A stretch of 41,475 nt of DNA from SAR202 cluster bacterium (GTDB taxonomy: Bacteria > Chloroflexota > Dehalococcoidia > Lucifugimonadales > Lucifugimonadaceae): positions 1-41,475 of the forward strand of contig VGZT01000018.1 in the NCBI GenBank assembly GCA_016872495.1, read 5' to 3'. The notes under the pieces are model-generated. The model was not told the origin of the DNA, made no database searches, and saw nothing but the letters and a program-made list of their open reading frames with translations. The translations under genes were made by a program, and so were the position numbers. This document shows, piece after piece, positions 1-41,475 of this stretch. Within the stretch, counting starts at the first letter, position 1. Each line of letters opens with the position of its first letter.

Positions 1-107
1 TACCTAGTATTCATTCAATCCGGGCCTGAATAGCCCTGGTGTTCGCAAGCGTAATGTCCACGCTCTGCATGCCTTCTTGCGTTTTCAGCAAGGAAAAGGA
101 CATTCGC

Positions 108-136
108 TTGACAATCCCGTCGGTTCATGGGTAAAT
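108..136 (+). promoter_or_regulatory. possible promoter of the ABC binding-protein gene
   Basis: A perfect TTGACA box lies at 108-113. A weak -10 candidate (GTAAAT, or TAAATC with one more base of spacing) follows at about 131-137. The spacing fits a housekeeping sigma promoter, but the -10 is poor, so this is tentative. The stretch 1-107 holds no recognisable gene. Confidence 0.35.
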
Positions 137-197
137 CTGGCCGTCTGACAGGGAATGTTAGCGACCCTGATACGAGATGGCTTCCGGAGGCGACTAC

Positions 198-2216
198 ATG
201 TTGCTGCCACGTTTTTCCGCCAGTCGGTGGATCGTCGTGTTATTGCTGAGCGGCGCCGCAGTCCTTGCCGCGTGTGGCGGCGGGGAGAAGGTCGTCGAAG
301 TCACGAGGGTCGTCGAGAAGCCGGTTGCTCAGACGGTCGTCGTCGAGAAGCCGGTGGCAATCGAGAAGGTCGTTCAGCAGACGGTCGTCGTCGAGAAGCC
401 GGTGACAGTCGAGAAGGTCGTTCAGCAGACGGTCGTCGTCGAGAAGCCGGTCGAGAAGGTCGTTGAGAAAGTCGTCGTCCAGACCGCCACGCCTCAGCTT
501 CCTCCGACGCCCACGCCTCGGCCGGCTGTAAAGCCTGCGCCCAAATCGAAGAACGCGCGGGGCCAGCTGGTCTGGGCTACTGTCGAATCCGACGGAATTG
601 CAGGCGGCTTTAACGCCGTCAACCTGTGCTGTGGTGGGAAAGCTTTGGGGGTCGTCGAGACGCTCTTCAGGCCCACGCATGAGAAGGGGACCGAGACGCC
701 GCTCCTTGCAGCGTCCTGGAAGCTTGACGAAAAGCAGCCGCCCGAATTCGTTCAAGTGACGCTGAGAAAAGGCGTCGCCATGCACAAGGGGTACGGGGAA
801 CTTACTGCGGAGGACCTTGTCTGGTCGGTCAACGACACCAACGCAAATACGTCGGCGCAACACGGTTCAGGATCGGTAAGCGTCACGGACGGTTCCGGCG
901 AGTGGGCAGGATTTCTAGGCAAGACGCCTGCCGAGGTGATCGACACCTATACGGCGAAGATCTATTGGACGACCTTCGACCCGCGCTGGACCACCTGGTT
1001 TTTCGGGCAGGACGGCCTGGGCGCCGGGGTGGTCAGCAAGAAGGCATTCGATAAGAACGGCCGTAACTGGAACCTGGACAACCTGGTCGGGACCGGGCCG
1101 TTCGAGGTTGCCGAGTGGAAACGCGGTGAAAGCACCGTTGTCCGTGCGGTACCGAACCACTGGCGAAAGACCGCCCAGGTCCAGACCATAAGGCGAGTCG
1201 TCGTGCCAGATGAAACCGTCCGGCTGGCAATGTTGCAGACCGGCGAGGCTGATATCGCCGACATCAGCCAGAAAAACGTCCCGGAAGTGCAGCTATTCGG
1301 AATGGTCTCCAAGGGGTCCGGCACGGCGGGGATGCTGACCGTCATGTTCGCCGGCAACCTGTGGGAGGACACGCACCCAAAGACCGGAGCCAAGCTCGAG
1401 ATTCTTACATATGGCGCCGACCAGCCCTGGCTGGGTAACCCGCGCACTCCGGACGACAGCAACAACCCCAAGGGCATGAACGACATGGAGCAAGCCCGGC
1501 TCGTGCGCCAGGCCCTGGCGATGTCGATCGATCGCGACCTGGTGAACAAGGCGGTCTTGTCTGGCCTCGGGTGGCCGGTATACATCCCGTACTTTGACAT
1601 CAATAACGCCAACTGGAACAACAAGTGGAAGGTTTCGTTCGACGCCAAGAAGGCTGAGGAGCTGCTCGATCAGGCGGGCTTCCCACGCGGCAAGAACGGC
1701 GTCAGGTTCACAATGCCCTTCTACGCCTGGAACAACCCGGGACCGCTACCCCACTTCGCGGATACCGGCGACGTGGTTGCGCAGATGTGGCAGAAGATAG
1801 GCGTCGACGTGGCAGTCCTTCACTACGAGTACGCGGTGTTCCGGCCTTCCCTCGTGGCAAGGTCTGCTACCATCCCGTGGGTGGACACCGGGCCGCTCGA
1901 GAACTTTGCGACCACGCCATGGGACTGGCCGCGCGGTGGCCAGATGAGCGCCTTGACACGCGGCGGAAAGAGCCATGGCATCGAGTTCGCCGAGGCGACG
2001 CAGAACTACCTGGCTGTCGGACTTGAGCCAGACATAGCAAAGCGGATCGCGCTCAACAACAAGTTCGCAGATTACCTCCACCACTGGATGCCCGGAATTG
2101 GGGTCGTCGCGGCCCCGAGCCTGATCGTGTATAACCCGACTGCAATCAAGGACTGGCCGATGGAGCTGGGGCTCCGGTCGACCTACAACTCGCCCGAGAA
2201 CATCATCCTGCCGTAA
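198..2216 (+). CDS. ABC transporter substrate-binding lipoprotein, family 5 (peptide/opine type)
   Basis: Extracytoplasmic binding protein of a peptide/opine/nickel-type ABC importer, about 672 residues. The start is set at ATG 198 because GGAGG at 186-190 sits 7 nt upstream; the in-frame ATG at 177 has no such site. The N-terminus is a lipoprotein signal: arginines, a hydrophobic run, then LAAC with the lipidated Cys at about residue 26. A repetitive Val/Glu/Lys stalk (VVEKPV, EKVVQQT units) and a Pro/Thr linker follow, then the SBP_bac_5-like body, with typical segments such as LVGTGPFEVAEWKRGE and RQALAMSIDRDLVNKAV. The stalk probably holds the binding domain away from the membrane. The two permease genes follow directly. 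The ligand cannot be read from sequence; peptides or opine-like amino acids are the family norm. Confidence 0.9.
   Translation: MLLPRFSASRWIVVLLLSGAAVLAACGGGEKVVEVTRVVEKPVAQTVVVEKPVAIEKVVQQTVVVEKPVTVEKVVQQTVVVEKPVEKVVEKVVVQTATPQLPPTPTPRPAVKPAPKSKNARGQLVWATVESDGIAGGFNAVNLCCGGKALGVVETLFRPTHEKGTETPLLAASWKLDEKQPPEFVQVTLRKGVAMHKGYGELTAEDLVWSVNDTNANTSAQHGSGSVSVTDGSGEWAGFLGKTPAEVIDTYTAKIYWTTFDPRWTTWFFGQDGLGAGVVSKKAFDKNGRNWNLDNLVGTGPFEVAEWKRGESTVVRAVPNHWRKTAQVQTIRRVVVPDETVRLAMLQTGEADIADISQKNVPEVQLFGMVSKGSGTAGMLTVMFAGNLWEDTHPKTGAKLEILTYGADQPWLGNPRTPDDSNNPKGMNDMEQARLVRQALAMSIDRDLVNKAVLSGLGWPVYIPYFDINNANWNNKWKVSFDAKKAEELLDQAGFPRGKNGVRFTMPFYAWNNPGPLPHFADTGDVVAQMWQKIGVDVAVLHYEYAVFRPSLVARSATIPWVDTGPLENFATTPWDWPRGGQMSALTRGGKSHGIEFAEATQNYLAVGLEPDIAKRIALNNKFADYLHHWMPGIGVVAAPSLIVYNPTAIKDWPMELGLRSTYNSPENIILP
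330..473 (+). repeat. 48-bp in-frame tandem repeat in the lipoprotein stalk
   Basis: Units begin at 330, 378 and 426, exactly 48 bp (16 codons) apart, each opening with CAGACGGTCGTCGTCGAGAA; the third is only partly matched. Each codes QTVVVEKPV followed by EKVVQ. The repeat lies inside the coding frame just after the lipidated Cys, so it is a protein repeat (membrane spacer), not a CRISPR or regulatory array. Such repeats can change copy number by slippage. Confidence 0.85.
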
Positions 2217-2341
2217 GGCGGCGCAAGAGGGCCGGCCGGCACGGGGACGGACCCCTTGAAACCAGGCACGAACATACGAATCAATTCACCGGCTGTGCGA
2301 GCCCGTGATTCAGTAGCCGACGACCGCGGGAAAGGGACGCG

Positions 2342-3292
2342 ATGCGACGGTTCCTGATACGGAGGGCCGTTTTTTCGATCCTGACCCTCTGGGGCGTCAC
2401 CATACTGGTGTTCGTCCTCTCGCGGCTTGGCCCTGACCCGTTGCTAGTCTATGTCCGCGATGCGACTTACGGCATAAGCCCCGAGACGATCGCCGCACTC
2501 AAGGAGAAATGGGGGCTGGACCGCCCGCTCGTCGTCCAGTACGTCAAATGGGTCGGCGCCCTGCTGCGGGGCGATCTCGGAGAGAGCGTAGGGGCGCAGC
2601 GTTCGGTCGTCCTGATCATCTCCGAGAAGGTTCCAGCCACGGCACAGCTCGCCGCGATCGCATGGGTCATCGCCACGGTTCCTGGGGTCGCGCTCGGCGT
2701 GCTCTCTGCGGTCAAACGCGGGTCGGTGTGGGACTATACGGCTCGCGCCATCGCTCTCATCGGGCAGGCCACGCCACCGTTCTGGCTGGCCCTGGTGATG
2801 ATCCTGGTCTTCTCGGTCCAGCTGGACTGGCTGCCCAGCGCTACTCGTGGCGACGCGCAAGATCCTTTCTTCACGCGTCTCAGGCACTACATCATGCCCG
2901 CGCTTGTTCTCGCATTGGGCCCGTGGGCGGCGTACATGCGCCTCACGCGGTCCTCGATGCTTGAGGTCCTGGACACCGAGTTCGTCAAACTGGCCAGGGC
3001 GAAGGGTGTCGGGAACACGGTAATCCTTTGGAAGCACGCATTGCGGAATGCCCTCATCCAACCGCTGACCGTGTCAGCTGCGGTACTTGCCTCTTTCATC
3101 GCCGGGGCAGTGTTCGTTGAGACAGTCTTCGCGTGGCCGGGGATCGGTCGCCTGGCCGTGCAGGCCACACTTGACAACGACTTCCCGATCCTGGCGGGCG
3201 TGGTGCTGATGTTCGGAGTCGGCTACCTGGCTCTGAACTTCCTGGCGGACCTTGCATACGCTGTGGTTGACCCCCGGATCCGTTACTCTTAA
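2342..3292 (+). CDS. ABC transporter permease, DppB/OppB family
   Basis: Inner-membrane permease of the peptide-type importer, 316 residues, normal for the family. It opens with the usual first membrane helix after FLIRRAVFSI, then the periplasmic segment with GLDRPLVVQY, then the conserved membrane core. The cytoplasmic EAA-type coupling loop is visible as LARAKGVGNTVILWKHALRN (about residues 219-238), where the ATPase would dock. AAGGGA about 6 nt before ATG 2342 is the likely ribosome site. It lies 125 bp after the binding protein and 9 bp before the next permease, so the three form one transcription unit. Confidence 0.93.
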   Translation: MRRFLIRRAVFSILTLWGVTILVFVLSRLGPDPLLVYVRDATYGISPETIAALKEKWGLDRPLVVQYVKWVGALLRGDLGESVGAQRSVVLIISEKVPATAQLAAIAWVIATVPGVALGVLSAVKRGSVWDYTARAIALIGQATPPFWLALVMILVFSVQLDWLPSATRGDAQDPFFTRLRHYIMPALVLALGPWAAYMRLTRSSMLEVLDTEFVKLARAKGVGNTVILWKHALRNALIQPLTVSAAVLASFIAGAVFVETVFAWPGIGRLAVQATLDNDFPILAGVVLMFGVGYLALNFLADLAYAVVDPRIRYS

Positions 3293-3301
3293 GGCCATTG
3301 C

Positions 3302-4201
3302 ATGGCTGCTACCACTCGCATGTTGTCTCTAGCGCGTTCGCCGGCCGGCGCATTCAAGCGGACGTTCGACTTCTTCCGGCGGTGGCCCGTGATACCCGGC
3401 TTGATCATTGGAAGCCTGGCGGTCGGCGCGATCTTCGCAGGGTTCCTGACGCCGTACGACCCGAAACAGGGAGACCTGACCGCCCGGAGCGCCCCCCCGG
3501 CATGGGTCGGAGACGGCGAATGGGCCCATCCCCTGGGAACCGACAGGGTTGGCAGAGATATGCTCAGCCGACTTCTTTATGGCGCTCGGGTCTCGTTGAT
3601 GGTTGCGGGCGTCGCGGTCTCTGTCGGGACCATCACCGGGACGTTGGCGGGCCTCCTGGCCGGCTACGTGGGCGGCATGGTCGATGAATTGCTCATGCGC
3701 CTGGTGGACCTCTGGTCCGCGCTCCCCTTCCTCCTCATCGCGCTGATTGTCGCCGTGAGTGTTGGACCGAGTCTCTGGATGGTTATCGGGCTCCTCGCAC
3801 TCAGTTCCTGGTCCGCAGGAGCGCGCAATGTCCGTGGTGAAGTGTTGTCTCTGAAAACGCGGGACTACGTAGCGCTCGCCAAGGTAGCCGGAGCATCGCA
3901 CACGCGCATCATGTACCGGCACCTGCTGCCGCAGGTAATCCATGTCGTGATTGTAATTACGACCCTTCGAATTGGAAGTCTGATCATCGCGGAGGCGGGC
4001 CTCAGTTTCCTGGGGGTAGGCGTCCCGGCCTCGGTGCCAACCTGGGGGATCATGATCGCCGAAGGGCGGCAGTACCTGCTGACCGCGTGGTGGATAGCAA
4101 TTTTCCCGGGGATGGCCATTTTCGCCACGGTCACGGCGTTCAACTTCCTCGGCGACTGGGCGCGCGATCGCCTGGACCCCCGGCTGCGTCAGCTCGCATA
4201 G
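3302..4201 (+). CDS. ABC transporter permease, DppC/OppC family
   Basis: Second permease of the importer, 299 residues. It has the N-terminal helix, the family signature GTDRVGRDMLSRLLYGARVS (about residues 79-98) just before the core membrane domain, and the EAA loop at VALAKVAGASHTRIMYRHLL. It forms a heterodimer channel with the preceding DppB-like protein. The cassette stops here: no DppD or DppF ATPase gene follows in the window, so the ATPases must be encoded elsewhere or shared with another transporter. Confidence 0.93.
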   Translation: MAATTRMLSLARSPAGAFKRTFDFFRRWPVIPGLIIGSLAVGAIFAGFLTPYDPKQGDLTARSAPPAWVGDGEWAHPLGTDRVGRDMLSRLLYGARVSLMVAGVAVSVGTITGTLAGLLAGYVGGMVDELLMRLVDLWSALPFLLIALIVAVSVGPSLWMVIGLLALSSWSAGARNVRGEVLSLKTRDYVALAKVAGASHTRIMYRHLLPQVIHVVIVITTLRIGSLIIAEAGLSFLGVGVPASVPTWGIMIAEGRQYLLTAWWIAIFPGMAIFATVTAFNFLGDWARDRLDPRLRQLA

Positions 4202-4416
4202 CCGCCATTGATCCGCCTGGCCACCAGGAGGCCTGTGCCTGGCGCCGCAAGGCGGCTGCCACGGCCTCTCACCACGAGCGCGGGCGCAACAAGGCCCGCG
4301 CCGGCATCGAGTGGCCACTCACCACGCCCGTCGCCCGGGCCAGGCTCCACCGGCTGTATCCCCTTCAACAGCAAGAGCTGGACTGAGTACCAGGTCCGCT
4401 GGATTCTTCGACAGGA

Positions 4417-4798
4417 CGGCTTGAGGATGTCCAGGATCTCAGCCGTATCGGTGACAGGTAGGGCTGCGCTGGGCACCGCACTTTTCATGCCAGGGATCTA
4501 CGCCTCGTGGGGCCCGACCGACCGGCCCGCGTAGACGAAGGCGCCTGCCTCGGCAAAGATCACCTCGGACCGGCACGCCTGGTCGGTGAACATCTTCCGG
4601 AACCCGAGCGCGCCACCGGTCCGGCCTGGACGCAGGACGATCTTCTGGCCGGACTTCATGTGCGGTGCTGCCGCGCTCGCGATGTCCGGGCGGGCGGAGG
4701 AGGGCACACGACCATCAGCCCTTCGACGTCGGCGCTGGCGGCCTCAATCTCCGAAGTTACTCGCTACAGCCGGGCGAAGCCGGTAGTGCCGTCGGATG
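4417..4798 (-). pseudogene. decayed opine dehydrogenase (NAD/NADP octopine dehydrogenase family)
   Basis: Minus-strand frames contain in order RVTSEIEAASADVEGLMVV (4765 down to about 4705), ARPDIASAAAPHMKSG, IVLRPGRTGGALGFRK, EVIFAEAGAFVYAGRSVGP and KSAVPSAALPVTDTAEILD. These match the linear order of conserved blocks in opine dehydrogenases: the end of the Rossmann domain, the PGRTGG(A)LEF motif, the AE(A)...YA.R block and the following K..V..AALP block. The pieces are broken by an in-frame TAG near 4766, a frameshift near 4690-4700 and an in-frame TAG at 4498-4500. The N-terminal nucleotide-binding glycines and the C-terminal domain are absent. It lies next to a peptide/opine-type importer, which may once have fed it. 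The family call rests on motif recall. Confidence 0.7.
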
Positions 4799-4805
4799 AC
4801 GTGGC

Positions 4806-5765
4806 TCAGCCGGGTAGGGGTGAGTGGTCGCGGAGCTCCCTGGGCAATACGAACTGGATGTCTTCTTCCTGCTCACCGATCGGGATTACGCGGTCCGGGT
4901 TGATGGCTTCAATGACCGCCTGCACCATGTCCTCGGGCGTGGACGCCCCGGAGGTGATGCCCACCCTTTCGACCCCGGACAGCCAGCCCGGGTCGAGCTC
5001 CGCTGGTCCGTTGATCAGGTAGGCGGTCACACCCTCGGCCCTGGCCACCTCCTGGAGCCGGCGGCAGTTCGATGAGTTCTGTGCCCCGATCACGAGCACA
5101 ACATCGACCTGGCGGGCCATGAGCTTCGCGGACTCCTGTCGGTTGGTGGTCGCGTAGCAGATGTCGTTGCGCACCATGGCGTTGGGGAACCGGCCCCGGA
5201 TCTCCTTGACGACGCGGGCGGTGTCATCGACCGACAGGGTCGTCTGCGTGAGCACCGCGATCTCCGTTTCGGGCTGCCACCCCGGGAGGCCATCGCGCTC
5301 GCGATCGTCCATGAGGTGCATGTCGGCCTGTCCCATCGTGCCGCGCACCTCCTGGTGGCCTCGATGGCCAATCAGGATCAGCTTCTTCCCCTCGCGCTCG
5401 TACTTCTTCGCCTCGTTGTGGACACGTGTGACAAGCGGGCAGGTGGCGTCGATCACGCGGAGGCCGCGCCGTCTGGCCTTGGCGAAGTCGTCGGGCGCGG
5501 AGCCGTGCGCTGAAAAGACCACGTGAGCGCCTTCTGGAATCTCGTCGACGTCCTCTACGGTGACGGCGCCCTTGGCTTCAAGGGAGGCGACCACGTGTGG
5601 GTTGTGCACGATCTGGTGCTTCACGTAGATGGGCGGCCCGAAGCGCTGCAGGGCGATTTCTACGATGTCAACCGCCCGGACCACCCCGGCGCAGAACCCG
5701 CGTGGTGAACTGAGATAAACGTCCAACGGTCCCTCCGCCGCGCCCTTAGAGGGGCGCGCGTTCAT
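4806..5765 (-). CDS. ispH: 4-hydroxy-3-methylbut-2-enyl diphosphate reductase
   Basis: Last step of the MEP isoprenoid pathway: reduces HMBPP to IPP and DMAPP with a [4Fe-4S] cluster. The three cluster cysteines are visible in PRGFCAGVV (near residue 25), DATCPLV and NDICYATTN. The substrate-pocket motifs VKHQIVHNPHVV, SAHGS, TQTTLS, NSSN and GITSGASTPE are all present. The length of about 319 residues is normal. The start is placed at ATG 5765 because a perfect TATAAT lies 6 nt upstream (5777-5772) with no ribosome site, suggesting leaderless mRNA; an upstream in-frame TTG would add 7 residues and overlap the -10. The gene faces the ABC cassette, with the opine dehydrogenase remnant just beyond its stop. 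Confidence 0.96.
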   Translation of the reverse strand: MNARPSKGAAEGPLDVYLSSPRGFCAGVVRAVDIVEIALQRFGPPIYVKHQIVHNPHVVASLEAKGAVTVEDVDEIPEGAHVVFSAHGSAPDDFAKARRRGLRVIDATCPLVTRVHNEAKKYEREGKKLILIGHRGHQEVRGTMGQADMHLMDDRERDGLPGWQPETEIAVLTQTTLSVDDTARVVKEIRGRFPNAMVRNDICYATTNRQESAKLMARQVDVVLVIGAQNSSNCRRLQEVARAEGVTAYLINGPAELDPGWLSGVERVGITSGASTPEDMVQAVIEAINPDRVIPIGEQEEDIQFVLPRELRDHSPLPG

Positions 5766-5771
5766 ATCTGG

Positions 5772-5777
5772 ATTATA
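5772..5777 (-). promoter_or_regulatory. -10 box of ispH, leaderless configuration
   Basis: TATAAT on the minus strand is separated by exactly 6 nt from ATG 5765. Transcription would begin at or next to the A of the start codon. No good -35 box is seen at 17 bp spacing. Confidence 0.6.
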
Positions 5778-5805
5778 TCGTCGCAACTGCGCGGCGGGCC
5801 TTCGA

Positions 5806-7161
5806 TCAGCGTCCGCGGCGGACCCGCGCAGCCTTGAGCCGAATCAGCATCAGCGGGAAGATCACGAACGCGATGGCGACCGCGCCGATCATCACCCGGT
5901 AACCGAGGTCGTCGGCTCGCCGGTTCAGCACTTCGACCAGGATCCCGGCCGCCAGTGGGATCCCGGCGCCGAAAAGCATCGCGGTGCTCGTATAACTGAG
6001 GTTCCTGCCCGCCTTCGATGGCTTCACCAGGTCATTTGCGAGCGCCCACGCCACCGAGAGCAGAGCACCGGATGAGACACCGACCGCCAGTCCAGCGACG
6101 ACCAGGGCCGGCAGCGTATCGATGAACGCGAGGCTTGCTACCGAAACGGATCCCACGAGGCCACCCGCAAGGAGGATGGGCATCCGCCCCATGCGGTCGG
6201 ACAGGATGCCTGCCGGCAGTACCGAAAGAGCCACCCCTCCGACGACACTGATCGAGAGGATCAGGGCGCCGCGAGCAGGGTTCTCAAGCCCGACCACATC
6301 CTGCAGAAAGAAGATCGCGAACCGGCTCAGCACCGACATTGTCCCGGTCGCGATCGTGAAAGCCGCCAGGAACCAGATGAACTCCCTGGTGCGGGGCGCC
6401 GGCCCCTCTGCTTCCGTTTCATCTGCCGGGCCCTCGGGGCCGGGAACGACAGCGTCAGAATCCGGGCGGGGCCGGATGGCGAGGGACGTCCAGCCGGCCG
6501 AAAGGAGCGCCATTCCTGAGATCAGCGCCAGTGCCAGCCACATCCATAGCGACATCTCCTGGGTCGGGGCGTGACTCAGGAGCAGCAGGGTTCCCACCAC
6601 GGCGATGCCCGCGCCGATCGAGCGGGCAAAGGTGAGCGCGCCCGCGGCCGCGCCCCGTCGATTCACCGGCACGTGATCTATCAGCAGGGCATTGGCGGGT
6701 CCCTGTGCGATGTTTCCCATCACCTGCATCAGGCAGTACGCAAGCAGCAGCGACATGAAGCTGTCGGCAAAGCCGACGAGCATCGTGGCGATCGCCAGTC
6801 CGCCGCCCCCGAAGAGGATGTAGGGCCCCCGCTTGCCCAGGCGGTTCCGGCTGCGATCACTGAATCCACCGGCGACGGGCTGGACGATGGCGGGGAACAC
6901 GAGCCCGACAAGGGTGATCGTCGTCAGCGCGACGATCTTCTGCGAAGGGTCGACGATCGCCAGCAGGCGGAACTGGATAATCACAAACGTGACAGCCGTC
7001 CACAGGCCGGTGAGACCCGCAGCGTAGAGGCTCAGATTCAGGAGGCTGCCGGGGCCACGACGGTAGACGGATGCCACACGCCTGAGCAGGCCGATGTCCC
7101 GGCCGGGCGCGGCCGCGTGGACGGGCCGTGCCCGTTGAATGAGCGGGTCGTCTCGATCCAC
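5806..7161 (-). CDS. major facilitator superfamily transporter, GPH/sucrose-symporter-like
   Basis: Polytopic membrane transporter of 451 residues, with about 12 hydrophobic segments in two halves split by a charged central loop (PRPDSDAVVPGPEGPADE). The first cytoplasmic loop carries SDRSRNRLGKRGPYILFGGG, which resembles the D(R)SR.R.G+R.P(Y/F)I loop of glycoside-pentoside-hexuronide and sucrose symporters; the second half has the plain MFS loop LSDRMGRMPILLAGG. The substrate is unknown; a sugar or glycoside is a reasonable guess. The start is GTG 7161. A minus-strand promoter (TTGTCG, 17 bp, TAGCAT) ends 6 nt before it, so the mRNA is probably leaderless. It is divergent from the candidate selenoprotein gene. 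Confidence 0.85.
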   Translation of the reverse strand: MDRDDPLIQRARPVHAAAPGRDIGLLRRVASVYRRGPGSLLNLSLYAAGLTGLWTAVTFVIIQFRLLAIVDPSQKIVALTTITLVGLVFPAIVQPVAGGFSDRSRNRLGKRGPYILFGGGGLAIATMLVGFADSFMSLLLAYCLMQVMGNIAQGPANALLIDHVPVNRRGAAAGALTFARSIGAGIAVVGTLLLLSHAPTQEMSLWMWLALALISGMALLSAGWTSLAIRPRPDSDAVVPGPEGPADETEAEGPAPRTREFIWFLAAFTIATGTMSVLSRFAIFFLQDVVGLENPARGALILSISVVGGVALSVLPAGILSDRMGRMPILLAGGLVGSVSVASLAFIDTLPALVVAGLAVGVSSGALLSVAWALANDLVKPSKAGRNLSYTSTAMLFGAGIPLAAGILVEVLNRRADDLGYRVMIGAVAIAFVIFPLMLIRLKAARVRRGR

Positions 7162-7167
7162 GCCAGC

Positions 7168-7196
7168 ATGCTAAATTGGCGCACCAACTACGACAA
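7168..7196 (-). promoter_or_regulatory. promoter of the MFS transporter gene
   Basis: On the minus strand TTGTCG (7196-7191), 17 bp, TAGCAT (7173-7168), then 6 nt to GTG 7161. An imperfect palindrome TTGGCGCACCAA lies within the spacer (about 7177-7188) and could be an operator. It sits in the intergenic space shared with the divergent gene at 7233. Confidence 0.5.
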
Positions 7197-7232
7197 CTGT
7201 CCCGGGCATTCAGACCCCTTCCGGAGGCGACC

Positions 7233-7583
7233 GTGCCAGCTTCCCTGACGCTCTACTGGTGGCCGAAGTGAACAACCTGTCGCAAAGCGAGGGATTTTCT
7301 CTCGCAGGCCGGGGTCGAGGCGGAGTTGAGGGATATCTTTGCGAAGCCGCTGGACAGAGCTGAACTGGGAGATCTGGCGCAGCTCGTGACCGCTGATGGC
7401 CTCTTTTCGTGGCGCAGCCCAGGCGCCAGGGAGATCGCCCACCTGCGAGGCCGTCTTCCGGACGAGCGGCTCATCGACCTGATGGCAAGTGAACCCCGGC
7501 TGATCCGCCGGCCGCTGGCGCGCAGGGGAGACGTATTGGTCGTCGGCTTCGATCCGGAACGGCTTGCGGCCCTGGCAGGCTGA
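7233..7583 (+). CDS. candidate ArsC/Spx-family selenoprotein (UxxC), TGA read as Sec
   Basis: The reading frame from GTG 7233 (GGAGG at 7223-7227, 5 nt spacing) to the stop at 7581-7583 gives 116 residues, the usual size of ArsC/Spx-like reductases, with one in-frame TGA at 7269-7271. The N-terminus reads LTLYWWPK-U-TTCRKARDFL, so the TGA falls at the first Cys of the CxxC redox motif found in Spx (CTSC) and at the catalytic Cys position of ArsC; the resolving Cys is C16. Downstream family features are intact: RDIFAKPL, SWRSPGAR, LIDLMASEPRLIRRP and VVGFDPERL. A stable hairpin lies where a bacterial SECIS must be. The family's role is thiol/selenol redox chemistry (arsenate reductase-like or regulatory); the substrate is not known. 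A pseudogene or base error is the alternative. An ordinary gene call would give only a truncated downstream ORF. Confidence 0.72.
7272..7308 (+). promoter_or_regulatory. SECIS-like hairpin directly after the in-frame TGA
   Basis: The stem is GCGAGGG (7287-7293) paired with CTCTCGC (7299-7305): seven pairs including one G-U, with loop ATTTT. If only the strong five pairs form, the loop is GGATTTTCT and begins with GG. The distance from the TGA to the loop is 20-22 nt. An extra CCT/AGG pairing (7276-7278 with 7306-7308) could form a lower stem. From memory, bacterial SECIS elements have a small loop with a G among its first two bases, 16-37 nt after the UGA; this fits. A weaker competing hairpin (TCGC-AAA-GCGA, 7280-7290) overlaps. 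Confidence 0.6.
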
Positions 7584-7710
7584 TCCAGGCGCCGCACCGG
7601 CGGCTTTGCGGGCCAGCACATACTCTCTTCGGCGGTGTTCCACGGTCGCACCGACCGGTCATGCGGCCACGATCTCCTCATACCGAATTGAGAGAGGAAC
7701 CCGACCGCAA

Positions 7711-7833
7711 ATGCTCTGCTTCCACACCTGCAAGCGCTGTAACGTCGACAGCCACATGAGCCGTGACACCTGCAGGGCATGCCTCCAGTGCCTCCAGTGC
7801 GGATTCTCACGTGACGTCCCCACCCCGCAGTAA
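7711..7833 (+). CDS. small Cys-rich zinc-ribbon-like protein (40 aa)
   Basis: A 40-residue ORF with seven cysteines: C3, the pair C7/C10 (CKRC) and a CRACLQCLQC cluster, ending CGFSRDVPTPQ. The paired CxxC knuckles suggest a bound zinc. It resembles the C-terminal half of the 68-residue zinc-ribbon protein at 34406-34612, which ends CLNCGFTRDCSDP. ATG 7711 is chosen because the match begins there; GAGAGG lies somewhat far upstream (about 13 nt). It follows the candidate selenoprotein gene by 127 bp. The function is unknown. Confidence 0.55.
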   Translation: MLCFHTCKRCNVDSHMSRDTCRACLQCLQCGFSRDVPTPQ

Positions 7834-7941
7834 CGGGCATGGATCCCCATTGCGGGCGCCCGCCGCCTGACGTTCGATCGATTGCCGGCTGCCTGGATGC
7901 GGCCGGCAGGGGGAAGCATCCGGTCGCTAGCTGTTGGCTGC

Positions 7942-7947
7942 TAGAAT
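7942..7947 (+). promoter_or_regulatory. -10 box of the crotonase gene, leaderless configuration
   Basis: TAGAAT with exactly 6 nt to ATG 7954 and no ribosome site between them. The -35 region is not recognisable. It has the same arrangement as the ispH, MFS and 34612 starts. Confidence 0.5.
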
Positions 7948-7953
7948 CGGGGT

Positions 7954-8802
7954 ATGCCCCCTGAGCTTCACAGTCGGCCGGACGCGGCCAAATCCCCCCT
8001 GCTCGTCGCGACCAGTGACGACGGGCGGATCGCAACGCTAATCCTGAATCGTCCCGAGCGTCTCAATGCCCTTGGCTCGGAGCTGCTTGCTTGCCTGGCG
8101 GAAACCATCGAGTCGCTGTCACGCGACGACGGCGTGCGCGTCGTAATCCTGGCGGCCGCAGGTGACGCCTTCTGTTCCGGCGCCGATACGGAGGAGCTGG
8201 CCGGAGGGGTCAGGCGGGGCCCACATGCACTCGGCCCGGAGGGCCCGGAGGGGCTGAGGCGCGGGTTCGAACCTGCGCAGCGGATCATCCTCGGCCTGCA
8301 GCGGATGCCGAAGCCGGTGATCGCCGCCATCAATGGCCCGGCGGTAGGCGCCGGATTCGACCTGGCCTGCGCCTGTGACATCCGGGTCGGCACGCCGGCG
8401 GCCCGCTTCATGGCCGCCTATGTGAAGGTCGGCCTCTTTCCCGGCTACGGCGGAACATGGTTGTATCCGCGCTTGCTGGGCATGGGGGTTGCGGCCGAAT
8501 TGCTCTTCACGGGCGATTTCCTGGAGGCGTCTGACGCGCACCGGCTCGGGCTGCTGAACCGCCTGGTGGCGCCCGGGGAGTTGATGGACGTGGCTCAAAA
8601 GATGGCCCGCCGGATCGCTGACGGCCCGCCGATCGCAATCCGGCTCGCCAAGTTACTGTTGTATAAGGGCCTTGAGCTTGACCTTGAGACCGCCATGCAG
8701 GTGGCGGCTGCGGCCGAAACCGTTACTCTGTCGTCGAAAGACCATCTGGAAGGGCTGGCCGCACTCCGAGAGAAACGCAGGCCAAAGTTCGGAGGGACTT
8801 AA
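7954..8802 (+). CDS. enoyl-CoA hydratase/isomerase family protein (crotonase fold)
   Basis: Cytosolic crotonase-fold enzyme of 282 residues acting on an acyl-CoA thioester. Typical landmarks are LNRPERLNAL, the oxyanion-hole segment FCSGAD (about 73-78), INGPAVGAGFDLACACDIR (second oxyanion glycine) and VGLFPGYGGTWLYPRL. The two glutamates that add water in true enoyl-CoA hydratases (rat E144 and E164) align with D136 and Y156. It may therefore be an isomerase, hydrolase or other crotonase rather than a beta-oxidation hydratase. ATG 7954 has a TAGAAT box 6 nt upstream, so leaderless translation is likely. The stop overlaps the prs start by one base, so the two genes are coupled. Confidence 0.88.
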   Translation: MPPELHSRPDAAKSPLLVATSDDGRIATLILNRPERLNALGSELLACLAETIESLSRDDGVRVVILAAAGDAFCSGADTEELAGGVRRGPHALGPEGPEGLRRGFEPAQRIILGLQRMPKPVIAAINGPAVGAGFDLACACDIRVGTPAARFMAAYVKVGLFPGYGGTWLYPRLLGMGVAAELLFTGDFLEASDAHRLGLLNRLVAPGELMDVAQKMARRIADGPPIAIRLAKLLLYKGLELDLETAMQVAAAAETVTLSSKDHLEGLAALREKRRPKFGGT

Positions 8803-9755
8803 TGCTCGTAGCTTTCGGAGATCTCGTGATCTTTACCGGGAACGCGCACCCGCGATTGACGCAGGAGATCTGCAGCTATCTGAAGATCCCGCTCGGCAAG
8901 GCCGAAGTCTTCAAGTTCAACAACGACAACACCTTCGTCAAGATCCTGGAAAACGTTCGCCAGCGTGACGTCTTTATCGTCCAGTCGACGGTCGCGCCGG
9001 TGAACGACCACATCATGGAGCTGCTCATCTTCATGGACGCCGCCAAGCGCGCATCGGCCGGGCGCATCACGGCGGTCCTCCCTTACTACTCCTATGCCCG
9101 GACCGACAAGAAGGACCAGCCCCGCGTTCCCATCACCGGCCGCCTGGTCGCCGACCTGATCACGACCGCCGGCGCCGACCGGGTCCTCATGATGGACTTG
9201 CACGCCGGCCAGGTGCAGGGGTTCTTCAACCTTCCGGTCGACGAACTGACGGCGCTGCCCAAGCTGGTGAAGTATTTTCAGGACAAGAACCTCGCGGACC
9301 GGGTGGTTGTGGCAACCGACGAGGGCATCACGAAGCGGGCGCGGGACTTTGCGTCGAAGCTGGACGCCCCGCTGGCGATCGTCGAGAAACGCCGGATAGG
9401 GAACGCGGACCGGACCGAGGCGCTGAACGTCATCGGAAACGTCGATGGCAAGGCTGCCATTCTGTTCGACGATGAGATCAATACCGGTAGCTCGATGATC
9501 ACCGCGGCCGCCCTTCTTACCAGGAACGGCGCTCGTGAGATCTATGCCACGGCCACGCACGGCGTCCTGCCCGGTGAAGCCACCAGGAAGCTCAGCGCCG
9601 TATCAGAGATCAAGGAGATCGTGATTACCGACACCGTGCCGCTCGAAGACTCCCGGCGGACCCCGAAGATCACGGTGATATCAGTGGCCGACATCCTGGG
9701 GGAGGCGATCTATCGAATCCACAACGGGCTGTCGGTGGGCGCCCTCTTCGGCTAG
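8802..9755 (+). CDS. prs: ribose-phosphate pyrophosphokinase
   Basis: Makes PRPP from ribose 5-phosphate and ATP for purine, pyrimidine, NAD, His and Trp synthesis. The length of 317 residues is standard. Visible motifs are NDNTFVKI, the flexible-loop region [20 protein letters not shown], the metal-binding [18 protein letters not shown] and the PRPP loop [11 protein letters not shown]. That loop departs from the common DDMIDTAGT, and the KDQPR stretch from the usual KDR(P)R, so this is a divergent but apparently complete Prs. Its ATG shares the last A of the preceding TAA stop. secA follows after 5 bp. Confidence 0.94.
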
Positions 9756-9760
9756 GGATC

Positions 9761-12472
<2,712 letters not shown>

Positions 12473-12529
12473 TCCGGCAGGGGTCAGGCTGAAGGGCGCA
12501 AGCCCTCCCATGGTGAGCCGGACCAGGCC

Positions 12530-14323
12530 GTGAACAATGTGGCGATCGCGGCGGCATTCACAGACATCGCCCGCTTCCTTCAGCTCAAGAACGACTCGAT
12601 CTTCAAGATCCGCGCCTACCAGCGCGCCGCCGACATCATCCAGGGCCTCGACTTCGACCTGAACGAGGTCCGGACCCGCCCGGAGCTCCTCGCAGGCATC
12701 CCCGGCATCGGGGACGCGATCTCAGCCAAGATCACCGAGCTGGTTGAAACTGGCCGCCTCGAATACCTCGAGAAGCTCAAATCGGAGTTCCCGCCCGCGC
12801 TTCTGCCCGTGCTTGACGTCACGGGCATCGGGCCGAAGACCGCCATGATGGTGGTCACAGAGCTGGGCCTGAAAACCGTGGATGACCTCGAGAAAGCCAT
12901 CGCCTCGGGCGCACTGGCAGCATTGCCCAGAATCGGCGAACGCAACGCAGAGCGGATCCTTCGCCACTTCAAGGCTTTGGCGGAGCCGAAGCGCAGGACG
13001 ATCGGGGAGGCCCTGCCGGCAGCCGAGGGCGTGATGCGGGCGCTGAGCGCCGCCTGCCCCGACGTGCGCAAGCTCACGGTCGCCGGTGCGCTGCGAAGAT
13101 GGCAGGAGACGATCGGCGACATCGACCTGGTATGCGTCGCCGACGATCCGGCAGCCGTGACCCGGGCGTTCTCGAAGCTACCAATCGTCACGGAGATTCT
13201 GGGGCAGGGCGACACGCAGGCTTCGGTCATCGTAGCGCCCGGCTTCCAGGTCGATCTACGCGTGGTTGCCGACGCCCACTTCGCCTCGTTGTTGCTCTAC
13301 TTCACCGGTAGCCAGCAGCATACGGCCCAACTGCGAACGGCGGCGCAGAAACTCGGCCTCTCCCTGAACGAGTACGGACTCACCGACCAATCAGGCAAGC
13401 TGCACGAGTTCGAGTCAGAAGCGGCCTTGTACGAGCATCTGGGCTTCGCCTACGTCGAGCCGGAACTACGGGAAGGCCAGGACGAGTTGGCAGCTGCAAC
13501 GAGCGGCAGCCTGCCTGCGCTGATCTCGTTGAGCGACATCCGGGGTGACCTGCACACCCATTCAAACTGGACCGATGGCGATTCGACGATCGATGTGATG
13601 GTGGCCGAAGCAGAGAAGCGGGGCATCGAATACATCGCGATTACCGACCACTCGGTCAGTCGCGCCATCTCGAACGGGCTCTCGGTCGACCGGCTAAGAC
13701 TGCACCGGGCGCAGATCGAATCCATCCGGCTAAAGAAGCCGGGGATCAAGGTCCTCTGCGGCTCCGAGATCGACATCCTGGCGGACGGCTCCCTGGACTA
13801 CTCCGACGAAGTTTTGGCCGGCCTGGATGTGGTGGCCGCTTCGGTCCATTCGGCCATGGGGCAGAAATTGGAGATAATGACGGAACGGATCATCCGGGCG
13901 ATGCGTAATCCGCACGTGACCGTGGTCGGTCACCTGACGACCAGGATGCTGCCCCATCGCGGGCGCCCCGAGGGGCGTGAACCGATAGAAGCTGACTTAG
14001 ATGCGTTGTTCAGGGCCGCCGCCGACACCGGGACGTTACTGGAGATCAACGCATCTCCGAGCCGGCTGGATTTGAAGGACACCCATGTGCGCAGGGCGTC
14101 CCAGCTCGGAGCCCGCTTCGTGATCAGTACCGATGCCCACTCTACCGCCGGGCTCGATGACATGAAGTACGGGGTTGGCACCGCCCGGCGGGGCTGGTGC
14201 GCGCCCTCGCTGGTCATGAACACGCTGGCGGCAGACGAGTTCACAGATTTCCTGAAGACTCCCAAGCCGGAACGGGGCAAGTGGAAGCCGGGGAGAGGCA
14301 GAAGTGACAACCAGCGCGGCTGA
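12530..14323 (+). CDS. polX: family X DNA polymerase with PHP 3'-5' exonuclease domain
   Basis: Bacterial PolX of 597 residues for gap-filling repair synthesis. The N-terminal helix-hairpin-helix region carries IPGIGDAIS and VTGIGPKTAM (about 45-110). The polymerase palm has GALRRWQETIGDIDLV with the paired aspartates and VDLRVV with the third. The C-terminal PHP metal site is complete in sequence: DLHTHSNWTDG, ITDHS, CGSEID, ASVHSAM, VGHLTTR and STDAHS. The start is GTG 12530, the only reasonable start before the conserved N-terminus; no strong ribosome site is seen. The final 20 bp overlap the next gene. Confidence 0.94.
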   Translation: MNNVAIAAAFTDIARFLQLKNDSIFKIRAYQRAADIIQGLDFDLNEVRTRPELLAGIPGIGDAISAKITELVETGRLEYLEKLKSEFPPALLPVLDVTGIGPKTAMMVVTELGLKTVDDLEKAIASGALAALPRIGERNAERILRHFKALAEPKRRTIGEALPAAEGVMRALSAACPDVRKLTVAGALRRWQETIGDIDLVCVADDPAAVTRAFSKLPIVTEILGQGDTQASVIVAPGFQVDLRVVADAHFASLLLYFTGSQQHTAQLRTAAQKLGLSLNEYGLTDQSGKLHEFESEAALYEHLGFAYVEPELREGQDELAAATSGSLPALISLSDIRGDLHTHSNWTDGDSTIDVMVAEAEKRGIEYIAITDHSVSRAISNGLSVDRLRLHRAQIESIRLKKPGIKVLCGSEIDILADGSLDYSDEVLAGLDVVAASVHSAMGQKLEIMTERIIRAMRNPHVTVVGHLTTRMLPHRGRPEGREPIEADLDALFRAAADTGTLLEINASPSRLDLKDTHVRRASQLGARFVISTDAHSTAGLDDMKYGVGTARRGWCAPSLVMNTLAADEFTDFLKTPKPERGKWKPGRGRSDNQRG

Positions 14324-15071
14324 CGTCGCCGAGGCACCGCAAGCGCGGCGCAAGGGCGCCCGCCAGCTGATCGCGTCCCTCAAGCGCCGGCTGGCGGCGG
14401 ACGGCGAGCACTGGATGGATGCCCTGTTCGACACGGTGTCCCAGTGGCCGCTCGCTGGCGAGGCCGCATTCGAGCGTGAGTTTACATACCTGATCGACGG
14501 CGAAGCTTTTGACTGGGTACTGCTTGTCGAACGGCTTCTGCTCGACCCTGAGCTGGATTTCCCGGTCGAGGCACGCGAGCGCCTGATCGGCACGCCGGGT
14601 TTTCCGGACGGCATGTCAGAGTCGGAATTCCGCAAGCGTATCGGGCTGGACAAACACCGGGCGTACCTGAACTACCACTACGGCGTGACGGTCGAGCAGG
14701 CGTTGTTGCTGGCCGTAGAGGAAGAGATCCGCAAGCGCAGGTACAGCAACGGCCACGTGCCCGGCGATTCACGCTTGGACGATGCCTATCTGCACCTTTA
14801 CGGGGAGAGCCCCGGGAACTTGCTCAAGGAATTTCGGAAGACCAGGCCCGACCTCTCGGATAACCCGAGGATTCGGATCGCGAAGACGCTTTCGATGCAG
14901 GAGGCCTCTGCATTCACCTACTGGCTGTTCAAGCGCCGGCTTGAGAGGGCGGACCCGGCAAGGCTGGCCAGCGACACGAAGAAGGGACTGGACCAGCTCG
15001 CGCGCATGCGGGCGGCACACGCCAGGCGGGTGCGGGAAGGTGGCCGCAGGTCCGTCAAGACGGCGCGTTGA
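14304..15071 (+). CDS. unknown conserved-looking protein (255 aa)
   Basis: I do not recognise the family. GTG 14304 with GAGAGG about 6 nt upstream overlaps polX by 20 bp, so the two are translationally coupled. The protein is soluble and charged, with no signal peptide or membrane segment. It starts with a basic low-complexity tail (APQARRKGARQL), then an acidic/aromatic helical region (GEAFDWVLLVERLLLDPELD), YLNYHYGVTVEQALLLAVEE, LHLYGESPGNLLKEFRK, and a very basic C-terminus (HARRVREGGRRSVKTAR) that could bind nucleic acid. Coupling to a repair polymerase makes a role in DNA metabolism possible, but this is only context. The stop overlaps the valS promoter region. Confidence 0.75.
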   Translation: MTTSAADVAEAPQARRKGARQLIASLKRRLAADGEHWMDALFDTVSQWPLAGEAAFEREFTYLIDGEAFDWVLLVERLLLDPELDFPVEARERLIGTPGFPDGMSESEFRKRIGLDKHRAYLNYHYGVTVEQALLLAVEEEIRKRRYSNGHVPGDSRLDDAYLHLYGESPGNLLKEFRKTRPDLSDNPRIRIAKTLSMQEASAFTYWLFKRRLERADPARLASDTKKGLDQLARMRAAHARRVREGGRRSVKTAR

Positions 15072-15096
15072 CCGCCTCATTCCGCCGTGGTAGTTT
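15068..15096 (+). promoter_or_regulatory. promoter of the T-box-valS unit
   Basis: TTGACC (15068-15073), 17 bp, TAGTTT (15091-15096). The -35 matches five of six consensus bases and overlaps the stop codon of the upstream gene. The predicted start near 15103 puts the whole T-box leader in the transcript. Confidence 0.5.
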
Positions 15097-15102
15097 CGAG
15101 TA

Positions 15103-15361
15103 GCCTGTTGCAGACGCTGTGAAGGGGAGTAGTAGCGGCGCGGCGGACCAAGAGAGCCGGCGGACGGTGCAAGCCGGTGTCCGACCACCGTGAAGTCGCC
15201 CTGGAGCGCCCGGTCTGAGTCCCGGCATCTTCGGGAGCCAGGACCGGTCGGAATCGCCACGTTAAGGCTTTAGAGAGCCTCCCGGCGCATCGGGAGGAAG
15301 CGGGGTGGCACCGCGGGGCCATGGCCTCGTCCCTGGAGATGGGACGGGGCCTTTTTGTTTT
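15103..15361 (+). promoter_or_regulatory. T-box riboswitch controlling valS, GUC (Val) specifier
   Basis: A classic T-box leader of about 260 nt. Stem I has the AGAGAG bulge (15151-15156) and paired segments GGAC/GTCC and CCGGC/GCCGG. The specifier region reads GTGAAGTCGCC, with GTC (valine) at 15195-15197 after the expected GAA. A stem CCTCCC/GGGAGG lies at about 15280-15297. The T-box core GGTGGCACCGCGG is at 15303-15315 and the terminator follows. Uncharged tRNA-Val would pair with the specifier and the UGG bulge to favour the antiterminator and allow valS transcription. The base after UGG is C, which predicts a G discriminator in the tRNA, whereas tRNA-Val usually has A. Confidence 0.92.
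15323..15361 (+). terminator. intrinsic terminator of the valS T-box
   Basis: An 11-bp stem, GGCCTCGTCCC (15323-15333) with GGGACGGGGCC (15341-15351) and one G-U pair, has a 7-nt loop and is followed by TTTTTGTTTT. Its 5' side overlaps the end of the T-box core, giving the terminator/antiterminator choice. Confidence 0.93.
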
Positions 15362-15389
15362 CCGAGGGATCTGGACGGGAGCCGCGGAG

Positions 15390-18032
15390 ATGACTAGCAC
15401 CGAGAACTGGATCAAGCCGATCGACGTGGATTCGATCCCCAGGAATTACGATCCGAATCTGGTTGAGAAGAAGTGGCGTGACGCGTGGGAGTCCCGCCGG
15501 ATGTACGGCTGGGACAGCTCGGTTCCGCGCGAAAACACGTTCGTGGTCGACACGCCGCCGCCCACGGCCAGCGGCTCGCTGCATGTCGGCCACGTCTTCT
15601 CATACACGCATCAGGACATCATCGTGCGCTACCAGCGGATGCGTGGTCGCAACATCTTCTATCCGGTGGGCTGGGACGATAACGGCCTCCCCACGGAGCG
15701 ACGCGTTCAGAACTATTTCAACGTGCGCTGTGACCCCAACCTCGCCTACGCCCCCGGACTGGCAGTCGAGCGCGCCTCAGGCAAGAAGGACGAGCCTCCC
15801 CTGGTCGTCTCACGCCGCAACTTCATCGAGCTGTGCGCACGCGTAACCGCCGAGGACGAGGTCGCATTCAAGGAGCTGTTCCAGCGACTCGGACACTCGA
15901 TCGACTGGAACGAGGAGTACGCGACGATCGACCGGCGCTCGCGAGCTATCGCCCAGCGCAGCTTCATCGAGTTGTTCGCCGCCGGACACATCTACCAGGT
16001 CGAGTCTCCGACCATGTGGGACACCGATTTCCAGAGCGCCGTCGCCCAGGCCGAAGTGGAAGACCGGTCGGTTCAGGGCGCCTTCCACGACATCGAGTTC
16101 GCGGTCGAGGGTGGTGGGGAGTTCGTGATCTCCACGACGCGTCCCGAGCTCCTGGCCGCCTGCGTCGGGGTTGCCGCGCACCCGGACGATCCGCGTTACA
16201 GGTCCCTGTTCGGGAAGCACGCCGTTACACCGGTCTACTTCGCACGCGTGCCGATCTTCCCGACCACGTTGGTCGACCCCGAAAAGGGCACCGGCGTGCT
16301 GATGGTCTGCACGTTCGGCGACCAGACCGATGTCCAGTGGTGGCGCGAACAGCGGCTCCAGCTCCGACAGATCCTGGGTCTCGACGGGCGGATCCTCTCC
16401 CGTACGTTCGGCAGCGCGGGATGGGAGAGCCTCAAACCTGACGTGGCTAACGCGAACCTGGGCGCCATTGCCGGCAAGACCGTCGTCCAGGCACGCAGGC
16501 TGGTAGTCGAGCAGCTTAAAGACCCGGGCAACTCCGCGACCGGTGGTGGCGCGCCGTTGAAGGCCGAGCCGCGACCCCTGACCCACTCGGTCCGCTTCTT
16601 CGAGAAGGGTGATCGGCCGCTCGAGTACCTGACCACCCGCCAGTGGTTTGTGCGACTCATGGACAAGAAGCGGCGGTTGATCGAACTGGGACGCGAGATC
16701 CAGTGGCACCCGGAGTACATGGGCAAGCGGTACGAGAACTGGACCGAAAACCTGGCCGTGGACTGGTGCATAAGCCGCCAGAGGTACTTCGGGGTCCCGT
16801 TCCCCGTGTGGTATCCACTCGACGGGAAGGGCATTCCCATCTACGGCCGCCCGATCGTTGCTGACTTCGGGGCGGTTCCGATTGATCCGATGTCGGCTAC
16901 GCCCCCCGGCTACTCCGAGTCGCAGCGGAACATGCCGAACGGCTTTGCCGGCGAACCAGATGTGTTCGACACCTGGTTCACCAGCTCTCTGACGCCCCAG
17001 ATCGGGGGGCGGGATGGCGAACCGGACGACCGGATGAGCACGCTGTTCCCGACGGATATCAGGCCACAGGCCCACGACATCATCAGGACCTGGGCCTTCT
17101 ACACGATCGTGAAATCGATGCTCCAGGAAGGGACGATCCCGTGGCGCAACGTGATCATCAGCGGCTGGGTCCTCGACCCTGACCGGAAGAAGATGAGCAA
17201 GAGCAAGGGCAACGTGGTCACGCCCATCGGGCTACTTGATAGCTTTGGCGCCGACGCGGTCCGTTACTGGTCGGGCAGCGCCAGGCTCGGGGCCGACACC
17301 GCGTACGACGAGCAGGTCTTCAAGGTAGGCAAGCGACTCGTCACCAAGATCTACAACGCCGCCAAGTTCGTGCTTCAGCAGAGTGGGCCGAAAGGCCCCG
17401 TAGCCAACCCGCTCGACCGGGCGTTCCTCGGCGACCTGGCCCACGTGGTGGAAGCCGCGACGGCTTCATTTGAGAAGTTCGACTTCGCGCAGGCCCTGGA
17501 GGCGACCGAGAAGTTCTTCTGGGACGGGTTCACCGACAACTACATCGAGCTCGTGAAGGTGCGGGCACGCAGCGAGACCGATCTGCAGGGCAGGGCTTCT
17601 GCGATCGCAACCTTGCGCTGTGCCCTCAACCTGCACCTGCGGCTCCTGGCGCCGTTCCTGCCATTCATCACGGACGAAGCCTGGGCATGGACGTTCGAAG
17701 GGGGAACGCGCCCTTCGATTCACCTCGAGCGCTGGCCGACCGTCGCCGAGGTCAAGACGGCTGGTGGGACCCCAGGCTCAGACGTCTTCCGTGCCGCCTG
17801 CGCGGCGATCGCGGCGGTCCGCAAAGCCAAGACGGAAGCTGGCGTCAGCCTCGGCACCCGCGTTTCCGCGCTGAAGCTGGAGGGCGATGCCGGGACGTTG
17901 ACGGCCCTGAAGGAAGCGCTCGAGGATGTGCTTGCGGCTGCGGGCGCGACCTCTACCGTGCTCGTCGAGCGAGCGTCATCGGGCCCGCTGACAGCTCAGC
18001 TGACCCCGGAGCCGCGTCAGCCCGGCGACTAG
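15390..18032 (+). CDS. valS: valyl-tRNA synthetase
   Basis: Class Ia synthetase charging tRNA-Val, 880 residues. The ATP-binding HIGH motif is TASGSLHVGH (near residue 55); PPPTASGSLHVGH is typical of ValRS. The editing (CP1) domain follows with STTRPELLAACVGVAAHPDD. Tryptophan-rich active-site segments are YLTTRQWFV and NLAVDWCISRQRYFGVPFPV. KMSKSKGN (about residue 605) is the second catalytic motif, then the anticodon domain. There is no long C-terminal coiled coil. ATG 15390 is chosen because GGGAG lies 8 nt upstream and the longer frame would begin inside the T-box terminator. The valine T-box supports the amino-acid assignment. Confidence 0.96.
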   Translation: MTSTENWIKPIDVDSIPRNYDPNLVEKKWRDAWESRRMYGWDSSVPRENTFVVDTPPPTASGSLHVGHVFSYTHQDIIVRYQRMRGRNIFYPVGWDDNGLPTERRVQNYFNVRCDPNLAYAPGLAVERASGKKDEPPLVVSRRNFIELCARVTAEDEVAFKELFQRLGHSIDWNEEYATIDRRSRAIAQRSFIELFAAGHIYQVESPTMWDTDFQSAVAQAEVEDRSVQGAFHDIEFAVEGGGEFVISTTRPELLAACVGVAAHPDDPRYRSLFGKHAVTPVYFARVPIFPTTLVDPEKGTGVLMVCTFGDQTDVQWWREQRLQLRQILGLDGRILSRTFGSAGWESLKPDVANANLGAIAGKTVVQARRLVVEQLKDPGNSATGGGAPLKAEPRPLTHSVRFFEKGDRPLEYLTTRQWFVRLMDKKRRLIELGREIQWHPEYMGKRYENWTENLAVDWCISRQRYFGVPFPVWYPLDGKGIPIYGRPIVADFGAVPIDPMSATPPGYSESQRNMPNGFAGEPDVFDTWFTSSLTPQIGGRDGEPDDRMSTLFPTDIRPQAHDIIRTWAFYTIVKSMLQEGTIPWRNVIISGWVLDPDRKKMSKSKGNVVTPIGLLDSFGADAVRYWSGSARLGADTAYDEQVFKVGKRLVTKIYNAAKFVLQQSGPKGPVANPLDRAFLGDLAHVVEAATASFEKFDFAQALEATEKFFWDGFTDNYIELVKVRARSETDLQGRASAIATLRCALNLHLRLLAPFLPFITDEAWAWTFEGGTRPSIHLERWPTVAEVKTAGGTPGSDVFRAACAAIAAVRKAKTEAGVSLGTRVSALKLEGDAGTLTALKEALEDVLAAAGATSTVLVERASSGPLTAQLTPEPRQPGD

Positions 18033-18053
18033 TACTGGTCGCCGCTGACGATC

Positions 18054-18069
18054 TCTCCGTCATCGGAGA
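18054..18069. other. hairpin between convergent valS and the RraA-like gene
   Basis: TCTCCG and CGGAGA are separated by TCAT, forming a 6-bp stem in the 168-bp convergent intergenic stretch 18033-18200. There is no clear T-run, so terminator function is only possible. Nothing else is recognisable in this gap. Confidence 0.3.
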
Positions 18070-18200
18070 CCGGACCGGCCTTTCGCCTTGCGGGCGGCGC
18101 GCCATCCCTCCATCAGTTCCGCGCGCCTTCGGGAAAACCGGGCTTCGCCTTCATTTGAGGGACGGCGCCGTACATCGCCGGCCCTCCGCCTTGCCGGTGC

Positions 18201-18884
18201 TTAGCGCTTCTTCCAGGCCTCGTACTTCTGGAGGTTGAAGCCGGTCGAGAAGTAGCGGTGCATCTCTGCCTCCTTCTTCCGAACCTCGGCCGCCTTCTTT
18301 GCCACATCGCCGGCGATCTCAACCGGCACCCGCGTGACACCATCGCTGTCGCAGACGAGGATGTCACCGGGCTCGATCAGCAGCCCCGCGGCCACCAGCG
18401 GGACGTTGTGGCGAACCATACTGAACGGGCCGTGGCCGGGTACGCGCCCGGTCGCCCAGAGAGCGCACTTCGCCCGGGCGATCCCCGGCACGTCGCGCGC
18501 GCTGCCATCGACCACGACTCCGAGGCACCCCAGGGCGCGGTGCCGGAAGGCCATGCCATCGCCCATGATTGCGCCGCGACCCGGGACACTGTCGACGTCC
18601 TTCAGCACGCCAACGGTCGGCAGACCGGCGTAGGCCAGGGCGTCGTAGTAGTCGTTCCAATCTGCCGGGGCGCGCTGCTCCGTCAGCGGCGTCAGCTCGG
18701 CGGTGACGGCCACGCCAACGATCGTTCCGAATTCGGGCGTCATGCTCTTGAGGTCCGGGCCAGAATAGTCCTCGCTGGCCGGTATGTAGCCACGCACCAG
18801 GATGGCAGCGTTCTGCACCGTCGCCGAGTCGTATTTGGCGAGCTCTTCGATCAGTTCGATAGTCGCGGTCCTTCCAGGCGCCAC
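18201..18884 (-). CDS. RraA-family protein (HMG/CHA aldolase-like)
   Basis: RraA/DlpA-fold protein of 227 residues. The family includes 4-hydroxy-4-methyl-2-oxoglutarate aldolase, oxaloacetate decarboxylases and the RNase E inhibitor RraA. Typical features are the N-terminal DSATVQNAA helix, the GxGxGxxG-like stretch around GRGAIMGDGMAF, the metal/substrate block CLGVVVDGSARDVPGI (the usual R and D), and the closing EPGDILVCDSDGVTRVP. With an Arg/Asp pair in place, an aldolase or decarboxylase on a small 2-oxo acid is more likely than RNase regulation. GTG 18884 directly abuts the TAG of the upstream gene, so the two are coupled. Confidence 0.85.
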   Translation of the reverse strand: MAPGRTATIELIEELAKYDSATVQNAAILVRGYIPASEDYSGPDLKSMTPEFGTIVGVAVTAELTPLTEQRAPADWNDYYDALAYAGLPTVGVLKDVDSVPGRGAIMGDGMAFRHRALGCLGVVVDGSARDVPGIARAKCALWATGRVPGHGPFSMVRHNVPLVAAGLLIEPGDILVCDSDGVTRVPVEIAGDVAKKAAEVRKKEAEMHRYFSTGFNLQKYEAWKKR

Positions 18885-19190
18885 CTACTCCCCCTCTTCC
18901 GTTTCTTTCATCGGCCTCACGCCCTGGCTGACCGTCAGCGGCTCGCCGACAAAATCACGCCATGGCTCGAACGTCTCGACGAACTTCATGGCCTCCTCGA
19001 TGCTCGGGATGTCCTGGGCGGCGCGGCCAGGATCGTAGCCGGTCGTGAATGCCATGGCCTGGATACCGCGTTTCGTTTCGCGAATCCCACCGACCTTCAC
19101 TTCTTCGCCGCCATCGGTCTCGACGATCAGGTCGAGTCCCCGCTTGCGCTTTCTCCAGTACAGTTCCAACTCATCCTCCACGTCCGGCAC
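18885..19190 (-). CDS. unknown small protein (101 aa) coupled to the RraA-like gene
   Basis: I do not recognise this family. It starts at GTG 19190, 29 bp after coaBC ends. It begins with an acidic/aromatic helix (VEDELELYWRKRKRGLD), has a central region ETKRGIQAMAFTTGYDPGRA and an acidic C-terminus (KETEEGE). It has no signal or membrane segment. The stop codon is immediately followed by the RraA-like start, which suggests a functional partner or a small subunit, but no function can be assigned. Confidence 0.6.
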   Translation of the reverse strand: MPDVEDELELYWRKRKRGLDLIVETDGGEEVKVGGIRETKRGIQAMAFTTGYDPGRAAQDIPSIEEAMKFVETFEPWRDFVGEPLTVSQGVRPMKETEEGE

Positions 19191-19219
19191 AACGATTCTT
19201 GTCGCGCGGTCGGGCCCTC

Positions 19220-20431
19220 TCAGGCCCGGCGCGCTGCCAGCATCATGACGGCCCGGTCGAGCACCCGCTGGGCCACTTCGAACTTGTCCATCATCGGCAG
19301 GTCTTCTGCCTTGCCGCTCACGTCAATCAACGTCACCTGGTTGGTGTCGTGCTCGAAGCCCACGCCCGGCCTGGTGACGTCGTTTGCGACCACGAGGGCC
19401 ACCTTTTTTGCGTCGAGCTTGGCCCGCGCGTTCTCAAGCAGATTGGATGTCTCCACGGCGAACGCAATCTTGACGAGGCGCTGGCCTTTCGCCGCGGCAA
19501 TGACATCCGGGTTTCTGACCAGTGACAGGTCGAGCCTGTCCTTCCCGGCGCGCTTGATCTTCTCCGCAGCAGGCGCTTCCGGACGGAAGTCGGCGACCGC
19601 GGCCGACATCACCAGGAGGTCGGCGTCCGAGGCCTCCTCGAGCACGACATCGTGCATCTCCAGCGCGGTCTGGACCGGAAGCAAGCGTACGCCGGCCGGC
19701 GGCTGCAACCCGGTCGGCGCCGAGATCAGCGCCACAGTAGCGCCGCGATCACGCGCCGCCTCGGCCACGGCGTACCCCATCTTCCCGGATGACCGATTGC
19801 CAAGGAATCTGACCGGGTCCAGTGGCTCACGGGTCCCGCCGGCCGATATCACGACCTTCATCCCGGCAAGGTCGCCTGCGCGGCCCAGGAGCGCGCGGAG
19901 GCGGCCAAGGATCTCTTCGGCCGACTCGAGGCGCCCCAGGCCGATCTGGCCCGATGCCAGTCGGCCCGATGCCGGGCCCACGATGATGAAGCCGCGCTCA
20001 CGCAGCAGCTGCAGGTTAGCGACCGTCACCGGATTCGAGAACATATTGGCGTCGCCGGCTGGCGCAAGCACCACCGGGGCGGCGGTCGCGAGCACCGTTG
20101 CGCCCAGGGCGTCGTCGCACAGGCCATGCGCGAGCTTGGCGATCGTATTGGCGCTGGCGGGCGCGATGAGCACCGCGTCGGCGCGGCGCGCCAGCGCCAC
20201 GTGGTCCATGCTGAGCTCGGAGGTAGGGGCGAACAGGTCGGTGACGACTGGCCGATGCGTGATGCCCTGGAAGGAGATCGGCCCGACGAAGCTGGTCGCG
20301 CGGTCGGTCATGATCACGTCGACGCGAGCGCCCAGCTGTACCAGCTTGCTGGCGAGGTCGACCGCCTTGTAGGCGGCGATGCTCCCGCAAACTCCGAAGA
20401 CGATGCTCTTGCCGCTCAGTACGGTAGGCAT
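19220..20431 (-). CDS. coaBC: bifunctional phosphopantothenoylcysteine decarboxylase/synthase
   Basis: Two steps of CoA synthesis. The N-terminal flavin CoaC domain (1-190) decarboxylates phosphopantothenoylcysteine; the C-terminal CoaB domain joins Cys to phosphopantothenate. Visible in CoaC are GSIAAYKAVDL, catalytic His H77 (MDHVALA) and the PASANT flavin motif. However, the usual PxMNxxMW motif is PAGDANMF and the ACG flap motif is ASG. With a constant +2 offset from E. coli Dfp, H75 is kept while N125 becomes D127 and C158 becomes S160. CoaB looks complete: SAGGTREPLDPVRFLGNRSS, MSAAVADFRP and EKIKR. AAGGAG lies 4 nt before ATG 20431. The total of 403 residues is normal. Confidence 0.93.
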   Translation of the reverse strand: MPTVLSGKSIVFGVCGSIAAYKAVDLASKLVQLGARVDVIMTDRATSFVGPISFQGITHRPVVTDLFAPTSELSMDHVALARRADAVLIAPASANTIAKLAHGLCDDALGATVLATAAPVVLAPAGDANMFSNPVTVANLQLLRERGFIIVGPASGRLASGQIGLGRLESAEEILGRLRALLGRAGDLAGMKVVISAGGTREPLDPVRFLGNRSSGKMGYAVAEAARDRGATVALISAPTGLQPPAGVRLLPVQTALEMHDVVLEEASDADLLVMSAAVADFRPEAPAAEKIKRAGKDRLDLSLVRNPDVIAAAKGQRLVKIAFAVETSNLLENARAKLDAKKVALVVANDVTRPGVGFEHDTNQVTLIDVSGKAEDLPMMDKFEVAQRVLDRAVMMLAARRA

Positions 20432-20470
20432 ATCACTCCTTCCGGGTCGGGCGCTCGCGCTGCCCGCCGA

Positions 20471-21256
20471 TCACGAGTTGAGGTCGTGCAGGATTTTGAG
20501 TCCGACCAGGGTGAGGTCCGAATTGACGGTCGTGAAAATATCGGTCTCTCGTGCAATCAAGGGGGCCAGTCCGCCGGTGGCGATCACGGTGGCGCCGGGG
20601 CCCGATACGGGGACCTCAAGCTCCGCCTTGAAGCGCTTGACCATTCCTTCGACCAGGCCGACGTACCCGTAGAGGAGCCCGGACTGCATGGCCGCCGTCG
20701 TGTTCCTGCCAATTGCCTTCTCGGGTGGCTTCAGCTCGACCCTTCGCAGCTGGGACGTTCGCTGGTAGAGGGCCTCGGCCGCCAGCATGACTCCCGGCGC
20801 GATTGCGCCCCCTAGGTACTCACCCTCGCCGCTGACCGCGTCGAACACGGTCGCGGTCCCGAAGTCGACCACGATCGATGGGCCCGGGTACAGGTTGAAG
20901 GCCGCTACCGCGTCGACGATCCGATCGGCGCCCACGTCCTGCGGGCGGTCGTAATTGATTCGAATGCCGGTCCGGGTGCCCCTCCCGATGACCAGCGGTT
21001 CCCCGCCGAAGAGGTTGCGCAGCGCCCCGACCACGGTGTCGGTCGCGGTGGGCACCACGCTGCACACGCAGGCGGCCGAGACCTCGCTCGCCGGGATTCC
21101 CTTGCTGGCCAGCAGCCCCGAAAGCAGGAGGCTGTGCTCATCTTCGGTGCGGCTCGGGTCGGTCGAAATGCGCCAGCGGGCCCGGATATCGTCGCCGGTG
21201 AAGGCGCCGAGCGTGATCTGCGTATTCCCGATATCTACCGCGAGAAGCGTATTCAA
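20471..21256 (-). CDS. coaX: type III pantothenate kinase
   Basis: Phosphorylates pantothenate, the first step of CoA synthesis, about 261 residues. ASKHA-fold motifs are LLAVDIGNTQITLG (phosphate loop with the metal-binding Asp), GADRIVDAVAAF, IVVDFGTATVFDAV and GGAIAPGVMLAAEAL. The start is placed at TTG 21256, just before the conserved first strand and 10 bp after the nnr stop; the longer frame to 21331 would overlap nnr by 65 bp with non-family sequence. No ribosome site is obvious, so coupling to nnr is likely. It sits directly upstream of coaBC, which acts later in the same pathway. Confidence 0.92.
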   Translation of the reverse strand: MNTLLAVDIGNTQITLGAFTGDDIRARWRISTDPSRTEDEHSLLLSGLLASKGIPASEVSAACVCSVVPTATDTVVGALRNLFGGEPLVIGRGTRTGIRINYDRPQDVGADRIVDAVAAFNLYPGPSIVVDFGTATVFDAVSGEGEYLGGAIAPGVMLAAEALYQRTSQLRRVELKPPEKAIGRNTTAAMQSGLLYGYVGLVEGMVKRFKAELEVPVSGPGATVIATGGLAPLIARETDIFTTVNSDLTLVGLKILHDLNS

Positions 21257-21266
21257 TGCCGTCGAA

Positions 21267-22844
21267 TTATACAGACGACAGCTTTGAGACCTCGAGCGTG
21301 CGCAGCGCGTCGGGCAGCTCGCCGAGGACATCGGTGGCGGTCATTGCCACCTCTCCAAACCTTGCACGCGCAGCATGTCCGGCCAGGGCGTGAACGTACA
21401 CCGCAAGGGTGGCCGCATCGAAGGGCGTCATGCGCTGGGCCAGCAGGCCGACCACGATGCCTGCCAGGACGTCTCCGGTGCCGCCCGTAGCCAGGCCGGG
21501 ATTTGCGAACGGGCTGACGCGCGCTCTACCGTCCGGATTGGCCACGATCGTGCACGCGCCTTTCAGGATCACTACGTAGCCGAACCTGGCCGCCGCGGCG
21601 CGCGCCATGCCCAGCCTGTCCGCCTGGACCTCGGCGACGGTAGTGTCGAGCAGCCTTGCCAGCTCGCCGGGGTGCGGCGTGATGACGCCCGGCCGCCTGA
21701 GATTCTCCCACCAGTCGCGCATCTTCGAGAGCGCGTTCAGACCGTCGGCGTCGAGCACGATCGGCATTTCCGGCAAGGGTCCGCTCATTAGCCGCCTGAG
21801 CATCGGTCCGATGTAAGGGGTCTGCCCAAGGCCCGGCCCGATCAACATCGCGCTCGTGCGTTCAGTCGCCTGGATGATCTGCCTGCCTGCGACCTCCGGG
21901 TCCGGTGCGCCTGGCTCACTCTCGACCAGTGGGACGTAGGTGCACTCTGCAACGCCGGCCGCCACGATCTCGGCGACCGATCGCGGGGCTGCGAGGGTGA
22001 CTATGCCCGCGCCGGCCCGCGCCGCCGCGCGCGCGGCAAGGGAGGCGGCGCCCACGTAGTTCTTCGACCCGCCGACGACCAGTGCCCGCCCGTACGTCCC
22101 CTTGTTGGACGCCAGTGGCCGGTCGGGCAGTAGCGCTGCCGCCGAGTGCATTGAAATGAGCTCGACCCTGAGCCCGTTGTCAGCGCCCGCCGGGATGCCG
22201 ATGTCGAGCACCACGACCGATGAGTAGGGATCGACCAACGGTCGCAGGAAAAGCCCCAGTTTCGGCGCGCCGAGCGTCAACACGATCGACGACTGGATGC
22301 CCATTGGATCGAACTCGCCGGTATCAGCGTTGAGGCCGCTTTGCAGATCGAGGGCCACAAACAGAGGGCGGGACGCGTGGGCGGCCTCGTTGATGGCCGC
22401 GATCTCGTCGCTGATCGGCGGGATGATCGCGCGGGCGCGCCCGATGCCCAGGATTGCGTCGAGCACCACATGGGTCTCACCGGCGAGCCTGCGCAGTTTC
22501 GTGAACGAAGGGTCTTCGCGGGCTTCGACGAACTTGACCCCGTGGTCGACCGCGATCCCCCGCTTCGGGTCCTCAGCCGGGCGCCCTATGCAGATGTAAC
22601 AGGTGACCGCAGCGCCAAGCCGGGACAGATGTCGTGCGGCCACGAGGCCGTCGCTGCCGTTGTTGCCCGGGCCGACCAGCACCAGGATCCTGCGCGTATG
22701 GAGAAAGCCGAGGTGGCCGGCGATCCAGCGCGCCACGGCAAGTCCGGCATTCTCCATGAGCGTGTCCATGGGAACACCGGCGCCAACCGCGCGCTGTTCG
22801 AGGGCCCGCATCTCCTCCTGCGTCACGATCTTCATGCGACGCAT
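21267..22844 (-). CDS. nnr: bifunctional NAD(P)HX epimerase / ADP-dependent NAD(P)HX dehydratase
   Basis: Repairs hydrated NAD(P)H. The N-terminal YjeF_N epimerase domain (about 1-215) has the helix EEMRALEQRAV, GVPMDTLMENAG and VGPGNNGSDGLVAARHL (usual GGDG replaced by GSDG). The C-terminal ribokinase-like dehydratase (about 230-520) has SNKGTYGRALVVGGSKNY, ITPHPGELARLL and ATGGTGDVLAGIV with the catalytic Asp. The start is placed at ATG 22844 (22835 is also possible), because the frame further upstream is antisense-like sequence overlapping acpS. The fusion of about 525 residues is common. Between acpS and coaX it forms a minus-strand cofactor operon. Confidence 0.92.
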   Translation of the reverse strand: MRRMKIVTQEEMRALEQRAVGAGVPMDTLMENAGLAVARWIAGHLGFLHTRRILVLVGPGNNGSDGLVAARHLSRLGAAVTCYICIGRPAEDPKRGIAVDHGVKFVEAREDPSFTKLRRLAGETHVVLDAILGIGRARAIIPPISDEIAAINEAAHASRPLFVALDLQSGLNADTGEFDPMGIQSSIVLTLGAPKLGLFLRPLVDPYSSVVVLDIGIPAGADNGLRVELISMHSAAALLPDRPLASNKGTYGRALVVGGSKNYVGAASLAARAAARAGAGIVTLAAPRSVAEIVAAGVAECTYVPLVESEPGAPDPEVAGRQIIQATERTSAMLIGPGLGQTPYIGPMLRRLMSGPLPEMPIVLDADGLNALSKMRDWWENLRRPGVITPHPGELARLLDTTVAEVQADRLGMARAAAARFGYVVILKGACTIVANPDGRARVSPFANPGLATGGTGDVLAGIVVGLLAQRMTPFDAATLAVYVHALAGHAARARFGEVAMTATDVLGELPDALRTLEVSKLSSV

Positions 22845-22899
22845 TATGCCGGACCACGCATGCCGCTCCGTCGCTTCAGGGGCGGCAGCGCCACCCGGC

Positions 22900-23298
22900 C
22901 TAGCGCTCGGACGACGGGGGGAGTCCGCTTCCACCTGCGGTTTCGCCCACGCAGGAAGCGATCGCAAGCTCGCGTGAGTGGGACAGGCTGATCGCGATCC
23001 GCACGATGCCCATGTGTCCGGCGCGCAAGAGCGCCCGGTCGTGCAGCAGGACTTCGGGCGCGCGTCCGCGTGCTCGCACCACTTCGATCTCGCGCCACGC
23101 GACCCCACGGACCCCGGTCCCGAGGAGCTTCATGACCGCTTCCTTGGCAGCAAAGCGGCTGGCCAGCTGGGGCGCCCGGCCCCGGCAGTACGCCTGTTCC
23201 CGCGGCGTGTAGATGCGGTCGAGAAAGCGCTGGCCGTAGCGCTCGAACGCATGCCGGATGCGTTCGATCTCGATCATGTCGATCCCAACATAGACCAT
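22900..23298 (-). CDS. acpS: holo-[acyl-carrier-protein] synthase
   Basis: Transfers 4'-phosphopantetheine from CoA to the Ser of acyl carrier protein. It has 132 residues with the two AcpS signatures: VGIDMIEIERI with metal-binding D7, and SRFAAKEAVMKLLGTG with E53. The closing strand ISLSHSRELAIASC is also typical. It is the first gene of the minus-strand run acpS-nnr-coaX-coaBC, so a CoA consumer is placed with two CoA-making enzymes. It is divergent from folD, with 55 bp between the starts. The last ten residues (GGSGLPPSSER) are a non-conserved tail. Confidence 0.94.
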   Translation of the reverse strand: MVYVGIDMIEIERIRHAFERYGQRFLDRIYTPREQAYCRGRAPQLASRFAAKEAVMKLLGTGVRGVAWREIEVVRARGRAPEVLLHDRALLRAGHMGIVRIAISLSHSRELAIASCVGETAGGSGLPPSSER

Positions 23299-23353
23299 TG
23301 GCGGATAAGGATATCGCGCAGTGAGCCTCTGCTAGCATGCGAAAGCTGCGGGC

Positions 23354-24295
23354 ATGGTTTCATGGCCCGCCGGAGAGAAAGGAATCCTGGCAATCAGCGC
23401 ACGTGTGATCGACGGCAAGGCGATCTCGGCGCGAGTGCGCCGTGCGGTCGCGGACGAGGTCCAGAAGTTCACGTCTGGTACCGGTGTAGTTCCCGGGCTA
23501 TCGGTGGTGCTGGCCGGAGATGACGCAGCCTCGGTCAGTTACGTCATGGCCAAGGAGAAGGCTGCACGGGAGGCGGGGATCGCCGGCAATGTTCTGCGGC
23601 TACCCGGATCGGCGACCCAGGAACAGGTCGTGAGGACGGTCGAAGCGCTCAATCGGGATCCTGCCGTGCACGGGATTCTTGTCCAGCTGCCGTTACCAGG
23701 CCATGTCGACACCGACGCCGTCGTACGGACCATCGATCCCGGCAAGGATGTGGATGGGCTCCATCCTTACAATTTCGGGCTGCTCCTGGCAGGCAAGCCG
23801 ACATTTGCGCCTGCCACGCCTTCCGGCATCCAGCGGATGCTCATCGAGGAGGGCATCGAGACGAACGGTGCGCACGCCGTGATCTGCGGTCGCAGCAGCA
23901 TCGTCGGGCGGCCCATGGCGGCGTTGATGATGGCGCGCGGCAATGGGGCGAACGCCACGGTGACCGTGTGTCACACGGGCACCAGGGACCTGGCCGCGGT
24001 GACTCGCCTTGCGGACATCCTGATCGTTGCGATAGGCAGGCCGGAAGCGATTACGGCGAACATGGTCCGGCCGGGGGCGGTGGTGATCGACGTCGGTGTA
24101 AACCGCGTGGCGGCGCCCGATCGCAAGTCCGGCTTCCGGCTGGTGGGCGACGTCGCCTATGACGAGGTCGCCCGGGTTGCTTCCCACATCACGCCCGTGC
24201 CGGGCGGAGTCGGCCCGATGACGATCGCTATGCTGTTGCAGAACACGCTTGCGGCGGCGAGGGCATCAACGGCCGGAACCCCGGCTTCTTTATAG
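23354..24295 (+). CDS. folD: methylenetetrahydrofolate dehydrogenase/cyclohydrolase
   Basis: Interconverts methylene-, methenyl- and formyl-tetrahydrofolate for one-carbon supply. Motifs: VGxDxAS-like VLAGDDAASVSYVMAKEKAA with the catalytic Lys, GILVQLPLPGHVDTD, DPGKDVDGLHPYNFG, and the nucleotide-binding CGRSSIVGRPMAALMM, ending PVPGGVGPMTIAMLLQNT. ATG 23354 gives 313 residues but lacks a ribosome site; the conserved part begins ARVIDGKAIS, so GTG 23405 is an alternative. It opens the plus-strand run toward the dehydrogenase genes, 151 bp away. Folate chemistry would also serve the ThyX-like protein downstream. Confidence 0.94.
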   Translation: MVSWPAGEKGILAISARVIDGKAISARVRRAVADEVQKFTSGTGVVPGLSVVLAGDDAASVSYVMAKEKAAREAGIAGNVLRLPGSATQEQVVRTVEALNRDPAVHGILVQLPLPGHVDTDAVVRTIDPGKDVDGLHPYNFGLLLAGKPTFAPATPSGIQRMLIEEGIETNGAHAVICGRSSIVGRPMAALMMARGNGANATVTVCHTGTRDLAAVTRLADILIVAIGRPEAITANMVRPGAVVIDVGVNRVAAPDRKSGFRLVGDVAYDEVARVASHITPVPGGVGPMTIAMLLQNTLAAARASTAGTPASL

Positions 24296-24446
24296 TAGAA
24301 TCAGCCGCTTGAACCAGCTTCGATCCGCCCGGCGTTCCGGCCCGGTCGCCGTCGGCCCGCGGCGCGTTGGAATCGGCACAAGGGATGCCGTTCCGGCCGC
24401 AAGAACAGCTGTCGGCCAGGCGACCGCCGGGACTGAAGAGGAGTAA

Positions 24447-25421
24447 ATGAAGGTTCTGGAGCGCGCGAAAAAGACCCTGCTCGCCGATCTCTTCCGGCAG
24501 ATGTACTTGATCCGAGTTTTCGAAGAGAAGTGCGGCGAGCTCTATGGCAAAGGCCTGATTCGCGGCTTCCTTCACCTTTACATTGGTCAGGAAGCCAACG
24601 CGGTCGGCGCGATTTCGGTCCTGCGCCCCGAAGACCACATCGTCACCCACTATCGTGATCACGGCCATGCGCTTGCGCGTGGCCTCGATGTGAACCGCTG
24701 CATGGCCGAGCTCTTCGGCCGCGCCACCGGTGTTAGCCGCGGCAAGGGCGGCTCGATGCACCTCTTCGACGCCTCCAGGAATTTCTACGGCGGCCATGCC
24801 ATTGTCGGCGGGCACTTCCCGCTCGCCTGTGGCCTGGCCCTGGCAGCGCAGTACAAGCGCGAGGACCGGGTGGTGCTCGTCTTCTTTGGGGACGGCTCCG
24901 TCAACCAGGGGACCTTCCACGAGGCCATGAATTTGGCGTCGCTCTGGCGCCTGCCGGTCATCTTCTACCTCGAGAATAACCTCTACGGCATGGGGTCGGC
25001 GGCCGGGCGCGTGCGCGCCGCAGGCTCCGACTTCCAGGGCGCCGGCCATGCGTATGGCATGGATGTCGTGACGGTCGATGGCATGGACGTGATGGCGGTC
25101 CGGGAAGCGACGCAGGCGGCGGCTGAACGGGCGCGCTCGGGCAAGGGACCGGCATTCATCGAGGCCAAGACCTTCAGATTCCAGGGCCATTCGATGGCCG
25201 ACCCGGTCAAGTATCGTGGCCACTCCGAGGTCGAGCACTGGAGGAAGCGCGATCCGCTCGTGACGTTCCCTCGGACGCTGGTCGAAAACGGGCTGGTGCC
25301 TGAGAAGGAGCTGGACCGCATTCGTAAAGAGGTCGAAGCGACGATCGACGAAGCAATCAAGTTTGCAGAGGACAGCCCGTGGCCAGGTCCGGAAGCGGTC
25401 AACGAAGACATATATGCCTGA
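24447..25421 (+). CDS. pdhA: 2-oxoacid (pyruvate/acetoin-type) dehydrogenase E1 component, alpha subunit
   Basis: Thiamine-diphosphate E1 alpha subunit, 324 residues, decarboxylating a 2-oxo acid (probably pyruvate) with the E1 beta partner. Visible: RGFLHLYIGQEANAVGA, DHGHALARGLD, the phosphorylation-loop region SRGKGGSMHLFD, and the ThDP motif GDGSVNQGTFHEAMNLASLW ending with ENNLYGMG. Acetoin dehydrogenase alpha subunits look very similar, so the substrate is not settled. GAGGAG lies just before ATG 24447. The gene overlaps E1 beta by 8 bp. The 151-bp gap upstream contains TATAGT/TAGAAT-like sequences near 24290 that could be a -10. Confidence 0.9.
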   Translation: MKVLERAKKTLLADLFRQMYLIRVFEEKCGELYGKGLIRGFLHLYIGQEANAVGAISVLRPEDHIVTHYRDHGHALARGLDVNRCMAELFGRATGVSRGKGGSMHLFDASRNFYGGHAIVGGHFPLACGLALAAQYKREDRVVLVFFGDGSVNQGTFHEAMNLASLWRLPVIFYLENNLYGMGSAAGRVRAAGSDFQGAGHAYGMDVVTVDGMDVMAVREATQAAAERARSGKGPAFIEAKTFRFQGHSMADPVKYRGHSEVEHWRKRDPLVTFPRTLVENGLVPEKELDRIRKEVEATIDEAIKFAEDSPWPGPEAVNEDIYA

Positions 25422-26391
25422 GATAACGTTGCGCGAAGCGCTCCAGCGGGGATTGCGGGAAGCCCTCGACGGCAACCCGAACGTCTATCTGATGGGCGAG
25501 GACATCGGGGCGTACGGGGGCGCGTACGCCATCACGGCAGGCTTCATCGACGAGTACGGGCCGGAGCGCATACGGGACGTCCCGATCTCGGAGAACACGT
25601 TTGTGGGAGCCGCCATTGGGTCAGCGATCGGGGGGCTGCGGCCGATCGTCGAATTCATGTCGATCTCATTCTCGCTGCTGGCGTTCGACCAGATGATCAA
25701 CATTGGCGCGGCCATCCGATATATGTCAGGCGGGCAGTTCAAGGTCCCGATCGTCATCCGCGCCCCGACCGGCAGCGGCATTCAGCTGGCCGCCACGCAC
25801 TCCCATGCCTTCGAAAACTGGCTGGCGTCGGTGCCCGGCTTTCGCGTCGTGGCGCCGACCACCCCCTACGACGCGCTCGGGCTGCTGCGCAGCGCGCTGG
25901 CCGAGGACAACCCGGTGATCATGGCCGAGCACGTTTCGCTGTACGGGCGGCGCGGCGAGGTGCCTGACGACCGGTACACGGTCCCGATCGGCAAGGCCGA
26001 CGTGAAACTGGCCGGGAGCGACATAACCCTGGTCGCCTTCGCGCACGGCGTTGTGACCGCCTTCGAGGTTGCCGACAAGCTCAAGGAGCGGGGTATCGCA
26101 GCGGAGGTGATCGATCTCAGGTCGCTGCGGCCCCTCGACATGGATACGATCCTCAAGTCGATCGCCAAGACCAATCGGGTCGCGCTGATCGACGACAACT
26201 GGCGGACCGGTGGAATGATGGCCGAAGTATCGGCGCAGATTTCAGAGCAAGGATTCGACCTGCTCGACGGCCCAGTGGCGAGGGTGGGGGGCGACGACGT
26301 GCCGGCACCGTACTCACGCCCGCTCGAGCAGCTCGTAATTCCGGACTCCGACCGTGTGATACAGGCGATTCAAAAGACCTACGGGATTTAG
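25414..26391 (+). CDS. pdhB: 2-oxoacid (pyruvate/acetoin-type) dehydrogenase E1 component, beta subunit
   Basis: E1 beta subunit, 325 residues. The start is ATG 25414, inside the end of the alpha gene (8-bp overlap); the longer frame from 25363 only adds antisense-like residues. Hallmarks: VYLMGEDIGAYGGAY, FIDEYGPERIRDVPISENTF, GLRPIVEFM, FDQMINIGAAIRYMSGGQ, IQLAATHSHAFENWLASVPG and the C-terminal DLRSLRPLDMDTILKSIAKT. These match PDH/acetoin dehydrogenase beta chains throughout. It pairs with the alpha subunit in an alpha2beta2 E1 that reductively acetylates the E2 lipoyl group. Confidence 0.93.
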   Translation: MPEITLREALQRGLREALDGNPNVYLMGEDIGAYGGAYAITAGFIDEYGPERIRDVPISENTFVGAAIGSAIGGLRPIVEFMSISFSLLAFDQMINIGAAIRYMSGGQFKVPIVIRAPTGSGIQLAATHSHAFENWLASVPGFRVVAPTTPYDALGLLRSALAEDNPVIMAEHVSLYGRRGEVPDDRYTVPIGKADVKLAGSDITLVAFAHGVVTAFEVADKLKERGIAAEVIDLRSLRPLDMDTILKSIAKTNRVALIDDNWRTGGMMAEVSAQISEQGFDLLDGPVARVGGDDVPAPYSRPLEQLVIPDSDRVIQAIQKTYGI

Positions 26392-26403
26392 GGAGCAGCC
26401 CCT

Positions 26404-27687
26404 GTGATAACCGAAGTCACCATGCCATCAATGGGCGCCGACATGACCGAAGGTGCGGTCGCCAGATGGCTGAAGAAGGAAGGCGACGCCGTCAAGCGCG
26501 GTGAGATCCTCGCCGAGATCGAGACCGACAAGGCAGTGGTCGAGATGGAGGCCTATGGCAGCGGCGTTCTTCGCAAGATCGTCGTCACGGAAGGCAAGAA
26601 GGTCCGGGTAGGGGAGCTCATCGCATACATTGGCGACCCTTCCGATGCCTTGCCTGCTGCCGCAGGCAAGCCACGGGCCGAACCGGCGGCAACGAAGCCG
26701 GAGGCGCCCAGGCCGGCCGCCCCCTCCGCTGCGAGAGCCCCGGAAACTGCCCGCCAACCTGAGGCGCCGGCCGCCGCCGAGCGCCCGGCTTCGGCGGACG
26801 ATGGGGACCGCATCAAGGCGTCGCCAGTAGCCAAGAAGCTGGCAGAGCAGCACGGCGTTGACCTGGCCACGGTGACCGGGACCGGCCCCGGCGGCCGGAT
26901 CACCCGTGATGACGTAGAAGCCGCGGCGAAGTCCGGGTCCAGGCCGGCCTCCGCTCCGGCGGCTGCCCCAGCGCCCGCGCCTGCGCCAGCTCTGGCGGCA
27001 TCCGGTGAAACCGTCCAGCTGACGAGCATGCGGCAGGCGATCGCGCGTGTGACGGTCCGCAGCAAGACCCAGATACCGCACTTCTATGTCACGGCCGCGG
27101 TCGACATGACCGAGGCAATGAAGGTCCGCAAGCAGCTGAATGACGCCCTGGAGCCGGAGAAGATACGGGTCAGCGTCAACGACTTCGTGATCAGGGCAGC
27201 GGTCGTGGCGCTGAAGAAGTACCCGAAGTTCAACTCGTTCTTTGAGGGCGACAAGCTGGTCGGGCACGCCCAGATCAACATCGGGATCGCGATCGCGCTT
27301 GAGGCCGGCCTGATTGTTCCAGCGGTCCTGGGGTGCCAGTCCAAGTCGCTCAAGGAGATCGCGGTCTCGGCACGCGCCCTGGGCGAGAAGGCCCGCAGCG
27401 GCAAGCTCACGCAGGAGGAGCTCACCGGCGCGACGTTCAGTACCAGCAACCTCGGCATGTTCGATGTCGACCAGTTCGTGGCGATCATCGTCCCGCCGCA
27501 GTCGGGGATCCTGGCGGTCGGCCGCGTCACCAAGACGCCGGTCGTGAAGAATGACCAGATCGTGATCGCCGAGATCCTCAAGGCCACGGTTTCCGTGGAT
27601 CACAGGGTCGCTGATGGCGCCGAGGCCGCCGTCTTCCTGGGCGAAGTGAAGAAGGCGCTGGAAAACCCGATCAGCCTACTCGTGTAG
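26404..27687 (+). CDS. pdhC: dihydrolipoamide acyltransferase E2 component
   Basis: Core acyltransferase of the complex, 427 residues. It has one lipoyl domain (1-80) with lipoylated K43 in EIETDKAVVEMEA, an Ala/Pro-rich swinging linker, an E1/E3-binding domain (about 138-176: ASPVAKKLAEQHGVDL, TGPGGRITRDDV), a second Ala/Pro linker, and the catalytic domain ending with the DHRVADG active-site motif (usual DHRxxDG). GTG 26404 follows the E1 beta stop by 12 bp. No E3 (lipoamide dehydrogenase) gene is in the window, so E3 must come from elsewhere. The linkers are very GC-rich, as expected for Ala/Pro codons. Confidence 0.93.
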   Translation: MITEVTMPSMGADMTEGAVARWLKKEGDAVKRGEILAEIETDKAVVEMEAYGSGVLRKIVVTEGKKVRVGELIAYIGDPSDALPAAAGKPRAEPAATKPEAPRPAAPSAARAPETARQPEAPAAAERPASADDGDRIKASPVAKKLAEQHGVDLATVTGTGPGGRITRDDVEAAAKSGSRPASAPAAAPAPAPAPALAASGETVQLTSMRQAIARVTVRSKTQIPHFYVTAAVDMTEAMKVRKQLNDALEPEKIRVSVNDFVIRAAVVALKKYPKFNSFFEGDKLVGHAQINIGIAIALEAGLIVPAVLGCQSKSLKEIAVSARALGEKARSGKLTQEELTGATFSTSNLGMFDVDQFVAIIVPPQSGILAVGRVTKTPVVKNDQIVIAEILKATVSVDHRVADGAEAAVFLGEVKKALENPISLLV

Positions 27688-27771
27688 CCGGATCGGCCAG
27701 GGGTTCGGGCCGGCCCGGAAGGGCGGGCGGCTGCGGGCCCGTTACCTGAGACGGGCAGGAAGGCGAACGTT

Positions 27772-29409
27772 TTGGCAAAGATGACGGGCGGCCGCGCGGT
27801 GGTCGAGTCCCTGATTGCGCACGGCGTCGACACGGTTTTCGGAGTCATATCCATCCACACGATGGACGTCTACGACTCCCTGCGCGACCTGAGCGATCGG
27901 ATCCGTTTCGTTGGTTGCCGGCACGAGTCTGCCGCTGCCTACATGGCCTACGGGTACGCGCAGGTCACCGGCAAGCCGGGCGTCATTGTCAGCTCGACGG
28001 GACCCGGCGCGGGAAACGCGGTCGGTGCCCTGGGCGAAGCCTATGCGGCCTCGGTGCCGATCGTGCATATCACGACCGACGTGGCGCCCGCGCTCCGGAA
28101 CTCCCGTCGCGGTGAGATCCACGAACCCAACAACCAGCTCGAGATGTTCCGCTCGGTCACTGCCTGGAATACCTTCGTGCCCGAGCCCGGCGGGATATCG
28201 GCGGCGATATTTGAGGCCTTCGACTACCTGCGCACTAACCGGCCCAGGCCGGTCGATGTCGAGATCGCCACGACGGCCCTGGCCGACACCGACGATTGCG
28301 AGGTGCTCGGGCCGCGCGCGGGGCCGCTTCCGGAGCCCGACCGGTCTCTGATCGACCGGGCAGCGCGGCTGTTGTCCGAAGCCAGGTCCCCGGTGATCCT
28401 GGCAGGCGGCGGTGTGGTGACCGCAGGCGGTACCGACGCCTTGTTGAAGGTGGCAGAACGGCTCGGGGCGGCGCTGGCCACCACCTACGGCGGGAAGGGG
28501 GCGGTCTCGGATGAGCATCCCCTTGCCGTCGGGTGCGCCCGAGGCGGTCGCGTGTATGGCCAGAATCCGATCTTCAAGCTACTGGAAGAGTCCGACTGCG
28601 TACTGGTCGTCGGCTCCCGTCTGAGCTACACCATCACTTCTGCGGTCGCGATGAAGTTGCCCGCCAATCTCATTCACCTCGACATCGATGGCGACGTATT
28701 CGACAAGAACTATCCGGCCGCGGTGCGCCTGAAAGGCCACCTGAAGCCCGGCCTTGCGGCGCTCGATCGCGCGCTCGAAGGACTGGGCGTCACGGCGAAA
28801 GCCGGCGTGAGAAGCCGGATCCCGGCGGTCAAGAAACTGGTAAGGGAGTCGCTGGAGAAGGCGGGGCCGGGCGCGCAGCGTGCCACCGACGCGCTACGCG
28901 CCGCGCTGCCGAGGGACGCCATCATTTCGGTGGACGCGACGATCCCGGCCTACTGGATGGTGCGCGGCCTGCCGGTCTTCGGGCCACGGCAGTACGTGTC
29001 TCCCCACGCCTGGAGCTCGATTGGAATGGCATTCCCGGCAGGCATAGGCGCCAAGGTCGGCAAGCCCGACCGGCCGGTGGTCGCAATCCATGGTGATGGC
29101 GGTTTCCAGTTCAACCTCCAGGAACTGGGTACCTGCGCCCAGTACCAGATCCCCCTGACCGTCATCGTGTTCAACGATCGATCCTGGGGGATTCTGAAGC
29201 TGAATCAGAAGAACCTTCGAGGCGAAAAATATTTCGCGACCGACCTGCAGAATCCCGACTTCGTGGCACTCGCGGCTGCCTACGGGATCAAGGGCCGGCG
29301 CGTCGATCGCCTGAACGACCTCGCCGAGGAGCTCGCAGACTCCACGAGGAAGCAGGACATGCGCCTTATCGAGGTGGCCATTCCGGATGGCTTCGAGAAC
29401 CTCCGTTAG
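27772..29409 (+). CDS. ThDP-dependent enzyme, acetolactate synthase large-subunit-like
   Basis: Three-domain ThDP enzyme of 545 residues. TTG 27772 is taken as start because AGGAAGG lies 8 nt upstream; ATG 27781 is the alternative. The N-terminal pyrimidine-binding domain has the cofactor-activating Glu in RHESAAAYMAYGYAQ (E52) and STGPGAGN. The central domain follows. The C-terminal ThDP/Mg site is HGDGGFQFNLQELGTCAQY with FNDRSWGILKLNQ. The usual early FGxPG segment is replaced by FGVISIHTMD, so this is divergent from biosynthetic IlvB, and no regulatory subunit gene follows. Acetolactate synthase, benzoylformate decarboxylase-like or another carboligase/decarboxylase are all possible. It sits 84 bp after E2. 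Confidence 0.82.
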   Translation: MAKMTGGRAVVESLIAHGVDTVFGVISIHTMDVYDSLRDLSDRIRFVGCRHESAAAYMAYGYAQVTGKPGVIVSSTGPGAGNAVGALGEAYAASVPIVHITTDVAPALRNSRRGEIHEPNNQLEMFRSVTAWNTFVPEPGGISAAIFEAFDYLRTNRPRPVDVEIATTALADTDDCEVLGPRAGPLPEPDRSLIDRAARLLSEARSPVILAGGGVVTAGGTDALLKVAERLGAALATTYGGKGAVSDEHPLAVGCARGGRVYGQNPIFKLLEESDCVLVVGSRLSYTITSAVAMKLPANLIHLDIDGDVFDKNYPAAVRLKGHLKPGLAALDRALEGLGVTAKAGVRSRIPAVKKLVRESLEKAGPGAQRATDALRAALPRDAIISVDATIPAYWMVRGLPVFGPRQYVSPHAWSSIGMAFPAGIGAKVGKPDRPVVAIHGDGGFQFNLQELGTCAQYQIPLTVIVFNDRSWGILKLNQKNLRGEKYFATDLQNPDFVALAAAYGIKGRRVDRLNDLAEELADSTRKQDMRLIEVAIPDGFENLR

Positions 29410-29549
29410 GCTGTCGACCCGTAGCAGTCCCAGATAGCGACGGAGCGTCACCGGCCTCTCGCCCGGCTCATAGGGAACTGGCACACTGAGGCCGCAGGCA
29501 TTAACGCCGCGCCGGTAGCCCGGGCGCGCGCCGGAGGAACAGCTGGACC

Positions 29550-31175
29550 GTGTACTTCTCCGAAGCCTTCACGCAGTCCGAGCGTGACGTCCTGTCCAGG
29601 TTCTTCACAGACCTGGATGGGCCAGTCTTCGCGCTCGTCAACTTGCCGGAGGTCGTCAAGGGCGCGCTGTTCGCTCGCTACAGCCGTTCGCCCAAATCGC
29701 TGAGAAGGTTGTTCCTGGACGAGTTTGCCAGCCAGCCCGAATCCGGGATCGGCGCCATCGCGGAGGCCATCCCAGGCCAGGACCCGGCGGTCCGTACGAA
29801 GCGTGCCGAGGAGCTCTACGAACGGGTCTTCGACGACTACGGGGACGACTCGGTCGCCCAGCTAGGCGGCGCCCACCTGGCGTGTGAACAGGCTTCCAAC
29901 ATCCTTACCAAGGTCCTTGAATGGGGCCGGCTTGCCGCTTACCTCGAGCAGAGCACCCGCTACATCGTGTATGACCAGCGGCTTGGCGACCGCTACCGGT
30001 ACCAGGTGCCTGTGGAACTCGAAGGATCATCGCTCCGCTCCGAGTACGTGTCGACGATGGACTGGCTCTTCGATACGTACGCGCGGCTTGTGCGCGAGTT
30101 GATCCCGCATTACGAGAGCCAGTTCAAAGACATCCCGGGTGGCGTCGATCGGGTCGTCAGGGCTTCGATCCGGGCGCGTGCTTGCGACACCGCGCGCGGG
30201 TTGCTCCCGGCTTCGACCCTCTCCAACCTCGGGATCTTCGGGACCGGGCAGGCCTACGAGATGATGCTGCTCAGAATGCGTGCGCACCCGCTCGGCGAGG
30301 TGCGGGGATACGCCGACCTGATGTTGCCGGAACTTCGCAAGGTGATCCCGTCGTTCATGCGACGCGTCGATCTTCCCGAGCGAGGCGTCCGGTGGTCGAC
30401 GTACTTCAAGTCCACGGCGCTTCACATGCAGGAGAAGGCAGCCGCCCTCGGTGCGGAACCGGCCAACCGGCCGGAGGTGGTGCTGGTCGACTGGGACCGT
30501 GATGCCGAGGCCAAGGTCGCCGCCGCCGCGCTTTACGCCTACACCGACCTGCCAGACGACCAGTTGCTGGACATTGTCCGCAAGATGCCGGCGGAGGAGC
30601 GGGCAATGCTCCTTCGGACCTATGTGGGTGAACGTGGCAATCGGCGCCACAAGCCAGGGCGTGGCATGGAACGGATCGACTACCGATTCGATGTTCTCTC
30701 CGACTTCGGAAGCTTCCGCGACCTGCAACGCCACCGCATGTTGACGATCGAATGGCAGCGCCTGGGGACACGCCACGGGTACGTCACGCCCGCAGACATT
30801 CTGTCGACCGGAAGGGACGGATTGTGGTCCGAGGCGATGGACCGCATGGCCGCGTTGCACCGGAAGTTGGATGAGGCCCTCGGGCCAGACGTCGCTCAAT
30901 TCGCCGTCCCGTTTGCGTACCGGCTGCGCTACGTCTTGCAGCTGAACGCACGCGAGGCCTTCCACATGCTCGAGCTGCGCAGCTCACCACAGGGTCACCC
31001 CGACTACCGCCGCGTCTGCCTGGAGATGCACCGGCTGATCAAGGAGCAGGCGGGGCATACCCAGATCGCCGACGCGATGACGTTCATCAACCGGGACGCT
31101 GTAGACCTGGCGCGCCTTGAGGCGGAGAGACGGACCGCCGCACGCCGCCAGGCACGGCCGGCGGGTTCGAGCTAG
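29550..31175 (+). CDS. double-length ThyX-like protein (FAD-dependent thymidylate synthase family)
   Basis: A 541-residue protein that looks like two ThyX-type domains in tandem, about twice the normal ThyX length. The N-terminal half has FARYSRSPKSLRRLFLDEF and, at the signature position, WGRLAAYLEQSTRYIVYDQ (EQSTRY 133-138). The C-terminal half has FRDLQRHRMLTIEWQRLG (RHR 394-396). The classic RHRxxSxxxxSxRY motif is thus divided: RHR is kept in the second half and SxRY in the first. It may make dTMP from dUMP with FAD and methylenetetrahydrofolate, or have another flavin role. GTG 29550 has GGAGGA about 12 nt upstream. Its stop overlaps the stop of the opposing gene in a CTAG. Confidence 0.75.
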   Translation: MYFSEAFTQSERDVLSRFFTDLDGPVFALVNLPEVVKGALFARYSRSPKSLRRLFLDEFASQPESGIGAIAEAIPGQDPAVRTKRAEELYERVFDDYGDDSVAQLGGAHLACEQASNILTKVLEWGRLAAYLEQSTRYIVYDQRLGDRYRYQVPVELEGSSLRSEYVSTMDWLFDTYARLVRELIPHYESQFKDIPGGVDRVVRASIRARACDTARGLLPASTLSNLGIFGTGQAYEMMLLRMRAHPLGEVRGYADLMLPELRKVIPSFMRRVDLPERGVRWSTYFKSTALHMQEKAAALGAEPANRPEVVLVDWDRDAEAKVAAAALYAYTDLPDDQLLDIVRKMPAEERAMLLRTYVGERGNRRHKPGRGMERIDYRFDVLSDFGSFRDLQRHRMLTIEWQRLGTRHGYVTPADILSTGRDGLWSEAMDRMAALHRKLDEALGPDVAQFAVPFAYRLRYVLQLNAREAFHMLELRSSPQGHPDYRRVCLEMHRLIKEQAGHTQIADAMTFINRDAVDLARLEAERRTAARRQARPAGSS

Positions 31176-33628
31176 GGCGCGGTCAGCCTGAGTATGACCG
31201 CATAGGCCGGGTCCGTGGCCGGCAGGGCGTTGGCGACCATGCGCAGCGACGCTATCAGATTCACGTAAGACCCAGGATCGACCTGCCCCGAATCCGTCTC
31301 GAAGACGGTAATGACGATGGCCTCGCGCAGGTGGCCCTCAAGCCAAGCCACGCCTTCAAGCCGGGCCAGGTTCGAAAGCAGGGCGGCGCTGGCACCGATG
31401 TCGACCGGGGGGCCCGCCCCCAGTGAGAGCCAGTACGCATCGAACGCCATGACGTTAAGCGCGCGGGGGACGATCGGGCCAACCGGTACACGATCCAATC
31501 CGCCCCCAGCGACGGGTGCCTCCACGGCGGCCAGTTCCAGCCGGCCAAGCTCCACGAGGACCCGGGCCGCGACCTTGGGATCAGCGAGCGTCAGCGAACG
31601 CACCAGGTAAGGGAGCGGATGCCGGAGCGTCGAGGCGCGCACCAGGGTCCGTGCCCCGTTGATCGGGGAGCGAGCGAACAGTACCCCGGCTGGGCCGGGG
31701 TACTCCTTGATCCATTCGGCCACGGGCAGTCCGGTCTCGGCGAACACCTCCAGGACGGCATCGGGGTCGGCAGCGCTTCGCTCGTTCAGCAGGGCGTAGA
31801 TCGCAAGATTATGGGGTCGATCGATCGCGAAGTTACCCGAAGAACTGCCGACCAGGCGCCGGATGCCGGTGATCAGGTCGGCACGCGTCGCGGTCCTGGT
31901 GACACCCGCAGCCGCGAGCAGGCGCGCAGGAGGGATCTCCCCCGAGCGCGCAATCTCAGGCCTGAGCTCGAGCAGGCGCCCGACCGCCGCGTCGCTCATG
32001 CCTCGCATGGCTGAGGCCGTCGCCGCCCGGTCAGATTCGCGCAGGATGTCCAGGAGAATGCCGAGCTCAGATTTGACTTCGGCATCCGACAGCTCCCCGA
32101 ACACCGCCTCGAGCCGCGCGGCTCCAGCCTGTGGACCGGTTGCGGACGCAACGAGGACTGAATCCGCCAGGCGAACGATCCTTGAAAGCCGTCGGGCGTA
32201 CCCGCCGACCAGCTCCAGGGTTCCTGGATCCGCCTGCGCATCCTGGCCCTGCGCGAAGAGTTCGACTAGCGCGCGCGATTTGAGCAGGAACGGGAAATCG
32301 GTAACGTACGGGGTCGAAATGCTGACCCGGTACCGATCGACCTGGGTCGTGGCATCGAGACCTTCAATCGAAATGTAGAAATCGAGCGCTTCAGCGATCG
32401 CTTGCGCTTCGCGGGCCCCGGTGGCCCGCAGCACGCCCGGGTAGCGCTTGTGCAGGTCCCGCATCTCATTCAGATACCCGCGCCAGAACTCGAACCCGCG
32501 GTTGATGCCGGTGGCGTCGGCCGCGCCGGACTCTCGTTCCTTCACCAGGTCCAGCTGGGAAGCGAAGTCGATCAAGCGCTGCTGTTCCTCTCTCTGGTAA
32601 ACCCGCGTCAGCTGAGGTGGCAGACCAGCGCCGGAAGGGGACCGCAGGGAGCTCCAACGCTCGAGCGGGAAGTGCGGCAAGCCAAATAGCTCTCCGGCGA
32701 TTCGGCGGTCGTCCGCCGACAACCCGTTCCACCATCCAAGCGCGTCCGGCCAATCCTTGAAGTCACGTCCGCCCAGCCCGGCCGGACCATAGAAAGATTG
32801 GACATACTTGCGCAGAATCGGTGGCACGAGGTCCAGGTCGGCGCCGGTCATTTCGATCAGGTCGGCTTCGCCGAAGTGATAGAGATCCGGGTAATCCCCT
32901 CGCACCAGGTTTGGCATGTTCCGAAACCGGTCCCTGAGCGGCTCGTACCGATCTGGGGCTTGCCTGAGAAACGCAGCCAGGTCTTGCCGGTAGGCGGCAA
33001 CGACGTCGAGTACACCGTCAGGACCGCGCCGGCCGGACAGATCGGGGCGCCCCGCGATCGGGAACGCGCCCCACATCGAGTGGCTCAGTTCGTGGATGAT
33101 GATGCGCGGGATTGCCTGGCCCGCGCCGGAATAGCCGTCGAATCCGGTGCTTCCGAACCAGGCCGGCTGGCCGACCATCTGCCGGAAGTCATAAGACTCC
33201 ATCCATGCGCGTCCTTGCGCCGATGGCCGGTAGATCTCTTCGATCGCGGCCAGGCGCGTGCGCGCCCACTCGCTTTGCTTCGCCGCGGGCACGTCCTGCG
33301 AGCCGGAAACGGCCCTTCCGCGTGCAACCGCGCCTGCCGGCCCTCCCGTACTGGCTGCGGTGGCCGGCACACGGACGTCCGAGACAGCTGTCCGGGAAGG
33401 TGCCACCGCAGGTGACGAAAGTGACGACGGCCCCGCAGTCCCTCCCGGCGTTACGACGGGCAATGGGGTGGTCTTCGGCGTTGAGGTGCACGCTGCACCG
33501 ATCCCGCCGATAACCAGAAGGGCCACCGCAAGGCACAGTGGTGCCAGCGCAGTCAGGACCTGCCGGCCGTCGCGATGGAACGTCCCGCGGGTCCCTGCGG
33601 CGAGCCCTTCGGTCGCCTGGGGAATCAA
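31172..33628 (-). CDS. large secreted lipoprotein with HExxH metallopeptidase-like motif
   Basis: A protein of 818 residues starting at TTG 33628, which overlaps the TGA of the upstream lipoprotein gene. The signal region has a hydrophobic stretch (LAPLCLAVALLVIGGIGAAC) with a likely lipidated C47, although -3 is Gly, a weak lipobox. A Ser/Thr/Pro-rich linker follows (48-115). The motif IIIHELSHSMWG gives H179-E180-x-x-H183, a zinc metallopeptidase signature; a possible third ligand lies in FGEADLIEMTG. The C-terminal 400 residues are Ala/Leu-rich, probably helical repeats. The role may be envelope proteolysis, but catalysis is inferred from the motif only. It is co-transcribed with an LppX/LprAFG-like lipoprotein. 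Confidence 0.7.
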   Translation of the reverse strand: MIPQATEGLAAGTRGTFHRDGRQVLTALAPLCLAVALLVIGGIGAACTSTPKTTPLPVVTPGGTAGPSSLSSPAVAPSRTAVSDVRVPATAASTGGPAGAVARGRAVSGSQDVPAAKQSEWARTRLAAIEEIYRPSAQGRAWMESYDFRQMVGQPAWFGSTGFDGYSGAGQAIPRIIIHELSHSMWGAFPIAGRPDLSGRRGPDGVLDVVAAYRQDLAAFLRQAPDRYEPLRDRFRNMPNLVRGDYPDLYHFGEADLIEMTGADLDLVPPILRKYVQSFYGPAGLGGRDFKDWPDALGWWNGLSADDRRIAGELFGLPHFPLERWSSLRSPSGAGLPPQLTRVYQREEQQRLIDFASQLDLVKERESGAADATGINRGFEFWRGYLNEMRDLHKRYPGVLRATGAREAQAIAEALDFYISIEGLDATTQVDRYRVSISTPYVTDFPFLLKSRALVELFAQGQDAQADPGTLELVGGYARRLSRIVRLADSVLVASATGPQAGAARLEAVFGELSDAEVKSELGILLDILRESDRAATASAMRGMSDAAVGRLLELRPEIARSGEIPPARLLAAAGVTRTATRADLITGIRRLVGSSSGNFAIDRPHNLAIYALLNERSAADPDAVLEVFAETGLPVAEWIKEYPGPAGVLFARSPINGARTLVRASTLRHPLPYLVRSLTLADPKVAARVLVELGRLELAAVEAPVAGGGLDRVPVGPIVPRALNVMAFDAYWLSLGAGPPVDIGASAALLSNLARLEGVAWLEGHLREAIVITVFETDSGQVDPGSYVNLIASLRMVANALPATDPAYAVILRLTAP

Positions 33629-34425
33629 CGGGGCGCGCGGATCTGAATTGAGGCGTTGAAATCGAACAGTTCAAACTCCCTGACCGTCTCGGACGGGTCC
33701 GCCGGTTCATCATCGGTTACGCCGCCCGCGATCCGTACCCGCTTGACGTTGAACGTGGTGGCGTCGACCACCAGGAGCACGTCGACGACGCGAGCTTCGT
33801 TCACCGCTCCGACCAGTGACTGGAGCGCCGCCGCCGGTGCCCGGCCCTGGACCGAGTACTCGCCGCCGGTCCCCGGGCGGTCGGCAAAAGTTGGATCTTC
33901 CATGGTGCTCAGCATCTTTGCGATCAGCAGCGAGGGATTCGCGGCAGCCAGGGGAGATGCTCCCTCGGAGGCCTTGATCCAGGTCCCAGTCAGGGGGTTG
34001 GTGATGTAGGTTTCGGCACCGATCACGATCGCGCTCAGCTTGATCAGGCCGCGCCCGAGGCTTGACTCCGCGGTGATCTCGTAGCTGCCGGGCGCGACGA
34101 CCGAACCGTCGGCACGTTCCAGCGTCAGGCCCCCCGCCAGACGCGTGGCGCCGCGCGGGTGGGATAGCTTGAAGCGGAAGCTGTTGAGCCTGGCCATTGC
34201 GGCGGTTGCTTTCTCAACTACCTCAGTGGCCGGGATCGGTGGTTCGGCAAGAGCGGTGCTGCTGGTCGAGGAACTTCGGCATGCCAACCCCGCCAGGATA
34301 CCGGCGGTCAGGAAAGCCACTGCCAGCCCGGTCAGTCCAGCGCGAAAGAAGGAAGGCGCAGGAGTGGACGTTGCCTTCCGGTGAGGGACGGGCACCAGGC
34401 CGTGTTCAGGGGTCTGAGCAGTCAC
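33625..34425 (-). CDS. LppX/LprAFG-family lipoprotein
   Basis: A 266-residue lipoprotein resembling the mycobacterial LppX/LprA/LprF/LprG family, which binds and carries acylated lipids in a large hydrophobic pocket. The signal region is AVAFLTAGILAGLAC with candidate lipid Cys C49 (imperfect lipobox). The mature part shows the family pattern: helix VVEKATAAMARLNSFRFKL, then LAGGLTLERADGSVVAPGS, SAIVIGAETYITNPLTGTW and DVLLVVDATTFNVKRVRI. GTG 34425 overlaps the zinc-ribbon gene by 20 bp, and its TGA overlaps the start of the HExxH lipoprotein gene by 4 bp. All three are therefore coupled. The ligand is unknown. Confidence 0.8.
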   Translation of the reverse strand: MTAQTPEHGLVPVPHRKATSTPAPSFFRAGLTGLAVAFLTAGILAGLACRSSSTSSTALAEPPIPATEVVEKATAAMARLNSFRFKLSHPRGATRLAGGLTLERADGSVVAPGSYEITAESSLGRGLIKLSAIVIGAETYITNPLTGTWIKASEGASPLAAANPSLLIAKMLSTMEDPTFADRPGTGGEYSVQGRAPAAALQSLVGAVNEARVVDVLLVVDATTFNVKRVRIAGGVTDDEPADPSETVREFELFDFNASIQIRAPR

Positions 34426-34612
34426 GGGTGAAGCCGCAATTGAGGCACCGGATCTTGCAGTGCAGCCCGTTCACCTGCCGTTGGATCGGGGCGCCACAAA
34501 CGTCACATGTTTCATCTTCGGCCGGAGCCTTCTGGGGGGCTGACTGGCCTGGCGCTGACGACGACGTCCCCGGCTCCGGGGCAGTATCCAGCCGAGCGCG
34601 CGACGTCGTCAT
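34406..34612 (-). CDS. small zinc-ribbon protein (68 aa)
   Basis: First gene of the lipoprotein operon. An Ala/Pro/Ser-rich N-terminal half is followed by a zinc-ribbon of CDVCGAPIQ, then CKIRCLNCGFTRDCSDP. Two Cys knuckles (CxxC and CxxxCxxC) should bind one zinc. The ending matches that of the 40-residue protein at 7711-7833. ATG 34612 has TATACT 6 nt upstream and no ribosome site, so it is probably leaderless. Zinc-ribbons of this size may bind nucleic acid or act as adaptors; nothing more specific can be said. Confidence 0.7.
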   Translation of the reverse strand: MTTSRARLDTAPEPGTSSSAPGQSAPQKAPAEDETCDVCGAPIQRQVNGLHCKIRCLNCGFTRDCSDP

Positions 34613-34618
34613 GTCCCG

Positions 34619-34647
34619 AGTATATGTGGCCGGGCAAATGCCCGCGA
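34619..34647 (-). promoter_or_regulatory. promoter and candidate operator of the zinc-ribbon/lipoprotein operon
   Basis: TATACT (34624-34619) lies exactly 6 nt before ATG 34612. A perfect inverted repeat CGGGCA-AA-TGCCCG (34631-34644) sits just upstream of it, where the -35/-10 spacer would be, a classic repressor position. The -35 itself is not recognisable. Confidence 0.5.
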
Positions 34648-34699
34648 CTCAGGGTCGCAGTCCGAGGACGTCGGCCCCGGCCGGGGAGCCCGACCCCTG

Positions 34700-34922
34700 C
34701 CAGGGGTTCGATCGTCACCGCGCCGCAGACCGGCAGCGGCAACGACTGCGCCATGGCGAACTCGATCAACGCCTGGCCATCGGGCGCCACGGCGGGCCGG
34801 GCCTCCTGGATACGGGCAGCGGCGCTCTTTTCCAGCTCCGCCGCCGTCTTCTCCAGCTACGCCATCGTGCCTTCCATGGTCCCGGCCTCGTTGCTCATCT
34901 GCTCGATTTGAGGGTCGACCAT
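34700..34922 (-). pseudogene. possible debris of an unidentified gene downstream of the sigma remnant
   Basis: From ATG 34922 one minus-strand frame reads MVDPQIEQMSNEAGTMEGTM, a TAG near 34858, then LEKTAAELEKSAAARIQEAR and DGQALIEFAMAQSLPLPVCG. The coiled-coil-like Glu/Lys/Ala stretch and the in-frame continuity across one stop look like former coding sequence. It begins 37 bp after the end of the decayed sigma factor gene. I cannot identify the protein; chance composition in GC-rich DNA is the alternative. Confidence 0.3.
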
Positions 34923-34958
34923 GCTGTTGAAGATCAGGAATGACACAGCACACGGTGC

Positions 34959-35441
34959 TCAGCGAATCCCCGGCCCGGTCGGCCTCTCCTCGATCCGTTC
35001 GCTCAACGCGAGCTTCAGTTTCTTCAGTGCCAGCCTCAGCCTGGTCTTGACCATTCGAGCGGTTGGCCGGTGCGTTCCGCTGTGTCGACCTGTGTATGGC
35101 CTTAGAAATATGGAAGCTCTATGACTTCGCGCGGTTCCACCGGGAGGGGCTTCAGGGCCTGGCGCATCAACTCGGCCTCCGACCTGGCCACCACCGCTTC
35201 AGGCGGCGGTGTGATCTCGGACGGACCCTCCCTGTGACATTTGATGCTCGGGGTATCGGCATCGCGTTTTCGTCGCCGTCGCCGCAGCTCGTCGCTCGCC
35301 CGGCCATGAGCGATGCTGAACAGCCAGGGTGTGCGCTTGTTCTTTCCGCAAGTAACGGTCGTACAGCGCGGCAAGCGCGTTACGGTCTGACACCGAGATC
35401 AGCAAGAGCAGCGCTTCGTCGCTTTGCGGCTCGTATTCAGG
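34959..35441 (-). pseudogene. decayed ECF-type RNA polymerase sigma factor
   Basis: Minus-strand frames give, in order: SDEALLLLISVSDRNALAAL YDRY (start of region 2), WLFSIAHGRASDELRRRRRK (end of region 2), EAELMRQALKPLPVEPREVI (region 4 entry), GHTQVDTAERTGQPLE and VKTRLRLALKKLKLALSE (region 4 recognition helix and end). This is the order and spacing of an ECF sigma factor. The lesions are a deletion with frameshift near 35350 that removes the core of region 2 (-10 binding), a TAA at 35102-35104 and a frameshift near 35052. The product cannot be functional. The lipoprotein operon downstream might once have been its target or neighbour. Confidence 0.8.
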
Positions 35442-35572
35442 TCATCGGCCCGTGCGTCGGCCAAGGCGCTCCAGGGGGATGCCATGCGTTCGACCAGCAT
35501 CCGCCTCCGCCTCAGGAAGTTCCGTCCTGCAATCCGGTACTACGTCCGCGCGAGCCGGGTCGGATTCGCCGT

Positions 35573-36421
35573 TCAGGCCGTTTCGCTGCCGGAGCCGCGC
35601 GCCAGGGCGCGCAGGTGCCGCAAAGTTTCGCGGGCTGAGGCCAGATCGTGGGTGTCGGGCGCCAGGTCGACATACCTGGCCAGCGACTCGGCCGCCGCCT
35701 CGTAGTGGCCCATGGCGGTGTGAATGCGCGCCAGGTCGGCCAGGTTCTCCCATAGCCCTGGTTCGACGATCTTGATGCGTTCCGCGGCGGCGAGCGCCCG
35801 GGCCTGGTCGTCGCGCTTCAGGAAGATTGCCTTCAGGTTGGTCAGTGCCCTGCGCAGGATGGCACGGTTCCCGCATGGCTCCAGGAAACGTTCAGCTCCG
35901 TCGCCGACCCCGGCCGAACGGGCCATCTCCAGGCACTCCCGGCGGGTAAGGAGGCCGCCCGTGTTGAACGGGTCGATAAAGATCTCGGATTCCCCGTCTC
36001 CGGCCCGTACTACGAAATGGCCCGGCAGGCCGATGCCCCGGAGCCGCAGGCCCGCTCGGCGGGCGACTTCGATGTAGATGATCGAGAGCGCGATCGGAAT
36101 GCCGACCTTTCGATCGAGGACGTCAGAGACGTAGCTGTTACGCGGGTCGTAGTAGTCCGCCCGGTTGCCCCTTAGCCCCTCCTGTTCGATGAGGAGCTCG
36201 TTCAGGGCGTGGATGCCGTCGAAGACCGAGCGCGCCCTGCGCACCTTTAGCTTGATGCGCGCCGCAAGCAAGCCGACCCTCCCCAGGTAGGCAGGCACGT
36301 CGAGGGCGGGGTTCTCCTCGGCCGCAAGCCAGAGGCTGGCGACCATGAGGTCGATCTGTGCATCGGGCACGCGCACTGCACGGATGAACTCGGCACGCGG
36401 GTTTTCGGGATAAGTTGGCAT
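35573..36421 (-). CDS. SirB1/transglutaminase-like family protein with TPR-like tail
   Basis: Cytosolic protein of about 282 residues. The start is placed at ATG 36421; the longer frame to 36601 would run into the thiamine riboswitch on the other strand. The N-terminal helical part is followed by the SirB1 core: YDPRNSYVSDVLDRKVGIPI, LSIIYIEVARRAGLRLRGIG, LPGHFVVR and IFIDPFNTGGLLTR, a Cys-less transglutaminase-like fold. The C-terminal 80 residues form TPR-like helices (NLKAIFLKRDDQARALAAAE, GHYEAAAESLARYVDLAPD). The biochemical role of the family is not well defined. It is divergent from the thiamine-precursor importer. Confidence 0.85.
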   Translation of the reverse strand: MPTYPENPRAEFIRAVRVPDAQIDLMVASLWLAAEENPALDVPAYLGRVGLLAARIKLKVRRARSVFDGIHALNELLIEQEGLRGNRADYYDPRNSYVSDVLDRKVGIPIALSIIYIEVARRAGLRLRGIGLPGHFVVRAGDGESEIFIDPFNTGGLLTRRECLEMARSAGVGDGAERFLEPCGNRAILRRALTNLKAIFLKRDDQARALAAAERIKIVEPGLWENLADLARIHTAMGHYEAAAESLARYVDLAPDTHDLASARETLRHLRALARGSGSETA

Positions 36422-36492
36422 CTGCTCTTGTGCGTGCGAGGGGAGGCCCCGCGGATCATGCCTTATCGCTGCGCGGCATTTTACCGATTCGC

Positions 36493-36521
36493 TTGACACG
36501 CTGAAACCGCATTCATAGACT
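36493..36521 (+). promoter_or_regulatory. promoter of the TPP-riboswitch/thiZXY unit
   Basis: Perfect TTGACA (36493-36498), 17 bp, TAGACT (36516-36521, four of six). The predicted start near 36528 lies about 14 nt before the riboswitch. Confidence 0.7.
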
Positions 36522-36541
36522 CCGCGGAGATTCGGAAACGA

Positions 36542-36635
<94 letters not shown>

Positions 36636-36658
36636 AGCTCACCAGCAACCGCTGAGCC

Positions 36659-36681
36659 CGCCTCCTACCGCTGGGGAGGCG
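36659..36681 (+). promoter_or_regulatory. SD-sequestering hairpin, expression platform of the TPP riboswitch
   Basis: CGCCTCC (36659-36665) pairs perfectly with GGAGGCG (36675-36681) around a 9-nt loop. The 3' arm contains the Shine-Dalgarno GGGGAGG (36673-36679), so folding would block ribosome binding. No T-run follows, arguing for translational rather than transcriptional control. Confidence 0.7.
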
Positions 36682-36686
36682 CCAGG

Positions 36687-37520
36687 ATTTCTCAGCCCGC
36701 TCTTCGTGCAAGCCAGGCCGCCGGTCCGACGGCCAGCGGTTTTACGCGCCTCGAACTCAACGGCGTGACGAAGACTTATCCGGCGCGCGGCCGCCGGCCG
36801 GCGTTGGACGTGATCTCTGATGCCAGCCTGCTCGTCAGCTCCGGGGAGTTCGTGTCGCTCATAGGTCCCAGCGGCTGCGGCAAGAGCACGCTGCTTAACA
36901 TCGTGAGCGGGCTCGAGGAGCCGACTTCCGGGGTGGTCGCGCTCGATGGCGACCCCCGGGCGCCCCGGCTCGGGCTCGTGGCGCACATGCACCAGCGGGA
37001 CCTGCTACTCCCGTGGCGGACCGTCCTCGGGAACGCCGTGCTTGGCCTTGAGCTGCGGCACGTAGCGGCGACGGAAGCACGGGCGCGGGCGCTGGCGCTC
37101 ATCGCGCGGTTCGGGCTCGACGGGTTCGAGGACGCGTACCCTGCACACCTGTCTGGTGGCATGCGCCAGCGCGTCGCGCTGTTAAGGACGATGCTCCCGC
37201 AGCAGGATTTGATCGTCCTTGACGAGCCTTTCGGTGCGCTCGACGCGATTACCCGCAGCGGCCTGCAGGAGTGGCTCGGGGACGTCCTTGAGACCGACCG
37301 TCGAACCACGCTGCTCGTGACGCACGACGTCGACGAGGCGCTGCTAATGTCCGATCGAATCTACGTGATGTCGAAACGGCCCGGCAGCACGGTGCAGAGC
37401 CTGCAGGTGCCGCTGGCGAGGCCGCGCACTCGAGAGGCGCTCAGTGATCCCAGGGTGATCGATCTCAGGCGGCAGCTCATGGGTCTCCTGGCCGGGAAAC
37501 CCGGCGTGGTGGAAGCGTGA
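36687..37520 (+). CDS. thiZ: ABC transporter ATPase for a thiamine precursor (ThiZ-type)
   Basis: Nucleotide-binding subunit of the importer, close to nitrate/sulfonate/HMP-type ATPases. It has Walker A GPSGCGKST, Q-loop region HMHQRDLLLPWRT, signature LSGGMRQRVALLRTML, Walker B DLIVLDEPFGALDA and the switch His in LLVTHDVDEAL. The only in-frame ATG upstream (36618) lies inside the riboswitch core, and no in-frame ATG, GTG or TTG follows before the first beta strand (TRLELNGVTKTY). GGGGAGG at 36673-36679 sits exactly 7 nt before ATT 36687, in frame, so an AUU start is proposed (277 residues). The stop overlaps the permease start (TGATG). Confidence 0.88.
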   Translation: MSQPALRASQAAGPTASGFTRLELNGVTKTYPARGRRPALDVISDASLLVSSGEFVSLIGPSGCGKSTLLNIVSGLEEPTSGVVALDGDPRAPRLGLVAHMHQRDLLLPWRTVLGNAVLGLELRHVAATEARARALALIARFGLDGFEDAYPAHLSGGMRQRVALLRTMLPQQDLIVLDEPFGALDAITRSGLQEWLGDVLETDRRTTLLVTHDVDEALLMSDRIYVMSKRPGSTVQSLQVPLARPRTREALSDPRVIDLRRQLMGLLAGKPGVVEA

Positions 37521-38302
37521 TGCCCGGTCGCGGCAGAGCGCTCGCGGAGTTGGCGGCCGGATGGTTGCCTGCCGCGGGCCTTGGTCTTGGCGCTCTCATG
37601 GTCTGGGAGGCGGCAGTCCGGATCTTCGACGTGCCGCGCTGGCTACTGCCGCCACCGAGCCGGATCCTGTGGGAAATCTTCACCACCGCCGAGCTCCTGG
37701 GGCGGCATACCTGGATCACCGTTCAGGAGGTACTGATCGGATTCTGCCTGGCGACGAGCGTTGGCGTCGTGCTCGCGGTCTTGCTTGCCTACTCGAGGGC
37801 CCTCGAACGCTCCCTCTACCCGTACGTCATCGCATCGCAGACGGTCCCGATCATCGCGATCGCTCCGCTCCTGCTCGTCTGGGTTGGACCCGGCCAGGCT
37901 TCCAAGGTGATCATCGTCGCGTTGATCTCGTTTTTCCCGATCGTCGTGAACGTTGTGGATGGTCTTCGATCGGCCGATTCGGAGATGATCGCGATGTTCC
38001 GGACGCTGGGGGCCTCCAAGCGCCAGATCTTCCAGAAGCTGCAGGTGCCTTCGGCGCTCCCGTACTTCCTGTCTGGCCTCAAGGTTGCCGCGGTCGTGGC
38101 GGTAATCGGCGCCGTGATCGGGGAGTGGGTTGGCGCCCGAGGTGGACTGGGCTGGCTCATGCGCATCTCCGCCCCTCAGTTCCAGACCTCCCGGGTATTT
38201 GCCGCGATCTTCATTCTTTCTGCGCTTGGTATCTGCCTTTTCCTGCTGGTAGGGGCGCTCGAAAAAGTGGCCCTCAGGCATTACCCGAATTCCGACAGGT
38301 GA
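37520..38302 (+). CDS. thiX: ABC transporter permease for a thiamine precursor (ThiX-type)
   Basis: Inner-membrane permease of about 260 residues with six hydrophobic segments, of the SsuC/TauC/ThiX kind. The EAA coupling loop is visible as MFRTLGASKRQIFQKLQVPS ahead of ALPYFLSGLKVAAVVAVIGA, and the family segment GEWVGARGGLGWLM follows. ATG 37520 shares an A with the preceding TGA; GTG 37517 would add one residue. It works with the ATPase upstream and the binding protein 20 bp downstream. Confidence 0.9.
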   Translation: MPGRGRALAELAAGWLPAAGLGLGALMVWEAAVRIFDVPRWLLPPPSRILWEIFTTAELLGRHTWITVQEVLIGFCLATSVGVVLAVLLAYSRALERSLYPYVIASQTVPIIAIAPLLLVWVGPGQASKVIIVALISFFPIVVNVVDGLRSADSEMIAMFRTLGASKRQIFQKLQVPSALPYFLSGLKVAAVVAVIGAVIGEWVGARGGLGWLMRISAPQFQTSRVFAAIFILSALGICLFLLVGALEKVALRHYPNSDR

Positions 38303-38321
38303 CCTGTTCGAGGAGAAGCCA

Positions 38322-39323
38322 GTGCTGAAGTCATCCGTGTTCAAGCGAATCACGATTGCGGGGCTGTTCAGCGCCTGCCTGCTGCTGGCGGCAGGCGGCT
38401 GTGGCACCGCGCGCGACCCGGGGCCCACGCGCGTTTCCCTTGCCCTGGACTGGTTCCCGAACTCAAACCATGCCGGGATCTTCGAGGCGTTGAAGCGCGG
38501 CTACTTCTCCGCCGAGGGACTCGATGTCCGCGTCTACACGCCGGCCGACCCATCGACGGTCCTGCAGACGGTCGGAGCGGGGCGCGACGACTTCGGAATG
38601 TCGTATCAGCCCGATGTCCTCCAGGCGCGCAGCGCGGAAATCCCGGTGGTGTCGGTGCTCGCCATCGTCCAGCACCCGCTCAACTCCGTGATGACGCTGA
38701 AGTCGTCAGGCCTTGCCCGGCCCGGGGATCTGAAGGGGAAGAAGGTAGGGCATCCGAATATCGCCTCTAACAGCGCAATGCTGGCCACGATGCTCGAGTA
38801 CGACGGCACCAGGCTCTCCGAGGTCGAGCTCGTTGATGTCGGATTCGATCTCGTCCCGGCGCTCTTGAGCGGCCGCGTCCACGCAGTCGTTGGCGCCTAC
38901 TGGACCCACGAATCGATCCTGATGGAGCTGGAGGGTCATCCCGTCAACATCATGCGCATGGAGGACTGGGGAGTTCCGGACTTCTACGAGCTGGTGCTGG
39001 TCACGAGCGATCAGATGCTCTCCGAGCGCCCTGATGTAGCAGCGCGCTTCACCCGCGCCTTCCGCAAGGGTTTCGAGGCAGCGCTGGCCGATCCGCAGGG
39101 ATCGATCGACGCGTTGATCGAGCTGAACCCGGACACTGTGAACGAGCAGTTGGAGCGCCAGGGCGTCGACCTGCTCAGGCCGTTGTGGCAGGCGGAAGCG
39201 CCGAGGTTCGGCTACCAGACACCGGCCCGGTGGCAGAGCTTCGGCGACTGGATGAAGAGGCAGGGCTTCGTGCGCGAGACAATGGACGTCTCGAAGGCCT
39301 TTACGAACCGGTTTGCCGAGTAG
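38322..39323 (+). CDS. thiY: substrate-binding lipoprotein, NMT1/THI5-like (ThiY-type)
   Basis: Binding protein of 333 residues for an aminopyrimidine thiamine precursor (formylaminopyrimidine or HMP type). GTG 38322 has AGGAGA about 5 nt upstream. The signal region IAGLFSACLLLAAGGC ends with a likely lipidated Cys. The mature protein opens with the THI5/ThiY hallmark LALDWFPNSNHAGIFEALKR, followed by YFSAEGLDVRV, DDFGMSYQPDVL, LKGKKVGHPN and GRVHAVVGAYWTHES. The TPP riboswitch upstream independently supports the thiamine assignment. It is the last gene of the unit. Confidence 0.92.
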   Translation: MLKSSVFKRITIAGLFSACLLLAAGGCGTARDPGPTRVSLALDWFPNSNHAGIFEALKRGYFSAEGLDVRVYTPADPSTVLQTVGAGRDDFGMSYQPDVLQARSAEIPVVSVLAIVQHPLNSVMTLKSSGLARPGDLKGKKVGHPNIASNSAMLATMLEYDGTRLSEVELVDVGFDLVPALLSGRVHAVVGAYWTHESILMELEGHPVNIMRMEDWGVPDFYELVLVTSDQMLSERPDVAARFTRAFRKGFEAALADPQGSIDALIELNPDTVNEQLERQGVDLLRPLWQAEAPRFGYQTPARWQSFGDWMKRQGFVRETMDVSKAFTNRFAE

Positions 39324-39390
39324 GTGTCTTCAGCTCGCCAGGCAGGCGCGCCGTCACGCGGGCTACTTCCGCCACGGCCGCTTCAAGCGG

Positions 39391-39412
39391 CGCCTGGCTT
39401 ACGCGCCAGGGC
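39391..39412. terminator. possible bidirectional terminator hairpin
   Basis: CCTGGC (39393-39398) pairs with GCCAGG (39405-39410) around TTACGC, with flanking CG pairs, in the 163-bp gap between convergent thiY and the SMP-30-like gene. It lacks a T-run, so function is uncertain. Confidence 0.35.
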
Positions 39413-39486
39413 GCATGAAACCGCTGACCTTGCGGATGTAGTGCAGCGCCTCGGCACGGCCTTCGTCGCCGGGTTTCCGGTAGCGC

Positions 39487-40371
39487 TCAATTAGCCTTTG
39501 GGTAGAGCAGGTGGCCCCGCCGTCCGGTGTTCGGAACGCGGTACAGCTCACCGCCTCCACAGGTCACGTAGAGCACGTCAAGCTTTGCCTCGGCAAACGT
39601 GCAATTGGTCGGCCGGTCCGCCGGCACCGGGTGCGTTTCGAGCACACGCCCGTTCGGAGCGAATACGTAGAGCATCGGCCCGGGCCCGCTCTGCTTGAAG
39701 CCCGCAGTCGCGATGATATTGCCATCGATATCGAGGCACATGCCGTCGATACCGCGGTGTGGTCCGAACTCGTGCAGCACCCGGTAGGCCCCGAGTGAAC
39801 CGTTTTCGTTGATCGGATATGCCCGTAGCTGGCGGCGCGCCTCTGGCGGGCGCGGGCTCTCGGCCACATAAAGCTGGGACCCATCCGGCGAGACGAGGAT
39901 GCCATTAGGCCTCACGGTGTCCCGGGTGGCGCGCGTCACCACCCAGCCGCCACCGGGCCTGGGCTCGCAGCGGTAGACCGATTCGGAATCCAGTTGCATC
40001 GGCCGGCCGCCGTAGTTGGGATCCGTGAACCAGATTCGCCCCGACGGGTCGATGGCCAGGTCGTTCGGCTCGTTGAACTGCCTGCCCTCGTAGCGGTCGG
40101 CCACGATGACGGCCGGCTTGCCTTCGGGGTACTCGACGATTCGTCGCCCCTCACCTTCGCAGGCGAACAACCGACCGCGCCGGTCGAATAGCATGCCGTT
40201 GCCACCGTTGGTGTCACGCCGCCAGACCGCCCGCTTTCCAGTGCCCGGTTCGTAGCGCCAGGCGAGACTTGCTGCGCATTCCGAGTACAGGAGCGCCGAA
40301 CCATCCCATGCCGGGCCCTCGGTGAGGTTGTCGTGTTTGGCGATCAGTTCGAACTTCCATACTGCTGACAA
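39487..40371 (-). CDS. SMP-30/gluconolactonase-like protein (copy 2)
   Basis: Six-bladed beta-propeller of 294 residues, of the SMP-30/gluconolactonase/LRE family, which hydrolyses sugar lactones or similar esters using one divalent metal. Metal-site segments are LTEGPAWDG (Glu), RPNGILVSPDGSQLYVAES (Asn) and HRGIDGMCLDIDGNIIATAG (Asp). Other landmarks are NEPNDLAIDPSGRIWFTDPN and FAPNGRVLETHPVPADRPTN. TTG 40371 has GGAGGAG 6 nt upstream; a nearby ATG is out of frame. It lies 22 bp downstream of a paralogue in the same orientation and shares its block order, so a tandem duplication is likely. The substrate is unknown; no signal peptide is seen. Confidence 0.88.
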   Translation of the reverse strand: MSAVWKFELIAKHDNLTEGPAWDGSALLYSECAASLAWRYEPGTGKRAVWRRDTNGGNGMLFDRRGRLFACEGEGRRIVEYPEGKPAVIVADRYEGRQFNEPNDLAIDPSGRIWFTDPNYGGRPMQLDSESVYRCEPRPGGGWVVTRATRDTVRPNGILVSPDGSQLYVAESPRPPEARRQLRAYPINENGSLGAYRVLHEFGPHRGIDGMCLDIDGNIIATAGFKQSGPGPMLYVFAPNGRVLETHPVPADRPTNCTFAEAKLDVLYVTCGGGELYRVPNTGRRGHLLYPKAN

Positions 40372-40393
40372 GGCATGCTCCTCCAGGGGCTGG

Positions 40394-41263
40394 TTACGGG
40401 TATATCAGGTAACCGGTCATCCCGGTGTCCCTGACCCGCAACAGGTGGCCCTCAATGCTGGTCACATAGAGGTCGGACCCCACGAACGTGCAATTGGTCG
40501 GTCGTTCGCACGGCGTCGGGTGTGTCTCAACGATCCGGCCGTTCGGCTCAAACACGTAGATCATCCCGCCAGGTCCCGACCCTTCCCAGCCGGCGCAGGC
40601 GACGATCCGCCCCTGGCTGTCGAGAGTCATGCCGTCGATGCCCCTGTGAGGACCGAAGTCGTGGAGCACCTGGTACTTGCCGAGGGATCCGTCTGCATTG
40701 ACCGGATACGCCCTCAACTCCCGGCGTTCTATCGCACGCCAGTCGCTCTGGGCGACGTACAGGGTCTTGTAGTCCTGCGAGAACAGCAGTCCATTGGGGC
40801 CGGTGACGTCGAACGTGGCCCGTGTGCAGGCGTAGCTTCCATCCGGCAGAGGGTCAGCCCGCAGGATGGAGGCGTGATCCAGTTCGATTGAAGGCGAAAT
40901 CTGGCCTGCGTAAGGGTCGCTGAACCAGATACGCCCCTTCGGATCGATAGCCAGGTCGTTTGGTCCGTTGATCCTGCGGCCGTGCAACCGGTCCACCACC
41001 GTGGAACTGGTCCCGTCCGGGTCGTAGCGGGCGATCCGCCTGCCCCGGCCCTCGCAGGCGTAAAGTCGCCCCTGTGCGTCGAAGTTAAGTCCATTGGCGC
41101 CGTTGGTACCGGTACGGAATACGGATACCACGCCAGACCCCGGGTCGAAACGGAGCACGCGGTCGAGCGCTATGTTGGTAAAGAAAAGGTGTTCGCCATC
41201 CCAGGCCGGGCCTTCGGTGATGGAGCCGATCACCGGTATCGCGTCTTCGAACTTCCAGGGCAT
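40394..41263 (-). CDS. SMP-30/gluconolactonase-like protein (copy 1)
   Basis: A paralogue of the following gene, 289 residues. It has ITEGPAWDGEHLFFTNIALD, INGPNDLAIDPKGRIWFSDP, GPNGLLFSQDYKTLYVAQSD, HRGIDGMTLDSQGRIVACAG and FEPNGRIVETHPTPCERPTN, with metal ligands at the same places. ATG 41263 has AGAGG about 8 nt upstream. Divergence between the copies is substantial (first blades especially), so this is not a recent duplication and the substrates may differ. It is the first gene of the pair. Confidence 0.88.
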   Translation of the reverse strand: MPWKFEDAIPVIGSITEGPAWDGEHLFFTNIALDRVLRFDPGSGVVSVFRTGTNGANGLNFDAQGRLYACEGRGRRIARYDPDGTSSTVVDRLHGRRINGPNDLAIDPKGRIWFSDPYAGQISPSIELDHASILRADPLPDGSYACTRATFDVTGPNGLLFSQDYKTLYVAQSDWRAIERRELRAYPVNADGSLGKYQVLHDFGPHRGIDGMTLDSQGRIVACAGWEGSGPGGMIYVFEPNGRIVETHPTPCERPTNCTFVGSDLYVTSIEGHLLRVRDTGMTGYLIYP

Positions 41264-41406
41264 GCGGGTACCTCTCGTGCTTGGACCACCGTGGGGCCGC
41301 GCGGCGATGAGGCTGCCGGCGCGGGGCAGATCATACCGCGGTCCGTGTCGGGCGGCCGCTGATAGACTTTCGGCCGGTCCTTAGAGCCGCGTCCGGGAGG
41401 CCGCGA

Positions 41407-41475
41407 TTGTCGTGCACCGCCGAGCTTCGTCGATATTCATTGCCAGCCTGGGAGCGGGCGGTCCGCGCCCCGTTC
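41407..41475 (+). CDS. possible start of a gene running off the window
   Basis: GGGAGG at 41395-41400 is 6 nt before TTG 41407, which opens a frame (SCTAELRRYSLPAWERAV) to the window edge; GTG 41412 in another frame is an alternative. Only about 22 codons are visible, so neither the frame nor the product can be decided. The stretch 41264-41394 holds nothing else recognisable. Confidence 0.25.
   Translation, partial: MSCTAELRRYSLPAWERAVRAPF

Follow-up and report, generated by a model that had tools for sequence, protein, structure and literature searches.

A gene on the forward strand of a SAR202 cluster bacterium contig (positions 7233-7583) is, judging from its sequence and those of its relatives, very probably a true and intact selenoprotein gene in which the UGA codon at position 7269 would be read as selenocysteine (Sec). 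The window, that is, the whole stretch of 41,475 nucleotides analyzed here, is contig 18 of a 2.34 Mb draft assembly (98% complete, 102 contigs). An earlier note on this DNA had described a single TGA in an otherwise intact 116-residue frame with a ribosome site before GTG 7233, and had placed this TGA on the first Cys of a redox pair. We found both descriptions to be accurate. The 116-residue coding sequence runs from the GTG start to a TGA terminator (7581-7583), TGA 7269-7271 is its sole internal stop, and the ribosome-binding site GGAGG (7223-7227, forward strand) lies 5 nt upstream of the GTG. The product reads VPASLTLYWWPK-U-TTCRKA..., with the in-frame TGA as U13, the first position of a UxxC pair that aligns with the nucleophile position of Spx (C10) and ArsC (C12), and with a second, putatively resolving Cys (C16) encoded by TGT at 7278-7280. 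Homologues occur order-wide. Two long open reading frames on the opposite strand (7188-7643 and 7253-8035) also cover the gene and were set aside; protein conservation lies in the forward frame.

Translated with Cys at the TGA, the product matches the Pfam ArsC family (PF03960) at 53.5 bits (E 3e-14, cut-off 24), and the nearest narrower description is the Spx/ArsC-related model TIGR01617, at 68 bits and below its cut-off of 75. The predicted structure (pLDDT 94) matches members of the ArsC/Spx fold family over its whole length (Z 15-18), so that profile and fold both place the protein in PF03960. The best fold match is to YffB, an ArsC-related reductase (1rw1, 2kok; Z 18.0, 2.2 Å over 113 residues), followed by Spx (Z 17.5, 1.9 Å over 114 residues). 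YffB proteins bind glutathione and, like the window protein, lack the full ArsC arginine triad, although they use Cys where the window protein has UxxC.

The 116-residue product would belong to the ArsC/Spx/YffB group, with a thioredoxin fold and UxxC as its redox pair. The most likely target of its U13 selenolate is a disulfide or some other oxidized substrate, and C16 would resolve the intermediate through a U13-C16 selenenylsulfide. Going by fold and motif, the likeliest role is that of a Sec-dependent thiol:disulfide oxidoreductase (or reductase), to which we give moderate confidence. Computation supports the gene, the conserved UGA, the hairpin described below, the Sec machinery and the fold; the chemistry we infer.

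Two other activities of this fold family were weighed against such an oxidoreductase. A Sec-containing version of the classical ArsC arsenate reductase is unlikely. The window protein has the family fold and has the nucleophile and an invariant R94 position in common with Escherichia coli plasmid ArsC (1i9d), but its motif is UxxC, not CxxS, and of the arginine triad R60/R94/R107, reported to be essential in the E. coli enzyme (PMC3169414), R94 alone is kept, with Ser, Ala or Asn in the R60 column and no counterpart of R107, subject to a possible local shift in the alignment. The ArsC equivalog model TIGR00014 likewise gives 37.8 bits where 106 are needed. We consider it improbable, too, that the protein is a Sec-containing regulator of the Spx type, one that binds RNA polymerase and uses a U-C selenenylsulfide switch to sense thiol stress. 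The solved structures nearest by sequence are those of Spx (E 5e-24), and the protein resembles Bacillus subtilis Spx (1z3e, 3gfk) in its fold, in the location of the redox pair, whose C10 and C13 columns are occupied by U and C, and in an invariant R92 position. However, Sec replaces Cys10, the C-terminus is shorter, the column of G52, which Spx requires for contact with the alpha-CTD (PMC2801614), is Gly in just 12 of the 130 members, the K62 column holds Pro in 123 of 130, and the transcriptional-regulator Spx model reaches 50.6 bits against the 123 needed. As the ArsC triad is incomplete and Spx G52 and K62 are not kept, neither a classical arsenate reductase nor an Spx regulator is supported, and a Sec-dependent oxidoreductase remains the preferred role.

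The case for Sec itself begins with the relatives. We searched 197 related whole genomes with stops read through and detected a homologue in 124; almost every one has just one in-frame TGA, and 110 of these loci were then read. The column of the window TGA holds TGA in 100 of these loci, TGC in eight and TGT in two, and the second Cys is retained in 109. In-frame UGA is thus aligned with a Cys conserved among homologues, the pattern by which bacterial selenoproteins are recognized. The protein is strongly conserved to either side of the UGA (YxWxR-U-xxC-RK, ERDFF, FSWRSPS and EPRLIRRP), and a sister genome (G001) carries a homologue at 54% identity. The UGA arrangement is common to about 100 related deep-branching Chloroflexota genomes. 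The earlier note had proposed that homologues with TGA or Cys at this site would speak for its claim, and relatives with many other lesions in the gene against it; the former were found, and nearly all of the frames run without a further stop. It is therefore very improbable that the gene is a pseudogene or a sequencing error, with a Cys codon (TGC or TGT) mutated or misread as TGA. Single-base errors are possible in principle in a draft genome of 102 contigs, but the window frame has no other defect, the genome has Sec genes, and chance or misreading is excluded by the 100 of 110 homologues, all from other genomes, in which TGA occupies this column. Two loci have peculiarities of their own: in one UGA homologue (L103) an AGC codon replaces the second Cys by Ser, so that the motif becomes UxxS, and another locus, which has N bases (L126, on contig C17 of genome G189), is reported with two in-frame TGA codons.

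The machinery to read such a codon is encoded in the same genome. The earlier note had suggested looking there for selA, selB, selC and selD, and all four are present: selA, selB and selD score 535, 345 and 377 bits, all above cut-off, and a tRNA-Sec with anticodon TCA, which decodes UGA, scores 70 bits. The selD gene is itself a UGA gene, with an in-frame TGA in the motif SCAGUAGK (locus L053 on contig C38 of this genome, G000, about 5060-5983), and the machinery would hence make a second selenoprotein. Across the relatives, selA was found in 92 of the 98 genomes with the UGA form, as compared with 5 of the 10 with the Cys form. Several genomes without selA are incomplete drafts. The six UGA-form genomes in which selA was not found (G009, G099, G130, G169, G171 and G180) are drafts of 70-88% completeness, and the gene is probably absent from them as missing sequence. 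A genome-wide decoding of TGA as Trp, Gly or Cys has next to no chance of being correct and was rejected, as nothing more than the in-frame TGA itself speaks for it, while TGA terminates the window gene, the ten other window genes checked end in TGA, TAA and TAG in four, three and three cases, respectively, 86 Trp residues there use TGG, and the Sec set is complete.

The earlier note had also pointed to the region just downstream of the UGA as the place to look for a hairpin. A SECIS-like element lies there at 7287-7305 on the forward strand, formed by GCGAGGG (7287-7293) and CUCUCGC (7299-7305) around the loop AUUUU (7294-7298). This stem of 7 bp with a 5-nt loop (alignment columns 22-28 and 34-40) starts 15 nt past the UGA, and its loop 22 nt past it, in a DNA alignment that has no gaps 3' of the UGA. 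Across all 100 UGA sequences, 80.7% of pair cells are formed, five pairs have changes on both sides, and 65 cells show a two-sided change as compared with 19.7 in shuffles; none of 500 shuffles reached the observed pairing or covariation, and sliding the 3' strand lowered pairing to 39%-58%. Since the hairpin was named after these same sequences had been viewed, the shuffles and slides serve as fair controls, and the strongest control is the independent set of Cys homologues (n = 10), in which the stem is 32.9% paired, the same as in shuffles. Ser-Gln codons (TCN-CAG/A) are common in the 3' arm of UGA forms and are replaced by Asp-Glu and others in Cys forms, as expected of an RNA element located within a coding region.

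The window hairpin folded as a single sequence has a z of -1.1 relative to shuffles, which is not significant alone, and the case for the hairpin thus rests on covariation. Its loop lacks the usual G, which occurs in the first two loop bases of 79 of the 82 UGA homologues outside one genus (g12), and only two other sequences (L029 and L128) are likewise without it; the loop of the window's sister reads AGUUA. Genus g12 accounts for much of the unpaired remainder in the full set, and with it excluded, the main stem is 94.1% paired (82 UGA homologues). The 18 loci of g12 (e.g., L037, L058 and L083) have another hairpin, which is 98.9% paired, and the genus represents a change of RNA element beneath a conserved protein. 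The g12 hairpin differs in shape and register, with 5 bp (AGCCC/GGGCU) and mostly a 3-nt loop, GUC, that mostly starts with GU. RNAalifold, run on all 100 UGA sequences, returned no consensus structure, probably owing to the distinct hairpin of g12; two well-paired stems emerged once the set was divided by hand. A covarying stem therefore directly follows the UGA in UGA forms only, even though the loop of the window copy is without its usual G. We suggest that SelB, carrying tRNA-Sec (UCA), recognizes the hairpin at 7287-7305 and that UGA 7269 would so be decoded as Sec. The conserved UGA/Cys column, the Sec genes and the covarying hairpin, which is lost from Cys homologues, together support the earlier claim that the TGA is read as selenocysteine.

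Beyond the closely related genomes, the window protein retrieved no relative when used as the only query against GTDB contigs; the same scan with a ten-row alignment recovered relatives. The named relatives come from Dehalococcoidia and SAR202-cluster MAGs, from Syntrophaceae/Smithellaceae, and from some MAGs labelled Deltaproteobacteria. Among 80 such relatives, UGA was recognized in 76 by pattern and in two more by eye, one is truncated and one has Cys. A Cys form on a long branch (L194) comes from Cyanobacteria bacterium RYN_339, a MAG labelled Cyanobacteria. In a quick tree of 117 columns and 130 rows, in which many forks are unresolved, five changes between U and C suffice for all rows, and a supported clade, nested within the UGA forms of this quick tree, unites the seven Cys sequences from genus g10. 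In that genus (L035, L036, L043, L044, L045, L067 and L071), Cys stands in place of Sec, the hairpin has been lost, and selA is retained in five of the seven genomes. These five are all of the Cys-form genomes with selA; none was found in the other five. The simplest reading of these sequences is that Sec was lost to Cys in g10 while most of the genus would have retained the Sec machinery.

ArsC-like selenoproteins with UxxC are an already described kind, a point absent from the earlier note. ArsC-like selenoproteins were reported in 2005-2006 (PMC1088965, PMC1794560), the Global Ocean Sampling (GOS) selenoproteome of 2008 included 42 selenoproteins of an 'Arsenate reductase 2' family (cd03032, UxxC; PMC2398784), and a 2026 review lists an 'Arsenate reductase-like protein, UxxC' family under NF041106 (PMC13188914). 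The GOS family likewise has an ArsC/Spx-type domain with Sec first in UxxC, comes from marine metagenomes and has known Cys homologues. Its agreement with the window protein is one of description (cd03032 and motif), PMC2398784 naming neither lineage nor genomes, and, on that comparison, the window branch is perhaps the GOS branch. NCBIfam NF041106 (ArsC_rel_Se_1) also describes an ArsC-family selenoprotein with UxxC; the window protein scores 31.2 bits against its cut-off of 85 (best of 60 members, E 2e-10), and therefore belongs to a different branch from that of the model. The same low score indicates that automatic annotation would probably miss the gene. The earlier note's expectation that ordinary annotation reports a truncated reading frame or nothing is thus probably right, with no NCBIfam model reaching its cut-off for the window protein. 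A search of the open-access literature for SAR202 together with selenoproteins found nothing. The present branch adds to a known kind of selenoprotein a member with a well-resolved, lineage-wide distribution and RNA element.

Relatives from the same family retain the gene order around the Sec gene: upstream, an MFS transporter gene in divergent orientation, and downstream, PRPP synthetase. About 130 nt downstream of the Sec gene lies a reading frame for 40 residues (7711-7833, forward strand) that is rich in Cys, with a zinc-ribbon-like arrangement (CxxC ... CxxCxxCxxC) and no Pfam match over cut-off. Homologues of this frame occur on the same strand 128-236 nt 3' of the Sec gene at 24 loci of the family, as well as elsewhere in the genomes of these relatives, and were not found adjoining the Cys-form genes of genus g10. 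It could be speculated that Dehalococcoidia from marine and sediment settings (SAR202 with its relatives) possess a lineage-wide, Spx-like Sec redox switch or regulator, perhaps acting with the Cys-rich protein, but we regard this as a long shot.

An Spx/YffB-like selenoprotein, mostly in its Sec form, appears here as a standard gene of a large group of uncultured bacteria. Its hairpin is readable from covariation, and clear exchanges of Sec to Cys are nested among the Sec forms. This set of homologues is well suited to testing why Sec at a redox center is kept or lost.
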